Assembly (NCBI GenBank): GCA_004294225.1
Contig: REBA01000012.1
Location: forward strand, 1 to 64,000
From: Cytophagales bacterium
Lineage (GTDB): Bacteria; Bacteroidota; Bacteroidia; Cytophagales; Cytophagaceae
Length of the DNA stretch: 64,000 nucleotides
Direction: 5' to 3'
Shown: positions 1 to 64,000 of the stretch, in pieces
How positions within the stretch are numbered: the first letter of the stretch is position 1
Layout of the letters: each line of letters starts with the position of its first letter
Program-made: the position numbers and the translations under genes
The notes under the pieces: model-generated
What the model was told of the DNA's origin: nothing
Database searches by the model: none
What the model saw: the letters and a program-made list of their open reading frames with translations, nothing else

Positions 1-98
1 ATTTTTTTAATAAACTTTATTAAATTTTATCATGATTTATAAATAACCTGATTTTAGGTTTAAATATTTTAGATTTCTTTTGTTTAAATACTTTTGTT

Positions 99-830
99 AT
101 GAAAATATTAGGTATTATTCCAGCTCGTTATGCTTCTACTAGATTTCCTGGCAAACCCTTAGTATATATAGAGGGCAAAACAATGATACATCGTGTATAT
201 GAACAAGCTATGAAATCTTCATTGCTAGATAAGATAATTGTGGCTACGGACCATTATTCTATTTTCGAACATGTGGCGGAGTTTGGTGGCAATGTGATTA
301 TGACTTCTGATCTACATCCTAGTGGTACAGATAGATGCAATGAAGTAATTACTAAGATTCCTGATAGTTTCGATTTTGTAATAAATATTCAAGGCGATGA
401 ACCGTTTATACATCCCAAGCAAATAGAATTGCTTTGTAATAATTTAGACAAAGACACTCAAATAGCTACATTGGTTAAGAAAATTGATACTTTAGCTGCA
501 CTTTATAATATTAATATACCCAAAGTTGTTTTTAACGAATCGCATGAAGCCATCTATTTTAGTCGTCATCCGATTCCTTATTTAAGAGGTGTTGATGAAG
601 ATTTATGGTTGGCAAAGCATAAATATTACAAACATATTGGAATCTATGCCTATAGATCTGATGTATTATCAGAAATTACTAAATTGAAACCATCAAGTTT
701 AGAACTGGCGGAGTCGCTTGAGCAGTTGAGGTGGATTCAAAATGGTTATAAGATAAAAGCTGCCATTACAGAGTTTGATAGTTATGGCATAGATACTCCT
801 GAAGATTTAGAGCAGCTCAAATATCGATAA
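99..830 (+). CDS. kdsB: 3-deoxy-manno-octulosonate cytidylyltransferase (CMP-Kdo synthetase)
   Basis: This enzyme activates Kdo with CTP to give CMP-Kdo for lipopolysaccharide inner-core synthesis in the cytoplasm. The 243-aa length is normal for KdsB. The nucleotide-binding motif IPARYASTRFPGKPL lies at about residues 7-21, HPSGTDR at 73-79 and the metal/substrate motif GDEPF at 99-103. The ATG at 99 gives the canonical MKILGIIPAR start. The partner enzyme kdsA is about 12 kb away on the other strand, so the Kdo pathway is split here. The gene converges on the sulfhydrylase gene, and a hairpin overlaps its 3' end. Confidence 0.97.
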   Translation: MKILGIIPARYASTRFPGKPLVYIEGKTMIHRVYEQAMKSSLLDKIIVATDHYSIFEHVAEFGGNVIMTSDLHPSGTDRCNEVITKIPDSFDFVINIQGDEPFIHPKQIELLCNNLDKDTQIATLVKKIDTLAALYNINIPKVVFNESHEAIYFSRHPIPYLRGVDEDLWLAKHKYYKHIGIYAYRSDVLSEITKLKPSSLELAESLEQLRWIQNGYKIKAAITEFDSYGIDTPEDLEQLKYR

Positions 831-862
831 CCTATCAATACTTGAGCTGTGCTTTTTATTTT
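811..862 (+). terminator. Hairpin terminator at the kdsB 3' end
   Basis: A long imperfect inverted repeat pairs 811-829 with about 833-852 (AGCTCAA against TTGAGCT with an AT-rich upper stem). It is followed by a T-rich tract at 853-862. It overlaps the kdsB stop codon and the 3' end of the convergent sulfhydrylase gene, so it may act for both. Confidence 0.6.
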
Positions 863-2034
863 GATTTTTCTAAAGCATTTTCTATTTCAAAAATGATATC
901 ATCAATATGCTCTAGACCAGTAGAAATCCTTATTAAGCCAGGAAGGATTCCAACTTTTAATCTTTCTTCTTCTGAAATTTTTGAATGAGTAGTAGAGGCA
1001 GAATGTGTAATAATTGTTCTTGAATCCCCAAGATTAGCAGTATGTGAGAGCATTTCTGCTACATCTAGGAACTTTCTACCCCTTTCTAGGCCACCTTTTA
1101 CGAGGAAAGTTACAATACCACCTCCAGCTTTCATTTGTTTTTTTGCTAGTTGATACTGTGGGTGTGAAGGTAGAAAGGGATATTTTACTTTTTCTACCTC
1201 TGTATGTTTTTCCAAATAATTTGCAAGCTTAAAGGCATTCTCACAATGTCTATCCATTCTTAGAGCTAAGGTTTCAAGGCTCTTTGATAATATCCATGCG
1301 TTAAATGGTGATAGAGCTGGGCCGGTATGACGACAAAAGAATCTAACTTCTTTAATAAGCTCTTTGCTTCCCACAATTATGCCGCCAATTGCTCTTCCTT
1401 GTCCATCAATAAATTTTGTAGCTGAGTGGGTAACAATGTGTGCTCCCCATTTTAGCGGTTGCTGAAGATATGGAGTAGCAAAACAATTATCCACGTTAAG
1501 TAGTATATTATGTTGATTGCAAAGCTTACCCAACCATTCAATGTCTATAATATCTAATGCAGGATTTGAAGGGGTTTCTACCAATACCATCTTAGTATTT
1601 TTTTGAAGAAGGGCTTCCCATTCCTGAGGTTTATCCATGTCTGCAAATGTGCAAGTAATTCCCCATCTCGGTAAGATTTGAGTAAGTATTTGGATTGTGG
1701 ATCCAAATAATGATCTAGATGCTAATATGTGATCTCCGCTTCTTAAAAATGCGGCTACACTACTGAAAACTGCCGACATTCCAGATGCTGTTGCAAACCC
1801 ATCTTCTGCTCCTTCCATTAAACAAACTTTCTCAATAAATTCAGAATTGTTTGGATTGGAGAATCTAGTATAAATATTTCCAGGGATTTCGTCAGCAAAT
1901 AAGGCTCTTGCTTGTTCGGCATCTTCAAATAGAAAGCTAGTGCTCATATATATTGGAGAGCTGTGTTCTCTGTTTTGAGAACGCTTCATTTGCGTGCGAA
2001 TTGCATTGGTTTCAAATTTCCTATTTTTTGTCAT
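856..2034 (-). CDS. metZ: Trans-sulfuration family PLP enzyme (O-succinyl/O-acetylhomoserine sulfhydrylase-like)
   Basis: This is a 392-aa PLP-dependent enzyme of the Cys/Met metabolism family. It probably makes homocysteine from an activated homoserine and sulfide. The PLP lysine is K207 in the motif SATKFIDGQGR, and VDNCFATPYLQ at about 181-191 carries the cofactor-binding aspartate. GQGRAIGG after the lysine fits MetZ-type sulfhydrylases better than classical cystathionine gamma-lyase, but substrate choice cannot be read from sequence alone. It lies 5 bp downstream of the OsmC gene on the same strand, so the two are probably co-transcribed. It converges with kdsB. The family is certain; the exact reaction is inferred. 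Confidence 0.85.
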   Translation of the reverse strand: MTKNRKFETNAIRTQMKRSQNREHSSPIYMSTSFLFEDAEQARALFADEIPGNIYTRFSNPNNSEFIEKVCLMEGAEDGFATASGMSAVFSSVAAFLRSGDHILASRSLFGSTIQILTQILPRWGITCTFADMDKPQEWEALLQKNTKMVLVETPSNPALDIIDIEWLGKLCNQHNILLNVDNCFATPYLQQPLKWGAHIVTHSATKFIDGQGRAIGGIIVGSKELIKEVRFFCRHTGPALSPFNAWILSKSLETLALRMDRHCENAFKLANYLEKHTEVEKVKYPFLPSHPQYQLAKKQMKAGGGIVTFLVKGGLERGRKFLDVAEMLSHTANLGDSRTIITHSASTTHSKISEEERLKVGILPGLIRISTGLEHIDDIIFEIENALEKSK

Positions 2035-2039
2035 TTGGC

Positions 2040-2456
2040 CTAATTTAATATTTCAAAACTATAAGTAATTTTAGCAGTGCTTTCTAGTGTTTTTGCTACA
2101 GAGCAATATTTGTCTAAAGAAAGTTGTATAGCTTTTTCGGCTTTTAATGAATCGACCTCGCCAAAAAATGTAAATTTAATATGAATCTCTTTGAACAATG
2201 AAGGCACTGCATCTTTCTCCCTTTGAGCATTTATAGATATCGTCATGTCTTTGGGTTCAATCTTTTGTTTCTTTAGAATACTAAGTATATCTATCGCACT
2301 GCACCCTCCCAAGCCCATTATGAGCAATTCCATTGGTCTTGCACCTTTATTTTCTCCACCAATACTTGGGTTTGCATCTATATGCACTGTTTGTCCAGTT
2401 TCGTTAATCGCTTCAAAGTGATAAGCCTTGTTTTTTCTGTTTAATTTAATATTCAT
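2040..2456 (-). CDS. OsmC/Ohr-family protein
   Basis: This 138-aa cytoplasmic protein belongs to the OsmC/Ohr family of thiol-dependent peroxidases. Both expected cysteines are present: C52 in MGLGGCSAIDI and C118 in LDKYCSVAKTL. The conserved glutamate of the PMELL motif is at 43. The family detoxifies organic hydroperoxides, although the OsmC-like branch is functionally diverse and this one could act on other substrates. It sits just upstream of the sulfhydrylase gene, giving a thiol/sulfur-metabolism context. The ATG start at 2456 gives MNIKLNRKN, a typical beginning for this branch. Confidence 0.9.
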   Translation of the reverse strand: MNIKLNRKNKAYHFEAINETGQTVHIDANPSIGGENKGARPMELLIMGLGGCSAIDILSILKKQKIEPKDMTISINAQREKDAVPSLFKEIHIKFTFFGEVDSLKAEKAIQLSLDKYCSVAKTLESTAKITYSFEILN

Positions 2457-2686
2457 AAATATTTAATTTAATAGTTAAAATTCTTGAAAATAAACCACAA
2501 TTCAAACCATACTTCCTCCTTAGATTGATATTGATAGTTTTCTGTAAAAACAAGTAATTCTGCTAAAACAAATCATGACAGTAAATACTTCGGAATTAGT
2601 AGAAGCTAGTAGATATAAAATTTGCAATAATTTATATTGTTACGAATTTTATTAACTTCAAAAAAATATTATTTTTTTATAATTAA

Positions 2687-4243
2687 GTGCACAATAATTC
2701 ATTCCTTATTGCTCAATTAGCAGAAGAGTTGTCTGATGTTCTGAAAAATGCTCAGCTCATAGAGTGTTTTAGTCAGAATAAAGAAGAGTTAATCTTGATT
2801 TTTCAGCAAACAAATGATAATGTTTTTTATATTCAGGCACATCTGACTGCTCAATTTTCTATAGTTTCTTTTCCCAAAGAATTCAAAAGGGCTAAAAATA
2901 ATTCCATAACCTTATATCCAGAATTAAGCAGGGCAAAGGTTTGTGCTATATACGCTATTAAGAACGAAAGAGCATTTGTAATAGAACTATCTAATCAGTA
3001 CAAAATCTTTTTTAAACTTTTTGGAAATAGAGCAAATGTGTTAATTGTTCAATCCAATACGATAGTGAAGGTTTTTAAGAAATCTTTAGCACAAGATTGG
3101 AATATCGATATTTTGAACTCGAATAAAACACTAGAGTTTCAAGAATCTGATTTTTATGACTCAGATTTTGATTTAAAGAGCACTTTTTATACACTAGGTA
3201 AGGTAGGGTTTGATTATTTAATTAGCATTGGTTTTCAAGAGAAGACTCCTCATGAGCAGTATCAGCAAATTGTTTCATTAATTTCCTACTTGAATAAACC
3301 ACAATTTTATATAGCAAAGTATCAAGATAATGTAATTCTGTCATTGCTTGAAATTGGTGTAATCATTTCAAAGCATGATTCTGTCATTGATGCACTAAGT
3401 AATTTTTATTTAGCTCATTTTAAATACAATCATTTTAATAAAATAAAAAATGACTTGCTATTAGAATCCAAGAGAACAATATTAAGAGAAGAAAAGAATG
3501 TTCTTCAAATGAGCGATAAATTGAATGAACTTGTGCTTCAAAGGCCTTTTAGTGAAATTGCAGATATTATTATGGCGAATTTAAATCAAATTTCGCTTGG
3601 TATTGAAAGTATAGATTTGTTTGATTTTTATCACAATACAATGATAAGAATTTCATTAGATACTAAGCTTAGCCCACAGAATTATGCTAATTATCTTTAC
3701 AAAAAATCGAAAACTAAAACTATAAATATTGAGCGATTACAACAACAGCTCACCTCAAAGAAAACATTAATCCATGAATTGATAGCAAATCATGAAAAAA
3801 TACTGTCAGCAGATAATTATAAAGAACTTGATGCTTTTTTAAATGAAAGAAACAAGCAAAGTCAATCCGAGAAAATTGTTTCACCATACCCTAAGTTTAA
3901 TCATTTCGAATATATGGGTTTTACCATATTGGTTGGTAGAAATGCTAAAAATAACGACTTGCTTACACAGCAGTTTGCACATAAAGATGATTTGTGGCTG
4001 CATGCAAAAGATGTAGCAGGTTCGCATGTAGTAGTTAAATTCAAGTCAGGAAATCCATTCCCCAAACCAGTAGTTGAATATGCGGCAAGCTTAGCAGCGT
4101 TTTTCTCTAAGAGAAAAAACGAGAATTTATGTCCAGTAACCTATACTTTGAAAAAATATGTAAGAAAAGTAAAAGGAGCAGCGGCAGGAGCTGTAAAAAT
4201 AGAGAGAGAAGAAGTGGTAATGGTGAAACCTTTAAATTTATAG
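2687..4243 (+). CDS. NFACT-family protein (RqcH/Rqc2-like ribosome quality-control factor)
   Basis: A 518-aa protein with an N-terminal NFACT-N (FbpA) domain, a central coiled-coil region at about 255-390 and a C-terminal NFACT-R (DUF814) domain at about 395-518. The NFACT-R signature HKDDLWLHAKDVAGSHVV is seen. Characterised relatives bind obstructed 50S subunits and direct C-terminal alanine tailing of stalled peptides. The start codon is GTG at 2687. It is preferred because MHNNSFLIAQL matches how this family begins in Bacteroidota. Where B. subtilis RqcH has an Asp-Arg pair needed for tailing, the comparable stretch reads N-E-R. That alignment was made by eye and is tentative. Older names such as fibronectin-binding protein are misleading. 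Confidence 0.88.
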   Translation: MHNNSFLIAQLAEELSDVLKNAQLIECFSQNKEELILIFQQTNDNVFYIQAHLTAQFSIVSFPKEFKRAKNNSITLYPELSRAKVCAIYAIKNERAFVIELSNQYKIFFKLFGNRANVLIVQSNTIVKVFKKSLAQDWNIDILNSNKTLEFQESDFYDSDFDLKSTFYTLGKVGFDYLISIGFQEKTPHEQYQQIVSLISYLNKPQFYIAKYQDNVILSLLEIGVIISKHDSVIDALSNFYLAHFKYNHFNKIKNDLLLESKRTILREEKNVLQMSDKLNELVLQRPFSEIADIIMANLNQISLGIESIDLFDFYHNTMIRISLDTKLSPQNYANYLYKKSKTKTINIERLQQQLTSKKTLIHELIANHEKILSADNYKELDAFLNERNKQSQSEKIVSPYPKFNHFEYMGFTILVGRNAKNNDLLTQQFAHKDDLWLHAKDVAGSHVVVKFKSGNPFPKPVVEYAASLAAFFSKRKNENLCPVTYTLKKYVRKVKGAAAGAVKIEREEVVMVKPLNL

Positions 4244-4255
4244 TATTTATATCCC

Positions 4256-4285
4256 CTACAACCAATGTTTAAACATTAGTTGTAG
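4256..4285. repeat. 30-bp near-perfect palindrome after the NFACT gene
   Basis: Two 15-nt arms, 4256-4270 and 4271-4285, are reverse complements except for one C:A position, with no spacer. No T-run follows, so it is a poor intrinsic terminator. It could be a protein-binding site or a transcript 3' end stabiliser. Confidence 0.6.
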
Positions 4286-4358
4286 CTACATTTATAATTA
4301 AAATTTATTAAAAATAGTTGAAATATATTTTATATTAGATAAAATACTTGATTTGTAA

Positions 4359-4390
4359 TTTGGTTTTGTAATTTATAAAAACTAATTTTG
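4359..4390 (+). promoter_or_regulatory. Predicted Bacteroidota sigma-A promoter for a small RNA
   Basis: TTTG at 4359-4362 is followed after exactly 20 nt by TAATTTTG at 4383-4390. This is a full match to the TTTG / TAnnTTTG consensus. Transcription would start near 4395-4398. No reading frame follows before the terminator at 4412-4458. Confidence 0.6.
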
Positions 4391-4395
4391 ATTCA

Positions 4396-4458
4396 TAGCT
4401 GGTTGAAAGATCTTGGAGCATATATAGGACGCCCGTCCTTTGCTCCAAGTTTTTTTTT
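4396..4458 (+). ncRNA. Candidate ~60-nt small RNA upstream of dnaK
   Basis: The segment has its own consensus promoter (4359-4390) and its own strong terminator hairpin (4412-4449, then nine T). It encodes no usable peptide. The predicted RNA is a short 5' single-stranded tail followed by a two-part hairpin. The outer helix is CTTGGAGCA/TGCTCCAAG and the inner helix AGGAC/GTCCT closes a GCCC loop. I do not recognise the family. It could instead be a terminator for the NFACT transcript with a chance promoter match. It occupies the middle of the 429-bp gap 4244-4672, the rest of which holds the palindrome at 4256 and the dnaK upstream region. Confidence 0.45.
4412..4458 (+). terminator. Intrinsic terminator with two-part hairpin
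   Basis: A 9-bp stem (4412-4420 with 4441-4449) encloses a second 5-bp stem (4426-4430 with 4435-4439, loop GCCC). Nine T follow at 4450-4458. This is one of the most GC-rich structures in the intergenic DNA of the window. Confidence 0.8.
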
Positions 4459-4672
4459 GTACATACCTCAATTATTTAATTCTGCCTTTGCCATATTGTC
4501 GTGTTTTTAATATAGGTTATGCTGTATTGTTTTAATTTTGACAAACAAATGACAATAAAAATCATTTTAAAAAGTAAACTTGTCCGATTTTGGGATATTA
4601 ATTCATTGTATAATGAACTGGCATAGCTATTGTAAAAATGTTTTTAAACTCAAAAATAAAAAAATATAAAAC

Positions 4673-6595
4673 ATGGGAAAAATAATTGGTATTGACTTGG
4701 GGACTACCAACTCTTGCGTTGCTGTTATGGAAGGTAATGAGGCCGTAGTAATCCCCAATAGCGAGGGTAGAAGAACTACACCTTCAATCGTAGCTTTTTT
4801 AGATAATGGCAACGGAGAACGAAAAATTGGAGATCCAGCAAAAAGGCAAGCAATCACCAATCCTACTAACACTATTATGTCTATTAAAAGATTTATGGGA
4901 AAAAAATTCTCAGAATCTTCTAAAGAAGCTTCAACAGTATCCTATAAAGTTGAACAAGGAGCTAACGATACCCCTAGGGTAAAAATTGGGGATAGACATT
5001 ATACTCCCCAAGAACTTTCTGCAATGATACTTCAGAAAATGAAATCTACTGCTGAAGACTATTTGGGTTATGAAGTAAAAGAAGCAGTAATTACAGTTCC
5101 TGCTTATTTTAATGATGCAGAAAGACAAGCGACAAAAGAAGCTGGTGCTATTGCAGGTTTAGAGGTAAAAAGAATTATCAACGAACCTACCGCAGCCGCC
5201 CTTGCTTATGGGATGGATAAGAAAAATAAAGAAATGACCATTGCTGTATTTGACTTAGGTGGTGGAACTTTTGATATTTCTATATTAGAACTTGGTGATG
5301 GAGTATTTGAAGTAAAGTCTACCAATGGTGATACTCACTTAGGAGGTGATGATTTTGATCAAGTAATCATTGATTGGTTAGCTCAAGAATTTATAAATGA
5401 TGAGAGAATAGATTTAAGAAAGGATCCAATGGCTTTACAACGCCTCAAAGAGGCAGCTGAAAAAGCTAAAATTGAATTATCAAGTTCAAATTCAACGGAG
5501 ATAAATCTACCTTACATTATGCCTGTAGATGGCATTCCAAAACATTTGGTTAGAAATTTGACTAGAGCAAAGTTTGAACAACTTTCTGAAAGCCTTATCA
5601 ATAGATCTTTAGAACCTTGCAAAAAAGCACTTAAAGATGCAGGATTGAGTATTGATAAAATTGACGAAGTAATTCTAGTAGGTGGTTCTACACGTATTCC
5701 TAGAATTCAAGAGGAAGTAGAAAAATTCTTTGGTAAAAAACCATCTAAAGGTGTAAATCCTGATGAAGTAGTGGCTTTAGGAGCTGCAATTCAAGGAGGA
5801 GTTTTGTCTGGTGATGTAAAAGATGTCTTATTACTTGATGTTACACCGCTTTCTTTAGGTATTGAAACTATGGGTGGCGTGTTTACTAAACTTATAGAAT
5901 CAAACACCACTATTCCTACTAAAAAATCAGAAACTTTCTCTACTGCCGCAGATAATCAGCCAGCTGTAGAAATCCATGTACTTCAAGGAGAGAGACCAAT
6001 GGCTAAAGACAATAGAACCATAGGCAGATTCCATTTGAGCGATATACCACCTGCTCCTAGAGGTGTTCCTCAAATAGAAGTAACATTTGATATTGATGCA
6101 AATGGAATATTAAATGTGTCTGCAAAAGATAAAGGAACTGGAAAAGAACAAAAGATAAGAATCGAAGCCTCTTCTGGTCTTTCTGATGCTGAAATCGAAA
6201 GAATGAGAAATGAAGCTAAAGCCAATGAAGCTTCAGATAAAGCAGAAAAAGAAAAAATAGAGCAACTTAATGCCGCAGATTCACTTATTTTCCAATCTGA
6301 AAAACAATTGAAAGAATATGGAGAGAAACTTTCTGAGGGTAATAAATCTGCTATTGAGTCTGCACTTGCTAATCTAAAATCTGCTCATGAATCTAAAGAT
6401 CTTGGTGCTATTGATAGTGCAATGCAAGCATTGAATGCTGCATGGCAAAACGCCTCTCAAGAAATGTACAGTGCATCTCAAGGAAATCCTTCCGATCCTA
6501 ATGCATCTCAACAGGGTGGCAACACAGGCAATTCTTCTGATGGGGTTACAGATGTTGATTATGAAGAAGTGAGCGGAGAAAACAAGAAATCTTAA
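4673..6595 (+). CDS. dnaK: Molecular chaperone DnaK (Hsp70)
   Basis: A full-length 640-aa Hsp70 chaperone for protein folding and stress protection in the cytoplasm. The ATPase domain opens with [11 protein letters not shown] at residues 4-14 and contains [12 protein letters not shown] and the [12 protein letters not shown] motif. The substrate-binding domain follows from about residue 395, and the tail ends in [15 protein letters not shown]. The ATG at 4673 is the obvious start. grpE and dnaJ are not adjacent, so the gene stands alone between a candidate small RNA and its own terminator. I saw no CIRCE-type inverted repeat upstream. A TAATTTTG match at 4533-4540 lacks a good partner element, so its promoter is unresolved. 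Confidence 0.99.
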
Positions 6596-6610
6596 TTAAA
6601 TTATAATCAC

Positions 6611-6644
6611 AGGGGCTGTTTTATAAATAGCCCCTCTTTTTTTT
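6611..6644 (+). terminator. dnaK intrinsic terminator
   Basis: AGGGGCT at 6611-6617 pairs with AGCCCCT at 6629-6635 across an AT-rich loop. Eight T follow at 6637-6644. It ends five bases before the next start codon at 6649. Confidence 0.9.
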
Positions 6645-6648
6645 ATCT

Positions 6649-7362
6649 ATGTTTAAAGAATTGAACGATTTTCTAGAAGAGAATCAGAAATCAGTATATT
6701 ATCTATTTGCAATATCAGTATTGCCATTAATAATAGATGCTGGCGTAGTATATTTATTAGTTCAAAATGAAAAATATATTCTTTCGTTGAATAGCATGAG
6801 CTGGGCTTTCATTTATTGCATAGCATCTATATCAATGGCTGTTGGTCTTATTCATACTACTTTTGCAGCTTTAGTGGGAGGCTTCTTTCTAGGTTGGTTT
6901 TCCCTAATTTATATGGTGCCTTCGTATTTGGTAGCTACATTGTTGGGCTATTATTTGGGTGGATTCATTGACGATGGCAGATTAATGAATTACTTTATGA
7001 AAGGTGAAAAATCTTCAAAGATTTTTCAGAATCTAAAAAGAAAAGAATTGCTAGTGATATTTTTTTCACGAATTTCTCCAGTATTGCCCTTCGCAGTGAT
7101 GAATGCCGTATTATCTATGCTAGGTGCAAATTTAAAAAGATACATCCCTGCTACATTGGCGGGAATGTTACCACGAACTATAATGTTTACTTGGCTTGGA
7201 GTAGAAGCAAAATCTATTGCGGAAATCATGCACGGCCCTAAAGAAAATATTTATGCTAGAGTTCTTTTTGTGGTATTGCTTATGTTTTCTTCTTTAGGGT
7301 TATATTTACTAGCTAATAAGGCCTTAAAAGCAGGTCTTGATAAAGCAATTGATAGGGCTTAG
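6649..7362 (+). CDS. VTT-domain (TVP38/TMEM64, DedA-superfamily) membrane protein
   Basis: A 237-aa inner-membrane protein with about five or six hydrophobic segments. The VTT core is seen as ALVGGFFLGWFSLIYMVPSY near residue 65-84 and the conserved FFSRISPVLPFAVMN stretch near 138-152. The latter is the family's F-x-R-x-x-P signature. Relatives are thought to move or scramble lipids such as undecaprenyl phosphate or phosphatidylethanolamine, but the substrate here is unknown. The start codon follows the dnaK terminator by only five bases. Its promoter must therefore lie within the terminator region, or it depends on read-through. Confidence 0.85.
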   Translation: MFKELNDFLEENQKSVYYLFAISVLPLIIDAGVVYLLVQNEKYILSLNSMSWAFIYCIASISMAVGLIHTTFAALVGGFFLGWFSLIYMVPSYLVATLLGYYLGGFIDDGRLMNYFMKGEKSSKIFQNLKRKELLVIFFSRISPVLPFAVMNAVLSMLGANLKRYIPATLAGMLPRTIMFTWLGVEAKSIAEIMHGPKENIYARVLFVVLLMFSSLGLYLLANKALKAGLDKAIDRA

Positions 7363-7380
7363 AGTTCTATGTTTTAGAAA

Positions 7381-7851
7381 TTATTCTTTGTATTCCACTG
7401 TTCTACACCAAGTAATATAATCAGTATTTGTTGGTGCAAACCCTGTTTGCCTTACGAGTTTTGCAACTTGGCCTCTGTGGTAAGAAGCATGGTTTACCAA
7501 ATGTGGCAACATGTCGCCAACTTCATTTTGAAATTGATGACCTTCTGAATTGGAGTAATTGATTATTCTTTTTAGCTCTTCGTCTGAAAGTAGGTCTATA
7601 TATTTCATCCACATCGTTAAATTTTCAGGTAAAAATGACGCAATATCACTTAGTGAATGAATACTCCATACGGGCTTGTGTAAACCTTTATTTCCAGTAA
7701 TTCTACTGAACCAAATATATTGAGCATTAATTACATGGCTAAATATCTTAATAGCTTCACCCTCTTCAATATTATTTGATTTTAAAGTTTGTAGAGTGGT
7801 AGTATTAGCCCAGTGATTGTAGGTAAAAAGTTTTTTTAAGTATGCTTTCAT
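7381..7851 (-). CDS. DinB-family protein
   Basis: A 156-aa four-helix-bundle protein of the DinB superfamily of putative metal-dependent enzymes, including thiol S-transferases. The expected metal ligands are H39 (FSHVINAQ) and H121/H125 in LVNHASYHRGQV. YNHWAN near residue 11 is the family's usual N-terminal motif. Length and motif order are normal. It converges with the VTT gene across 18 bp. Function beyond the fold cannot be stated; members often turn out to be bacillithiol- or mycothiol-dependent, or remain uncharacterised. Confidence 0.9.
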   Translation of the reverse strand: MKAYLKKLFTYNHWANTTTLQTLKSNNIEEGEAIKIFSHVINAQYIWFSRITGNKGLHKPVWSIHSLSDIASFLPENLTMWMKYIDLLSDEELKRIINYSNSEGHQFQNEVGDMLPHLVNHASYHRGQVAKLVRQTGFAPTNTDYITWCRTVEYKE

Positions 7852-8052
7852 TTATTAAGAGCAATTATTTTTATGTATCATACAAAATTAATTTAATATT
7901 CATATGCCGACAACAGAATAGGTGATTTTTATTCAAATTATATTGTAGCATTATTTATAGTGTATTTTTTAAATATTATAATTATTTATTTATAGTTTAT
8001 AATTATATTTATACTTGTATTGAATATAATTAACCAAACCCCTCAAAAACTA

Positions 8053-10419
8053 ATGAAAAAAAAATTATTATTTATTTCAGCATTTATTGTTTGCTGTTTT
8101 AATATATGTGCACAGGACATTGATTATAAGCCCTTCCCTCAATGGTCTTGGAATAAAGAAGGTGCAACAGAGTTTTATCTATATACTCCCTCAAACATTC
8201 CTGCAGGTAAAAAATGTCCTATTGTTGTTTTTCTTCATGGTTGCTGTGGTGAGAATGACAAAGCAACTCCAAGAAATTGTGTTGATCCAGGTGCAAGAGT
8301 ATGGCATAATTTTGGTGAAAATACCCAACCAGAGCCAACTTATATATTGGCTGTAGCTACTTCTAGGGGTTATACGCAGCATTTTACTTCTGTAAAGAAA
8401 ACAATTGATGGATTGGTAAACGCAAATAAAGTAGACCCCCAAAGAATTTACATAAATGGTTTTTCTATGGGTGGAAATGGCACCTATCAGTTTATTAATC
8501 AATTTCCCAAATATTTTGCTGCTGCTGCACCGATGGGTACTGTTCCCTCTTCAACTGGGGCTAATTTGAGTGTACTTAAAAATATGCCCATTTTTCATAA
8601 CACCGCCAATTTTGATAATTCTGCGAGTGTACTCACAGATATTGGTAATATGAGAGTAGCGAATGGCTATTCTAAACCTCCAAATACATGGGAGTCTGGA
8701 GTAAATCCTCGTTTGCAAATTTACAATGGAGATCATGGTGCAGAGCAATTTGCATCTACCCAAGACCAAGGTCTGATATTCGTAGAAAATAAAAGAACAA
8801 GAATATATTCTCTAGAATATGAAGTGTATCAAAATTGGATGCTTACCCAAATTAATGACGGTAATCAATACCCTAATGTATATTTTGAAACACCAAATTA
8901 TATTGCTTCATTCCCAGTCTATTCTACTATTCCTGTAAAGATAAAAGCAACTGATAATGATGGAAGTGTTGTAAAAGTGGAGTTATATATGAATAAAATA
9001 TTAAAAAAAACACTAACAACACCTGTTGATGGGTTTTATAACACCGACATAACGATAGGACAGTATGAAACAATGCTTGAAGCAAAAGCTTTTGATAATA
9101 AAGGGAAATCAAGCACTTCAACGATTTATGTTAGGACAGATGCTAAACCAATCATCAGTACAGTAGAATTGCCAGAAGCTAAAGCTGGAGCTCTCTATTC
9201 GAAGCCTATATTCGCTATTGGTAATAAACCTTTTACTTACAAATTATCAGCCAATAGTGATATTTTACCAAAAGGACTTTCTCTTTCACCTGAAGGAATA
9301 ATTAAAGGGATACCAGTAGTAACAGGTAATTATAATATATCTATTAGGGCAACTAGTATTACTGGAGATTCTGTTATAAAATCTTTTCCATTAAAGGTTA
9401 GTAATAAGAATAGTAATGAAGTATTAGTAACAAATGCACAATCTAAACTAGGTAATTTGTCTTTGTCTTCATTTAAAGCTATGAATGGTGAATTGTGCTG
9501 GATAGGATCTAGAGAAGCGAATTTAAGTAATTTGGGTGTTTACAATGGTTACACATTGATTCAAACCAAGAATGAAAACGACACATCTCTAGACTATTTG
9601 AGTTTTACTATTGATGAACCCTCTACAATATATGTAGCGTATGAAAAATTTGATAATTTATTTACTTCTTCTATACCTAACTGGCTATCTAAAGACTTTA
9701 AGAAAGAAACTTCTAATGAGATAGCAATTCAATATTTTTATGCAGATGTATATAGTAAAGATTATCCCGCTGGAAACGTCGTGCTTCCAGGCCCAGATTT
9801 AGTAGGAAAAAACGTTACACATAATTATTTTATATTAGTTAAAAAGCAAGGTGCAGTATTAAATACTAAACCTATAATCACCTCCAGTGCAATGCCAGAA
9901 GGCACTCTTGGTGATATATATAAAGAAAAAATAACAGCTATTGATGGAATAGGTAAGGTGAAATACAGTATAGCTAGTGGCAAATTACCTGAAGGACTAA
10001 TGATGAATGATGATGGAGTTATTTATGGAGGAGCTTCTAAAGCAGGTATATATACTTTTGTTGTAAATGCCACAGATTCTAAAAGTAATTCAGAAACAAA
10101 ATCATTGACTATTGTTATTGCTGAAAGTACTCTCACAGTTGATAATTATGATCTTGTAAATACCTTGAATTCAATTAATATTTATCCTAATCCTTCAAAA
10201 CAAATCACTAACTTGCTTGTGAATTCTAGTGTTTCTGAAAAATGTAGTATTAATTTTACTGATTTTTTAGGGAAGACTATTTTTTCACTTTCTGAATATT
10301 TAAAAGTTGGTGAGAATATTTACAAAATAAATACAGAAAGTTTAAGTAATGGCGTATATAATGTAGAGGTAGTCTCTAGTCAACTTAAGAAATCTGCAAA
10401 ACTAATCATTAATAAATAG
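8053..10419 (+). CDS. Secreted multidomain esterase/depolymerase-like hydrolase with T9SS sorting domain
   Basis: A 788-aa secreted protein. The ATG at 8053 is chosen over an upstream in-frame TTG because it begins a clean signal peptide (MKKKLLFISAFIVCCFNICAQ). Domains in order: an alpha/beta-hydrolase of the PHB-depolymerase/esterase type (about 25-265) with nucleophile elbow NGFSMGGNG (Ser138) and a late GDHGAEQF motif that may carry the catalytic His; an Ig-like domain at about 275-360; a putative-Ig (He_PIG) domain at about 363-448; an unassigned beta-rich domain at about 455-600; a second He_PIG domain at about 605-690; and a C-terminal T9SS type A domain from about 705 (IYPNPS motif, K-rich end). 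It probably cleaves an ester in a polymer outside the cell. The substrate is unknown. Confidence 0.85.
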   Translation: MKKKLLFISAFIVCCFNICAQDIDYKPFPQWSWNKEGATEFYLYTPSNIPAGKKCPIVVFLHGCCGENDKATPRNCVDPGARVWHNFGENTQPEPTYILAVATSRGYTQHFTSVKKTIDGLVNANKVDPQRIYINGFSMGGNGTYQFINQFPKYFAAAAPMGTVPSSTGANLSVLKNMPIFHNTANFDNSASVLTDIGNMRVANGYSKPPNTWESGVNPRLQIYNGDHGAEQFASTQDQGLIFVENKRTRIYSLEYEVYQNWMLTQINDGNQYPNVYFETPNYIASFPVYSTIPVKIKATDNDGSVVKVELYMNKILKKTLTTPVDGFYNTDITIGQYETMLEAKAFDNKGKSSTSTIYVRTDAKPIISTVELPEAKAGALYSKPIFAIGNKPFTYKLSANSDILPKGLSLSPEGIIKGIPVVTGNYNISIRATSITGDSVIKSFPLKVSNKNSNEVLVTNAQSKLGNLSLSSFKAMNGELCWIGSREANLSNLGVYNGYTLIQTKNENDTSLDYLSFTIDEPSTIYVAYEKFDNLFTSSIPNWLSKDFKKETSNEIAIQYFYADVYSKDYPAGNVVLPGPDLVGKNVTHNYFILVKKQGAVLNTKPIITSSAMPEGTLGDIYKEKITAIDGIGKVKYSIASGKLPEGLMMNDDGVIYGGASKAGIYTFVVNATDSKSNSETKSLTIVIAESTLTVDNYDLVNTLNSINIYPNPSKQITNLLVNSSVSEKCSINFTDFLGKTIFSLSEYLKVGENIYKINTESLSNGVYNVEVVSSQLKKSAKLIINK

Positions 10420-10441
10420 CATTTAATTATTCCAGAATTCA

Positions 10442-10489
10442 AATATAATAATGCTTAAATATAGGCATTTAAGCATTATTATATTTTTT
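10442..10489. terminator. Bidirectional terminator, 19-bp perfect arms
   Basis: The arms 10442-10460 and 10467-10485 are exact reverse complements around the 6-nt loop ATAGGC. A T-run follows on the plus strand. It sits between two convergent genes and can stop both. The last bases overlap the end of the symporter gene. Confidence 0.85.
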
Positions 10490-12110
10490 ATCGAGTCTGT
10501 AAAAACAGATAAATACTTAAGACAATTATTATAAATACAATTGATCCCCAAAGGGTAAGTCTTCTCATCAAAGTGCTACCCTGATTTTCAACAGTCAAGT
10601 CAACATCATTACCTAAGTGAGAATATTTATAAGTCAAACCATTAACTTTTTCAGAAGAAGGAATTCCTGTAACAGCACTTACTGATACTATAATTGTAAT
10701 AGTACTTATAAATAAAAATATTGCAAAATGCAGAAAGTGAACAGTTCCTAGTTGATAAAAAATACCTTCTGTGATTATTTTTTTATCTATTAAAATCTCT
10801 ACTAAAAAACGCATAGCACCTAAAAGGAAACCTACGATTAATCCACTTGAAGCTCCTTTCTCATTTGCTTTACTCCAAAGTATAGCAGTAATAAAAATTG
10901 CAGTAATAGGAGGGGCAATATAAGCTGTAACACTTTGTAAAAATATATACAAACTTCCTGTAAGCGATTTGATGAATATTACCCATATTATAGCCAATAT
11001 TACGATGATAAAAGTCATTATTCGACCAACATTCACAATCATAAAATCATTCGCGTTTGGGTAGATTTTTTTGTAAATATCTAAAGTAAATAATGTGGAA
11101 CAACTTGCAAATGCAGAAGAAAGAGATGACATTAATGCTGCTAAAAATGCAGCAATTACTATACCTCTTAGTCCTGTAGGCAATAATTCTAATATTAGTG
11201 TGGCATAGGCATCATCTGCTTTTATGGTTGGATATAATATTTTAGCAGCTATTCCAGGGATAATAAACAAGAAAAAAGGCAAAAACTTAAGGTATGCACT
11301 ACCTACACTTCCTGCTTGTGCATTAGGAAGATTTTTGGCAACTAAGAATTTTTGAACCATAAATTGATCTGAGCAGTGATACCAGATAGTCAGTATGGGG
11401 ATTCCAAACAAAACTCCCGTCCACGGAAAACCACTGGAATCTATATTCTCAAGCAAATGTAAATTATTTGTTGGAATTTGACTTATGAGAGCTTCAAAAC
11501 CACCTACTTTTGCTACAGAAAGAAAGGTAAGGAGAGACCCACCAATAATGAGGATTATTCCTTGTGCAGCAGAGGTGTAAACTACAGAGCTGAACCCACC
11601 TGAAACGGTATATATACCTGTGATAATCACTAAGCATATAGAAGATGTATATACATCGATACCAGCAATTTTTTCTAAAAATATTGCTCCAGCCAATAGC
11701 ATGATTGATATCTTAGTCAGAATATATGCAAAAATAGAACCTACACTGAGGTAAAATCTACAAAAATAATTGAATCTCTTTTCTATATATTCAGGTAGTG
11801 TAAATATATGGTTTCTAATATAATATCTACCAAATGTCCAAGACAGCAGGACACAACTAAGTCCACCAATAAGCTCAAAGTTAAGTACACCAATTGAATT
11901 TTGATACCCATTACCTGCCAATCCAACAATATGCTCGCTAGAAATGTTGGTTGCAAAAAGAGATATTGCTACCATAATCCAACCAAAGTCCCTTCCTCCG
12001 AGAAAATATTCTGTTGAACTTGTTTGAGAATAAGTGTATTTTAAACCTAATCCAAATATTAGTAATAAGTAGAAAGCTACGATAACAATGTCTATGATGT
12101 CAAAATTCAT
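10488..12110 (-). CDS. Sodium:solute symporter (SSS family, SGLT-like)
   Basis: A 540-aa inner-membrane transporter with about 13-14 hydrophobic helices. It begins with the short first helix FDIIDIVIVAFYLLLIFGLG and the family motif SSTEYFLGGRDFGW. The segment SLFATNISSEHIVGLAGNG matches the sodium-site region of sugar-type SSS transporters. It probably couples sodium entry to uptake of a sugar or related solute, but the substrate cannot be read. It is the last gene of a minus-strand set after the methyltransferase and kdsA, with a 23-bp gap. That placement looks like convenience rather than shared pathway, unless it imports a precursor sugar. Confidence 0.9.
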   Translation of the reverse strand: MNFDIIDIVIVAFYLLLIFGLGLKYTYSQTSSTEYFLGGRDFGWIMVAISLFATNISSEHIVGLAGNGYQNSIGVLNFELIGGLSCVLLSWTFGRYYIRNHIFTLPEYIEKRFNYFCRFYLSVGSIFAYILTKISIMLLAGAIFLEKIAGIDVYTSSICLVIITGIYTVSGGFSSVVYTSAAQGIILIIGGSLLTFLSVAKVGGFEALISQIPTNNLHLLENIDSSGFPWTGVLFGIPILTIWYHCSDQFMVQKFLVAKNLPNAQAGSVGSAYLKFLPFFLFIIPGIAAKILYPTIKADDAYATLILELLPTGLRGIVIAAFLAALMSSLSSAFASCSTLFTLDIYKKIYPNANDFMIVNVGRIMTFIIVILAIIWVIFIKSLTGSLYIFLQSVTAYIAPPITAIFITAILWSKANEKGASSGLIVGFLLGAMRFLVEILIDKKIITEGIFYQLGTVHFLHFAIFLFISTITIIVSVSAVTGIPSSEKVNGLTYKYSHLGNDVDLTVENQGSTLMRRLTLWGSIVFIIIVLSIYLFLQTR

Positions 12111-12133
12111 AATGTAATTTGATTTGATTCACG

Positions 12134-12943
12134 CTATATTATAGCAGCTCTTATTCTCAATAATTTTCCTAATAAGTTCTCCATTAAATCTAGTCGCAAC
12201 ATATTGGCACCATCTGATTTTGCCTCAGAAGGTCTAGGGTGCGTTTCAATGAATAATCCATCAGCTCCTACTGCAATAGCAGCTTTTGCGATTGTTTCTA
12301 TAAGTTCGGGCTTACCTCCTGTAACCCCAGAATTTTGGTTAGGCTGTTGAAGCGAATGCGTACAGTCCATTACCACAGGAACATTGTTTGATTTCATTTC
12401 AGTAATGTTTCTATAATCTACAACTAAATCTGCATAGCCAAATGAATTACCCCTGTCTGTAAGTATAATATTTTCGTTACCAATACTTTTTATTTTTTCA
12501 ACTGCAAACTTCATCCCAGAACCTGATAAAAATTGACCTTTTTTTACATTTACAACTTTTCCTGTTTTTGCCGCAGCAACTAATAAGTCCGTTTGTCTAC
12601 ACAAAAATGCAGGGATTTGTAAAACATCTACATATTCAGCTGCTAAAGCAGCATCTTGACTTTCATGAATATCGGTAATTGTTGGAATGTTAAATTCTTT
12701 ACCTATATATTTTAATATTTCTAAAGCTTCTTTATCACCTATTCCAGTAAAGGAATCAAGTTTTGTTCTATTTGCTTTTTTGAATGAGCCTTTGAATATT
12801 AATGGTATAGATAATTTGTTTGAAAGCGAAGTTAGATGCTCAGCAATTTCTACTGCCATGTCTTTATTTTCTATTGCACATGGCCCAGCGATAAGAAAAA
12901 AATTATTAGAACTAGTGTGTTTAAGTTTTGGAATATTAATCAT
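12134..12943 (-). CDS. kdsA: 3-deoxy-8-phosphooctulonate synthase (Kdo-8-phosphate synthase)
   Basis: A 269-aa cytoplasmic enzyme that condenses arabinose 5-phosphate with phosphoenolpyruvate, the first committed step to Kdo. Visible family motifs include FLIAGPCAIE near residue 16, KGSFKKANRTK near 50 (PEP and A5P binding) and ETHPRPSEAKSDGANML near the C-terminus. The usual length is about 270-284 aa. Its start overlaps the end of the upstream methyltransferase gene by 8 bp, which suggests translational coupling. The downstream symporter is 23 bp away. Together with kdsB it supplies Kdo for lipopolysaccharide. Confidence 0.97.
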   Translation of the reverse strand: MINIPKLKHTSSNNFFLIAGPCAIENKDMAVEIAEHLTSLSNKLSIPLIFKGSFKKANRTKLDSFTGIGDKEALEILKYIGKEFNIPTITDIHESQDAALAAEYVDVLQIPAFLCRQTDLLVAAAKTGKVVNVKKGQFLSGSGMKFAVEKIKSIGNENIILTDRGNSFGYADLVVDYRNITEMKSNNVPVVMDCTHSLQQPNQNSGVTGGKPELIETIAKAAIAVGADGLFIETHPRPSEAKSDGANMLRLDLMENLLGKLLRIRAAII

Positions 12944-13526
12944 TTGATTTCTTTACTAAGTTAAAAAAGAATTCTTTGTTTTTTCTTGATTCAACAGAAT
13001 TATAGCAAATATCAAAATATTTTACTTCAAAGTAAGCAGAAAAATAATTTAAATATTCTGATTTTGTGGCACCAAATGGTGGATGAGAATTATTGTAAAA
13101 ATCATTAAACAAAAGACCAACTAATTTACCTTTAGGATTTAATATTTTACTCATTGTTGAGGTGTATTTTTCTCGTAAGCAGGGTTCAATTGCACAAAAA
13201 AATGTTTGTTCGATAACTAAATCAAACTTTAGCTTTAAATCAAAAAAATCCATACATAATATCTGATTCTTACTAAAGTATGGATGTATGGATTTGAATT
13301 TCATTAATGGTTCTTCCGCAAAGTCGAGCAAATAAGTATTGTGGAACCCTAAGTGGAATAAAAGAGCAGCCTCATGCCCCATGCCTCCACCTGGTATTAA
13401 GATTCGCAAATCTTTCCTCTTCAATTGTTTGATATAATTTTCAATAGGGTTTGTAGCTTGATTTAAGTTCCAAGGCGTATTTTTGTCTAAATACCTGTTA
13501 TTCCAATATTTATTGTCATACTCCAT
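12936..13526 (-). CDS. SAM-dependent methyltransferase, thiopurine S-methyltransferase (TPMT) family
   Basis: A 196-aa class I methyltransferase. The SAM-binding motif I is ILIPGGGMGHEAALL at about 42-56. The TPMT-family motif FDLVIEQTFFCAIEP is at about 100-114, followed by the R-x-x-Y of REKYTS. The N-terminal YWNNRYLDKNTPWNL is also typical. Relatives methylate thiols, selenium or tellurium species or halides. The natural substrate is unknown here. It leads the minus-strand operon with kdsA and the symporter and overlaps kdsA by 8 bp. The ATG at 13526 (MEYDNKYW) fits the family start. Confidence 0.85.
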   Translation of the reverse strand: MEYDNKYWNNRYLDKNTPWNLNQATNPIENYIKQLKRKDLRILIPGGGMGHEAALLFHLGFHNTYLLDFAEEPLMKFKSIHPYFSKNQILCMDFFDLKLKFDLVIEQTFFCAIEPCLREKYTSTMSKILNPKGKLVGLLFNDFYNNSHPPFGATKSEYLNYFSAYFEVKYFDICYNSVESRKNKEFFFNLVKKSND

Positions 13527-13631
13527 TGAATAAATTAAAATTAATATTAGATTTTTTATAAAATTTATTGTAAATATGTAACTATTTTTTATTTTTACGT
13601 TTATAAATGAAAATTTAATAAAAACATTATT

Positions 13632-14639
13632 ATGGAAACTAGGACAAGAGAAAGATTAAGAGAAAGAGATAGATCAAGAGACATCGATAGCTCAAATAAT
13701 GCAGACAATAATGGGAAAAGCAAAAAAGGCATTATTATCGCAGTAATACTTTTGATGCTTATAGCAAATGGAATCTTTATTTTTTATCAAGTAACAAAAA
13801 ATAATGATCTTTTGTCAGAAAAAGAGCTGACCATTGAGCAACAAAAGCAAGAAATGGAAAAAACAAAAATAGAGTTGAATAACGCTATTGCTGAATTAGA
13901 AACTAAAAAAACAGAACTAGCAAGACTAGGTGCAGATACTCTAAGGATATACAATGAATTACAAAGAGTAAAAGCCAATATGAAGAACCAAGCCAAAGGT
14001 GATAATTATAAAGGTGCTTATTTAAAGTTAAAACAAGACCTTAATGATATGAAGACAATGGTTGCTCAATATGAGTCTGAGATTAAAAAATTAAAAAATC
14101 AAGTAGATACCTTACAGAAATACAATACAGACCTTAAAGGCAAATTAACTGCAGCTCAAATGGCACAAAATGAAGCTAAAAATAAAGTTGAGGCAGCAAA
14201 AACTGAAATCAAAGAAGCAGAAAAAGTAATTAAAGGAGCTTCTGGCTTGAAAGCTGAAAATATTCAAACTTTCACATTAAGTGCTAAAGGAAAAGAAAAA
14301 GAAGGTGGTGAATATAAAGTAAAAGACATAGACTTATTAAGGGTTTCTTTTATTCTACCTGAGAACAAATTAGCTAAAACCGAGGGGAAAGAAGTTATTC
14401 TTAGAATTATTGAGCCAGACGGTGGTGCTTTGTTTGATTTAGCAACAGGAGGAGGAAGTTTCTTATTTGGAGGTAAAGAAATATTTTACACTCAAAAGCA
14501 AGATATATTATATGATAAGAAAAGTCAGCAAGTAACTTTTGATTATAAAAAAGGTAATCCTTACAAACCTGGTAGCTATAACATTGAAGTGTATTCTGAA
14601 GGTACAAAGATTGGTGAACATTCTTTTAATGTTCAATAA
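13632..14639 (+). CDS. Membrane-anchored coiled-coil protein of unknown function
   Basis: I do not recognise a named family. The 335-aa protein has a highly charged cytoplasmic N-terminus rich in Arg (RTRERLRERDRSRD). One transmembrane helix follows at about 31-53. A long heptad-rich coiled coil runs from about 58 to 200, then a globular, probably beta-rich C-terminal domain of about 130 residues. With no cleavable signal the topology is N-in, C-out, so the coil and domain lie in the periplasm. It is a single gene with its own strong terminator, ahead of the ribosomal-protein operon. A structural role in the envelope is plausible but only inferred. Confidence 0.75.
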   Translation: METRTRERLRERDRSRDIDSSNNADNNGKSKKGIIIAVILLMLIANGIFIFYQVTKNNDLLSEKELTIEQQKQEMEKTKIELNNAIAELETKKTELARLGADTLRIYNELQRVKANMKNQAKGDNYKGAYLKLKQDLNDMKTMVAQYESEIKKLKNQVDTLQKYNTDLKGKLTAAQMAQNEAKNKVEAAKTEIKEAEKVIKGASGLKAENIQTFTLSAKGKEKEGGEYKVKDIDLLRVSFILPENKLAKTEGKEVILRIIEPDGGALFDLATGGGSFLFGGKEIFYTQKQDILYDKKSQQVTFDYKKGNPYKPGSYNIEVYSEGTKIGEHSFNVQ

Positions 14640-14649
14640 TTTAACGATT

Positions 14650-14700
14650 CTATATAAAATAAAAAAACCACTTTTTGAGTGGTTTTTTTATTTTATATAG
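14650..14700. terminator. Strong terminator, 23-bp perfect arms
   Basis: The arms 14650-14672 and 14678-14700 are exact reverse complements around a 5-nt loop. The A-tract and T-tract are themselves part of the stem. It follows the coiled-coil gene and could work in either direction. Confidence 0.9.
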
Positions 14701-14706
14701 AAATAT

Positions 14707-14738
14707 GTTGTTATGCAAGTTTTATTTTATTAATTTTG
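14707..14738 (+). promoter_or_regulatory. Predicted sigma-A promoter of the rpsF operon
   Basis: GTTG at 14707-14710, then exactly 20 nt, then TAATTTTG at 14731-14738. This matches the Bacteroidota consensus with one -33 mismatch. The expected start near 14744 leaves a leader of about 20 nt before the rpsF ATG at 14765. Confidence 0.65.
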
Positions 14739-14764
14739 CAGACTTAATTTAAAAATACAGTTTT

Positions 14765-15136
14765 ATGGAATTTAGAAACTATGAGACGGTTTTCATCCTT
14801 ACTCCCGTTTTGTCTGATATTCAGATGAAGGAAACCGTCGAAAAATTCAAACAATTGCTTTTAGATAACAAAGCAGAGTTTGTAAATGAGGAAAATTGGG
14901 GCCTTAAAAAACTTGCTTACCCTATTCAGCACAAAAACACAGGTTTTTACCAGTTTTTTGAGTTTAAATCTTCACCTTCATTAATTGCAATTCTTGAGAC
15001 AGAATTCAAAAGAGATGAAAAAGTGCTTCGTTTTTTAACTACAGTATTAGACAAGCATGCTGTAGCTTACAACAAAAAAAGAAAAAAAGGGGAATTTAAA
15101 AAATCAACTGAAAAACAAGAAGAAAAAGTATCATGA
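14765..15136 (+). CDS. rpsF: 30S ribosomal protein S6
   Basis: A 123-aa small-subunit ribosomal protein that binds 16S rRNA together with S18 in the platform of the 30S subunit. The N-terminal [14 protein letters not shown] and the central [20 protein letters not shown] are classic S6 sequence. The tail after residue 105 is lysine-rich, as is common in Bacteroidota. It is first in the rpsF-rpsR-rplI operon and overlaps the next start codon by 4 bp (ATGA), which implies translational coupling with its partner S18. A consensus promoter and a short leader precede it. In other bacteria S6:S18 bind their own leader, but I see no clear structured leader here. Confidence 0.98.
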
Positions 15137-15384
15137 CACTAGTAAATGAACCTGTAAATAAAGTCGAAAATCGCAAAAAGTATTGCAGATTTAAGAAAAA
15201 TGGAATTAAATATATCGATTATAAAGATGCTAATTTCTTATTGAAATTTGTAAACGAGCAAGGCAAATTGTTGCCAAGACGTATTACAGGCACAAGCCTT
15301 AAATTTCAAAGGAAAATTGCTCAAGCCGTAAAAAGATCAAGGCACGTGGCTTTAATGCCTTATGTAACAGATTCTCTGAAATAA
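15133..15384 (+). CDS. rpsR: 30S ribosomal protein S18
   Basis: An 83-aa ribosomal protein, partner of S6. The family core is plain: [18 protein letters not shown] and [20 protein letters not shown], followed by the basic [11 protein letters not shown]. Length is at the short end of normal. The start ATG at 15133 overlaps the rpsF stop by four bases. The gap to rplI is 18 bp. Confidence 0.98.
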
Positions 15385-15402
15385 AACATAAAAAATATTA
15401 AA

Positions 15403-15846
15403 ATGGAAGTTATATTAAAAGAAGACATCAAAGGTCTAGGCTATAAAAATGATGTCGTAAGCGTAAGACCAGGATATGGAAGAAATTACTTGATTCCACA
15501 GGGTTTTGCTATAATGGCTTCTGACTCTAATAAGAAAGTGATTTCTGAAAATGTTCGTCAGGCAGCTCACAAAGCAGAAAAAGTTAAAAGCGATGCAATT
15601 TCTTTATCTAATCAAATAGGTGAAAGTGTATTTGCTATAAAAGCTAAAGTTGGAGACACAGGCAAAATATTTGGGGCCATTACCTCATTACAAATCTCGG
15701 ATGCACTTAAATTAAAAGGTTTTGATGTGGATCGCAAGAAAATAAGTATTAAAGGTGAAGTTAAGCACATTGGTCAATATTCAGCTGTGCTTGATTTACA
15801 CAAAGATGTAAAGCACGAAGTGAAATTTGAAGTAATATCAGAATAG
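15403..15846 (+). CDS. rplI: 50S ribosomal protein L9
   Basis: A 147-aa large-subunit protein with the normal two-domain L9 layout. The N-terminal domain opens MEVILKEDIKGLGYKND and carries the RPGYGRNYLIPQGFA motif at about 22-36 that binds 23S rRNA. A helical linker (about 40-75) and the C-terminal domain with GKIFGAITS follow. It is last in the rpsF-rpsR-rplI operon. A terminator hairpin lies 27 bp after its stop codon. Confidence 0.98.
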   Translation: MEVILKEDIKGLGYKNDVVSVRPGYGRNYLIPQGFAIMASDSNKKVISENVRQAAHKAEKVKSDAISLSNQIGESVFAIKAKVGDTGKIFGAITSLQISDALKLKGFDVDRKKISIKGEVKHIGQYSAVLDLHKDVKHEVKFEVISE

Positions 15847-15872
15847 TTTTTGATTAATTGTTTGTATTTTAG

Positions 15873-15906
15873 ATTCCTAGTAGATAAAATCACTAGGAAT
15901 TTTTTT
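15873..15906 (+). terminator. Terminator of the ribosomal-protein operon, abutting the next ATG
   Basis: ATTCCTAGT at 15873-15881 pairs with ACTAGGAAT at 15892-15900. Six T follow at 15901-15906, directly before the ATG of the next gene at 15907. Confidence 0.8.
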
Positions 15907-17280
15907 ATGCAATTGAAAATATTATTTTTTTACGGGTTATTTTTTTTTACTAGCTTTTGTGTTTTTAAACCTTTGGATACAAAGAAGTACGCTCAATCTA
16001 AGTATTACCAACTTACCCAAGATTCTTTAGCAAGCCAATTTAGAAATATTGTCTCTAAGCATAAATCGAGTATAAAATCGGGTTGGAGCCAAGTTTGTTT
16101 GACAAACAAAGACTATACTTATTTGGCGGGTTATGCGGGTAGAAAGAAAAAAAAATATCAAATAGTATGGGATTCATTGTACATTAAAGTAATAGTTGTA
16201 GTTCATAACGACAGAAAATTGGCTATAATCTCATCTGATTTGCTGATTTTCCCGATGGAGGTAAGAGCTGCTTTATTTAATCAATTTCAGTTACCAAAAG
16301 GATTTGATTCTGAAAATATATTCTTTACCGCTACTCACACTCATCACGGCATAGGAGGGTGGGGTAGAAGGCTAATGGGAAGAGCAATAGCAGGCAAGTA
16401 TTCCAAGAAGCAAGTTTCATTTATTGCCAATTCCATTATTAATGCAATTCAGGAAGCAAATGATAAGGTGCAACTCAGTAAAGTAGTATATTCGTCGATA
16501 GCAACTGAGAATCTAGTGCAGAATCGGCTTGTTGCATCTGATAAAAATTTAGATACAATATTAAGGTCTGTGTTTTTTAAAAGCATAGACGATAAAAAAG
16601 AAGCTGCCTTGAGTGTTTATTCTGCACATCCAACATGTATTCCTGCTTCTAAGTTGGTTCTATCAGGAGATTACCCTACCAGTTTCATGAGAAAAATAGA
16701 AACACAATCTAAGATTGTTACTATGGCTGCATTTGCTGCTGGTGGAGTAGCAAGTCATAGACCAATTTTATCCAATGAGCAAAATATTCAGAAAAGAATG
16801 GACGACTATGCACAGTATCTTTTTTATTATTATAATAAAGCTAAAGAGGATGATGAACTAGAAGAGATAGATTGTATTGTTTCTTATTCCACTCCCTTAT
16901 ACTTGAGAAAACCTCAATTAAGGATTAATCAAAAATGGATATTATCGCCTTGGTTGTTTCATCTTTTTTTTGGGAAATACCCCTCCTTTATCAATGTTGC
17001 TGGCTTAGGCAATATTTTAATGATAGGTATGCCTTGTGACTTCTCTGGGCAATTATCAAATAATTTGATTAATTATGCGTTGGAAAAGAAAATTAGATTA
17101 ATTATTACCAGTTTTAATGGAGGTTATATAGGATATATAACTCCTGACCAATTTTATCATTTAAAATCTTATGAAACTAGAGCAATGAATTTATTTGGTC
17201 CTGAAAATGGGGCTTATATTTCTGAAATTACTAAATCAATTATTGATAATTATTATATAAATTATGTTGCTCATCCATGA
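15907..17280 (+). CDS. Neutral/alkaline ceramidase-like amidohydrolase (single N-terminal domain form)
   Basis: A 457-aa protein related to the N-terminal catalytic domain of neutral ceramidases. Those enzymes hydrolyse the amide bond of ceramides using one zinc ion. The zinc motif ATHTHHGIGGW is at about residues 138-148 and SAHPTCIP provides a further His. The SGDYP stretch fits the short family members. The C-terminal beta domain of full-length ceramidases is missing. The ATG at 15907 is preferred over an upstream TTG (15850) because the latter would translate through the terminator. The resulting N-terminus, MQLKILFFYGLFFFTSF, is a signal or anchor sequence. Many Bacteroidota make sphingolipids, so a lipid substrate is plausible but unproven. 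It overlaps the next gene by 17 bp. Confidence 0.75.
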   Translation: MQLKILFFYGLFFFTSFCVFKPLDTKKYAQSKYYQLTQDSLASQFRNIVSKHKSSIKSGWSQVCLTNKDYTYLAGYAGRKKKKYQIVWDSLYIKVIVVVHNDRKLAIISSDLLIFPMEVRAALFNQFQLPKGFDSENIFFTATHTHHGIGGWGRRLMGRAIAGKYSKKQVSFIANSIINAIQEANDKVQLSKVVYSSIATENLVQNRLVASDKNLDTILRSVFFKSIDDKKEAALSVYSAHPTCIPASKLVLSGDYPTSFMRKIETQSKIVTMAAFAAGGVASHRPILSNEQNIQKRMDDYAQYLFYYYNKAKEDDELEEIDCIVSYSTPLYLRKPQLRINQKWILSPWLFHLFFGKYPSFINVAGLGNILMIGMPCDFSGQLSNNLINYALEKKIRLIITSFNGGYIGYITPDQFYHLKSYETRAMNLFGPENGAYISEITKSIIDNYYINYVAHP

Positions 17281-18535
17281 AATAAAGACAGGAAAATTAA
17301 GTGATATTCTAAATAAGATTTCATTAATATTATTAGTAGCAGTAGTCGTTACTTTACCTTTTCAGGTCAAGTTAAATAGTATTTGTATTATTTTGTTTTC
17401 AGTTTCTATTCTTATAAATCTTGGAATTAAAGGTGTTTTTCAAAGATTAAGTTTTCTCAATTATTTATTTATTAGTTTCTTCGCACTTCATTGCATAGGG
17501 ATGATTTATACCTCTAATTTGAAAGCTGGGGGTTTTGAGTTAGAAAAAAAACTTGCTTTGATAATTTTCCCACTTTTCTTGGGCGTTTTTCAAATTAATA
17601 AAGAGCAGTTTAGCAAAGTTTTATTAGGGTTTGTGATTTCATGTTTTATTGGGATTACTTACTTGTTTTTGGTGGCATTTACGAAGTATTTAATTTTTGA
17701 TCATAGCGCATATTTTTTTATAGGGAGGTTTACTGGACCACTGAATGGGATACATAGGGTGTACTTGGCAATGTATTTTGTTTTTTCGATTTCTTGTTGT
17801 ATTTATTTTATTAAAGACAGGATATTCCCTCAGATAGCTAACTTATGGTTTTTTCTTGCAATTTTTTGTTTTAGTGTGGGTGTCTTTTTAGTGTCTGCTA
17901 GAATGTCTTTGTTTGTATATCTGATATTGATGATTAGATATCTTTATAGTTTCTTATATGTTAGGAAGAATTATGTTCTAGGGATAATTGTGATTATTGT
18001 AATGGTTGCATCTTTTTCTTTTATAGTTAATAATACTCGGATGCTTGGAAAAATTACTGAGGTTTTTAGAGATTTAGATAAAGGGAATTCAAAAAGAAAT
18101 ACTTCTAGTGCAAATCTTAGGGTTATTAAATGGAAGTCTGCTGTTCGTTTATATTTTGATAATTTGTTAATTGGGGTAGGAACTGGAGATGCTTCTGACG
18201 AGTTAGTAAGTTTGTATGCTAAAGAGAATTTTTTCTGGGGTTTAAAACATAGATACAATGCTCATAATGAATTTTTAGAAATTGCTGTTACATTAGGAAC
18301 TCTTGGGCTAATTTTGTGGTTAGCTATTTTGCTTATTCCTTTATGGTTGTCATTAAAGTATAATCAATATTTGTATATAGAATTTATATTCATATTTGCT
18401 AGTTGTAGTTTTACCGAGTCTATGCTGAATGCACAAAAGGGGGTAATTTTTTATGCTTTATTTAACACCTTGTTTTTTGTTCAAATCACTAAAGTAATAA
18501 AAGCTCACAAGCAACAAGCCATAAAAAAAGCTTAA
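17264..18535 (+). CDS. O-antigen ligase/polymerase family (Wzy/WaaL-like) membrane protein
   Basis: A 423-aa inner-membrane protein with about ten to twelve hydrophobic helices and one larger periplasmic loop near residues 265-330. The loop ends in the family motif RYNAHNEFLEIAVTLGTLG, whose HN-x-x-LE is typical of the Wzy_C/O-antigen ligase superfamily. It probably transfers or polymerises surface polysaccharide, although ligase and polymerase cannot be told apart by eye. The start lies within the 3' end of the ceramidase-like gene (17-bp overlap). Its last eleven codons are the left arm of a 76-bp perfect palindrome. Confidence 0.82.
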   Translation: MLLIHEIKTGKLSDILNKISLILLVAVVVTLPFQVKLNSICIILFSVSILINLGIKGVFQRLSFLNYLFISFFALHCIGMIYTSNLKAGGFELEKKLALIIFPLFLGVFQINKEQFSKVLLGFVISCFIGITYLFLVAFTKYLIFDHSAYFFIGRFTGPLNGIHRVYLAMYFVFSISCCIYFIKDRIFPQIANLWFFLAIFCFSVGVFLVSARMSLFVYLILMIRYLYSFLYVRKNYVLGIIVIIVMVASFSFIVNNTRMLGKITEVFRDLDKGNSKRNTSSANLRVIKWKSAVRLYFDNLLIGVGTGDASDELVSLYAKENFFWGLKHRYNAHNEFLEIAVTLGTLGLILWLAILLIPLWLSLKYNQYLYIEFIFIFASCSFTESMLNAQKGVIFYALFNTLFFVQITKVIKAHKQQAIKKA

Positions 18536-18579
18536 TAATTTAAATTATTAAGCTTTTTTTATGGCTTGTTGCTTGTGAG
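18504..18579. repeat. 76-bp perfect spacer-less palindrome spanning a stop codon
   Basis: The arms 18504-18541 and 18542-18579 are exact reverse complements over all 38 positions, with no loop. The left arm encodes the last residues (AHKQQAIKKA) and the stop codon of the O-antigen ligase gene. The right arm ends three bases before the stop of the convergent barrel gene. The A7/T7 tracts inside the stem make it a plausible bidirectional terminator, but it is much longer than needed for that. Confidence 0.95.
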
Positions 18580-18582
18580 GTA

Positions 18583-19452
18583 CTATTTATGATGTGGTTT
18601 TAATAATGGGTGTTTACCTTTAAAGGTTAGGTTCTTGGCACCTACAACATATCTTACCTTAAATTGAAAGATAAAGTAACCATCGTTATCTTTGTTATTT
18701 CCTCTCAATTGACCTTGGTATGATTCACCATATGAAGTTGACCCAGAAACATCGGTAGTTTTTAAAGACATTCTTGCAGCAACTGGGTCTACAAATGTAT
18801 TTAAATCAGCATATTTCGGTCCACTAACATCATCAAGATAATCTGTAAATGTCATTCGGTAGCCAAGTTCAAAGATGAAATCATATTTTGGTTTAAATTT
18901 ATATCTAATACCCCCTCCATAAGGAACGATTATTGTTATAGGTGTATAAGGTGTCGCTTGACCTTCCGTTCTTAATTTTCTGAGGTCAACCCATTCTCCA
19001 GTAAGTGGGTCTTCTCCTTTAGGACTATAATAAGCAGCACCAATACTAGCAAATCCATAGGGTTGAATTTTTTTCCTTTTTCTAAAATGCCTAGAATAGG
19101 AGTATAAATCATATTGCAAACCTACAGAAGCTTCTAAATTCCATGATCTAAAATTTAAATTTCTTACAGTGTGTACATCTTCTGAATATAATCTGAAGTA
19201 AGCGATATCTGCTCTTGCAGAGATATTGGGCAAAAATCTATAAATTGCACCTATTCCGAAATTAGGACGAAATTGCATACAATCAAAACCATCGCATAAG
19301 TCACCATAATATGAGCCAAGACCTAATCCAGCCGTGTATTGCAGTTTTTCATGTTTTGTAAATTTCTTTGATTTACTTCTTTTATATTGAGCATTAGAAG
19401 TAGTTAGAGAAAAAATTATCAAAATACTAGTAAGGAAAAGTTGTGATCGCAT
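18583..19452 (-). CDS. Outer-membrane beta-barrel protein, DUF6089-like
   Basis: A 289-aa protein with a signal peptide (about residues 1-21, ending SNA-Q) and alternating amphipathic strands typical of an 8-stranded barrel. The start has GLGSYYGDLCDGFDC, a motif with paired cysteines. IQPYGFASIGAAYYSPKG and MTFTDYLDDVSGP follow. The same blocks recur in the protein at 40634-41605, so the two are paralogues. Family members sit in the outer membrane and have no assigned substrate. A consensus promoter lies at 19506-19536. The gene ends three bases from the palindrome it shares with the O-antigen ligase gene. Confidence 0.85.
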   Translation of the reverse strand: MRSQLFLTSILIIFSLTTSNAQYKRSKSKKFTKHEKLQYTAGLGLGSYYGDLCDGFDCMQFRPNFGIGAIYRFLPNISARADIAYFRLYSEDVHTVRNLNFRSWNLEASVGLQYDLYSYSRHFRKRKKIQPYGFASIGAAYYSPKGEDPLTGEWVDLRKLRTEGQATPYTPITIIVPYGGGIRYKFKPKYDFIFELGYRMTFTDYLDDVSGPKYADLNTFVDPVAARMSLKTTDVSGSTSYGESYQGQLRGNNKDNDGYFIFQFKVRYVVGAKNLTFKGKHPLLKPHHK

Positions 19453-19505
19453 TTTGTGTTATTTATGATTCATTAATAAGGTTTCCACTTTTATCACTAT
19501 TAACT

Positions 19506-19536
19506 CAAATCTATGTATAATATGTTTATTTTCAAA
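19506..19536 (-). promoter_or_regulatory. Predicted sigma-A promoter for the DUF6089-like gene
   Basis: On the minus strand TTTG (19536-19533), a 19-nt spacer and TAGATTTG (19513-19506) match the Bacteroidota consensus fully. The predicted leader is about 45-50 nt. Confidence 0.6.
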
Positions 19537-19646
19537 ACTCAATTTGTGTAATATTCACTTATAAGTAAGAAAAACTTTATTTTTGAATAATTTATTTATC
19601 TCTTATGGTGCTATTTTGTTTTTAATTTTTATTGTTTTTCTATTCT

Positions 19647-21020
19647 ATGAATTATTTATATTCAGTTAATCCATTTAATGATAAACTTATACATCAAAGA
19701 ACACTAGATTCTAAAAAAGAAATTTTAGAAAAAGTTGTAGTAGCTAATAAAGCCCATGGTTCATGGAAAAAAACTTCGATTGAAGAACGAAGTAGGTTTT
19801 TGGAGGAGTCTTCTAGTATTTTAGTTAATAAAAAAGAGGTTTTAGCTATTTTGATTTCGGAAGAGATGGGAAAAGTAATTTCTGAAAGTAGAGCAGAAAT
19901 AGATAAATGTATATTATTATGTAGGTATTACGCTGAAAATTTAGAGGCATTTTTAAAACCTGATTTGGTAAAGAATGAGTTAAATGGAATAAGTAGTATT
20001 AATTATGAATCATTAGGGGTAATATTGGGGGTAATGCCCTGGAACTTTCCTTTTTGGCAAGTATTTAGGTTTGCAGTTCCTGCTTTAGCATCTGGTAATT
20101 CTGTACTTTTAAAGCATGCTTCTAATGTTTCATTATCCGCAGAAGCTATTGAAGCAATTTTTAAGGAAGCTTATTGTGAACTGCCAATTTTTCAAAATCT
20201 ATTTATTGATAATTCATCAGCAGAGATGCTTGTTGGTCATCCTTTTATAAAAGCTATTTCATTGACTGGTAGCGAAGCTGCGGGTAAGGCAGTGGGAAGT
20301 TTGGGTGGAAAATATCTTAAAAAAATGGTTATGGAATTAGGAAGTAACGATGCTTTTATTGTTGATAGTACTGCAAATATTCCTTTAGCAGCCAGTGAGG
20401 GTGCAAGAAGTAGGTTAATTAATAATGGGCAAAGCTGCATAGCAGCTAAAAGATTTATCTTGGCGAAAGAAATTTATGATGAATTTCTATTTTATTTTAA
20501 AGAATATTTTGAGAAAATAAAACATGGTAATCCTTTGATGGAGGATACTCAGCTTGGCCCTTTGGCTAGAAAAGATTTGAAAATTAATTTACAAAATCAG
20601 ATTGATGACTCGATTTCTAAAGGAGCAAAGCTAACAGTTTGTTTACAAAATGATTTTGATGATTCAGCTTTTTTTAGTCCTTCGATATTAGAAAATGTAT
20701 CTATTAATAGTTCGGCTTATAGAGAAGAACTCTTTGGGCCTGTGGCAACATTTATAAAAGTTGATTCAATGGACGAAGCTATTGTAATTGCAAATGATTC
20801 ATTATATGGCTTAGGGGCTTCTGTATGGTCTGCAAATAACGATAATATTCATCGAATGATAAAAGAATTAAATGTTGGTAGTGTTTTTATAAATAATATT
20901 GTTTATTCGCATCCATCTTTACCTTTTGGTGGGATTAATCAATCTGGCTATGGTAGAGAATTGTCAAGTTTTGGTATTAAAGAATTTGTAAATATTAAAT
21001 CAGTTTTTATTAAAGAGTAA
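19647..21020 (+). CDS. NAD(P)-dependent aldehyde dehydrogenase (succinate-semialdehyde dehydrogenase-like)
   Basis: A 457-aa aldehyde dehydrogenase oxidising an aldehyde to the acid in the cytoplasm. ATG 19647 (MNYLYSVNPFND) is chosen over an in-frame TTG at 19632. Motifs: LGVMPWNFPFWQVFRF near residue 125, the catalytic Glu in MVMELGSNDAF, and the catalytic Cys in NNGQSCIAAKRF. The C-terminal PFGGINQSGYGRELS is the standard ALDH end. The family's usual ELGG-D reads ELGSND here, a small change beside the catalytic Glu. Sequence style and length fit the GabD/YneI-type succinate-semialdehyde group, but the substrate is inferred. The lipoprotein gene follows after 2 bp and menA after that. Confidence 0.88.
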   Translation: MNYLYSVNPFNDKLIHQRTLDSKKEILEKVVVANKAHGSWKKTSIEERSRFLEESSSILVNKKEVLAILISEEMGKVISESRAEIDKCILLCRYYAENLEAFLKPDLVKNELNGISSINYESLGVILGVMPWNFPFWQVFRFAVPALASGNSVLLKHASNVSLSAEAIEAIFKEAYCELPIFQNLFIDNSSAEMLVGHPFIKAISLTGSEAAGKAVGSLGGKYLKKMVMELGSNDAFIVDSTANIPLAASEGARSRLINNGQSCIAAKRFILAKEIYDEFLFYFKEYFEKIKHGNPLMEDTQLGPLARKDLKINLQNQIDDSISKGAKLTVCLQNDFDDSAFFSPSILENVSINSSAYREELFGPVATFIKVDSMDEAIVIANDSLYGLGASVWSANNDNIHRMIKELNVGSVFINNIVYSHPSLPFGGINQSGYGRELSSFGIKEFVNIKSVFIKE

Positions 21021-21022
21021 TT

Positions 21023-21631
21023 ATGAAGTTAATCGTTAATTATAGGCTAATCTTTTTTGCCTTTATAGTATTTCTATTCGAAGCATGTCAGAATAGAACT
21101 GTTACTAATGAACTGTCTAAAGAGCAAAAAAATATAAATGTTTTGCAAGAGTATAAAAATGTGTCTGATAGCTTAACTAATTCGTGGCACAAAATGATTG
21201 TGGCAGACGATAAGAAAATAGACGATATTGGAAGGTTGATAGATGAAATATCTTATACAAAAAAGTATAATTTATTCTTATTGGATTCGGTAAAATTTCT
21301 TCAAAGTAAATTACAGAACAAACGTTATACCCAGCTGAGTATGGAAAACTCGGAATTAATCAACGCTTATGATGCTGCTACTGACTCTTTAATTGGCATG
21401 GTTTTCCGTTTAGCAAAAACCACACCCTCTATAGATCAATATCCTACTGCGATGCAGTTGGTTCAGGATATAAACAATTCAGACAATGAAGTAGTAATTT
21501 ATAGGGTAAGATATGATGCTTGGGTTAGGATTTATAATGACTTAATGAAACGGCATTCCAAAGAGATAAAATCAAAGCTGAGTGGAGAACCCAAACAAGA
21601 AAAATATTATTTATTTTCTTTAAACGAATAA
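21023..21631 (+). CDS. Putative lipoprotein of unknown function
   Basis: A 202-aa protein I do not recognise. It begins with a hydrophobic segment ending in a possible lipobox (FLFEAC, Cys22), so it is probably exported and lipid-anchored. The rest is largely alpha-helical and charged, with no cysteine and no known catalytic motif. It lies 2 bp after the aldehyde dehydrogenase and 9 bp before menA on the same strand, so all three are likely one transcript. The lipobox is weak (Phe at -3), so a simple signal anchor is the alternative. Confidence 0.6.
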   Translation: MKLIVNYRLIFFAFIVFLFEACQNRTVTNELSKEQKNINVLQEYKNVSDSLTNSWHKMIVADDKKIDDIGRLIDEISYTKKYNLFLLDSVKFLQSKLQNKRYTQLSMENSELINAYDAATDSLIGMVFRLAKTTPSIDQYPTAMQLVQDINNSDNEVVIYRVRYDAWVRIYNDLMKRHSKEIKSKLSGEPKQEKYYLFSLNE

Positions 21632-21640
21632 ATCGAGGCG

Positions 21641-22537
21641 ATGAATTTTAAAAAATGGATTATCGCTTTTAGATTAAGAACATTGCCTTTATCGCTTTCA
21701 AGCATAGGAATGGGAGGGGTCTTGGCTTTGTATAGTAAAGCGTTTGATTGGAGTGTTTTTTTAATGACTATGCTTACTACTATTTTCCTACAAATACTTT
21801 CTAATCTAGCCAATGACTTGGGTGATTTTGAGAATGGTGCTGACCTTTCTGGAAGAGTAGGCCCAGAGAGGGCTGTTCAGATGGGGATGGTATCACCTAA
21901 GGAGATGAAGATTGCCGTGGTGTTATTCTCTTTATTTTCTTTAATTTCAGGAATATATTTACTTATATTTAGCATAGGTGTAATAGATGTTAAATTCTTT
22001 TTTTTCTTATTCACGGGTCTGCTTTGTATTTATGCAGCTGTTAAATATACATTTGGCAAAAGTCCTTATGGATATATAGGATTGGGAGATATATCTGTCT
22101 TTATTTTTTTTGGAATAGTGGGTGTTTGTGGTAGTTTTTATTTACATACTTTTTCCTTTGAACCTTTGATTTTATTGCCTGCTATTGCTTGTGGTGCTTT
22201 TGCAACTAATGTTTTAAATCTAAATAACATGAGAGATATTGTTTCAGATAAGGTTGCTGGAAAATATACTATCCCTGTTAGACTTGGTCTAGAAAATGCA
22301 AAAATTTACCATTACTTTCTTACATCACTCGGAATATTTGCCTCTATTTTATATGCATTTTTAGTTTTTTCAGAGCCCTTGCAGTTTTTATGTTTCATAC
22401 CTTTGTTTGGAATGTTACTTATCGCCATAAAGGTGAAAAACAAAAGTGGTGTCGAACTTGATCCTTTTCTAAAATATACTGCTTTGACTTCTTTAGCTAT
22501 AGTATTGTTTTGGTTTTTGGGGTATTTTTTAAGCTAA
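21641..22537 (+). CDS. menA: 1,4-dihydroxy-2-naphthoate polyprenyltransferase
   Basis: A 298-aa UbiA-superfamily prenyltransferase in the inner membrane. It attaches the isoprenoid tail to dihydroxynaphthoate in menaquinone synthesis. The N-terminus AFRLRTLPLSLSSIGMG and the first aspartate motif NDLGDFENGAD (about 53-63) are the MenA hallmarks. The second Asp-rich region, NNMRDIVSDKVAGKYT, is near 195-210. About eight or nine hydrophobic helices are visible. Other men genes are not in the window. It follows the lipoprotein gene closely and is separated by 103 bp from the next gene. Confidence 0.95.
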   Translation: MNFKKWIIAFRLRTLPLSLSSIGMGGVLALYSKAFDWSVFLMTMLTTIFLQILSNLANDLGDFENGADLSGRVGPERAVQMGMVSPKEMKIAVVLFSLFSLISGIYLLIFSIGVIDVKFFFFLFTGLLCIYAAVKYTFGKSPYGYIGLGDISVFIFFGIVGVCGSFYLHTFSFEPLILLPAIACGAFATNVLNLNNMRDIVSDKVAGKYTIPVRLGLENAKIYHYFLTSLGIFASILYAFLVFSEPLQFLCFIPLFGMLLIAIKVKNKSGVELDPFLKYTALTSLAIVLFWFLGYFLS

Positions 22538-22605
22538 TACCTATTGTGTATTCTTTCTGTATGTGGAAAAAATAAGATAAATAATGAACATAAGATTTTA
22601 TATTA

Positions 22606-22640
22606 ACCTTAATTTTATTTGAATATTATTAAATTAAGGT
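22606..22640 (+). promoter_or_regulatory. Inverted repeat ending at the start codon of the pseudo-SDR
   Basis: ACCTTAATTT at 22606-22615 and AAATTAAGGT at 22631-22640 are exact reverse complements around a 15-nt loop. The right arm ends at the base before the ATG at 22641. If transcribed it would hide the ribosome entry region. It may instead be an operator or a chance AT-rich repeat. Confidence 0.4.
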
Positions 22641-23348
22641 ATGGAATATAAAGTGGTATTGGTAACTGGAGAAATTTCATCGGAGCAACTGAGTCTAATG
22701 AGAAATAATTTTTATAAAGGGAATATTAAGCTAATTTTTTGGGGTACTTCTGTTGATAAAAATTTGATTGCAGATAAAAGTAAAGTAGATGATTTTTTTG
22801 AAATTGACATTACCAATATATCACTTGTGGAGAAAGCAGGAGAGGAGTTGTATAGGAAATATAAAAGAATTGATGTATTGATAAATAATGTTAGCAATCA
22901 CTTGATGGATGAATCTGTTCAGTGGCAAAAGACAGTAGATAATAACCTAACAGCAATATTTAATTGTATCAAAGTAGTTGCTCCATATATGATTAAGCAA
23001 AAGTTTGGTAAAATAATTAATTCGGCATCATTAGTAAATGTTTATCAGACGACAGAGCAGAATAGTTTTGATACTACAAAATCAGGTTTGCTCGGTATAT
23101 CTAGGGTTTGGACAAGAGAGTTGTCAAAACATGGCATTACAGTGAACACAGTTTATATAGGTTTTGTAGAGCCAGAAACATACGCTGCGAATGATAAGCT
23201 ATTACTACAAAATGTTTGTTCAAAGATTCCTGCTGGACGTTTAGCAAAGCCCATTGAAATTGTGAAGACCTATCAATTCTTAATTTCGGATGAAGCCTCT
23301 TATATCAGCGGAACTTCTATTTTTATTGATGGAGGGTATTTTTCATAA
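22641..23348 (+). CDS. Degenerate short-chain dehydrogenase/reductase (SDR) homologue lacking the catalytic tyrosine
   Basis: A 235-aa protein with the SDR fold, closest in style to FabG/3-ketoacyl reductases, but key residues have changed. The Tyr of the YxxxK motif is Phe143 (FDTTK), while Lys147, Ser130 and the catalytic Asn at about 102 are kept. The glycine-rich cofactor loop TGxxxGxG reads TGEISSEQL, and NNAG reads NNVS. The C-terminal SGTSIFIDGGY is normal. It therefore probably binds no cofactor in the usual way, and may be a regulatory or structural pseudoenzyme, or use another mechanism. The frame is intact, so it is not a pseudogene by disruption. It lies 15 bp upstream of the hydroxyacid dehydrogenase gene. 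Confidence 0.8.
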   Translation: MEYKVVLVTGEISSEQLSLMRNNFYKGNIKLIFWGTSVDKNLIADKSKVDDFFEIDITNISLVEKAGEELYRKYKRIDVLINNVSNHLMDESVQWQKTVDNNLTAIFNCIKVVAPYMIKQKFGKIINSASLVNVYQTTEQNSFDTTKSGLLGISRVWTRELSKHGITVNTVYIGFVEPETYAANDKLLLQNVCSKIPAGRLAKPIEIVKTYQFLISDEASYISGTSIFIDGGYFS

Positions 23349-23363
23349 TTATTTTTTAATACT

Positions 23364-24311
23364 ATGGATATCAGATGTTTGATAATTGATGAAATGCACC
23401 CTTCAATTTTACCTCTATTAGACCAAATAGGTGTTCAGGTAGAATACCTACCTAGTATTGACAGAAAGGGAATATTAGCAATCATCAGTTCATTTCATGG
23501 AATTATAGTCAGAAGTAAAATAGATTTAGATTTAGATTTTTTCAAACATGCAGACAACTTGAAATTTATAGCAAGAGCAGGTGCTGGTATGGACAGAATA
23601 GATCTTGAAGAAGCAAAAAAAAGAAATATCATTTTAATTAATGCTCCAGAGGGAAATTCAAATGCATTGGCAGAGCATGCTTTGAGCCTATTGCTTAATT
23701 TGATGAATAAAATTAAAACTAGTGATTCTGAAATCTCAAGAAAAATATGGAGAAGAGAAGAAAATAGAGGTTATGAATTGGAAGGTAAAGTAGCTGCTAT
23801 TATTGGCTATGGTCATATGGGGAAAGCTTTTGCTAAAAAGTTAAGTTTATTAGGTTGCAAAGTGATAGCTTATGATAAATACCTTATTAATTTTTCAGAT
23901 CAGTACGTTCAAGAAGCTTCATTAGAAGAAGTACTAAACAAATGTGAAATACTCAGTATTCATATTCCGATGAATACTGAAAATCATCAGTTTATAAATC
24001 AAGGATTTTTTAATAAAATTCAAAAAAACATATGGTTTATTAATACGGCAAGAGGGGAAGTTTTGGAGACAAGGGCTTTAATTAACGCCTTGAATAATGG
24101 GAAGGTGATAGGAGCAGGGTTAGATGTGTTAGAAAATGAAAAACTTCATCAATTAACTGAACAACAAAAAAAAGATTTAAGAGATTTGTTATCAATAGAT
24201 TCTGTTATTCTCACACCTCATGTTGGTGGATGGACTTATGAATCCTATGAAAGAATTAATCGTGTGCTTGTAAATAAGATTTTAGAAAACAAGAAATTAA
24301 TTCAAAGTTAA
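23364..24311 (+). CDS. D-isomer-specific 2-hydroxyacid dehydrogenase (phosphoglycerate-dehydrogenase-like)
   Basis: A 315-aa NAD-dependent enzyme interconverting a 2-keto acid and a D-2-hydroxy acid. The Rossmann glycine motif IGYGHMGKAFA is at about 148-158. The catalytic Arg lies in NTARGEVLE, the Glu in the LDVLENEK stretch, and the His in LTPHVGGWT. It has only the two core domains, without the C-terminal ACT domain of long SerA proteins, so it could be a short 3-phosphoglycerate dehydrogenase or another 2-hydroxyacid dehydrogenase. It follows the pseudo-SDR by 15 bp, and the two may work together. Confidence 0.88.
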   Translation: MDIRCLIIDEMHPSILPLLDQIGVQVEYLPSIDRKGILAIISSFHGIIVRSKIDLDLDFFKHADNLKFIARAGAGMDRIDLEEAKKRNIILINAPEGNSNALAEHALSLLLNLMNKIKTSDSEISRKIWRREENRGYELEGKVAAIIGYGHMGKAFAKKLSLLGCKVIAYDKYLINFSDQYVQEASLEEVLNKCEILSIHIPMNTENHQFINQGFFNKIQKNIWFINTARGEVLETRALINALNNGKVIGAGLDVLENEKLHQLTEQQKKDLRDLLSIDSVILTPHVGGWTYESYERINRVLVNKILENKKLIQS

Positions 24312-24329
24312 ATGTATTTGTAAAAGAAG

Positions 24330-24361
24330 TTTGTAAACCGAGTAAAGAAGTTGTAAATTTG
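24330..24361 (+). promoter_or_regulatory. Predicted sigma-A promoter of greA
   Basis: TTTG at 24330-24333, exactly 20 nt, then TAAATTTG at 24354-24361. This is a full consensus match. Start of transcription would be near 24366-24369, only a few bases ahead of a terminator hairpin at 24372. Confidence 0.6.
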
Positions 24362-24371
24362 TATAAAGTAG

Positions 24372-24396
24372 AAACGGTTGTAAAACCGTTTTTTTT
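24372..24396 (+). terminator. Terminator hairpin in the greA leader
   Basis: AAACGGTT at 24372-24379 pairs with AACCGTTT at 24384-24391 around GTAA, and T continues to 24396. It can end the upstream dehydrogenase transcript. Any transcript from the predicted greA promoter must also pass it. Confidence 0.8.
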
Positions 24397-24418
24397 ATTT
24401 GTAAGATATTAGAAAAAC

Positions 24419-24889
24419 ATGAGCTTTACATATTATACCGAAGAAGGGTTGAAAAAACTTAAAGATGAGTTGCACAACCTAAAAACCAAAGGCAGATCAG
24501 ATATGGCAAAACAAATTGCTGAAGCAAGAGACAAAGGCGATTTGAGTGAAAATGCAGAATATGATGCAGCAAAGGATGCACAAGGTCTTTTGGAAATGAA
24601 GATTTCAAAGCTAGAAGAAGTAGTTTCTAATGGTAGGGTTTTAGACGAATCAAATATAGATACTTCTAAAGTTTCTATTTTATCAAAAGTAAAGATTAAG
24701 AATATTAAAAATGGAGCGGTGCTCACTTATACCCTAGTAAGTGAAGAAGAAGCAGATTTGAAATCTGGGAGAATTTCTGTAAAGTCACCCATAGGGAAAG
24801 GATTATTAGGTAAGAAGCAAGGAGACAAAGCTAGTGTGGAAGCACCAGCAGGAAAGATTGAGTTTGAAATTATAGAGATAAGTAGATAG
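24419..24889 (+). CDS. greA: Transcription elongation factor GreA
   Basis: A 156-aa factor that rescues backtracked RNA polymerase by stimulating transcript cleavage. The N-terminal coiled coil carries the acidic tip GDLSENAEYDAAK (about 41-53), which reaches the active site. The C-terminal FKBP-like domain contains the expected SPIGKGLLGKKQGD motif. Length and start (MSFTYYTEEGLKKLKDEL) are standard. A terminator hairpin lies in its leader between the predicted promoter and the ATG, an arrangement comparable to the attenuated greA leader known in E. coli. The HIT gene follows 3 bp after its stop. Confidence 0.97.
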   Translation: MSFTYYTEEGLKKLKDELHNLKTKGRSDMAKQIAEARDKGDLSENAEYDAAKDAQGLLEMKISKLEEVVSNGRVLDESNIDTSKVSILSKVKIKNIKNGAVLTYTLVSEEEADLKSGRISVKSPIGKGLLGKKQGDKASVEAPAGKIEFEIIEISR

Positions 24890-24892
24890 ATA

Positions 24893-25285
24893 GTGGCAAG
24901 CGTATTTTCTAAAATAATATCAAGGGAAATTCCAGGATACATTATAGCTGAAGATGATAGATTTATAGCTTTCTTGGATGTTTTTCCATTAGTTATAGGT
25001 CATGCACTGGTTGTTCCTAAGAAGGAAATAGATTATTTGTACGATTTAGAGGACAAAGATTTAGGGGATATTAATGTATTTGCTAAAAAAATAGCAATTG
25101 CTTTAAAGAAAGCTATACCATGCAAAAGAATAGGAGTAGCAGTAATAGGTTTGGAAGTTCCTCATGCACATATACATCTCGTTCCTATGCAGAATGTTGG
25201 AGATATTAATTTCTCTAAACCAAAAATTAAGGTCTCAGAAGCTACAATGATAGAAACTCTTCAGAAAATACAAAGTTTTCTTTAA
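24893..25285 (+). CDS. HIT-family nucleotide hydrolase/transferase
   Basis: A 130-aa protein of the HINT branch of the histidine-triad superfamily, which hydrolyses AMP-lysine and related phosphoramidates. The triad HAHIHLVP is at about residues 94-101, and the N-terminal SVFSKIISREIPGYIIAEDD is classic. The start codon is GTG at 24893, which gives exactly this N-terminus. The gene sits 3 bp after greA and 9 bp before the small hypothetical gene, so the three probably form one transcript. Confidence 0.95.
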   Translation: MASVFSKIISREIPGYIIAEDDRFIAFLDVFPLVIGHALVVPKKEIDYLYDLEDKDLGDINVFAKKIAIALKKAIPCKRIGVAVIGLEVPHAHIHLVPMQNVGDINFSKPKIKVSEATMIETLQKIQSFL

Positions 25286-25294
25286 TTAATATTT

Positions 25295-25540
25295 ATGAGG
25301 GTAGTATCAGAAACAACAAGATTAGATTTAAAAATTACCATTTATAACTGGAACAATAAATACCTTCTCAAGTTTGAAAATGGATTGTTTGAACAAACTT
25401 ATAAAGTGAGTGCACTAGATGTTACTGGCGATTCTGATCTTTTAAATATTTTAGATGACGAATTGTTTTTGGCTCAAGTGAAACAAAGTTTTACCCAAAT
25501 GGAGGCTAATTTTTCTGACTCTTTGAATAGGGTAGTATAA
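25295..25540 (+). CDS. Small conserved-type hypothetical protein (81 aa)
   Basis: An 81-aa protein I cannot assign to a named family. It is acidic, has no signal peptide or membrane segment, and is predicted beta-strand-rich at the N-terminus (LDLKITIYNWNNKYLLKF) and helical at the C-terminus. The ATG at 25295 is 9 bp after the HIT gene, and codon use looks like that of its neighbours, so it is probably a real gene co-transcribed with greA and the HIT gene. It converges with the 181-aa gene across 41 bp. Confidence 0.7.
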   Translation: MRVVSETTRLDLKITIYNWNNKYLLKFENGLFEQTYKVSALDVTGDSDLLNILDDELFLAQVKQSFTQMEANFSDSLNRVV

Positions 25541-25581
25541 TTTTTGTTCTTTACTAGCTTATTTAATTCAATGTATTTTTC

Positions 25582-26127
25582 TTATATCCATTTTATAACA
25601 TATTCATCAAATTCATCAGCAAGAGACACACTTTTTCTTAAAGAAACTTCAACGGCATTTTTGCCTGTTTTTTTGACTAATCCTTTTAATAATCCGAATT
25701 GTAGAATGCTATTGAATGTTTGCGTTCTTTTTAGAATTATTTCATTGTTGCTTTCTTTTAATAATTCCCAGCCTCTGCCTTTAGGGTCTTGAATCATATT
25801 GGAAGCTACAACTATAAGACCTTTGATAATTTCTACTGGGCTAGGAGAGTTGCTCACCATTTTTTGACTTACTAGGGCATTGTAAACAGATTCTCCAATT
25901 TTTTCTCCAATTTTTTTTAGATTGGCCTCTCCCAAATTTTCTTCTACCATTTCACACATATCATTGTATACTTGTATTGGAATTTTGTTGAAAGGTTCAG
26001 ATATGTCATGCCCTTCGGAAATACCCAAGAGTTCTTCGTAGCTTTCAGAATCTGCTTCTTTGTATAAGCTTAGGATATCGTTCAGAAATAATGCGTACAA
26101 GGTAACGTTTTCAGTAGAGTTGTCCAT
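25582..26127 (-). CDS. Unrecognised 181-aa cytoplasmic protein, last gene of the sensing cluster
   Basis: No family is recognised with confidence. The protein lacks a signal peptide and membrane helix. It is mostly helical with the pattern VYNDMCEMVEENLG near residue 56 and a mixed alpha/beta C-terminus (NEIILKRTQTFNSILQFGLL). The layout vaguely recalls small heme- or ligand-binding regulatory folds such as H-NOX or V4R, but this is a guess from pattern only. It begins 18 bp after the HAMP-GAF receptor gene, which suggests it is the cytoplasmic output or ligand partner of that receptor. Confidence 0.6.
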   Translation of the reverse strand: MDNSTENVTLYALFLNDILSLYKEADSESYEELLGISEGHDISEPFNKIPIQVYNDMCEMVEENLGEANLKKIGEKIGESVYNALVSQKMVSNSPSPVEIIKGLIVVASNMIQDPKGRGWELLKESNNEIILKRTQTFNSILQFGLLKGLVKKTGKNAVEVSLRKSVSLADEFDEYVIKWI

Positions 26128-26145
26128 ATTTTATCTTTTATGATA

Positions 26146-27879
26146 TTAGTTTTTTTCGCTAAGCTCTTCTATTTGTTTGTTTTTTCTTTTTAATTTTAAT
26201 TGAAGTAATTCAACTTCTGCTTTTATTCTTTCAACTTCTTCTTTATGATTATAAGCCATTAAGGTCATGGTTTCTTCTTTTTTCTGAGCTTCGTCAAGAA
26301 GAGATTGTAATTGCTTTTCTTTTCTGGACATTTCTTCTTGAGTCGCACTTAGTTCTTCTATATTTTGCTTCATTTCTTCTTCTTGAGATCTTAATATTTC
26401 TGCTTGTTCTTGAGATTCCTTTAAAAGTAAATAGGTTTTTTCGTTGTTGATTATAGAAGCTATTCCAGAAGCTATATTTTCTGATATTTTCTCTAAAAAT
26501 TCTAGCTTGTATTTTTCAAGTATATCAAAACTTGCTACCTCAATAATTCCATGAACTATATCGTTGATTTTTAAAGGCACTATTAATATACAATTTGGAT
26601 TTCTACTACCAAGACCTGAGGTGATATTAATATATTCATCAGGGACATCTGTAAGGTAAATGGCTTGTTTCTCTATATAGCATTGCCCTACCAAGCCTTC
26701 TCCTGGAAGAATTTCTTTTTCTAAATACTTTTTTCTATCATAAGCATAACAAGCTTTTAATAGTAGCTTTTTCTCCTCGTTTTCAGATTCATTTAGAATG
26801 AATAAGCCCCCTTGGTTTGCTCCAATGTATTTAACAATAAATGAAATAATCTGTGGATATAAATTTTCTGATTTAAAATCACTTCTTAAAATATCAGCGA
26901 TTTGGGCTATTCCTATATTGCTCCAGTTTCTATTTTGTTCGTTTTGGGATGCAATCTTTAGGTTGTTTTTCATTTTAATGATTTCTTCACCCAATGTATC
27001 TTCATCGCTTAGAAGTTCGATATTTGATTCATAGTTCCCGTCCCCTATTTGTTCGGCAAATTCTGCTTTTGCTTTTAGACCTTTAACTAGCAAGGAAAGT
27101 GAATTGGTCATTGTTCCAATTTCGTCTTTGGAGGTAGCAATGTTTATTTCTACAAATCTTCCTTTAGCAAGGTAATCTAATTTTTGCTTAAGACTTTGAA
27201 TTGGCTTAAGAATAGTATTGATTGAGTAATAACTAAAAGTAATAGCAATCAAAAGGAAAAGTGAAAGTGTACCAATAAATACTATTGATATCCAATTGGT
27301 TAAACTATTTTTATTTTCTTTTTTCTCATCTAATAATTTTCTTTGTAAGAATTCTGTTGTAATAATCTGTTGATTAAAGTTTACAAAACTTGGTAGTATT
27401 CCAGTTTCTAGTGATTGAATAGCATCATCTACGATGATATCGTTACTATAAGAAGAGTCTGCTTGAAGTTTCTGAATGATATTTTTCTGTTCACTCACTA
27501 TTTTATTAAATATTATATTTAATTCATTTATAGATTTTGTTAGACTATCAGAATCAATATTTAAAGTTATTTCATTAAGTTTCTTCTGAAAGATTGGGTA
27601 TTCTTTCTCAACAAGGTTTACAAGTTGAGTTTTTTCTTTTTTATTGGGTTGATAAACCCAATTGTTTATCAGGCGGTTGCTTTCTATGCTAATACTAGAG
27701 TAATCTTTAAGAGCTAAACTCAATGGAAATATGACTTCGGTAATTTCTCGATCTATATTTTTGTTTTTATTGATGTTGTAAACACAAATAACTGTGGTAA
27801 TAATCCCTAAAAATATGATTATACCATACCCAGAGATGATTCTCGAAGAAATACTGTTTTGAAGATTTATTTTTATCAT
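26146..27879 (-). CDS. Transmembrane HAMP-GAF coiled-coil receptor without a kinase domain
   Basis: A 577-aa membrane receptor. Transmembrane helix 1 is at about 15-35. A periplasmic helical-bundle sensor of the chemoreceptor 4HB type spans about 36-195, and helix 2 is at about 196-218. HAMP follows at about 219-272, a helical linker reaches to about 325, GAF is at about 325-480, and a long coiled coil runs from about 481 to the end (ELSATQEEMSRKE). There is no histidine-kinase, PP2C, cyclase or methyl-accepting signalling tip, so the output must be by protein contact or by a partner. It lies between the PstS-like gene (14 bp away) and the 181-aa gene (18 bp away), which makes these the likely ligand-binding and output partners. 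Confidence 0.85.
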   Translation of the reverse strand: MIKINLQNSISSRIISGYGIIIFLGIITTVICVYNINKNKNIDREITEVIFPLSLALKDYSSISIESNRLINNWVYQPNKKEKTQLVNLVEKEYPIFQKKLNEITLNIDSDSLTKSINELNIIFNKIVSEQKNIIQKLQADSSYSNDIIVDDAIQSLETGILPSFVNFNQQIITTEFLQRKLLDEKKENKNSLTNWISIVFIGTLSLFLLIAITFSYYSINTILKPIQSLKQKLDYLAKGRFVEINIATSKDEIGTMTNSLSLLVKGLKAKAEFAEQIGDGNYESNIELLSDEDTLGEEIIKMKNNLKIASQNEQNRNWSNIGIAQIADILRSDFKSENLYPQIISFIVKYIGANQGGLFILNESENEEKKLLLKACYAYDRKKYLEKEILPGEGLVGQCYIEKQAIYLTDVPDEYINITSGLGSRNPNCILIVPLKINDIVHGIIEVASFDILEKYKLEFLEKISENIASGIASIINNEKTYLLLKESQEQAEILRSQEEEMKQNIEELSATQEEMSRKEKQLQSLLDEAQKKEETMTLMAYNHKEEVERIKAEVELLQLKLKRKNKQIEELSEKN

Positions 27880-27893
27880 TTTTAGAAAAATGT

Positions 27894-28349
27894 TTATTCA
27901 ATTTGGCAGATTACTTTTACTTTGTTTTTATAATCCCCACTGAGTGAACTAGTGTTTACATATCCAACGGCACCTACTTCCTCTGATACAAAGTCAATGA
28001 TGGCTATATCATTAGCAAATTTATCTTGTGGTTTTTCTGCATTTTCATATTGTTTTTGAGTGAAGTATGCTTCAACATCTGTACCTGTCATATTTAGTAC
28101 TTTTTTATAAAATGCAGCTTGTTCAGGGGAGTTGCTTTTTCGATCTGCAGGCTTTATGTTTTTATTAATTTCAGGCCATCTTTTCTTGATTTTTCTAAGC
28201 CAGTATAATTTCACTTCGCCAGTAGTTAAAGTCGAAATGGGGTTTTCTTTATTTACAATTATTGAAATACTTGCTTCTGAGGCATCGGGTGTTTTAAAGC
28301 TAAGCGAAAAGCCGAGGGCTATAATTAGAAGATATATTATTTTTTTCAT
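27894..28349 (-). CDS. Small PstS-like periplasmic substrate-binding-fold protein
   Basis: A 151-aa exported protein (signal MKKIIYLLIIALGFSLSF). The fold resembles one lobe of phosphate-type periplasmic binding proteins: IVNKENPISTLTTGEVKLYWL near the N-terminus and EEVGAVGYVN near the C-terminus, as in short PstS-like proteins. It is about half the size of a transport PstS, and no ABC permease or ATPase lies nearby. A sensory, ligand-presenting role for the adjacent receptor is therefore more likely than transport. It lies 8 bp after the porin gene and 14 bp before the receptor gene. Confidence 0.75.
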   Translation of the reverse strand: MKKIIYLLIIALGFSLSFKTPDASEASISIIVNKENPISTLTTGEVKLYWLRKIKKRWPEINKNIKPADRKSNSPEQAAFYKKVLNMTGTDVEAYFTQKQYENAEKPQDKFANDIAIIDFVSEEVGAVGYVNTSSLSGDYKNKVKVICQIE

Positions 28350-28357
28350 AATATTAT

Positions 28358-29446
28358 TTAGAATACAAAGGCTACTTGTGTTTTTACTCCAAAACTAAAT
28401 CCATAATTGTCTTGATTTAATGTTTCTCCTTCAAATTTGACAACTACATTGTTACTGTATTTGTATCTTAAACCCAAGCTAGATTTGAGCGAGTTTACAT
28501 AGTTTTGCCCAGTATAAACATTGATATCTTGGAAGTAGGGGTCGCTATAGTTGAATTTTAAATATTCAGAGTAGAGATAGGGAACAACTTTGTCTGTTGC
28601 TTTGTAGCCCATATAGATAAAGCTTCCAAAGAAATTTTTGGTACCTATCGATTGATATTGATTAGCGTTGTGGAATATTTCGCTGATTAATTCAAATTTT
28701 TTCTCTTCGTTTAGGAAACTGATGCTACCCGACAATAAATATGTATTGATGTTTTCATTAAATATTTGATCAAATTGGTTTGGTAGACCTTTTTGAATCA
28801 TTTGGTACATAGCTGATGTAGATATTCTCAAACCATCTGTGGGCTCAATCCCTAATTGAGCAGAAATTCCAGGGGTTTCACCTAATTGGTAAGGTACACC
28901 CAGATATCCTCCATTTTTACCTATTCCATTGAATATAAATATTTTATAATAAATTCTTAGCTTCGAAATATTGTTTCCTTCTATTTGTAAACCTACATCT
29001 CTAGTATTGATAAAACCTCCATCATGAGTGGGTTGTAACATAAATGGTCTAGTAATAGTAGGTTGTAGGATAAGTCCGAAATTATAGTTTAAATTCCAGT
29101 GCCCTATTGGGGTGTACATTTTCCCAAAACGAAAAGAAAGATAATCGGAATGATCGTATTTGATATAGAATCTTTCTATTTCTGCTTCAGCTCCTGTTTT
29201 TGCCATATAGTGTGCGTGAAACTCACCGCTAACACTGAACTTTTCATTCAACTGTGAGGTAACAAATAATACCAAAGGTCCAGAGCGAAAGTATGGAGCA
29301 CCCGTATTTAATTTGGGGTGGTAAAAGTATTCAAAGCCTGGTTGACCGAAGAATTTTATTTTAGTTTCTTGTCCTAATAAGCTTATTGAGGAGGTTGCTA
29401 CTAGAAAAATAATTTTAATAACAGTGGGTGTAAGGGATAGTTTCAT
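28358..29446 (-). CDS. Outer-membrane porin-like beta-barrel protein
   Basis: A 362-aa protein with a signal peptide (about residues 1-25) and repeated amphipathic strands through to a C-terminal VKTQVAFVF that ends in phenylalanine, as outer-membrane barrels do. Segments such as FRFGKMYTPIGHWNLNYNFG and SGPLVLFVTSQLNEKFSVSGEFHA resemble phosphate-selective or general trimeric porins. It heads a minus-strand cluster with the PstS-like protein and the receptor, so it probably brings a small anion or other ligand to them. The substrate is not readable. Confidence 0.78.
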   Translation of the reverse strand: MKLSLTPTVIKIIFLVATSSISLLGQETKIKFFGQPGFEYFYHPKLNTGAPYFRSGPLVLFVTSQLNEKFSVSGEFHAHYMAKTGAEAEIERFYIKYDHSDYLSFRFGKMYTPIGHWNLNYNFGLILQPTITRPFMLQPTHDGGFINTRDVGLQIEGNNISKLRIYYKIFIFNGIGKNGGYLGVPYQLGETPGISAQLGIEPTDGLRISTSAMYQMIQKGLPNQFDQIFNENINTYLLSGSISFLNEEKKFELISEIFHNANQYQSIGTKNFFGSFIYMGYKATDKVVPYLYSEYLKFNYSDPYFQDINVYTGQNYVNSLKSSLGLRYKYSNNVVVKFEGETLNQDNYGFSFGVKTQVAFVF

Positions 29447-29810
29447 GAAATAATGGTATAATTTACTGTTGATGATACAGGAGTGTTCGTTTGTCTTAAA
29501 CTGGCATTTTTATATGATGAATTATACTCTGTTTTAGATTTAAAGGTTTCAAGAAGTATTTTATTTGTAGCTATTTAATATTAAAAAATATGCTTTATTT
29601 AACCCAAATTCCGAATTTAACAAACTAAAAAACAAGTTTTAGGAACCTTTGTGAGGCTCATCATTGTTTGACTTTGGAATTTTTTTAGCTTAAGTTTTTC
29701 TAAAATTACGCATTAGAAAATTTTAATTGAAAATAATTCAATATCAATAATTATTGGCTGATTTTATTTATATATAGAGAATCTTGGTTTGATTTTCTGG
29801 AGAGGTAAAC
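29447..29810. other. Intergenic region between the porin and DUF2911 genes
   Basis: This AT-rich stretch holds no credible coding frame. It must contain the promoter for the porin-led cluster, but I found no full TAnnTTTG match with a correctly spaced partner on the minus strand. A weak inverted repeat (TTTTCTAA at 29696-29703 with TTAGAAAA at 29713-29720) is present. Lack of the housekeeping promoter form may mean an alternative sigma factor. Confidence 0.4.
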
Positions 29811-29851
29811 AAAAAAACACCTATTTATGAAGTATAAATAGGTGTTTTTTT
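29811..29851. terminator. Bidirectional terminator downstream of DUF2911
   Basis: 17-bp arms 29811-29827 and 29835-29851 are exact reverse complements, with A7 and T7 tracts inside the stem and a 7-nt loop. Confidence 0.85.
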
Positions 29852-29871
29852 AATGTGGGTAAGCTTTTTTG

Positions 29872-30411
29872 TTATTTAGCTTTCGATTGTGTAGTGATAG
29901 GTAATTGAACCATTACATCATCCCAGCCCATAGCTAATATTATTCCATTATTAGCGTCTTGAAACATCATTGAGAATGCTTCAATTGGGTTTTCTGGCTT
30001 TATTGTTTTTAATTCTATTCTTGCAATATCTTTCTCTTTTTTATAGCTGTAGGCTCCCCATTGGTCTAGTTCAGTATTGAGAATGATAGTCCATTTCTCT
30101 TTTTCTGGAATAGTAAATAGGCTGTAAGTTCCTGCCTTGATGGTTTTACCATTGATGATTACGTCTTTATAAAATTTAATTTCTGTGGCTTCATTGGCGC
30201 CAGTTCGCCATACTTTCCCGTAGGGCTCTAATTCTCCAAAAATTACTCTGCCTTTTTTTTGAGGGCGACCATATACTACTTTTGCAATCGTAATTTTGTC
30301 TTTTTTTCCTATAGCTATATCTGCTGGGCTTGAATCTAAAGCAGGAAAATTTTGTGAATAGGTTAATTGGCTGAGGATTCCAAGTAGGATTATAATAAGT
30401 GTTTTTTTCAT
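29872..30411 (-). CDS. DUF2911-family secreted protein
   Basis: A 179-aa exported protein with a signal peptide (MKKTLIIILLGILSQLTYSQ). The body matches DUF2911: SSPADIAIGKKDKITIAKVV, then VVYGRPQKKGRVIFGELEPYG and VWRTGANEATEIKF. The family is common in Bacteroidota and its function is unknown. Proteins like this are usually periplasmic or surface beta-sandwiches. It is a single gene with its own terminator at 29811-29851. The divergent lipoprotein gene starts 152 bp away. Confidence 0.85.
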   Translation of the reverse strand: MKKTLIIILLGILSQLTYSQNFPALDSSPADIAIGKKDKITIAKVVYGRPQKKGRVIFGELEPYGKVWRTGANEATEIKFYKDVIINGKTIKAGTYSLFTIPEKEKWTIILNTELDQWGAYSYKKEKDIARIELKTIKPENPIEAFSMMFQDANNGIILAMGWDDVMVQLPITTQSKAK

Positions 30412-30563
30412 GACTTTTTTTTGACAAATAAAACCAATCTTTCGAGAAATTGATAAATTTTATGAAGTTATTTAAAATAAAAAATTATAGCAATGATTAT
30501 AGTTGATAGATTTGCTCTAATATTGTTTAATTTTAGTGTAATTTCGATTTTTGGTTTGATATT

Positions 30564-31400
30564 ATGATGAAGTATTTAAGTTTTTGTATTCAATTTTTTG
30601 GGATTGCTTTTTTGTTGATGAGTTGTAAAAAGAGTACCATTAACAATCCTAGTCCTGTATTAGTTATGCAAACTAGAGCGGGTTATGTTGCCTCTAATTC
30701 TACTGTAAATAAAGGTGATTCGGTAAGATTAGCTTGGTCTGCTTTGCGTGGAGGTAATGAAATGTTGAAGTGCGAAGTTACTATTAATGGGATAAATTTT
30801 GTTGGCTTCAATGGTGGAAAAGCTAAGGAATTATTGGGTGGAGAGCGAAATGCTTTTATCGATTCGATAAAATTTAAGGCGATGAATACCAATACTTATG
30901 TCATTAGAGTAAGTTCTGAGAACTTATCTAGTTCATTGGCAATTCAGGTTGTAGTTGCGAAGGATTTGAAAGTGTTTAATGATATAAAACTAGGAGAAGA
31001 TACTAAATACTTTTGGTCCAGTGAAGTAGGCAAGGTTTTATCTGATGTTGAGTATATAGCTAGTCCATCAAATGTAGATGTATCTTTTGCTACATTAGGC
31101 GATACGAGTGCTCCTTTTTTACTTTCATCTGCTCAGCGTCCAGCAGAAGGTTTGAATGTGGGGGTATTAGGTATAAAAACATTTTTCAGAATAAGTGAAT
31201 TGGATTTTGAAAAGGCTACTGCCGCTGATGTAAATGGCGTAGCTACAAGTGGAGGGGCACAAAAAATATTGATTAAGGTAGGAGAGGTATATGAGTTTGT
31301 AAATGCTTTTGGAAAGAAAGGAATTATAAAAATAAAATCCATTAATGCATCATCTTCTTTAAAGAAGGTAATAACTTTTGATTTAAAGGTTCAAGAATAG
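30564..31400 (+). CDS. Putative lipoprotein with beta-rich body, unknown function
   Basis: A 278-aa protein I do not recognise. The signal sequence ends in a good lipobox (LLMSC, Cys21), so it is an envelope lipoprotein. The start is ATG 30564 or the adjacent ATG 30567. After a short Ser/Asn-rich linker, residues of about 35-130 have the strand pattern of an Ig/PKD-like sandwich (GDSVRLAWSALRGG, TYVIRVSSENLSS). Residues of about 135-278 form a second beta-rich domain ending in IIKIKSINASSSLKKVITFDL. It stands alone and converges with pheS, sharing a hairpin terminator. Confidence 0.7.
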   Translation: MMKYLSFCIQFFGIAFLLMSCKKSTINNPSPVLVMQTRAGYVASNSTVNKGDSVRLAWSALRGGNEMLKCEVTINGINFVGFNGGKAKELLGGERNAFIDSIKFKAMNTNTYVIRVSSENLSSSLAIQVVVAKDLKVFNDIKLGEDTKYFWSSEVGKVLSDVEYIASPSNVDVSFATLGDTSAPFLLSSAQRPAEGLNVGVLGIKTFFRISELDFEKATAADVNGVATSGGAQKILIKVGEVYEFVNAFGKKGIIKIKSINASSSLKKVITFDLKVQE

Positions 31401-31405
31401 TTGTA

Positions 31406-31448
31406 AATTTGATAACCTCCATGAGTATTAGAGGCTATCAAATTGTTT
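31406..31448. terminator. Hairpin terminator between convergent lipoprotein gene and pheS
   Basis: 15-nt arms 31406-31420 and 31430-31444 pair with two G:T-type mismatches, and TTTT follows. The right arm lies within the 3' end of pheS. Confidence 0.7.
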
Positions 31449-32450
31449 TAAGAATCTTAGATCATTTTCTGTAAATAATCTTAAATCTTTGATTTGATAT
31501 TTCAACATGGCAATGCGTTCTATTCCCATGCCAAAAGCATAGCCAGTATATTTTTTGGAATCTATAGAGCAATTTTCAAGTACTTGAGGGTCTATCATAC
31601 CAGCACCACCTATTTCTACCCAACCAGAATGTTTGCAAACGTTACATCCTTTGCCTTTGCATATAAGGCAAGAAATATCTATTTCTGCACTGGGTTCAGT
31701 GAAAGGAAAGAAGGAAGGTCTGAATCTTATATTGATATCTTGACCAAACATTTCTTTTACAAAATGGTACAAAGCATTTTTTAGGTCTAAGAAGCTAACA
31801 TTTTCATCTATATAGAAACCTTCTAATTGGTGAAACACGCAATGTGCTCGTGCAGAAATTGCTTCATTACGGAATACTCTTCCAGGGGCAAGTGCTTTTA
31901 TAGGTGGCTTGTTCGATTCCATTACCCTGATTTGAATGGAGGAAGTGTGAGTGCGAAGTGCGATATCTGGATTTCGCTCAATAAAAAATGTGTCTTGCAT
32001 TTCTCGAGCAGGGTGATTGGGGGGGAAATTCAAAGCCGTAAAGTTATGCCAGTCGTCTTCTATTTCTGGGCCTTCACCAAGAGCAAAGCCAAGTCTAGAG
32101 AAAATTTCTATCATTCGTTCTCTCACCATAGTAAGCGGATGTCTTGCACCATTAGAATTAGGTAAGGGTAAGCTTAGATCTATTTCGTTGATACTTTTAT
32201 CAGATTCGCTCTTTTGCTCAATTATTGCAAGGTTTTCTTCGTACTTAGTTTGAGCTAATTGTTTTAGATGGTTTAATTCTTGTCCTATACTTCTTTTTTG
32301 GTCGTTAGGTACATTCTTTAGTTCGTCAAATAGTAAAGCTACTTTGCTTTTTCGTGTAGTAAATTCATTTTTGAATAGCTCTAGCTTTTCGGCATTGATA
32401 ATTTCAAATGCTTCAATTTCTGATTTTAGGTGTAGTATTTTTTCTTGCAT
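31428..32450 (-). CDS. pheS: Phenylalanyl-tRNA synthetase alpha subunit
   Basis: A 340-aa class II aminoacyl-tRNA synthetase subunit that charges tRNA-Phe with PheT. ATG at 32450 (MQEKILHLKSEIEAFE) is used; an upstream TTG would add only three residues. The N-terminal coiled coil spans about 1-85. Motif 2 appears as HQLEGFYID and motif 3 as FGMGIERIAMLKY. The tract CLICKGKGCNVCKHSGW is a normal PheS insertion. pheT is not in the window, so the two subunits are encoded apart. The promoter-like -7 element lies only six bases before the ATG. Confidence 0.97.
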   Translation of the reverse strand: MQEKILHLKSEIEAFEIINAEKLELFKNEFTTRKSKVALLFDELKNVPNDQKRSIGQELNHLKQLAQTKYEENLAIIEQKSESDKSINEIDLSLPLPNSNGARHPLTMVRERMIEIFSRLGFALGEGPEIEDDWHNFTALNFPPNHPAREMQDTFFIERNPDIALRTHTSSIQIRVMESNKPPIKALAPGRVFRNEAISARAHCVFHQLEGFYIDENVSFLDLKNALYHFVKEMFGQDINIRFRPSFFPFTEPSAEIDISCLICKGKGCNVCKHSGWVEIGGAGMIDPQVLENCSIDSKKYTGYAFGMGIERIAMLKYQIKDLRLFTENDLRFLKQFDSL

Positions 32451-32456
32451 AATGAA

Positions 32457-32487
32457 CAAAGTTAGTCTTTGATTCGATATTTAGAAA
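32457..32487 (-). promoter_or_regulatory. Possible pheS promoter giving a near-leaderless transcript
   Basis: On the minus strand TTTC (32487-32484), a 19-nt spacer and TAACTTTG (32464-32457) resemble the consensus with one mismatch. The start of transcription would fall almost on the ATG at 32450. Confidence 0.4.
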
Positions 32488-32531
32488 GTTCTATTATTGA
32501 TGTTTTCGTTATTTATAGAATAAAAAATTTG

Positions 32532-35150
32532 CTAGTTGTTAGATTCCTTGTTAATTATTTTAAAGCCAATTGCCTGTCCTTTAATTGCTGAGGCAGTGTT
32601 CTCGTTATTTAACGATTTTAAATCAACTAGCTCCAAAGATTTTAGTGCTTCGCTAGTGCGAGCTTCTTGTTTTAATGAAGCCATTCGGAGATGTTGGTTT
32701 TTAACTGCTTCTTTGACAATTTTTCTTGCTTCTCGAGCATTTCCAAAGAAGTTGTCTTTAGATTGGTATTTGTGTTCGAAAAGTTGTTTTAAATTTTCAG
32801 CTGCTTCTTTGGTTAGCTCTAGTCCTTCTTCTTCTAGCATTTTTAGGGCTATCATGAATAAATCATCTTGGTTATAATCTTGAAAATTGAGTGTTTGGTC
32901 AAATCTTGATTTTAGACCAGGGTTTGATTCTAAAAATTGTTTCATATTATTGGTGTATCCAGCTACCACTACTACAAATTCGCCTCTTTTGTCTTCCATT
33001 TGTTTAAGCAGTGTTTCTATAGCTTCACGGCCAAAATCATTTTCTGTCCCAGAAGCTAGTGTATAGGCTTCGTCTATAAACAGTATGCCTCCTTCTGCAG
33101 ATTTTATGGCGGTGCTTGTTTTAATCGCTGTTTGCCCAATAAATCCAGCTACCAATGCTTGTCTATCTACTTCTACAAGATGCCCTCTCTCTAGCACACC
33201 TAAAGCTTTATATACTTTTGCAATTATTCTTGCCACGGTAGTTTTACCTGTTCCTGGATTACCTATAAATACTGAGTGTAAGGAGAATTTATTGAGTACT
33301 TCTTTTTTTGTTTCTCTATAAAATCTTACAAGTTTAATCATTTCAGTAACGTCATTCTTTACTTCTTCAAGACCTACTAGGGAATTGAGATCTTCAAGTG
33401 CTTCGTTGAGAAGTTGGTCGTCGATTTGAATATCAGGTAAAGATTTAGAGTTTTGCTTGAAAATTTGCTCTATATCTATTTTGTGGACAGTTTTTAATTC
33501 TTCTGAAGAATAAATTACGCCCTCTTTAGGGGTTTTCATTAATCTTAAACCCATATTTACCTTGGCTTCATCTACTATTGAGTTCACTAGTCGTGCATTT
33601 CCGAAAGATTTATCTCTATTTCTGTATGTTTCGGTTAGCTTGGTATAAAGAAATGCGTTTGCATCTTCTGTAAAGTATACAGATCTGGAACTTGCAACAT
33701 GTTCAGCAATTTTCATCAACTCTTGTGGAAGATAGTCTTCGAAATGATAGTAAAGATTGAATCTAGATTTTAGTCCTGGGTTGCTATTGAGAAAAAAGTT
33801 CATCTCTTTGGGGTATCCTGCTACAATGATTGCTATATCTCCAGGGCCGTCAGACATTTCTTTTAGTAGAACTTCTATTACTTCTTGACCAAAATCTTGG
33901 GCATTGTCTCCTTCTCTTAGAAGGGAGTATGCTTCGTCAATAAACAATATTCCTCCTCTAGCTTTTTCTATTACTTCTTTTACTTGGGGAGCAGTTTGAC
34001 CAATAAACTTTCCTACTAATTCTGCTCTGCCTACTTCAGTAACTTTGCCTTTGCTTAGTAAACCCATTTTTTTGTAGATCTGACCTAGCATTTTAGCAAT
34101 GGTAGTTTTTCCTGTGCCAGGATTGCCTAAGAATACAGAGTGCAGACTAATTTTTTGATCCTCTTCAAATCCTTGTTCTTTTCTAAGTTTTAGGAATTTG
34201 AGATAATGGATATAATCGTTGATTTTGTTTTTGATATCTGCTAAGCCTATCATAGTGTTGAGCTGACTCATTACCTCTTCCAACGATTCTTCTTTGGCAC
34301 TTTGAGGCTCTGCGTCTTCTAATTTAGAATCAGGAAGCAGTTGGAATTCTGAAATACCTTCTTCAAATTCATCACCTACTGCGAAAGGAATAACAGCAAT
34401 AAGCTGATCCATAAATACTATTTCTAGTGTGTATTTATCATGATACCAAGTACCTTTTATGTTAGAACCCCATCCAGAGGTAAGTGTTACGTATTGGTCT
34501 TTTGTTTCTAAATATTTAAGTTCGGAAGTATTCCCTTTTAATTGCCCAGTGTCGTTATAAAAATTAAAAAATATTTCTGCATACCATGGTTGGCCTTGAA
34601 TATTGATAAAATTACATTCTAGCCAAACATATCTAGTTTCATCGGCTTTGAATTTCTTTAAATAGTTGCGTTCTAATAAGGGTATTCCTTGGTCTGAACC
34701 TTCAAATAATCTGATAGATTCGAGTTGAAAATAAGGGTTTTCTGTAGGGCTAACTGGGCCGCCATTCTCTATGTGAAATTTTCGTATTCCTACAGATTCT
34801 CCATCTATAAAGGCCTCCCATTCATAATCAGACCTTAGCCAGTAGGCTCCTGGTTCTTTATTGCCCCAGCCTTCTCTAATGATTACAATATTCTGATCTT
34901 TTGATATCTCTAATTCTCTTTGAATACTACATAGTTCTTTTTTGTTAGTGCCTTTGATTGAGTATGCTTTTAATAAAATATTTGCCGTCCAGTCTTCTTC
35001 ATCAAAGAGTTTATTATAAAACGAAAGCTCTGCATACAAATAGGTTGTTTCTAAATTGTCAAATACCCTTCGATATTTTTTGGTGTTGCCTTCTAATGTT
35101 TCGGTAGAAGAGAAGGTTTTTAAATCTTTGAATTTGTATTTTATTTCCAA
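32532..35150 (-). CDS. Tandem AAA+ ATPase (CbxX/SpoVK/EccA-like) with duplicated N-terminal beta domain
   Basis: An 872-aa cytoplasmic protein. Residues of about 1-127 and 141-258 are two copies of one beta-sandwich-like unit, each with a GWGxxxxG turn (94-101 and 226-233) followed by a Y-x-W/L-E strand. A short linker leads to two CbxX/CfqX-type AAA+ modules. Module 1 has Walker A GNPGTGKTT at 342-350, Walker B ILFIDEAY at 401-408 and SRF at 462-464. Module 2 has Walker A at 630-638, Walker B to about 696 and SRF near 748. Both look active. Relatives remodel protein complexes (Rubisco activase CbbX, type VII secretion EccA). The N-terminal repeats probably recognise the client. No secretion or Rubisco genes are nearby. 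Confidence 0.88.
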   Translation of the reverse strand: MEIKYKFKDLKTFSSTETLEGNTKKYRRVFDNLETTYLYAELSFYNKLFDEEDWTANILLKAYSIKGTNKKELCSIQRELEISKDQNIVIIREGWGNKEPGAYWLRSDYEWEAFIDGESVGIRKFHIENGGPVSPTENPYFQLESIRLFEGSDQGIPLLERNYLKKFKADETRYVWLECNFINIQGQPWYAEIFFNFYNDTGQLKGNTSELKYLETKDQYVTLTSGWGSNIKGTWYHDKYTLEIVFMDQLIAVIPFAVGDEFEEGISEFQLLPDSKLEDAEPQSAKEESLEEVMSQLNTMIGLADIKNKINDYIHYLKFLKLRKEQGFEEDQKISLHSVFLGNPGTGKTTIAKMLGQIYKKMGLLSKGKVTEVGRAELVGKFIGQTAPQVKEVIEKARGGILFIDEAYSLLREGDNAQDFGQEVIEVLLKEMSDGPGDIAIIVAGYPKEMNFFLNSNPGLKSRFNLYYHFEDYLPQELMKIAEHVASSRSVYFTEDANAFLYTKLTETYRNRDKSFGNARLVNSIVDEAKVNMGLRLMKTPKEGVIYSSEELKTVHKIDIEQIFKQNSKSLPDIQIDDQLLNEALEDLNSLVGLEEVKNDVTEMIKLVRFYRETKKEVLNKFSLHSVFIGNPGTGKTTVARIIAKVYKALGVLERGHLVEVDRQALVAGFIGQTAIKTSTAIKSAEGGILFIDEAYTLASGTENDFGREAIETLLKQMEDKRGEFVVVVAGYTNNMKQFLESNPGLKSRFDQTLNFQDYNQDDLFMIALKMLEEEGLELTKEAAENLKQLFEHKYQSKDNFFGNAREARKIVKEAVKNQHLRMASLKQEARTSEALKSLELVDLKSLNNENTASAIKGQAIGFKIINKESNN

Positions 35151-35271
35151 GGGGCTAATTGATTATGTTATTTGTATGTTTGTTCTAATTTAAATTTAAT
35201 TTTCATAAAGCCGAATCAAAATAGATGATTAGGTATATTCTATTTGTTGAGAATATCTTTACAAGTTAGGC

Positions 35272-35880
35272 TTATTCGAAAATCCAAGTGATGTTACATT
35301 CGTTGATATTGTTGGAAATACTTAAAGTCTTATTTTTATATTTAAATTCATAAGTAGGGCTAAATCTGTTTTCTTCTTCAATTCTTTCTTTTTCATATTC
35401 TCCTAATTTTTTAGAATAGTAGTTTCTAATACCTTTAAAGAAGAAATCGGCAGACTTAGAATCTTCTTGATTTGTGATGTATATTATGGATTGGAGGGTG
35501 TCTGAGGAAAAATTTAGATTTAATTGTGTGATGTTGTTTTCTATTGAGAATTTCAAAAAAGCAATATTTGGGTTTTTGGGGTCTTTGTTTAAATTAGGAA
35601 GAATAGATTTTGCTTTTTTATAATTGCTGCCTATAGGAATGGTATCAATTATTAATAAGAGGGAGGCACTATTTGAAGTAAATTTGAGTTGTATTTTTTT
35701 ATCGGAGTCTTCTTCGTTATTGGGTGTGATTTTTTTTATAATACTGTCTTTTTTTATTTCTCGAGTTTTATCGATACTGCTCGGCGGTTGCTTATTTTCA
35801 GATTTGTTGTCTGTATCGCATGAGCTTATGATACATGCAAAAGCAAAGGCAAGGACAATTAAAAATTGATTTCTAATCAT
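35272..35880 (-). CDS. Putative lipoprotein of unknown function
   Basis: A 202-aa protein I do not recognise. ATG 35880 is chosen because it gives a signal sequence with a good lipobox (FACIISSC, Cys21); a longer in-frame start would put 21 charged residues ahead of it. After the Cys comes a Ser/Lys/Asp-rich linker to about residue 60. A compact alpha/beta domain then follows with ISNNINECNITWIFE at the end. It starts 59 bp after priA on the same strand and may belong to the priA transcript. Confidence 0.65.
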   Translation of the reverse strand: MIRNQFLIVLAFAFACIISSCDTDNKSENKQPPSSIDKTREIKKDSIIKKITPNNEEDSDKKIQLKFTSNSASLLLIIDTIPIGSNYKKAKSILPNLNKDPKNPNIAFLKFSIENNITQLNLNFSSDTLQSIIYITNQEDSKSADFFFKGIRNYYSKKLGEYEKERIEEENRFSPTYEFKYKNKTLSISNNINECNITWIFE

Positions 35881-35939
35881 AAATATTGAATATAGTATTT
35901 TGATTTTTGCATTAAGATACAAAAAATATTTTCCTCTTT

Positions 35940-38450
35940 TCACATAGGGTCTACATCTATTGATATAATTGAGGTTTGGTTAGTTTTTATACTGGCTGTT
36001 TCTTGGATTTTTGAGAGTAGGAAAGATTTTGTTTTTGTTAAATCGAGCTGTTTTCGCTCTATTTTAATAAAAATATCTATCAAGTAATAATTCCTTATTT
36101 TATTTATAGCTGGAGCTTGTGGCCCTAATATTCTTTTGGTACCTAATGCTTTTACAAGGGGTTCGTATAAATGATTTGCGGTATTGTGTGCTCTTTTTTC
36201 TTGGGTGTTTTTTATGGTAATTTTTATTATTCTAGAGAAGGGCGGATAATTGAATTTTTCTCTTTCCGAGATTTCTTTTAGATAGAAGTTTTTATAATCA
36301 TGATTAATCACGCACCGAAGAAGCCAGTGATTTGTGTTGGTGGTTTGAATGATTACTTGACCTTTTTCTAGTCTTCTTCCTGCTCTTCCTGATACTTGTA
36401 GGGTTGTTTGAAAGGTTCTTTCTGATGACCTAAAGTCAGGGAAATAGAGCATTCTGTCAAAATCTACAATTCCTACTAAGTTTACATTTTCAAAATCAAA
36501 TCCTTTGCTTACCATTTGAGTTCCTACTAGAACATCTATTTTTCCTTGTTCGATTTCGCGAATAATTTTTGTAAAGCTATTTTTATTTCTGGTTGTTTCT
36601 AGATCCATACGTTGTATTCGTGCTTCGGGAATAATCAGTTTTAGGTCATCTTCTAGCTTTTCTGTACCAGTGCCTTTTGTTCTAATTTTATTCGAACCAC
36701 ATGCAGGACAAGAGGTGATAACTTTTTCTTTGTAACCGCAGTAATGACAGGTAAGCTCTGCTTTGTACATATGGTAAGTTAGGCCTACTGCACAATGTTC
36801 GCACATTGGGGTGTATCCGCAGTCATCGCAAATAAGCATGGGCGAGTAACCTCTCCGGTTTTGGAAGATGATACTTTGCTTTTTTTGATGAATATTATTG
36901 TTGATACCATGTATAAGTTGATTAGAAAAATCATTTACAATAAGCTTATTCTTTCTTACATATTTTAGATCGATAAGTTTTATTTCTGGTAAATTGGCTC
37001 CGCCAAATCTTTCTTTCATTTCCACCAAACCCCATTCGTTGTTTGTTGCTTTGAAGTAGGTTTCTACACTTGGTGTTGCCGAACCGAGCAATACTTTTGC
37101 ATGATGATATTTTGCAAGTACGAGAGCCATATCTCTTGCATTGTACCTAGGCGATGGCTCGGTTTGCTTATAAGAACTTTCGTGTTCTTCGTCAATTATA
37201 ATTAGATTGAGATTGTCGAATGGTAAAAATATAGATGATCTTACACCTACAATAATGTTTAGCCTTCCAGAGTTTATTCCATCCCAAACTTCTATGCGTT
37301 CGTTATTGGAAAATTTAGAATGATATACTCCTAGTTTTTTTCCGAATACTTTCTGAAGTCGCATTACGAGCTGTGTAGTAAGTGCTATCTCGGGAACCAT
37401 AAATAGTATTTGACCTTGACCACCTAATGCTTTTTTGATGAGTTCTATATACACTTCTGTCTTTCCGCTTCCTGTAATTCCATGGAGTAATACCGTGTTT
37501 TGGGAAATGAATAATTGTTCTATCTCTTCGATTGCTTTATTCTGAAAATCAGATAAAGATATGTGCTGTGCTGTTTCTTCTTCTAATTCAAAACGAGGAA
37601 TGATTTGGCTGAATTCTTCAAAAATTTCTTTTTTAATGAGTGTATTTATGCTTGAGTTGGCATCTGTTTCTTCTATTAACTTTTTCTTTTCTACTCCTTT
37701 TTCGTTATGAATTTGATCTATAAGTATAGGAACGAGTTGTATGTACTTTTGCAAAATTGCGATGTAGCTTGTTTTCTTTTCAAGCTGTTGGAACAATTGG
37801 TAAAGCGCTTCTTTGTTTAAATAGATGTGGTTTAATCTTACTTTTTTGATGATTTTAGGGCTGTATTTTTCTTTTATTTCTTCGAACAGTAAAATTACAT
37901 TTTTAGACAATAGAGTTTTGACTATTGGGTTAATGTTCTTTACCGACACATGGAAAGCCAATTGTTCGTAGGTTAAAGAAGATTCTTTTTTTAATATTTC
38001 TATAGCGTTGAGTTCTATGTCTGAAAACTCAGACAATTCATTTTCAAAACTAAATAGGGGGTTGATTTGTATTCTAGATTCGCTATTGAGTTTGAATCCA
38101 CTGGGGAGTGCAGCATTCAAAACTTCGCCTTGTGTACACAAGTAATATGCTGCTATGAACTGTATTAGCTGAAATTGATAATTATTAATTAGAGGTGTCT
38201 CATCAAGAATCTCTAGTATAGGCTTGGCTTCGTACTTTTGAGGTGGTTGGTGATGGATATGGTATACTACTGCTGTTAGTATTTTTTTTTTGCCAAATTG
38301 AACTACTACTCTACCTCCTTTCACCACCTTTCCTTTCTTACTTTCAGGGATTCTGTAAGTATAGGTCATTGGTATTTTCATAGGAATAATAACATCCACA
38401 AATTGAATGAGGGCATTGTTATCTTCTATTATTTCAATTGGATTTTTCAA
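35940..38450 (-). CDS. priA: Primosomal protein N' (replication-restart helicase PriA)
   Basis: An 836-aa superfamily-2 helicase that reloads the replisome at stalled forks. The N-terminal fork-binding domain (about 1-110) starts with VDVIIPMKIPMTYTYRIP. Helicase motif I GITGSGKT is at 324-331, the DEEH box follows, and the zinc-binding cysteines lie in CDDCGYTPMCEHC and CHYCGYKEKV...CPACGS. The motif GRAGRRLEKGQVIIQT is typical PriA. The length is normal for Bacteroidota. The GSCFA gene ends 17 bp upstream of it, so priA is read as part of a run of four or five minus-strand genes. Confidence 0.97.
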   Translation of the reverse strand: MKNPIEIIEDNNALIQFVDVIIPMKIPMTYTYRIPESKKGKVVKGGRVVVQFGKKKILTAVVYHIHHQPPQKYEAKPILEILDETPLINNYQFQLIQFIAAYYLCTQGEVLNAALPSGFKLNSESRIQINPLFSFENELSEFSDIELNAIEILKKESSLTYEQLAFHVSVKNINPIVKTLLSKNVILLFEEIKEKYSPKIIKKVRLNHIYLNKEALYQLFQQLEKKTSYIAILQKYIQLVPILIDQIHNEKGVEKKKLIEETDANSSINTLIKKEIFEEFSQIIPRFELEEETAQHISLSDFQNKAIEEIEQLFISQNTVLLHGITGSGKTEVYIELIKKALGGQGQILFMVPEIALTTQLVMRLQKVFGKKLGVYHSKFSNNERIEVWDGINSGRLNIIVGVRSSIFLPFDNLNLIIIDEEHESSYKQTEPSPRYNARDMALVLAKYHHAKVLLGSATPSVETYFKATNNEWGLVEMKERFGGANLPEIKLIDLKYVRKNKLIVNDFSNQLIHGINNNIHQKKQSIIFQNRRGYSPMLICDDCGYTPMCEHCAVGLTYHMYKAELTCHYCGYKEKVITSCPACGSNKIRTKGTGTEKLEDDLKLIIPEARIQRMDLETTRNKNSFTKIIREIEQGKIDVLVGTQMVSKGFDFENVNLVGIVDFDRMLYFPDFRSSERTFQTTLQVSGRAGRRLEKGQVIIQTTNTNHWLLRCVINHDYKNFYLKEISEREKFNYPPFSRIIKITIKNTQEKRAHNTANHLYEPLVKALGTKRILGPQAPAINKIRNYYLIDIFIKIERKQLDLTKTKSFLLSKIQETASIKTNQTSIISIDVDPM

Positions 38451-38467
38451 TGGAGAATTCTTGATGA

Positions 38468-39439
38468 TTAAAGTATGGGTGTTATGAGCGTTTTAATTTG
38501 TGCTATTTCTGAATTCATATTGATTTTCTTGTTTAAGTTTTCGGCTTTATCAAGAAGTTTATTTAGGAAAGTCTGATGTGCTTGGCTTTTTTCTTCAAAT
38601 GGTTTATGTTGTAAACCTTGTCTTATTTGTTGAATTATTTCTATGTTTTTTAGGTCTTCGCTGCTAAAGTAAGCCTCATAAAATTTATTTAAAATATATT
38701 GCTCTGCAAATATTGTTGGGTGTAATAAGTCTTCTTTGTAGAATCTATAGTCTCTTAAATCATCAAGTAAGAGTTCGTAGGCTGGGAAATAAAAGGTATT
38801 TTTAAATGATTTGCAAATTTCAAAGCACGCTATTCTTAGAATAGATTTGCTTACAGCGTTGAGCTCTAAGGTGTCTTTTAGATGCCTTACAGGGCTTATG
38901 GTAAATAGGATGTTTATGTCGGGGTTGTTTTCTAATAAGTATTGATGAAATTCTGAATAGCTTTCTATAATAGATGTTACGCTCAATAATTTTTTCTCAA
39001 ATAAGCTGGCTGCAGATTTATGGCAATTGGCTACAATAGTGTTTGTTGATTTTAGTTCATAAATCCATGCTGTTCCAAGTGTGATAATAAGGTGGCTACT
39101 TTTTTTTATAGCATCTTGTAGATTTTGCTGCTGATTAATTATGTTTTTTTTTAATTCGTTTTGCTCGTCAGCAAAGATTGAAGAATGAAATTGATAGTTG
39201 TACCAACGATTTTCTCTAGCAATAAAACTAAGATCTACTTGTTTGTTCCAAAATATGTTTTGAAATAGACAAATAGGGTTATAAATTATTCCCATTGGGT
39301 TTGAGCTCACTTTTAATTTATTGTCATGAAGCGATTTTCCTATTACATCTGCAAAGCAAGAACCTAGGCTTACAATATGGCTATTGAAATTTATGGGTGT
39401 CGAACTTCGATTTACTTGAATTTCTGTTCTAAACTTCAT
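38468..39439 (-). CDS. GSCFA-domain protein (SGNH-hydrolase-like)
   Basis: A 323-aa protein of the GSCFA family, related to GDSL/SGNH hydrolases. The signature SLGSCFADVIG lies at about residues 24-34 and carries the Ser and Cys. A downstream DLLHPTIFAEQYI stretch supplies the Asp and His of a hydrolase triad. No signal peptide is visible, so it is probably cytoplasmic. ATG 39439 (MKFRTEIQV) is taken as start; an upstream TTG would add four residues. It lies in an operon with the DCC and PsbP/Mog1-like genes upstream and priA downstream. Substrate is unknown. Confidence 0.85.
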   Translation of the reverse strand: MKFRTEIQVNRSSTPINFNSHIVSLGSCFADVIGKSLHDNKLKVSSNPMGIIYNPICLFQNIFWNKQVDLSFIARENRWYNYQFHSSIFADEQNELKKNIINQQQNLQDAIKKSSHLIITLGTAWIYELKSTNTIVANCHKSAASLFEKKLLSVTSIIESYSEFHQYLLENNPDINILFTISPVRHLKDTLELNAVSKSILRIACFEICKSFKNTFYFPAYELLLDDLRDYRFYKEDLLHPTIFAEQYILNKFYEAYFSSEDLKNIEIIQQIRQGLQHKPFEEKSQAHQTFLNKLLDKAENLNKKINMNSEIAQIKTLITPIL

Positions 39440-39454
39440 GATAGCTTTCAAATA

Positions 39455-40126
39455 TTATTTACTAGGTTGGACAATTTTTCTTTTGGGTTGATAGTATTTT
39501 ACACCTTCCTTTTTTTGATATTCTGATGTTGTTGGTGCCGCTAGATTAAATTGAATAGAGTTGATTATTTGGGGGATTGCTGGTTGCCATTTATCCTGAA
39601 CTCTTTGAGGGCAGGTAAAATTGAAAATATATACATGTTGTTTTACCAATGTATAAAGCACATGAGTGTATTTCTTGTGATTTTCTACTTCTGAGGTAAA
39701 CTCAAATTGTATAAATTTTTTCCCATCAATGGTAATGATTTCTTCTTTTATAAAATTCACTTTTACATACATTTCTAAAATAGTAGATTTATAAATTTTT
39801 TTAAGAATAATCAAATCATTTTCAGACCAAACTGTTTTGCTTACATTAAGTCCAAAGTCAGCTAATTTATCAGCACTTGTGTACATAGCAAGAGGTTTCT
39901 TTGTGGAAGGGTATTTTAGTGCCAAATCATCATCAGACATTAAGGTAAAATCTGAGGGCAGTTTTACTTTTACACCATTCACAAGGGTGATAGTTTTATA
40001 TTTTTGCTCAATAGGTGCTTGCCCTTCTATAGTTAGAATATTGATTGAATAGAACAAAATACTCAAAAGAAATATTAGTGAAATGCTGTTTTTTATAGGA
40101 AGAAAATTTGTTTGATTGGTAGTCAT
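39455..40126 (-). CDS. Membrane-anchored protein of unknown function, possibly PsbP/Mog1-like
   Basis: A 223-aa protein with one N-terminal hydrophobic segment at about 15-34, acting as signal or anchor. The rest looks like a single alpha/beta domain (VNGVKVKLPSDFTLMSDDDLA, then KYTHVLYTLVKQHVYIFNFTCP and a helix with IPQIINSIQF). It has the order of strands and terminal helix seen in PsbP/Mog1/DcrB-type folds, which is an impression rather than a match. The tail is Lys/Gln-rich. It is tightly packed between the DCC gene (11 bp) and the GSCFA gene (15 bp). Confidence 0.6.
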   Translation of the reverse strand: MTTNQTNFLPIKNSISLIFLLSILFYSINILTIEGQAPIEQKYKTITLVNGVKVKLPSDFTLMSDDDLALKYPSTKKPLAMYTSADKLADFGLNVSKTVWSENDLIILKKIYKSTILEMYVKVNFIKEEIITIDGKKFIQFEFTSEVENHKKYTHVLYTLVKQHVYIFNFTCPQRVQDKWQPAIPQIINSIQFNLAAPTTSEYQKKEGVKYYQPKRKIVQPSK

Positions 40127-40137
40127 TACAATGCTAT

Positions 40138-40539
40138 TTACTCTAAAAATTTATTTTTAAGTGAAGGTTCAGGTATCATGCAAGTGTCTGTTTTGCCAAA
40201 CCATTTGTACCTATTTTTTGATATGATATCATAAACGAAATCTCTAATGAATTTAGGTATAATAATCAACAAGTATAATAGTGAATATAAGCCACCGAGT
40301 CGTTTAAAAACCATAAGAGCAGCAGATGATTTGGTGTAATAGCACTTGTCATTTTCAATTAAAATAAATGTTTTAAAATCAATCTGCTCTAAGCCAAAAT
40401 TTCTGAGCATTTTCTGACCTGTTTCAGATTGAAGGGAAGCGAATAGAAAAAGATTTTTTTTATCTCGTCGTATGATGAACTGAACCACCCCATTACAAAG
40501 GTTACAAACTCCATCAAAAAGTAAAATAGATTGATGCAT
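40138..40539 (-). CDS. DCC-family thiol-disulfide oxidoreductase-like protein
   Basis: A 133-aa protein of the DCC (DUF393) family with a thioredoxin-like fold. The defining LLFDGVCNLCNG motif is at about residues 6-17, with the redox Cys-x-x-Cys as C12-C15. FASLQSETGQKML and LYSLLYLLIIIPKFIRDFVYD follow as in other members; the latter is hydrophobic and may associate with the membrane. It is the first gene of the run DCC, PsbP/Mog1-like, GSCFA, priA. Function is unknown beyond likely disulfide chemistry. Confidence 0.9.
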   Translation of the reverse strand: MHQSILLFDGVCNLCNGVVQFIIRRDKKNLFLFASLQSETGQKMLRNFGLEQIDFKTFILIENDKCYYTKSSAALMVFKRLGGLYSLLYLLIIIPKFIRDFVYDIISKNRYKWFGKTDTCMIPEPSLKNKFLE

Positions 40540-40571
40540 ATTGGGTTCAATAAATTATTTTATAAAATAAT

Positions 40572-40604
40572 AATAGCGAAATAAGTAAGTCTTATTTCGC
40601 TATT
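40572..40604. terminator. Hairpin terminator after the second DUF6089-like gene
   Basis: 14-bp arms 40572-40585 and 40591-40604 are exact reverse complements around TAAGT. A T-rich stretch follows on the minus strand. Confidence 0.75.
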
Positions 40605-40633
40605 CAAAGATAAGTAATTTACCAAATAGTATT

Positions 40634-41605
40634 TTATTGTTTTGTCTTTTCTTCATCAGGATTAGATGGAGGAGAAGCAACCCCACCTTCTGCAGCATTT
40701 TGAGGTGCTTCGTTATTGGAATTTGATGAATCTTTGTTTTCTTGTGTCTGTGGAGTATTAGTGTCTGCTGGCGGAGTATTGGCAGAACTTGATCCACCAC
40801 CTAGACCAGTAGATTCAGGCACAGGCATAGATTTCTTTTTCTTTTTAGCAGGTGCAGAAGGGGTAACTTGAAGTTTTATGTTGAAAAATCCATAGCTATC
40901 TTTCAAGCCACTAGTGTTTCCTCTGACTGCTCCTACATCGTCTAAATAATCTGATAAAGAAAGTCTGTAGGTCAATTCACCTATAATGCTAACTCTTGGC
41001 GTAATTACATATTGAATTCCGAATCCAGCGGGGAAAGTGGCAGTTATTCCTGGATACCCTACATTTTCATTTCTAAAAACAGAATCGCTAGGTGCGGCAT
41101 CGTAAGTGGAAACAGGGGTGTAAAGCAATCCGCCAAAACCAAGGGTAAAGTAAGGTTTTATTTTTTTTGTTTTTCTAACTCTGTCCGCAGCAACTCTGAC
41201 AATATCTTCAATAAAATAGTAACGACCATAAACAACTAATTCGTAGTTAGTAGAGGTAAATGAGATATTTCTGTTTTTTATTTCATCACTTGCACCTAAA
41301 GTGAAGTAATTAAATTCAGCACCAATGATTGTTCTTGGCCACACTTTATAATTTAGACCTATTCCGATATTATAGTTAAATTTTTGACACCCTAATCCTC
41401 CACAAAGGTCTCCACTATAGCCAACCGCACCTATGCTAAGCGTATAATTTATAGGCCCACGATGATAATAAGAATCAAAAAAACCTGAATATTCTAAAGG
41501 AGATTTTTTTTGAGCGAATAATGCATTGGTTCCCAAAAAAAGAATAAATAACATTCTTATAAAAGATTTTGCTGGAGCGTAATTTTCAGGCTTTAATAAT
41601 AACAT
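40634..41605 (-). CDS. Outer-membrane beta-barrel protein, DUF6089-like, with Pro/Ser/Asn-rich tail
   Basis: A 323-aa paralogue of the protein at 18583-19452. Shared blocks include GYSGDLCGGLGCQKF (compare GSYYGDLCDGFDC), IKPYFTLGFGGLLYTP and RLSLSDYLDDVGA. The signal region is unusual in starting with a polar stretch before the hydrophobic core at about 18-31. After the barrel (about 35-255) comes a roughly 65-residue tail rich in Pro, Ser, Asn and Gln (GGGSSSANTPPADTNTP). The other paralogue lacks this tail, which is probably exposed and disordered. It is a single gene with its own terminator. Confidence 0.85.
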   Translation of the reverse strand: MLLLKPENYAPAKSFIRMLFILFLGTNALFAQKKSPLEYSGFFDSYYHRGPINYTLSIGAVGYSGDLCGGLGCQKFNYNIGIGLNYKVWPRTIIGAEFNYFTLGASDEIKNRNISFTSTNYELVVYGRYYFIEDIVRVAADRVRKTKKIKPYFTLGFGGLLYTPVSTYDAAPSDSVFRNENVGYPGITATFPAGFGIQYVITPRVSIIGELTYRLSLSDYLDDVGAVRGNTSGLKDSYGFFNIKLQVTPSAPAKKKKKSMPVPESTGLGGGSSSANTPPADTNTPQTQENKDSSNSNNEAPQNAAEGGVASPPSNPDEEKTKQ

Positions 41606-41837
41606 GAATATATAATTAAGGATTTATTCGATATTGTGAATGCAAATATTTTAAATTGAATATATAAAATATTTGACAAGTGTACGAATTTGACGAATTA
41701 AGTTGAGTCAAATAATTAAAATTTCATAGAATATATCCACTAATAAAATTATTTTCACTTCATGTTTTCTAATTTCAATTGATTTAAGAACAAAGAGCTG
41801 CTAAATTTTTTTAATTTTAATTTATTCTGATTAAATA

Positions 41838-42626
41838 ATGAAACTAAATCAAGAAATGAAAATTTCTATTATTGGAGCTGGTAATCTAGCAGTAAATCTT
41901 GCTTTGGCATTAGAGAAATCTGGATTTAATGTAGGAGAAATTTTTAGTAGAAATATTAAAAACGCTGAGTTTCTTGCAAACCAGTTATATCATACAATTC
42001 CTCAAAATCATTTAGACTTTTCAGACAGCACCTCTTCTCTTTTCTTTTTAGCAGTTAGCGATGATGCACTTCCTGAGGTAGTTAATAATATTGCATTGCC
42101 AGCTAAAGCGACATTAGTGCATACTTCGGGTACAATCGAATTAGTGCTGTTAAATCGCTTTGAGAATCATGGTGTTTTTTATCCTATACAAACTTTCTCT
42201 AAAAATCATTTAATTGATTTTAATCAGATTCCTATAGCTATAGAAGCTTCTAATGCCGATACTTCATCTTTACTGACAAGTATTGCGAACAAAGTATCAG
42301 GAAATTTTACTTTTTTAGATTCAGAGGAAAGAAGAGTAGTGCATTTAGCGGCAGTTTTTGCTTGTAATTTTACCAATCATCTTCTAGGAGTGGCTTATGA
42401 TGTTTTAGATAAAAAGAATTTAGATATCACTATTCTTAAACCATTGATATTAGAGACCATTCGTAAGGCAATGAGTTCCGAACATCCATTTACAAGCCAA
42501 ACTGGTCCAGCCATAAGAAATGATATGCTAACGATAGAAAAACATCTAAAGATGTTATCTGAGGAAAAAGAGAACAGCAGAATCTATCAATTAATGACTC
42601 AGCAAATACAACAGCAACAGCAGTAG
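41838..42626 (+). CDS. DUF2520-type NADP-binding oxidoreductase
   Basis: A 262-aa cytoplasmic protein with a Rossmann N-terminal domain (ISIIGAGNLAVNLALAL) and a helical C-terminal DUF2520 domain (VHLAAVFACNFTNHLLGVAYD, then SQTGPAIRNDMLTIEKHL). The layout is that of the F420/ketopantoate-reductase-like superfamily, and no reaction is established. The second Met (position 7, ATG 41856) would give the more usual MKISIIGAGN start and is a real alternative. The protein ends in a run of glutamines. The gene abuts the convergent peptidase gene with no gap between the two stop codons. Confidence 0.88.
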   Translation: MKLNQEMKISIIGAGNLAVNLALALEKSGFNVGEIFSRNIKNAEFLANQLYHTIPQNHLDFSDSTSSLFFLAVSDDALPEVVNNIALPAKATLVHTSGTIELVLLNRFENHGVFYPIQTFSKNHLIDFNQIPIAIEASNADTSSLLTSIANKVSGNFTFLDSEERRVVHLAAVFACNFTNHLLGVAYDVLDKKNLDITILKPLILETIRKAMSSEHPFTSQTGPAIRNDMLTIEKHLKMLSEEKENSRIYQLMTQQIQQQQQ

Positions 42627-44837
42627 TTATAAATTTTTTTGTATAAAGTTAGTCATCATTTGGTAAAGATGAAGTCTTGTGTTTCCACCATATATTCCAT
42701 GGTTTTTATCAGGGTAATGAAATGATGTAAATTGCTTATCTGCCTTGATTAAGGCACGCTCCATTTCTATAGTATTTTGTAGGTGTACATTATCATCAGC
42801 AGTTCCGTGAATTAAAAGATAAGCACCCTTTAATTGGTTTGCAAAGTTGATTGGAGAGTTAAGGTCATAACCATTAGGATTTTCGTTTGGGTTGCCTAGA
42901 AATCGCTCGGTGTAGATAGTATCGTAAAATCTCCAAGAGATTACTGGTGCTACAGCTATGCCCATAGAGAACAATCCATTGCCTTTGGTCATTGCCAAAG
43001 AAGACATATAGCCTCCAAAACTCCATCCAAAAACGCCTATTCTAGAACTGTCTATTTCTGGAATCTTTTTTAAATATTCTGCAGCTGCAATCAAATCTTC
43101 TAATTCGTATTTGCCTAAGTTAAGTTGAGTACATTTTTTAAACTTTTCTCCTTTGCCACCAGTTCCTCTTCCATCAAAGCACATCACCCCATAGCCCATC
43201 TGGGCTAGCATTTGAAACCAAGCATAATTAGGGCCTATCCATTCGTTTTTTACTTCTTGAGAACCAGGACCTCCGTAAAGATAGATGAGTACAGGATATT
43301 TCCCTTTTATCTTTTCTGAGGGGGGATAAATCATATAGGCATTTAAAGATTGATTTTCTTTATTTCTGAATTGAAAGAAATTGTTTTTGCAAATATTGGT
43401 TTCCTCTAATTTTTTATTGAGAACTTCGTTGTTAAATAATTGCTTGACTATTTTTCCATTTGAGTTTACAAGTTCTGCACTGGTGGGATTGTTGAAACTA
43501 CTCCATTGGTGAATATAATATTGAAAATTGGGGCTGAATTCTATCTCATGAACACCTTTTTGTGAACTGAGTTTTTTTTTGTTTTTTCCATCAATTTCTA
43601 TGGAGTACAAATGCCGTTCTAGGACATTTTCTTCGGCAGAAGTATAATAGATCAATTGGTTCTTGGGGTTTAAACCAAAGAATTTATCTACTTCCCAATT
43701 CCCTTTGGTGATTTGGCAAATAAACTGCCCAGAAAAACTGTATAGATACAAATGCCTGAAGCCATCTTTTTCACTAGAAATTAGAAAACCTTTATTGCTG
43801 TCAAGGTAAGTCAGATGGTCATTGATTTCAATATAACTATCGTTTTTCTCCTCATATACTTTTTCTGTTTTCTGATTCCTACAATCAAAATGAATTAACT
43901 CTAAGTGGTTTTGAGCTCTATTCATCTTCATTATAGCGGCAATGTTATTGTCAGAAGTCCATTTAATTCTTGGTATGTACTCTCTAGAAGAAATGGGTAA
44001 ATTAATCAAATTATTTTTTTGAGTGGATAGGTCATACATCCATAGACTTATTGTAGAATTTTCAGTTCCAGCTTTTGGATATTTGTATTGATAATTTTTA
44101 GGATAGAGTTCAGACTTCCAAACTTGCATATTGTATATAGGCACCTTAGACTCGTCAAATTTATAATACAATATTTTGTCTCCATTAGGCGACCATTGGT
44201 ATGCTTTGCTAAATTCAAATTCTTCTTCATAGACCCAATCGCTAGTAGCGTTGATAATGCTGTCTTTCTTACCATCGAAAGTAAGTTGTATTTCTATACC
44301 ACTAGAGATAGTGTAAAGAAACAAATTGTTATTTCTTGTAAATGCAATATGTTTGCTTGAAGAGGAAAATTCTGGGTTGCATTGTTTGCCATTTAAGGAC
44401 AAAGGCGTAACTTTTTTAGAACTAATTTGGTAGATATAATAGTCTGATTGGTGTGATCTTCTATAGATTTTTTCTGTATTGGTTTGTAATAAAATATAAT
44501 TTTCATCAGGACTAAGTTGGTAGTCCTCGACTTCAAGGCTTTTATCCTTATACACCCATTGACTAGTATTTGCAATAATGATTTTTTTTGAGCTTTCTAT
44601 AGATTTTTTTACTAAGGATATATTTTCATTTGCATTTTCAAAGTCATAATAGAATTTTTCGTCAGAAGAGAATTTTATTGCTTCTGCAGATGCTCCAAAA
44701 AACTCTCCTTTTTCCCAGATAGAGCTAAGGCTAATAGTTGATTTTGATTGTGCGATTAACAGATTGCTATTATTCAATGCATTATAAAATGCGATAAAAA
44801 ACACGATAGAAATAAGCCTAGATATTTGAGAAAACAT
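42627..44837 (-). CDS. Dipeptidyl peptidase IV-family serine peptidase (S9)
   Basis: A 736-aa secreted or periplasmic peptidase. ATG 44837 (MFSQISRLISIVFF) is chosen over an upstream GTG because it starts the signal peptide. The N-terminal beta-propeller (about 60-480) contains DWVYEEEF, whose Glu pair binds the substrate N-terminus in DPP IV. This points to DPP IV proper rather than acylaminoacyl peptidase. The C-terminal alpha/beta-hydrolase has the nucleophile in GWSFGGYMS, the Asp in HGTADDNVH and the His in PDKNHGIYG. It removes X-Pro or X-Ala dipeptides from peptides. It is monocistronic and divergent from the T9SS gene at 44905. Confidence 0.95.
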   Translation of the reverse strand: MFSQISRLISIVFFIAFYNALNNSNLLIAQSKSTISLSSIWEKGEFFGASAEAIKFSSDEKFYYDFENANENISLVKKSIESSKKIIIANTSQWVYKDKSLEVEDYQLSPDENYILLQTNTEKIYRRSHQSDYYIYQISSKKVTPLSLNGKQCNPEFSSSSKHIAFTRNNNLFLYTISSGIEIQLTFDGKKDSIINATSDWVYEEEFEFSKAYQWSPNGDKILYYKFDESKVPIYNMQVWKSELYPKNYQYKYPKAGTENSTISLWMYDLSTQKNNLINLPISSREYIPRIKWTSDNNIAAIMKMNRAQNHLELIHFDCRNQKTEKVYEEKNDSYIEINDHLTYLDSNKGFLISSEKDGFRHLYLYSFSGQFICQITKGNWEVDKFFGLNPKNQLIYYTSAEENVLERHLYSIEIDGKNKKKLSSQKGVHEIEFSPNFQYYIHQWSSFNNPTSAELVNSNGKIVKQLFNNEVLNKKLEETNICKNNFFQFRNKENQSLNAYMIYPPSEKIKGKYPVLIYLYGGPGSQEVKNEWIGPNYAWFQMLAQMGYGVMCFDGRGTGGKGEKFKKCTQLNLGKYELEDLIAAAEYLKKIPEIDSSRIGVFGWSFGGYMSSLAMTKGNGLFSMGIAVAPVISWRFYDTIYTERFLGNPNENPNGYDLNSPINFANQLKGAYLLIHGTADDNVHLQNTIEMERALIKADKQFTSFHYPDKNHGIYGGNTRLHLYQMMTNFIQKNL

Positions 44838-44904
44838 AAATAATTTCTTAAATTTAAATTTATATAGAAAAATTATCACTAAAGTAATAACCACGTAAAA
44901 TTAT

Positions 44905-45828
44905 ATGTCAAAAATAAAAACAATATTGTTTTTTATTACTTTTTTAACAAATTCCCTTTTTTTATTTGCTCAAAAACCTAAGGCAATTATAATAACACCA
45001 CTTACAGGAAAAACTTATTCTGGCGGAGAGGAAATTCCTTTTGTTGGTCAAGGGACTGACCAAATAGACGGAGAATTGTCTGCTGATGCTTTTAGGTGGA
45101 TTATAGTCATGAATCACGGTATTGGTCAAGCACAGCATTGGCATGACGGCATAGCACTTTATGATGGTATTAAAGAAGGTTTATTTCAAAGCCCAATTGC
45201 AGACGACCACACCCTTAGCGATTCTATTTTTTTTAGAATATACCTTATTGTTAGAAATTCTAAAGGGATAAGAGATACCACTTTTGTAGATTTAAATCCA
45301 AAGCAGTCTAAAATAACTATTGCTTCCGAACCTTCTGGTATTAAGTTAAATCTTCAAGGCTATGGTGCATTGGCTACACCTATTCTTGCTAACCCTACTC
45401 AAAATATGCTTTTTATTATTACAGCCGCACAGTCTCAAACGCTAGATGGAAAAACTTATACCTTCAAAGAATGGGAAAATGGTTCTAAAGATTTGACTAG
45501 AGCATTTAATGTTCCCTCAGAAGCATCCACCATAAAAGCTATTTATACTGTAGTAAATAGCACAGAAGAAAGACTGAGTAAGGACGTGCTTCGTGTATGT
45601 CCTAATCCTGTTATTGATAAATTATACCTTAAATCTACAGATTTAATATTAAACAATTCTTTCTATGAAATTTTGTCTATTAATGGACAAAAAATGAATG
45701 TTAATTCCAATACGAATAGTTTGGAATTACAATCTATTATAGATGTTAGCAGTCTAAACCAAGGCGTGTACTTTATTAAAGTAAGCACTAGTAAAGGCTA
45801 TGGCCTATTCCCATTTGTCAAACAGTAA
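44905..45828 (+). CDS. Secreted T9SS-tailed beta module, companion to the PQQ-type sugar dehydrogenase
   Basis: A 307-aa exported protein (signal to about residue 22, LFLFA-Q). Residues of about 25-125 have the TYSGGEEIPFVGQGTDQIDG pattern, with acidic turns and a His-rich stretch (IGQAQHWHDGIA). This is like the beta modules fused to the C-terminal side of glucose/sorbosone dehydrogenases in other bacteria. Residues of about 130-215 form another beta domain. The C-terminus from about 228 is a T9SS type A domain (VCPNPVIDKLYL, LNQGVYFIKV), although its end lacks the usual Lys pair. It lies 35 bp upstream of the sugar-dehydrogenase gene on the same strand. I infer a joint function. It has no recognised catalytic motif of its own. 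Confidence 0.7.
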   Translation: MSKIKTILFFITFLTNSLFLFAQKPKAIIITPLTGKTYSGGEEIPFVGQGTDQIDGELSADAFRWIIVMNHGIGQAQHWHDGIALYDGIKEGLFQSPIADDHTLSDSIFFRIYLIVRNSKGIRDTTFVDLNPKQSKITIASEPSGIKLNLQGYGALATPILANPTQNMLFIITAAQSQTLDGKTYTFKEWENGSKDLTRAFNVPSEASTIKAIYTVVNSTEERLSKDVLRVCPNPVIDKLYLKSTDLILNNSFYEILSINGQKMNVNSNTNSLELQSIIDVSSLNQGVYFIKVSTSKGYGLFPFVKQ

Positions 45829-45863
45829 TAACCTAATCTAACGTGAAATCAAACCCTAAAAAA

Positions 45864-47459
45864 ATGAAAAAACAAATTCTACAATTTACTCTAACGTGCT
45901 TCATAAGTTTATGCTTAGGAGTATCTTCCATTATCTTTGCCCAAACATTTCCGGCAGGATATGTTCACGAAAAAATCGCCCCCATAGAGTTGCCTACAGG
46001 GATTTCTTTTACACCAGATGGAAGACCTGTTGTGTTGAATTCTGTAGGTGGCAAAGGAACAGCTACTATTGTGAATGCAGACGGTAGCACTACACCTTTT
46101 TTTACTGTTCTAAAAACTTATACCAATAAAGAAAAAGGACTTTTGGGCTTAGCTTTTGACCCAGATTTTGTGAGTAATGGCTACGTATATTTTTATTATA
46201 CCGCAGACTTATCTCCTTCTGGAAACCAATCTAGAACATGCCAGAATACTATAGCTAGAATTACTGCTAAGAATTATATAGCAGACATGTCCACCATGGT
46301 TGTTCTATTAAAATTATTTGAAAACCCAACATTTATAGTACAGCCAAACCATGATGGTGGTACTCTAGCTTTTGGTCCTGATGGAAAATTGTATGTAGCC
46401 AGTGGAGATATGGATTTGTGGTGTGGGCAGTTGTGTATTAGTGGACCTAATGCGACAGGTTGTAATTGCGGAGCAGTTTGGAAAGCACCAACCTATGCTC
46501 AAGATACTTCTGGGTATTTAGGGAAAATTTTAAGAATAAATAAAGATGGTTCTGCTCCAACAGATAATCCTTTTTATAAGGCAGGAGCTACTGATGCTAG
46601 AAATTATATTTTCACTTTGGGGCTTCGTAACCCATACACTATGCATTTCAAAAAAGGAACATCTCAACTTTGGATCAATGATGTAGGTTCTAGTAATGCA
46701 AACAAAAGAGAAGAAATCAATATGATAGATGTTTCTAATCCGTCTTCTACTAAGGACAAGAACCTTGGATATAACAATGGCAATCTTAATCCTATCGATT
46801 TTACACCTCCTAGTACAGAAGGTTTTTTTGATAAAAACAATTCCAATTTTGCTACTTATACGCAACCTGTTCAAGTATATTTACCCTCTGAAGGATGTGC
46901 AATTTCTGGTGGGGTGTTCTATGAGCCTTCTAAGCCAAGTTTTGAGGCGAAATATGTAGGTAAATATTTCTTTATGGATTTTTGTCAAGGCTGGATAAAA
47001 TATATGAATGCTGATGGCACTGGAGTTACTAATTTCGCAACAGGATTAGCAGGTGGGGGAAATGGTTTTGGTTCAGTAGCTATAGAAGAAGGACCAGATG
47101 GTCATATGTACCACTTAGTAAGAAGTGTTAGTGCAGGAGTAAGCGGTTTGTATAGAATCAAAGGACCTAATGCCGTGGGTGTAGAAGCTGAAATAGTTTC
47201 TAATAAATACGCCTTCTCTGTTCATCCTAATCCATCTAATGGAGGTAAAATGAATGTTCATTATAATGCTAAAGTAGCGGAGATCGCTACTATTGAAATA
47301 TTTGATCAAATGGGAAAACTGAATAAAACATTTCAGTTGTCGGGCAATGAAGGATTCAATGATGAGAATTTAGATATCTCCTCATTGAATAGAGGGGTAT
47401 ATGTGGTTAAGTTCTCTACCCCAAATGCCAAAGCTGCTAAAAAATTAGTAGTCGAATAA
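45864..47459 (+). CDS. PQQ-dependent sugar dehydrogenase (glucose/sorbosone dehydrogenase family) with T9SS sorting domain
   Basis: A 531-aa secreted six-bladed propeller enzyme that oxidises a sugar aldehyde or alcohol with PQQ as cofactor. ATG 45864 (MKKQILQFTL) is preferred over the GTG at 45843 because it begins the signal peptide. Propeller motifs include GLLGLAFDPDFVSNGYVYFYY, NHDGGTLAFGPDGKLYVASG (with the catalytic-type His), LGLRNPYTMHF and EGCAISGGVFYEP. Calcium/PQQ ligands cannot be assigned by eye. A T9SS type A domain is at about 455-531 (VHPNPSNGGKM, NRGVYVVKF, AKKLVVE). No PQQ synthesis genes are in the window, so the cofactor may be imported. Confidence 0.85.
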   Translation: MKKQILQFTLTCFISLCLGVSSIIFAQTFPAGYVHEKIAPIELPTGISFTPDGRPVVLNSVGGKGTATIVNADGSTTPFFTVLKTYTNKEKGLLGLAFDPDFVSNGYVYFYYTADLSPSGNQSRTCQNTIARITAKNYIADMSTMVVLLKLFENPTFIVQPNHDGGTLAFGPDGKLYVASGDMDLWCGQLCISGPNATGCNCGAVWKAPTYAQDTSGYLGKILRINKDGSAPTDNPFYKAGATDARNYIFTLGLRNPYTMHFKKGTSQLWINDVGSSNANKREEINMIDVSNPSSTKDKNLGYNNGNLNPIDFTPPSTEGFFDKNNSNFATYTQPVQVYLPSEGCAISGGVFYEPSKPSFEAKYVGKYFFMDFCQGWIKYMNADGTGVTNFATGLAGGGNGFGSVAIEEGPDGHMYHLVRSVSAGVSGLYRIKGPNAVGVEAEIVSNKYAFSVHPNPSNGGKMNVHYNAKVAEIATIEIFDQMGKLNKTFQLSGNEGFNDENLDISSLNRGVYVVKFSTPNAKAAKKLVVE

Positions 47460-47467
47460 AGGCTATT

Positions 47468-47514
47468 TAGGCATAAAAAAAGCGATGATTTATTCATCGC
47501 TTTTTTTATGCCTA
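47468..47514. terminator. Terminator after the sugar dehydrogenase, 21-bp perfect arms
   Basis: Arms 47468-47488 and 47494-47514 are exact reverse complements around TTTAT, with A7 and T7 tracts included in the stem. Confidence 0.9.
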
Positions 47515-47515
47515 A

Positions 47516-51502
<3,987 letters not shown>

Positions 51503-51537
51503 AATTAGGGGAACTTAATAATAATATTGTTCAATTG

Positions 51538-51569
51538 TTTGTAATTTCAGAACAGATTAAATAAGTTTG
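51538..51569 (+). promoter_or_regulatory. Predicted sigma-A promoter of the tRNA-Leu gene
   Basis: TTTG at 51538-51541, exactly 20 nt, then TAAGTTTG at 51562-51569. This is a full consensus match. The predicted start near 51575 lies about nine bases before the mature tRNA. Confidence 0.65.
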
Positions 51570-51583
51570 CAACCCAATCCAAT

Positions 51584-51667
51584 GCCCAGATGGCGGAATT
51601 GGTAGACGCGCTGGTCTCAAACACCTGTGTCTTCACTGACATGCCGGTTCGACTCCGGCTCTGGGTA
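51584..51667 (+). tRNA. tRNA-Leu, anticodon CAA (reads UUG)
   Basis: A class II tRNA with a long variable arm. The acceptor stem is GCCCAGA with TCTGGGT (G1 opposite U72) and discriminator A, and CCA is not encoded. The D-arm GCG...GCG encloses the GGTAGAC loop. The anticodon loop is CTCAAAC on a five-pair stem CTGGT/ACCTG, with a U:U mismatch at the second pair. The variable arm TGTC/GACA has a 6-nt loop, and the T arm is GCCGG/CCGGC with TTCGACT. A consensus promoter lies upstream and a terminator downstream, so it is a single-gene unit. Confidence 0.95.
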
Positions 51668-51670
51668 CTA

Positions 51671-51708
51671 AATCCTGACTTCTAAAGTAGAAGTTAGGAT
51701 TTTTTTTT
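51671..51708 (+). terminator. Intrinsic terminator of tRNA-Leu
   Basis: 13-nt arms 51671-51683 and 51689-51701 pair with one G:T position, and a run of T continues to 51708. Confidence 0.85.
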
Positions 51709-51746
51709 ATGCTTACTTGATATTGTGGGTTATTTTTATAAAATTA

Positions 51747-53006
51747 TTAACTTCCTTTTTTTAGCTCAATAACCGTAATTTCTGGAGGCATTCCTATTCT
51801 TCCAGGAAATCCAAGATAACCAAACCCTCTATTTACATATAGACGTTGATTCTGTTCTTGATAAAGACCAGCCCACTGTTTATAGACATATTGTACTGGA
51901 CTCCACCTAAAATCGCCTACTTCTATACCAAACTGAAAGCCATGTGTGTGTCCTGCAAAGGTAAGGTCAATGTCAGGATATTGAGTCCTTACTTGTGCAT
52001 CCCAGTGGCTTGGGTCGTGAGATAATAATAGTTTAACGCTCGCTTCTTCGGTGCGATAATGTGCCTTGTCTAGTTTTCCATACTTAGGCCATCTTTCGCC
52101 TTTTCCCCAATTCTCTATACCTAAAATAGCAATTTGTTCCCCATTTTGTTGTAGCATTCGGTGCTCATTCATGAGTAGATTCCAGCCCATATTGCCATGG
52201 ATACGCATTAAATCTTGTAGATTTTGTTTTTTCTCTGCAACCGAATCCCATTTTTGGTAATCTCCATAATCATGATTACCTAATGTAGAGTATACCCCCA
52301 GTGGGGCTTTTATTTTCTCAAATACATTGACCCAATCATTCATTTCTTTAGCTTCATTATTTACAAGGTCGCCAGTGAAGAAAATAACGTCCGCTTTTTG
52401 TTTCATGATTGTTTCTATCCCACCCTTTACAGCTGTTTTGTTAAAAAAACTACCAGAATGGATGTCTGATATTTGAACAATTTTTAATCCATCAAATGCC
52501 TTTGGAAGATGGGGCAGGGAGATGATTTTTTTTCTTATTTTGTAATCATGTGCTCCCGAGATAATTCCATAGCCAATTGCAATTGCAGGAAGGGCAGTAA
52601 TTACTAAGGCTGTTTGAGATAAAAATTCTGAACGCTCAATGCTTTCAGGTAGTTGAGCGGTGTTGTTAGTTGTTGCGTTAATTATTTTTGCGAACACCCA
52701 TCGAACTAATCTACTCACATCTTCAATAAGTAAGAAAAGGGAAAGTATAATTTTTAAGATAAAGTTGGTAAACAACCCGCTTATGATAAAATTTCTAGCG
52801 GTAGGGTTGATTTTTTCTGTGCTCAATAGAACAATTGATAATAATACCCCAATACTATAGACACTTAGTAAGCCATAGATAAAAGTTACTATTTTTTGTG
52901 CTTTGCTGTTGCTATCTTGAAAAGCACTTTTTATAGCACCATAGCAATAGTAATCTAGAGCTATTAGAAGTAAAAGCGATAAGGTTATGATGGTATATTT
53001 GTTCAT
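51747..53006 (-). CDS. Membrane-bound metallophosphoesterase (YkuE/calcineurin-like)
   Basis: A 419-aa protein. The first ~150 residues hold about four hydrophobic helices and anchor it in the inner membrane. The C-terminal domain from about 170 has the full calcineurin-like metal-binding set: QISDIHSGSF, FFTGDLVNNEA, LGNHDYGDY, LLSHDP and FAGHTHGFQFG. It therefore looks active with a two-metal centre. Members hydrolyse phosphoesters such as UDP-diacylglucosamine, cyclic nucleotides or phospholipid headgroups, and the substrate here is unknown. The gene is single, read towards the tRNA terminator. Confidence 0.92.
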   Translation of the reverse strand: MNKYTIITLSLLLLIALDYYCYGAIKSAFQDSNSKAQKIVTFIYGLLSVYSIGVLLSIVLLSTEKINPTARNFIISGLFTNFILKIILSLFLLIEDVSRLVRWVFAKIINATTNNTAQLPESIERSEFLSQTALVITALPAIAIGYGIISGAHDYKIRKKIISLPHLPKAFDGLKIVQISDIHSGSFFNKTAVKGGIETIMKQKADVIFFTGDLVNNEAKEMNDWVNVFEKIKAPLGVYSTLGNHDYGDYQKWDSVAEKKQNLQDLMRIHGNMGWNLLMNEHRMLQQNGEQIAILGIENWGKGERWPKYGKLDKAHYRTEEASVKLLLSHDPSHWDAQVRTQYPDIDLTFAGHTHGFQFGIEVGDFRWSPVQYVYKQWAGLYQEQNQRLYVNRGFGYLGFPGRIGMPPEITVIELKKGS

Positions 53007-53112
53007 TTTTTTTGTTCAGTTCAATAAAGCTAAAACAATATTTGACAAAAATAGTAGTGAAGATGTACTGAAAATCGATTATCTAAAAAAATAGGTTTTG
53101 AATAAGATTTGT

Positions 53113-54054
53113 TCAAACTCTCCAAATAGCTTTGGTATGCTCAAATTCAGCCCAAAGATTTTCTATGATTTCTTTTGCGGGTTTTATTTTTTTTATAGAA
53201 GCTGCTATTTGTCCTATTTCTAATTCACCTTCCTGAAGATTGCCTTCAAAAATACCTATCCTTGATCTTCCTTTTCCTAAAAGGATTTTAAGTTCAGTAT
53301 TGTCGATACCTTTAGATTCTTGCTCATTTACTTTTTGATAAAATTCATTTTTCAATAACCTTACCGCTTGAATTGATTTAAGGGTAAGCATAGTATCTCC
53401 TTCTTGTGAAGCAATTACTTTTTGTTTAAAGTTTAGATGTGCAGAGGATTCTTCGGCGGTAGCAAATAGACTACCGATTTGTACTGCCGAAGCGCCTAGA
53501 ACCATGGCAGCAAGTATAGATTTTCCAGAGCCTATGCCACCAGCAGCGATGATTGGGATTTTTACCTTTTCCGCTACCATTGGGATAAGGCAGAATGTAG
53601 TAGTCTCTTCTTTGCCATTATGCCCACCAGCTTCAAAACCTTCTGCTACTATTGCATCACATCCAGCTTCCTGAGCCTTAAGAGCAAACTTAGAACTTGA
53701 GACTACATGTGTTACTTTTACTCCATGCGATTTGAGGTAGTTTGTCCAAAGTGCAGGGTTTCCAGCTGATGTAAATACAATTTTTACTTTTTCTTCGATA
53801 ATTACTCCTATTTGTTCTTCTACCCTAGGGTAGATTAAAGGCAGATTTACTCCAAATGGAGCTTCGGTAGCTTCTTTACATTTTTTAATATGCTCTCGCA
53901 ATATTTCTGGGGACATCGAGCCAGCTCCTATAAGGCCTAGAGCCCCAGAATTGCTTACAGCAGAAGCTAGTTTCCATCCACTGCACCAAACCATTCCTGC
54001 TTGTATAATAGGAATTTGAATTCCAAATAAGTCAGTAATTGGCTTTGGAAACAT
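53113..54054 (-). CDS. Nitronate monooxygenase/FabK-like flavoprotein
   Basis: A 313-aa FMN-dependent TIM-barrel enzyme of the NMO/2-nitropropane dioxygenase superfamily. Motifs: the N-terminal IPIIQAGMVWCSGWKLA, then VAEGFEAGGHNG (FMN phosphate and substrate region) and AAGGIGSGKSILAAMVLGASAVQIG. It could oxidise nitronates or act as an enoyl-ACP reductase II (FabK), and sequence by eye does not decide. Its ATG shares its A with the stop codon of the upstream GH43-like gene (TAATG), so the two are translationally coupled even though they belong to unrelated functions. Confidence 0.85.
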   Translation of the reverse strand: MFPKPITDLFGIQIPIIQAGMVWCSGWKLASAVSNSGALGLIGAGSMSPEILREHIKKCKEATEAPFGVNLPLIYPRVEEQIGVIIEEKVKIVFTSAGNPALWTNYLKSHGVKVTHVVSSSKFALKAQEAGCDAIVAEGFEAGGHNGKEETTTFCLIPMVAEKVKIPIIAAGGIGSGKSILAAMVLGASAVQIGSLFATAEESSAHLNFKQKVIASQEGDTMLTLKSIQAVRLLKNEFYQKVNEQESKGIDNTELKILLGKGRSRIGIFEGNLQEGELEIGQIAASIKKIKPAKEIIENLWAEFEHTKAIWRV

Positions 54055-55730
54055 TATTTTATCAATACTGCATTATGATAGGTGTCTGTGTCAGCCCATC
54101 TCCATCCCATAGGAGAGTAGCCTCTGTTTTTTACGCCTCTACCTGTTCTGTCTTTATTGTTCACAACCAAAGCCAAAGCTATTCTTCTACCTGCTTCTAT
54201 ACTCAGCATAGGTGCAAGGTTTTGGTCGATTTCTAAAGTGTAGAGGTTTCCTTTAGTATTAGTAGGTAATTGTAATAAAGAAGCGTGTTTATTGCTAACT
54301 CCTTTCACCAATGAACATTTGATAGCATTAGAAAAGTGTTTTTTTGTCAATGCCATTCCACTATAATCTCCAGCTCCACTTCCTCCTGGCACTACCCTCC
54401 ATGCCATACCATTATTACTTACACTAACTTGAAAATAATCCATCCAAATATCAAATAAATCGTCATCAAGCTGAGTGTCTCCTCCATCAAGGCTGGAACC
54501 ACTTTCTGCATATACCATAACATTAATCAATAAACTCCCTTTTTTCCATCCAAGCCAAGCTAAAGCAGAAAAGTCTTGATCTGGTATTCTTCTTTTTACC
54601 ACCATGTCTGGCAATTGTTCTGTTGATGGATTATTTACTGAAATGTTTTTTATATTTAAAGGGGTTCCAATAGGGTTTTCGGTGTATTGACCTTCTACGC
54701 GTTTATCCCAATTCCATTTCTCATACCATTTGACTTGGATTTTATTGTCATTCGTAAAATCGATTGGTAGAAAAATGTATCTGGAATCAGATAGGGTGGT
54801 GGGTGTCCATCTATCTGCCATGTAGATAAAGGTATTTGGTTTATTTGCTACTGGAATAATATAAGAAGCTTGGGAACGAAAGCTACTTTCTGCTCCTATT
54901 CCAATACATGGGTTGTCAATAATTTTCCATTCGCCAAGGATATGGTCTGATACTGCATATAGGGCCGCATTAGGAGAAAACCCTGTACATAATGAGGTAA
55001 TAGAATAATACTTTCCTTTACTTTTGAAGATAGTAGGCACTTCCCTCCATTGATAGGTCCAGAATCTAACATATGTGCCTTCTACATCTAGATAATCATC
55101 GTTAAGTAAATTGATATGTTGGGTGCTGTTCTTTTCTGAAGCGTGAATGAGATAGGCTTTGCCATCTTCATCTTGAAAAAGCCCCATATCTCTACTCTCA
55201 TGTCCATTTGGTCTTATGCTTTTGATATATTCAAATGGCCCTGTAGGGCTATCTGATACAGCAACTCCAGCATTTGCTTTTTGGTATTTATTGTCTTCTA
55301 CATGCATCCACATTACGAATTTTTTTGTTTTAGCATTGAAAATTACTTTTGGTCTTTCAATAATATTCGTTTCATAAAGGTCATGTTTAGGGTCTGTTTT
55401 GTTTGGCTTCAGTACATAGCCTTCATTCTTCCAATTCATCAAGTCTTTTGAGCTGTAGCAAGAGAATCCTGGGAAGGAATGGAAGGAAGCCCTTGTTTCG
55501 CCATACCAATAATATATTCCATCGTGGTACATAAACCCTGCTCCATGTGCAGCAATAGGGTTTCCATCTGTATCTAGCCAAACCTTTCCTGGCTCAAAAT
55601 AAGTGTAACCTTCATTTCCTGTTTGGTTAGAAGTTGTCTTTGGTTTGCTGTCTTTATTGTTTTGGCTAAAAGAAGTTATACTGAATAGGATTAATAGGTT
55701 AAGGCAAAGCAATTTTGATAAGTTATTCAT
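54054..55730 (-). CDS. Secreted GH43-like glycoside hydrolase
   Basis: A 558-aa exported protein (signal to about residue 22, SITSFSQ). The N-terminal domain (about 35-345) is a five-bladed GH43-type propeller: GAGFMYHDGIYYWYGE, SSKDLMNWKNEGYVL, IERPKVIFNAKTKKFVMW, RDMGLFQDEDGKAYLI. These fit the group that includes exo-beta-1,3-galactosidases. The C-terminal part (about 360-558) is beta-rich with GSGAGDYSGMAL and may bind carbohydrate. It starts 68 bp after the AraC regulator gene on the same strand and is coupled to the NMO gene behind it. A galactan substrate is inferred only from family resemblance. Confidence 0.82.
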   Translation of the reverse strand: MNNLSKLLCLNLLILFSITSFSQNNKDSKPKTTSNQTGNEGYTYFEPGKVWLDTDGNPIAAHGAGFMYHDGIYYWYGETRASFHSFPGFSCYSSKDLMNWKNEGYVLKPNKTDPKHDLYETNIIERPKVIFNAKTKKFVMWMHVEDNKYQKANAGVAVSDSPTGPFEYIKSIRPNGHESRDMGLFQDEDGKAYLIHASEKNSTQHINLLNDDYLDVEGTYVRFWTYQWREVPTIFKSKGKYYSITSLCTGFSPNAALYAVSDHILGEWKIIDNPCIGIGAESSFRSQASYIIPVANKPNTFIYMADRWTPTTLSDSRYIFLPIDFTNDNKIQVKWYEKWNWDKRVEGQYTENPIGTPLNIKNISVNNPSTEQLPDMVVKRRIPDQDFSALAWLGWKKGSLLINVMVYAESGSSLDGGDTQLDDDLFDIWMDYFQVSVSNNGMAWRVVPGGSGAGDYSGMALTKKHFSNAIKCSLVKGVSNKHASLLQLPTNTKGNLYTLEIDQNLAPMLSIEAGRRIALALVVNNKDRTGRGVKNRGYSPMGWRWADTDTYHNAVLIK

Positions 55731-55798
55731 ATTGGGATTTGAGGGTTTGTGTTTAAAGAAATTGATAAGTTTTAAAGTTTTAAGATTAGTTATAAATT

Positions 55799-56650
55799 TT
55801 AGCTGTTTTTTAATCTAAAGTCTTTTGGGGTACAAAGATATTTTTTTTTGAATACCCTATTAAAGAAAGAAGCAGAATTAAAACCGCATTCAAAACAAAT
55901 TTCATTGATAGATTTAGTAGTTTCGATAAGCATCTTTTTAGATTTTGAAAGGCGAATAAGTTGAAGATATTCAAAGAAAGTCATCTTAGTTTTTTGTTTG
56001 AAAAAACGATTAAAAGAAGAATATGACATGTTTAATATTTCAGCTACATTCTCAGCTTTGATATCTTGAAAGTAGTTGGAGTTTACGAAATTCATTACAG
56101 TCTCTAATTGTTGATGTTTAATAGTGTTATTTATGGAATCAATATTGATATCCATAAGCAGGTGATCTATTTTTGCTTCTGCGAGCTCAAACAATATGGT
56201 GTGCAAGTGCTTCAAAGCATTAAAGCCTACGATTATACTGGCCTCAAACAGGTGGAATATTTCTAATGTTTTTTTACAATTTTGGCTATGAAATTTAATT
56301 CCATATTTGGATTTGTTGAATAATAAAGTAAATAAGTAAGACTCGCTCCATTGAGTAAAGTTGGAGTTTAAGTAAGCTTCATTGATAAGTATAACCAAGC
56401 CTTCTGGATTAGCTTTATTATTGTTTGCTTTAAAAGAATGAGGTACACCTGGTCCGAATAAAAACAAATCTCCTTCAGAATAATTGTAGTGTTCTTGATT
56501 AATTAATAATTGCCCACTTGACTTTTTAATAAAAGTAAGTTCATAGCATCGATGATAATGCAAGTCGCAGTTGAATAAGGCTCCTTTGAAAGACCTAAAA
56601 AGCATTATTTCATTTTGTTGTAAACCCAAATCTTCATATTGTATTTCCAT
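55799..56650 (-). CDS. AraC-family transcriptional regulator
   Basis: A 283-aa regulator. The N-terminal half is a cupin-like sensor (HYHRCYELTFIKKSSGQLLIN, FGPGVPHSFKAN). The C-terminal ~100 residues are the double helix-turn-helix, with AENVAEILNMSYSSFNRFFKQ for the first and ICFECGFNSASFFNRVFKKKY plus CTPKDFR for the second. It lies upstream of the GH43-like gene on the same strand and probably controls it in response to a sugar. The ligand cannot be inferred. The upstream gap 56651-56880 is shared with the divergent RidA gene and may hold its operator. Confidence 0.92.
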   Translation of the reverse strand: MEIQYEDLGLQQNEIMLFRSFKGALFNCDLHYHRCYELTFIKKSSGQLLINQEHYNYSEGDLFLFGPGVPHSFKANNNKANPEGLVILINEAYLNSNFTQWSESYLFTLLFNKSKYGIKFHSQNCKKTLEIFHLFEASIIVGFNALKHLHTILFELAEAKIDHLLMDINIDSINNTIKHQQLETVMNFVNSNYFQDIKAENVAEILNMSYSSFNRFFKQKTKMTFFEYLQLIRLSKSKKMLIETTKSINEICFECGFNSASFFNRVFKKKYLCTPKDFRLKNS

Positions 56651-56880
56651 TATTTACAATTTTAGATTAAGGAAGATAGAGAAATGAATTTCATTAAGCT
56701 ATTCTTAGTGATTAGTTTATTAGAAATATAAGTGAAATATATATACAACACTAACAAAAAAATAAAATAATAATTTTGGCAAATAAATTAAATTTGAATT
56801 ACTAATTTGTAATATCAAGTCTAGTATTGCTTGACTAGATAGGTTAAAATAATAATTTGAATTTTTCTCAAGAATAAAAT

Positions 56881-57258
56881 ATGAAAACAATAATTTATAC
56901 CAGTCATGCTCCAGCACCAATAGGACCTTACAGCCAAGCTGTTTTGGTGAATGAAACTTTGTACACTTCTGGGCAAATTGCTATTAATCCTTTTTCAGGA
57001 GACCTTGTATTTACTGATATTACTTCTGAAACACATCAGGTGATGAATAATTTGAAGGCAATACTTTTAGAAGCAGGTTTCGATTTTTCACAAGTAGTAA
57101 AAACGACTATTTTTGTGAAAGATTTAAATAATTTCTCAGCAATAAATGAAGCTTATAGCGAGTATTTTATTTCAGATGCACCTGCTAGGGAAACTGTAGA
57201 AGTTTCAAGGCTTCCTAAAGATGCCAATGTAGAGATTTCATGTATAGCAGTCAGATAA
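56881..57258 (+). CDS. ridA: RidA-family enamine/imine deaminase
   Basis: A 125-aa cytoplasmic trimeric enzyme that hydrolyses reactive 2-aminoacrylate and related imines produced by PLP enzymes. The family motifs APAPIGPYSQAVLVN near residue 10, TSGQIAINPFSG near 30, and ARETVEVSRLPKDANVEISCIAVR at the C-terminus are all present. They include the carboxylate-binding arginine and the final Glu. The cytochrome b5-like gene begins 19 bp before its stop codon, so the two are read together. Confidence 0.95.
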   Translation: MKTIIYTSHAPAPIGPYSQAVLVNETLYTSGQIAINPFSGDLVFTDITSETHQVMNNLKAILLEAGFDFSQVVKTTIFVKDLNNFSAINEAYSEYFISDAPARETVEVSRLPKDANVEISCIAVR

Positions 57259-57515
57259 GTTTGTCGGAAGAATTAAAAAGATATACCCGAGCTCAACTTG
57301 CATTGAGAAATGGTTCTGATAAACCTGAGATATGGTGTGCTTATAAGGGGCTCATCTATGACGTTTCTCGCTCGAAGCTATGGAGAAATGGAAAGCATTA
57401 TGAGCATTGGGCAGGTCAAGATCTTACTGAAGAATTGAAAGATGCCCCACATACAGAAAATGTTTTTGATAAGTTTGATATAGTAGGACAATTAAACAGC
57501 ATAACTGAGCATTAA
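57240..57515 (+). CDS. Small cytochrome b5-like heme-binding domain protein
   Basis: A 91-aa single-domain protein of the prokaryotic cytochrome b5-like (heme/steroid-binding) family. The pattern RYTRAQLALRNGSDKPEIWCAYKG, IYDVSRSKLWRNG and HYEHWAGQDLTEELKDAPH matches the family. The two histidines of the KHYEHWAG stretch are the likely heme ligands. It has no signal peptide or membrane anchor. ATG 57240 overlaps the RidA gene by 19 bp, and an in-frame TTG at 57261 would remove the overlap. Partner and function are unknown; electron carriage or ligand binding is inferred. Confidence 0.88.
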   Translation: MYSSQISLSEELKRYTRAQLALRNGSDKPEIWCAYKGLIYDVSRSKLWRNGKHYEHWAGQDLTEELKDAPHTENVFDKFDIVGQLNSITEH

Positions 57516-57593
57516 TCGTGTATTTTATGATGTTAAATTTCTTTTTATTAAAATTGTACAATCATTTTTTTTAAAACATAAAACAAAATTACT

Positions 57594-58442
57594 ATGATAG
57601 GAATAACAGATAGCGGCTCCACCAAAACTAGTTGGGTATTTATTGATAAGAATAATAAGAAATATAATTATAAAACAATAGGTATCAATCCTTATTATCA
57701 ATCAATTCAAGATATTAGTAATAGTATTAATACTGAGTTGTTACCTGAGCTTGAGTTTACAGAAAAAGTAGATAAAATATATTTTTATGGAGCAGGTTTA
57801 GAGCTTAAGAAACAAAGAGACGAAGTAGAAGCAGCACTGAAGCTATCTTTCCCTGGGACAGCTTTGGAGGTAGATCATGATTTGCTTGCGGCAGCTAGGG
57901 CAGTATGTGGTGATGAAGCAGGGATTGCTTGTATAGCAGGAACAGGTTCTAATACCTGTCATTATGATGGGAAAGATATAGTTAGAAACGTACATTCTTT
58001 AGGCTTGTTCCTTGGTGACGAAGGTAGTGGAGGATTTCTAGGTAAACTTTTGGCAAGAGATTATATTCGTAAAGCTTTACCAGCAGCTGTCAATCAAAAA
58101 TTTGAAGCTTTTACTCCAGATCGCATGGCTGATATATTAGATAAAGTATATACAAAGCCATTTCCCAATCGTTACTTAGCTTCTTTAGCTCCATTCATAG
58201 TGTTGAACCAAGACGAGCAGTATTGTAGAGATTTAGCATTTGAAAGTTTTAATTTGCTTTTTGAAAATTGCATTTGCAAATATGAAGGTTACCAAACACT
58301 GCCGATTAATTTTATTGGTTCTATTGCAGCTAGACTTGAACCTGTTTTAAGGGCTGTTGCAGAGAGTAAAGGTGCTCATCTTGGCAAAGTAATCAGTAAC
58401 CCATTAGAAGCCCTCACAGAATATCATTTTAATAAAATGTGA
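57594..58442 (+). CDS. BadF/BadG-type kinase, probably N-acetylglucosamine/N-acetylmuramic acid kinase
   Basis: A 282-aa ASKHA-fold kinase. The phosphate-1 motif is GITDSGSTKTSWVF at about 3-16. IACIAGTGSNTC is near 112 and LGDEGSGGFLGK near 141, as in GlcNAc kinases of the BadF/BadG group. It probably phosphorylates a free amino sugar at C6. Its stop codon overlaps the murQ start by one base (TGATG). Paired with murQ, it would convert MurNAc to MurNAc-6-phosphate, as MurK does in Clostridium. The murQ product then cleaves this. A GlcNAc-only kinase is the alternative. Confidence 0.85.
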   Translation: MIGITDSGSTKTSWVFIDKNNKKYNYKTIGINPYYQSIQDISNSINTELLPELEFTEKVDKIYFYGAGLELKKQRDEVEAALKLSFPGTALEVDHDLLAAARAVCGDEAGIACIAGTGSNTCHYDGKDIVRNVHSLGLFLGDEGSGGFLGKLLARDYIRKALPAAVNQKFEAFTPDRMADILDKVYTKPFPNRYLASLAPFIVLNQDEQYCRDLAFESFNLLFENCICKYEGYQTLPINFIGSIAARLEPVLRAVAESKGAHLGKVISNPLEALTEYHFNKM

Positions 58443-59245
58443 TGAGCATTACAGAGTCCTCCTCTAACTATAATCATTTAGAGCAAATGCCTATTAAAGA
58501 TCTTCTTTATAATATCAATAAAGAAGATCTTTCTGTTCCATTAGCTGTAGAAAAGGCTATTCCACAAATAGAAATGTTAATTGAAGTTGTAGTAGCCAAA
58601 ATGAAGCTTGGAGGGAGGTTATTTTACATAGGTGCTGGCACGAGTGGGAGGTTAGGTATTCTAGATGCATCTGAATGTCCTCCTACATTTGGTGTACCTC
58701 AAGGAATGGTGATAGGTATTATTGCAGGAGGAGATTCTGCCATAAGAAAAGCAGTAGAATTTGCAGAGGATAACAAAGAACAAGCTTGGGAGGATTTACA
58801 AGATTTTCAAATTAATCCTAATGATGTTGTTGTAGGAATTGCAGCATCAGGTAGAACACCTTACGTGATTGGAGGTTTAGAAAAGTGTAATGAACATTCT
58901 ATTACTTCTGCCTGTATAGTATGTAACCCTAATTCTGCAATTGCGACACTTGCAAAGTTTCCAATTGAGGTGATTGTAGGGCCGGAATTTGTTACAGGTA
59001 GCACAAGAATGAAGTCTGGTACTGCACAAAAGTTAGTATTGAATATGATTTCTACTGTCGTAATGATAAGGTTGGGTAGGGTAAAGGGAAATAAAATGGT
59101 AGATATGCAATTGTCTAATTTAAAATTAGTAGATCGTGGCGTGAGAATGATTATGGACGAGCTAAATATTAGCCATCAAGAGGCAGAATCAGCATTAAAA
59201 AAATGGGGAAGTGTAAGGAGTGTTTTAGATAATTATTCTAAATAA
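58442..59245 (+). CDS. murQ: N-acetylmuramic acid 6-phosphate etherase
   Basis: A 267-aa SIS-domain lyase that splits the lactyl ether of MurNAc-6-phosphate to GlcNAc-6-phosphate and lactate, for peptidoglycan recycling. GAGTSGRLGILDASECPPTF at about 61-80 is the MurQ signature. VGIAASGRTPYV and TGSTRMKSGTAQKLVLNM are further active-site motifs. ATG 58442 is preferred; a GTG one codon earlier is possible. It is coupled to the kinase gene upstream. Its 3' end overlaps the convergent surE gene by 8 bp. Length is a little under E. coli MurQ. Confidence 0.97.
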   Translation: MSITESSSNYNHLEQMPIKDLLYNINKEDLSVPLAVEKAIPQIEMLIEVVVAKMKLGGRLFYIGAGTSGRLGILDASECPPTFGVPQGMVIGIIAGGDSAIRKAVEFAEDNKEQAWEDLQDFQINPNDVVVGIAASGRTPYVIGGLEKCNEHSITSACIVCNPNSAIATLAKFPIEVIVGPEFVTGSTRMKSGTAQKLVLNMISTVVMIRLGRVKGNKMVDMQLSNLKLVDRGVRMIMDELNISHQEAESALKKWGSVRSVLDNYSK

Positions 59246-60014
59246 TTTTCCAGTCTTCATTTAGAATAGCCATAGTATGATGTGCCGTCAAATCATAAGT
59301 ACAAGGTACTACAGCAACGTAATTGTCTGCAAGAGCCGATTCGTCCGTATCTAATCCTTTGTCAGAATTTTCAAAATTACCAGCCATCCAAAAATAACGT
59401 CTTCCATTAGGGTCAAAACGTTCTTCAAACTTTTCTTCCCACCTTGCTATAGCTTGACGGCAAATTTTTATCCCTTTTATTGGATTTTCAGAAACAGGCG
59501 GAATGTTTACATTTAGAGCTATACCTTTTGGAAGCTTAGTTTTTAGAACTTGTTCGACTATTTTTTTGATAATTGGTTTGCAATGTTCTATGGAAGCATT
59601 AGGGTTATGATTACATAAAGAGAAACCTATAGCAGGCAATCCTTCGAGAGCTGCTTCTATTGCAGCTGACATTGTTCCAGAGTACAATACACTTATGGAA
59701 GAATTACTTCCATGATTGATGCCGCTTACTACTATGTCTGGTGTTCTATTTTTTAGTACATGGTGTTTAGCAAGTTTTATGCAGTCTGCGGGTGTGCCAC
59801 TGCATTCAAATGCTGATATTGATGAACCAAATATATCATTTTGGTCTAACCTAAGAGTATTACCAATTGTGATAGCGTGTCCCATACCAGATTGGGGGCT
59901 GTCTGGGGCTACCACTACTACTTCTCCTATTTCTGACATTGCTTCCACCAATAAACGAATACCTCTGGAAGTTATACCATCATCATTACTAACTAGGATA
60001 AGCGGTTCGTTCAT
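59238..60014 (-). CDS. surE: 5'/3'-nucleotidase SurE
   Basis: A 258-aa metal-dependent phosphatase acting on nucleoside monophosphates and small phosphoesters in stationary-phase or stress survival. The metal-binding start ILVSNDDGITSRGI is at about 6-19. VVAPDSPQSGMGHAIT, ECSGTPADCIKL and VSGINHGSNSSISVLYSGTM follow as in all SurE proteins. It lies 13 bp after ribBA on the same strand and so is the last gene of that operon. It overlaps murQ by 8 bp at the 3' end. Confidence 0.97.
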   Translation of the reverse strand: MNEPLILVSNDDGITSRGIRLLVEAMSEIGEVVVVAPDSPQSGMGHAITIGNTLRLDQNDIFGSSISAFECSGTPADCIKLAKHHVLKNRTPDIVVSGINHGSNSSISVLYSGTMSAAIEAALEGLPAIGFSLCNHNPNASIEHCKPIIKKIVEQVLKTKLPKGIALNVNIPPVSENPIKGIKICRQAIARWEEKFEERFDPNGRRYFWMAGNFENSDKGLDTDESALADNYVAVVPCTYDLTAHHTMAILNEDWKII

Positions 60015-60027
60015 AAAAATTGATAGT

Positions 60028-61266
60028 TTATTTGTTGTTTTTATTTGGTTTGGTTTTCTTTAGTATCGAATGCCCCATCTTGTCTCTTTTGGTTTCTAAG
60101 TATTTTTCATTGTGTTCATTAGGTTTTACTTCAAGAGGAACACTTTCAGTAATCTCTAATCCATAACCAATAAGACCTGCTCTTTTTACTGGGTTGTTGC
60201 TGATTAGTTTTATTTTTGATACTCCCAATTCTCTGAGTATTTGAGCACCCACTCCATAGTCTCTTTGATCCATTTTAAAGCCTAATTTAAGATTAGCTTC
60301 AACGGTGTCATAACCTTGCTCTTGAAGTTTATATGCTTTCAGTTTATTTATTAGCCCTATCCCTCTCCCTTCTTGATTCATATAGAGAATAATCCCTTTT
60401 CCTGCTTGTTCTACCATTTGCATAGCTACATGCAGTTGTGAACCACAGTCGCATCTGCAAGACCCAAATATATCTCCTGTGGCACAAGAAGAATGAACTC
60501 TAACTAAGATAGATTCGTCTTTTTCCCAAGTGCCTTTTATAAGTGCCATATGCACATCGTCGGTATTGGTTTGTCGGAAAGCAATGAGCTCAAAAACTCC
60601 CCACTCTGTAGGCATTTTTACGCCTATTTCTGCCTTGACGAGACTTTCGTGTCTCAATCTGTATTCTATTAAATCTTTAATAGACACAAGTTTGATTTTG
60701 TGTTTATTGGCTATTTTTCTTAGTTCAGGCAATCTAGCCATGGAGCCATCTTCGCTCATTACTTCTACCAATACGCCTGCTGGTTGAAATCCAGCTAATC
60801 TTGCAAAATCCATTGCTGCTTCGGTGTGTCCTGTCCTTCGGAGCACACCACCTTCTTTGGCTTTCAGAGGGAAAATATGTCCGGGTCTTCCTAAATCTTC
60901 AGGTTTTGTGCTGGGGTCTACAAGTGCCTTTATTGTTTTTGAACGGTCTGAGGCAGATATTCCAGAAGTACATCCATGTCCTAGCAAATCTACTGATACT
61001 GTGAATGCTGTAGCATGTGTAGCAGTATTTCTACCTACCATTAGGTTGAGGTCTAATTCTTCACACCTTTGTTCGGTAAGTGCTATGCAAATTAAGCCCC
61101 GTCCTATTTTTGACATGAAATTGATAATTTCGGGACTTATACATTCAGCTGCACATATAAAGTCTCCTTCATTTTCTCTGTCTTCATCATCTACTACTAG
61201 AATAACCTTTCCATTTTTGATAGCTTCTATAGCCTCTTTAATTTCATCTAATTTTATAGATTTCAT
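60028..61266 (-). CDS. ribBA: Bifunctional 3,4-dihydroxy-2-butanone-4-phosphate synthase / GTP cyclohydrolase II
   Basis: A 412-aa riboflavin-synthesis enzyme. The N-terminal DHBP synthase domain (about 1-205) has [18 protein letters not shown] and [18 protein letters not shown]. The C-terminal GTP cyclohydrolase II domain (about 206-405) has the zinc cysteines in [19 protein letters not shown] and [19 protein letters not shown]. All catalytic motifs are intact, so both activities are expected. It lies 2 bp after the Wzz-like gene and 13 bp before surE. No FMN riboswitch is visible, and there is no room for one directly upstream. Confidence 0.97.
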
Positions 61267-61268
61267 TG

Positions 61269-62177
61269 TTATTGGGCTTCAGATAATTTTCTTTTTATTT
61301 CTGAGAAAAATATAAAGATTAAAGAAAATATAATTGCGATTAATCCACCACTAAGAAGGCAATTGCTAAGTCTAGGGCTATAATGCTTTTTGTAGGTTAC
61401 AAAGCTTTGAATCACAATAATATCTGGTGTATTGATGTCGTCTGATGTTGCGATTTCTGTTCTGAATAAGTTTAGGATGTTGTTATAAATAGCACTTGGG
61501 TCGTTCATAATAATGCTTGATCCACCATTGCCACCAACTTTGTTCTTGCTAGTATACATGCTATTCAAGGTGTATCTGAGACTATCAAGTTGGCTTAGTT
61601 CAGATTTTATTCTAGTTCTTACCAATTTCAATCCTTCTTTTCTCATCGTACTTTTCATTTTAGAAAACCTATTGTTTTCTAAGTAATAGATAATTCCTTT
61701 CTCTAAAATTTTAGAAATTCCATTATCAGAGATATAGGCTTGAATTACGAATTCGTTATTATTTAAGTCTTTTTCAAGTTCCGCATCGGATTGAGTAATG
61801 AGGTCGCTATATTCTTTTTCTGCAAAATTTCTAGCACTATAGAATTCTATTTTACTGATTTTCTTAACCATTTCTAGGTCTAGATTCATATATCTACTTA
61901 CTTCATCATAATTTTTCTCTTTGATGTGTTTTTGTAAATCATCTAGCAAAACAATGAAGGAAGGCCCTTTGATAAGGTTAGAAGCCAAATACATCCTAGT
62001 AAGGTAGGTTTTAGGGCTAAAGTAGAAAAAAGCTGTAGCAAGAGAAATACCTAAAAGAAATGTAAATAAAATAAATTTTTTCCATTTGTGGTAGGTGCTA
62101 ATTACTTTCTTAAGTACCGCTATGATGTCTATTTCTTCAGAAGAAAATGGGTTGTTGTTATTGGGATATTGTTGCAT
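61269..62177 (-). CDS. Wzz/chain-length-determinant-like membrane protein
   Basis: A 302-aa inner-membrane protein with two transmembrane helices, one at about 36-55 ([19 protein letters not shown]) and one at about 272-292. The helical periplasmic region between them is typical of polysaccharide co-polymerase proteins that set O-antigen or exopolysaccharide chain length. There is no C-terminal tyrosine-kinase domain. The cytoplasmic N-terminus is acidic ([16 protein letters not shown]) as in Wzz proteins. It lies between a GT39-like gene and ribBA. The O-antigen ligase candidate at 17264 is a possible but distant partner. Confidence 0.75.
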
Positions 62178-62237
62178 AAAATCTATTATCGTTCGGCTAA
62201 ATTAGTAATTTTTATTAAAAAATAGACGGAGTTATTT

Positions 62238-64000
62238 TTATTCCTTAATAAAGTCTAAGTTTTGTTGGCTAAATACCTGAGGTCTATCTGTTGATGAATA
62301 ATAATACAAAGGAATGTCTCGACCTGGGTAATATTTATCACCAATAATTTTAAATAAAAATCTAGACAGTTGTCCGGAGGGCCAAGCGTGAAACTCTCTA
62401 AATGCAAAAGTTATTTCGGAGGAATTGGAATTTATAGGTATTTTCATTTCCTCTCCATTATTATTTAATTGAAATTCACTAATTGAGTTTGAGCCTTTAT
62501 AAATTATGACTTTAATGTCACCACCAATAGTTTTCTGTTCTCCTATTTTTTGAATGTAAAAATGACCTTGCTCACACTTAGTTCTAAAAAGATAATAATC
62601 GGGCATATAGAAATTTCTCCAAAAGCTTACCATGTAATTTGTTGTATCAAGCAGCTTAACTTTATATTTAATTGGATATTGAGAATAATACATTTTGTCA
62701 TGAATTTGGCTATTTATAAATGATGGATTTAATTGAGGAGGAGTGATATTTCCAAAATTTTCCTTGTATAGTTTTTGGTAGATGTAATAAGCTTCGATTT
62801 GGTTTCCTGAAGCTGGATGGGTGGGTTCCCAAGGAATGGTATATGGACCAGTGGTTAAGTATTGGGCAATCTTTAATTTGTTGTTATTAACAAAAGATAT
62901 ATTTAATAAGAAAGTAATAGCTACCAGAAGAAATAGACTTGAATTGCGTAAAAGTTTATTTTGTAAATAAGAAAATCCTAGTAATGCAGGGAAAATATAG
63001 AAAGTAGCAGGTAATAGGGTTCTTACATCTTTATTCCATGTAATAGTTCCTATAATATATGCTAAGATAAGCGCTGAATAGCTCATATAATTCATATATT
63101 TTTTTTTGCCCCAATGAACGATGCTAAAGTAAAGACCAACTAAGATTATTCCCAAAATTAGCGGAGAAAAATAGTAGATAAATTTTGTTGGGTACCAAAT
63201 AAAAGATGACAAACTCATAGGTATTGGGTCGCCTTCGTTCTGCCCAGCAAGAGTAGTAACGCTTGGTAGTGTAAAACTATAGTGATCATTATTAATAAGA
63301 TACCAAAATCCACCACCTAATAAAATAGCTATTAGGTGAATTATGATATTAAAAAATAAATTTTTATATTCTGATTTACCTTGAATGCATTTCGTCAATA
63401 ACCTTATCATGCTGAATAATAAAGGGATTAATGCTAATAATAGAAAGTTTGACTTGGTCAATATACCAAGTCCGAAAACTAATCCTGCATAAAAGGATAG
63501 TTTAGTATTTCTTAGGTATCCTGATTTTGCTAAGCTGTAATTATAAAAACAAACCATACATAATGCAGGAAAATCAAGCATGAGTTGTTTGGTAAGACTA
63601 GTTGCTACTACACTACCAAAGATTACAAATGTAAATACAGAGGCATAGGCATGATTGACCCTCGCATATTTGTTTAGAAACTTATATGCAGAAATATAAC
63701 CTAAAGGAAGCCAAAAAAGAGGAAGACTAAGCGTTGCAGCAGTATAGCTTTTTCCAAAAATAAGTAAAAATGGAAAGGAAACAAGGTAAACCAAGGGTTG
63801 ATAAAAATCATAATAAGTAAGTGATTGTAGAAATTTATTTACATCTTGACCAGTAATCAAATCGTAGATTAGAAAAGCATTTCCACAATGTCTAGCTTGG
63901 TCTATATTAATACCTGAACTATAATCAAATAAAATATAATAGGTATTTAAAAAAATCAGTAAAAATAATGGAGCATAAAACACAAGATTTTGCTGCTTTT
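62238..64000 (-). CDS. GT39/ArnT-like membrane glycosyltransferase, cut by the window edge
   Basis: At least 586 residues of a polytopic membrane protein with about ten hydrophobic helices in its first 380 residues. The remainder is a soluble periplasmic domain ending in DIPLYYYSSTDRPQVFSQQNLD. The N-terminal loop SGINIDQARHCGNAFLIYDLI has the Asp-containing shape of the first periplasmic loop of GT-C enzymes. It probably transfers a sugar from a polyprenyl-phosphate donor. The frame stays open to the window end; a GTG at 63983 is unlikely to be the true start, so the gene is partial at its 5' end. It lies 60 bp upstream of the Wzz-like gene, suggesting a shared envelope-polysaccharide role. 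Confidence 0.72.
   Translation of the reverse strand, partial: KQQNLVFYAPLFLLIFLNTYYILFDYSSGINIDQARHCGNAFLIYDLITGQDVNKFLQSLTYYDFYQPLVYLVSFPFLLIFGKSYTAATLSLPLFWLPLGYISAYKFLNKYARVNHAYASVFTFVIFGSVVATSLTKQLMLDFPALCMVCFYNYSLAKSGYLRNTKLSFYAGLVFGLGILTKSNFLLLALIPLLFSMIRLLTKCIQGKSEYKNLFFNIIIHLIAILLGGGFWYLINNDHYSFTLPSVTTLAGQNEGDPIPMSLSSFIWYPTKFIYYFSPLILGIILVGLYFSIVHWGKKKYMNYMSYSALILAYIIGTITWNKDVRTLLPATFYIFPALLGFSYLQNKLLRNSSLFLLVAITFLLNISFVNNNKLKIAQYLTTGPYTIPWEPTHPASGNQIEAYYIYQKLYKENFGNITPPQLNPSFINSQIHDKMYYSQYPIKYKVKLLDTTNYMVSFWRNFYMPDYYLFRTKCEQGHFYIQKIGEQKTIGGDIKVIIYKGSNSISEFQLNNNGEEMKIPINSNSSEITFAFREFHAWPSGQLSRFLFKIIGDKYYPGRDIPLYYYSSTDRPQVFSQQNLDFIKE

What the first reader, a model, noticed from the sequence alone, without database searches (positions are those of the whole stretch)
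25582..29446. Four-gene envelope sensing cluster: porin, mini PstS-like protein, kinase-less HAMP-GAF receptor, unknown cytoplasmic protein
Genes on one strand with 8-, 14- and 18-bp gaps encode an outer-membrane barrel, a half-size periplasmic binding-fold protein, a two-TM receptor (helical sensor, HAMP, GAF, coiled coil) with no kinase, phosphatase, cyclase or chemotaxis tip, and a 181-aa soluble protein of unknown family. This spans outer membrane, periplasm, inner membrane and cytoplasm with no known output domain. The receptor coil plus the 181-aa protein may form a new type of signal output. The porin's upstream DNA lacks a housekeeping promoter match. This is my best candidate for an undescribed system.
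Basis: partly seen in the sequence, partly recalled or inferred. Interest (0 to 1): 0.7.

Follow-up and report, generated by a model that had tools for sequence, protein, structure and literature searches.

The report
Modular envelope sensor plus heme-less H-NOX-like protein
Four neighbouring genes encode a sensor that spans the cell envelope; three of them are a recurring module found in other bacteria with interchangeable output parts, while the fourth, a protein predicted to fold like a nitric-oxide sensor but lacking its heme-binding residues, was found beside them only here.

Summary
In detail: four minus-strand genes with 8-, 14- and 18-bp gaps encode a porin, a one-lobe PstS-like protein, a HAMP-GAF-coil receptor without an output domain, and a 181-aa soluble protein that matches no family above cut-off. 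Porin + mini-PstS (+ receptor) is a recurrent module: in all 16 mini-PstS loci opened in the order a porin lies directly upstream, and the next signalling gene varies (kinase-less HAMP-GAF receptor or HAMP histidine kinase; an MCP in Pseudoalteromonas). CheY-like genes follow the kinase-less receptor in three loci. The 181-aa protein is not a conserved partner: its family (17 of 291 order genomes) lies at unrelated loci, and only here beside the module. Its predicted structure matches the H-NOX fold over its whole length (Z 12.8), but the proximal heme histidine and YxSxR motif are absent: a heme-less H-NOX-fold family with a conserved RTQTFN motif, found only in this order. The receptor belongs to a large order-wide family; sister proteins carry PAS or SpoIIE phosphatase domains, one in this genome. 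I read this as a new variant of known sensory modules, with output in trans, not a demonstrated new output type.

The parts
28358..29446 (-). outer-membrane porin-like beta-barrel, first gene of the unit
   Evidence: BBP2 3.7e-5, Porin_O_P 1.2e-3, both just below cut-off; porin-like genes directly upstream of mini-PstS in 16 of 16 loci opened
27894..28349 (-). secreted one-lobe PstS-like protein (mini-PstS)
   Evidence: TIGR02136 5.5e-9 over profile 120-232/295; profile hits solved PstS chains 4gd5/4q8r; N-terminal signal sequence visible; SGTR ligand loop not conserved
26146..27879 (-). two-TM receptor: helical periplasmic domain, HAMP, GAF, C-terminal signalling helix/coil, no output domain
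   Evidence: HAMP and GAF_2; a homologue shows 4HB_MCP_1 at 6.1e-4; relatives in 121 of 291 order genomes; helix motif QEEEMKQNIEELSATQEEM shared with relatives
25582..26127 (-). 181-aa soluble H-NOX-fold protein without heme ligand
   Evidence: AF2 model pLDDT 77, pTM 0.76; Foldseek best hit H-NOX 1.9e-6; VIA Z 12.8 over 167 residues; no conserved His, YxSxR replaced
29803..29850 (-). hairpin followed by T run between DUF2911 gene and porin: likely terminator of the preceding gene, so the porin probably starts its own transcript
   Evidence: read by eye from the sequence, AAACACCTATTTAT..ATAAATAGGTGTTTTTTT; not listed by the consensus scan

Best explanation
This is a member of a recurrent envelope-sensing module: porin + one-lobe PstS-like periplasmic protein + exchangeable inner-membrane receptor, to which this genome has appended a heme-less H-NOX-fold protein. 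Proposed working: a solute enters through the porin, the mini-PstS (free or ligand-bound) contacts the helical periplasmic domain of the receptor, and the signal passes through HAMP and GAF to the C-terminal signalling helix. The receptor has no enzyme, so output must be in trans: most likely by a separate kinase/response regulator, or by pairing with a sister receptor that carries an output domain, such as the HAMP-GAF-PAS-PAS-SpoIIE phosphatase of this genome. The 181-aa protein is best read as an accessory cytoplasmic sensor or adaptor of the H-NOX superfamily, tuned to something other than heme-bound gas. SHOWN by computation: gene order, domains, recurrence of the module with different outputs, predicted H-NOX fold, lack of heme-ligand residues, scattering of the 181-aa family. 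INFERRED: operon transcription, PstS-receptor contact, trans output, any receptor/181-aa contact (about 35%).
For: Porin-like gene directly upstream of mini-PstS in 16/16 opened loci of the order, plus 2 Persicobacter and 2 Pseudoalteromonas replicons. Next signalling gene: kinase-less receptor homologue directly after PstS in L062-L067 and both Persicobacter; with a di-heme cytochrome c peroxidase in between in L068 and L070; HAMP + HATPase_c kinase in L073 and L074 (Pfam) and look-alikes L075-L077, with two response regulators, one fused to a nucleotide cyclase, after it in L074; MCP adjacent in Pseudoalteromonas. CheY-like gene after the receptor in L062-L064. Sister receptors fused to PAS (L116) and to SpoIIE next to SiaC (L117), and in this very genome HAMP-GAF-PAS-PAS-SpoIIE at C31 followed by a DUF6272 gene. 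This genome has 18 HATPase_c and 15 receiver-domain matches that could serve in trans. A181: H-NOX fold, C-terminal profile match to H-NOX of the same order (hhalign probability 86, single comparison).
Against: No direct evidence of contact between any two products. No response regulator or kinase gene lies in this operon. The mini-PstS lacks the SGTR ligand loop of PstS, so it may not bind phosphate or any solute. The 181-aa gene is apart from the module elsewhere, so its position here may be accidental. Trans output is argued from homologues only.
Confidence: 0.55

Rival explanations
1. The 181-aa protein is an independent H-NOX-fold gene that happens to lie downstream of the receptor (bystander or recent rearrangement) and takes no part in the pathway.
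For: Family present in 17/291 order genomes, in no other genome beside porin, PstS or receptor; single copy in each; the other genomes of the window's taxonomic family, including the one same-genus genome, lack it.
Against: 18-bp gap on the same strand suggests co-transcription. All 17 genomes with A181 also have receptor-family members against 121/291 overall (hypergeometric 1.6e-7), though this is confounded by phylogeny and genome size.
Confidence: 0.33
2. One reading: receptor coil and 181-aa protein form a dedicated new type of signal output.
For: Same strand, 18-bp gap; stand-alone H-NOX proteins are known to regulate signalling partners (PMC8738867), and an H-NOX gene of this order lies near an HNOBA-type kinase (L153); genome-level co-occurrence with receptors.
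Against: Adjacency is seen only in this genome; most receptor-bearing genomes lack the 181-aa family (17 of 121 have it); the same receptor family is followed by other genes elsewhere.
Confidence: 0.1
3. The receptor is a methylation-regulated, MCP-like signalling receptor tuned by CheR/CheB and read by a separate kinase.
For: CheR and CheB lie beside receptor homologues in L071 (by sequence look) and L135 (Pfam); Glu pairs at 7-residue spacing and an EExxAT stretch in the conserved helix; CheR in 115/121 receptor-positive against 94/170 receptor-negative genomes.
Against: No CheR found in this genome, about 90% complete. The same helix motif recurs several times in multi-PAS proteins such as L125, so it looks like a general linker helix.
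Confidence: 0.08

Closest known systems
H-NOX proteins (HNOB, PF07700; heme NO/O2 sensors)
   Same: Predicted fold over the full length (Z 12.8, 167 residues), size about 181 aa, stand-alone cytoplasmic protein; C-terminal half aligns by profile
   Different: No HNOB match, no proximal His (Val/Ala at that place), YxSxR replaced by TxTxN within a conserved RTQTFN motif, no HNOBA kinase beside it
Heme-less H-NOX-like sequences ('group 5' around Paracoccus denitrificans H-NOX, PMC8738867)
   Same: Proximal His lost, signal unknown
   Different: Group 5 was found by sequence similarity to H-NOX, mostly carries Pro at the His position and lacks conserved Cys; A181 does not match HNOB at all and has one invariant Cys (C58). 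Not compared directly here
PstS / phosphate-binding protein family TIGR02136
   Same: About 120 residues align to one lobe of PstS
   Different: Half size; SGTR ligand loop replaced; no ABC transporter genes in the unit; beside a porin in all loci opened
SiaABC(D) phosphatase switch (Pseudomonas SiaABC, PMC7647112)
   Same: Receptor HAMP region hits the SiaA model (2.4e-6); sister receptors in the order carry SpoIIE and sit near SiaC (L117) or, in this genome, a DUF6272 gene
   Different: The window receptor has no phosphatase domain and no SiaB/SiaC-like neighbour
YfiR-YfiN type envelope sensing (DUF4154 + HAMP receptor; from general knowledge)
   Same: A receptor homologue lies beside a YfiR/DUF4154 gene in L135 (Pfam; look-alikes in L116, L127-L129): periplasmic protein plus HAMP receptor layout
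   Different: Here the periplasmic partner is a mini-PstS, and there is no GGDEF output

Membership tests
H-NOX (HNOB) | H-NOX fold | tested here: met
   AF2 model from 2 sequences, pLDDT 77; Foldseek TM 0.65 to 2o09; VIA Z 12.8
H-NOX (HNOB) | Pfam HNOB sequence match | tested here: not met
   No HNOB hit at E<=1 for any of 17 members, and none in the own genome, while HNOB is found in 85/241 order genomes
H-NOX (HNOB) | proximal heme histidine | tested here: not met
   No conserved His anywhere in 17 members; V/A residues at the aligned place (placed by hand count from the DP/YP anchor)
H-NOX (HNOB) | YxSxR heme-propionate motif | tested here: not met
   Profile alignment puts TQTFN (TxTxN) there in all members, one with Ser for the second Thr
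H-NOX (HNOB) | partner kinase/cyclase gene adjacent | tested here: not met
   Beside a kinase-less receptor here; mostly unrelated genes elsewhere
DUF2378 / V4R / TRAPP (possibly the same superfold) | sequence-family match | tested here: inconclusive
   DUF2378 at 0.034 in one of 17 members; TRAPP Bet3 structures Z about 10; no usable DUF2378 set found in the order
PstS / PBP (TIGR02136, PBP_like_2) | sequence-profile match to PstS | tested here: met
   5.5e-9, though far below the curated cut-off; family profile to 4gd5 at 4.1e-8
PstS / PBP (TIGR02136, PBP_like_2) | two lobes and SGTR ligand loop | tested here: not met
   151 aa, one lobe; SGTR not kept in the alignment to 4gd5
Porin (BBP2 / OprO-P) | above-cut-off Pfam match | tested here: not met
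   23.6 bits against cut-off 26.2 for BBP2 and 18.6 against 20.9 for Porin_O_P: just below both, so porin-like rather than filed in either family
Histidine kinase | HisKA/HATPase_c domain in the receptor | tested here: not met
   No such Pfam hit in the window receptor; present in some positional equivalents
Methyl-accepting chemotaxis protein | MCP signalling domain | tested here: not met
   No MCPsignal hit in the receptor; CheR not found in this genome
SiaA-type phosphatase | SpoIIE/PP2C domain | tested here: not met
   Absent in the window receptor; present in paralogue L167:1657-4353

The most novel reading that the evidence does not exclude
A181 founds a new heme-less branch of the H-NOX superfamily that serves as a shared cytoplasmic partner of the many enzyme-less HAMP-GAF receptors of this order, so that one single-copy adaptor reads several envelope receptors, including the porin/mini-PstS receptor here.
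Probability: 0.12. Interest if true: 0.75.

Novelty: new variant of a known kind. Interest (0 to 1): 0.42.

Why it matters
It shows a sensory front end (porin plus half PstS) kept constant while the inner-membrane output is swapped between kinase, chemoreceptor and enzyme-less receptor, which gives a natural set of comparisons for finding the ligand and the output. It also adds a conserved family, not in Pfam or NCBIfam as searched, that is predicted to keep the H-NOX fold without heme, bearing on the open question of what heme-less H-NOX-like proteins sense. And it raises a testable question about how the many enzyme-less HAMP-GAF receptors of these bacteria signal.

Tried and rejected
(1) A181 as dedicated receptor partner: not supported by the neighbourhood survey. 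(2) A181 as true H-NOX: fold yes, heme ligands no. (3) A181 as DUF2378: only a 0.034 hit in one member; a family search gave one fragment. (4) Receptor methylation by CheR/CheB: interesting in relatives, but CheR not found in this genome and the helix motif looks general. (5) Anti-phage defence: no PADLOC hit. (6) Structure of mini-PstS from a single sequence: failed, pLDDT 37, not used. (7) Viral collection: no A181 relatives. (10) Literature: no paper on a porin + PstS-like + receptor unit turned up in the held library.
Full report
Observation. The porin is a weak BBP2/Porin_O_P match. The small secreted protein matches TIGR02136 (PstS) at 5.5e-9 over one lobe only; a profile of 13 relatives finds solved PstS chains at 4e-8, and the alignment shows that the SGTR ligand loop is not kept. 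The receptor has HAMP and GAF and nothing enzymatic. The 181-aa protein has no family match above cut-off. A hairpin with a T run after the preceding DUF2911 gene, read by eye, suggests that the porin starts its own transcript.

The module. Searching 291 genomes of the order with the mini-PstS gave 17 genomes. I opened 16 loci. A porin-like gene lies directly upstream of the mini-PstS in all 16 (the porin of L071 and the split porin of L066 are counted by position and sequence look). The following gene varies: kinase-less receptor homologues (L062-L067), the same receptor after a di-heme cytochrome c peroxidase (L068, L070), HAMP plus histidine-kinase proteins (L073 and L074 by Pfam, L075-L077 by sequence look), or something else (L069, L072). 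In L071 the peroxidase follows the mini-PstS and the receptor is divergent, beside CheR- and CheB-like genes. Two Persicobacter replicons carry porin-PstS-receptor, and two Pseudoalteromonas replicons carry porin-PstS with an annotated MCP next to it on the other strand. So the porin/mini-PstS pair is the constant part and the inner-membrane output is exchangeable. CheY-like genes follow the receptor in L062-L064, and two response regulators, one fused to a nucleotide cyclase, follow the kinase in L074.

The receptor family. Receptor homologues at E<=1e-30 occur in 121 of 291 order genomes, often several each. Many end in a helix with the motif QEEE(M/L)RQNxEELxATQEE; longer relatives continue into PAS domains, with further copies of the helix motif in multi-PAS proteins, and others into SpoIIE phosphatase next to SiaC. 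Several lie beside YfiR/DUF4154-like genes (one confirmed by Pfam: L135). In this genome five loci match the GAF/coil part: the window receptor, C15, C25, a C5 copy broken by two stop codons, and C31, a HAMP-GAF-PAS-PAS-SpoIIE protein followed by a DUF6272 gene; a further GAF fragment lies just upstream of the last. The window receptor is thus an ordinary member of a large family of enzyme-less receptors whose output is not known.

The 181-aa protein. Its family was found in 17 of 291 order genomes, the others at 42-54% identity to the window protein, in one further record, and in no genome outside the order in a 296-genome phylum sample. In none of the other genomes is it beside porin, PstS or receptor; two of those loci are cut by a contig end a few hundred bases upstream, and one has a receptor homologue about 5.5 kb away. 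All 17 genomes also hold receptor-family genes (chance 1.6e-7 without correcting for phylogeny or genome size), which keeps a looser functional link possible. The AF2 model (two sequences, pLDDT 77, pTM 0.76) matches H-NOX structures over the whole length: Foldseek 1.9e-6, VIA Z 12.8 at rmsd 3.4 over 167 residues, with TRAPP Bet3 structures next at about 10.5 over 130 residues. The profile of the family aligns with order-level H-NOX proteins over the C-terminal 61 columns (hhalign probability 86, single comparison). The heme features are missing: no conserved His in 17 members, and the YxSxR place reads TxTxN inside a conserved R-T-Q-T-F-N motif. Invariant C58, D114, R118-G-W and the C-terminal D..Y...W remain unexplained. 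Heme-less H-NOX-like sequences have been noted before (PMC8738867, 'group 5'); whether A181 is related to that group was not tested.

Mechanism. I propose solute entry through the porin, contact of the mini-PstS with the receptor's periplasmic helices, HAMP-GAF-helix transmission, and output in trans through a kinase/response regulator or a sister receptor. This rests on homologous layouts, not on direct evidence. The 181-aa protein is a plausible accessory sensor (about 35%) or a bystander (about a third).

Verdict. Real and mildly surprising: a new variant of known sensory modules plus a heme-less H-NOX-fold family that the searched libraries do not hold. The claim of a new output type made of receptor coil and 181-aa protein is not supported by neighbourhood evidence.

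Noticed in passing
G000:C5:87996-88799 (L040 6015-7981, L168): A paralogue of the window receptor in the same genome is interrupted by one TAG and one TAA and splits into at least two open frames: pseudogene or assembly error.
   Followed up: partly
L068 8022-9062, L071 8321-9349 (and look-alike L070 904-2049): A di-heme cytochrome c peroxidase (CCP_MauG) gene sits between or next to mini-PstS and receptor in three loci, hinting at a redox signal for this module.
   Followed up: partly
L135 821-4836 and L071 3030-6119: CheR and CheB genes lie beside enzyme-less HAMP-GAF receptors whose helix carries Glu pairs at 7-residue spacing; possible methylated receptors without an MCP domain.
   Followed up: partly
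G000:C31 (L167 1079-4353): HAMP-GAF-PAS-PAS-SpoIIE protein followed by a DUF6272 gene: a possible SiaA/SiaB-like phosphatase switch in this genome.
   Followed up: partly
window 32532-35150 (-): 872-aa protein that appears to hold two CbxX/CfqX-like AAA ATPase modules, seen only in the ORF list.
   Followed up: no
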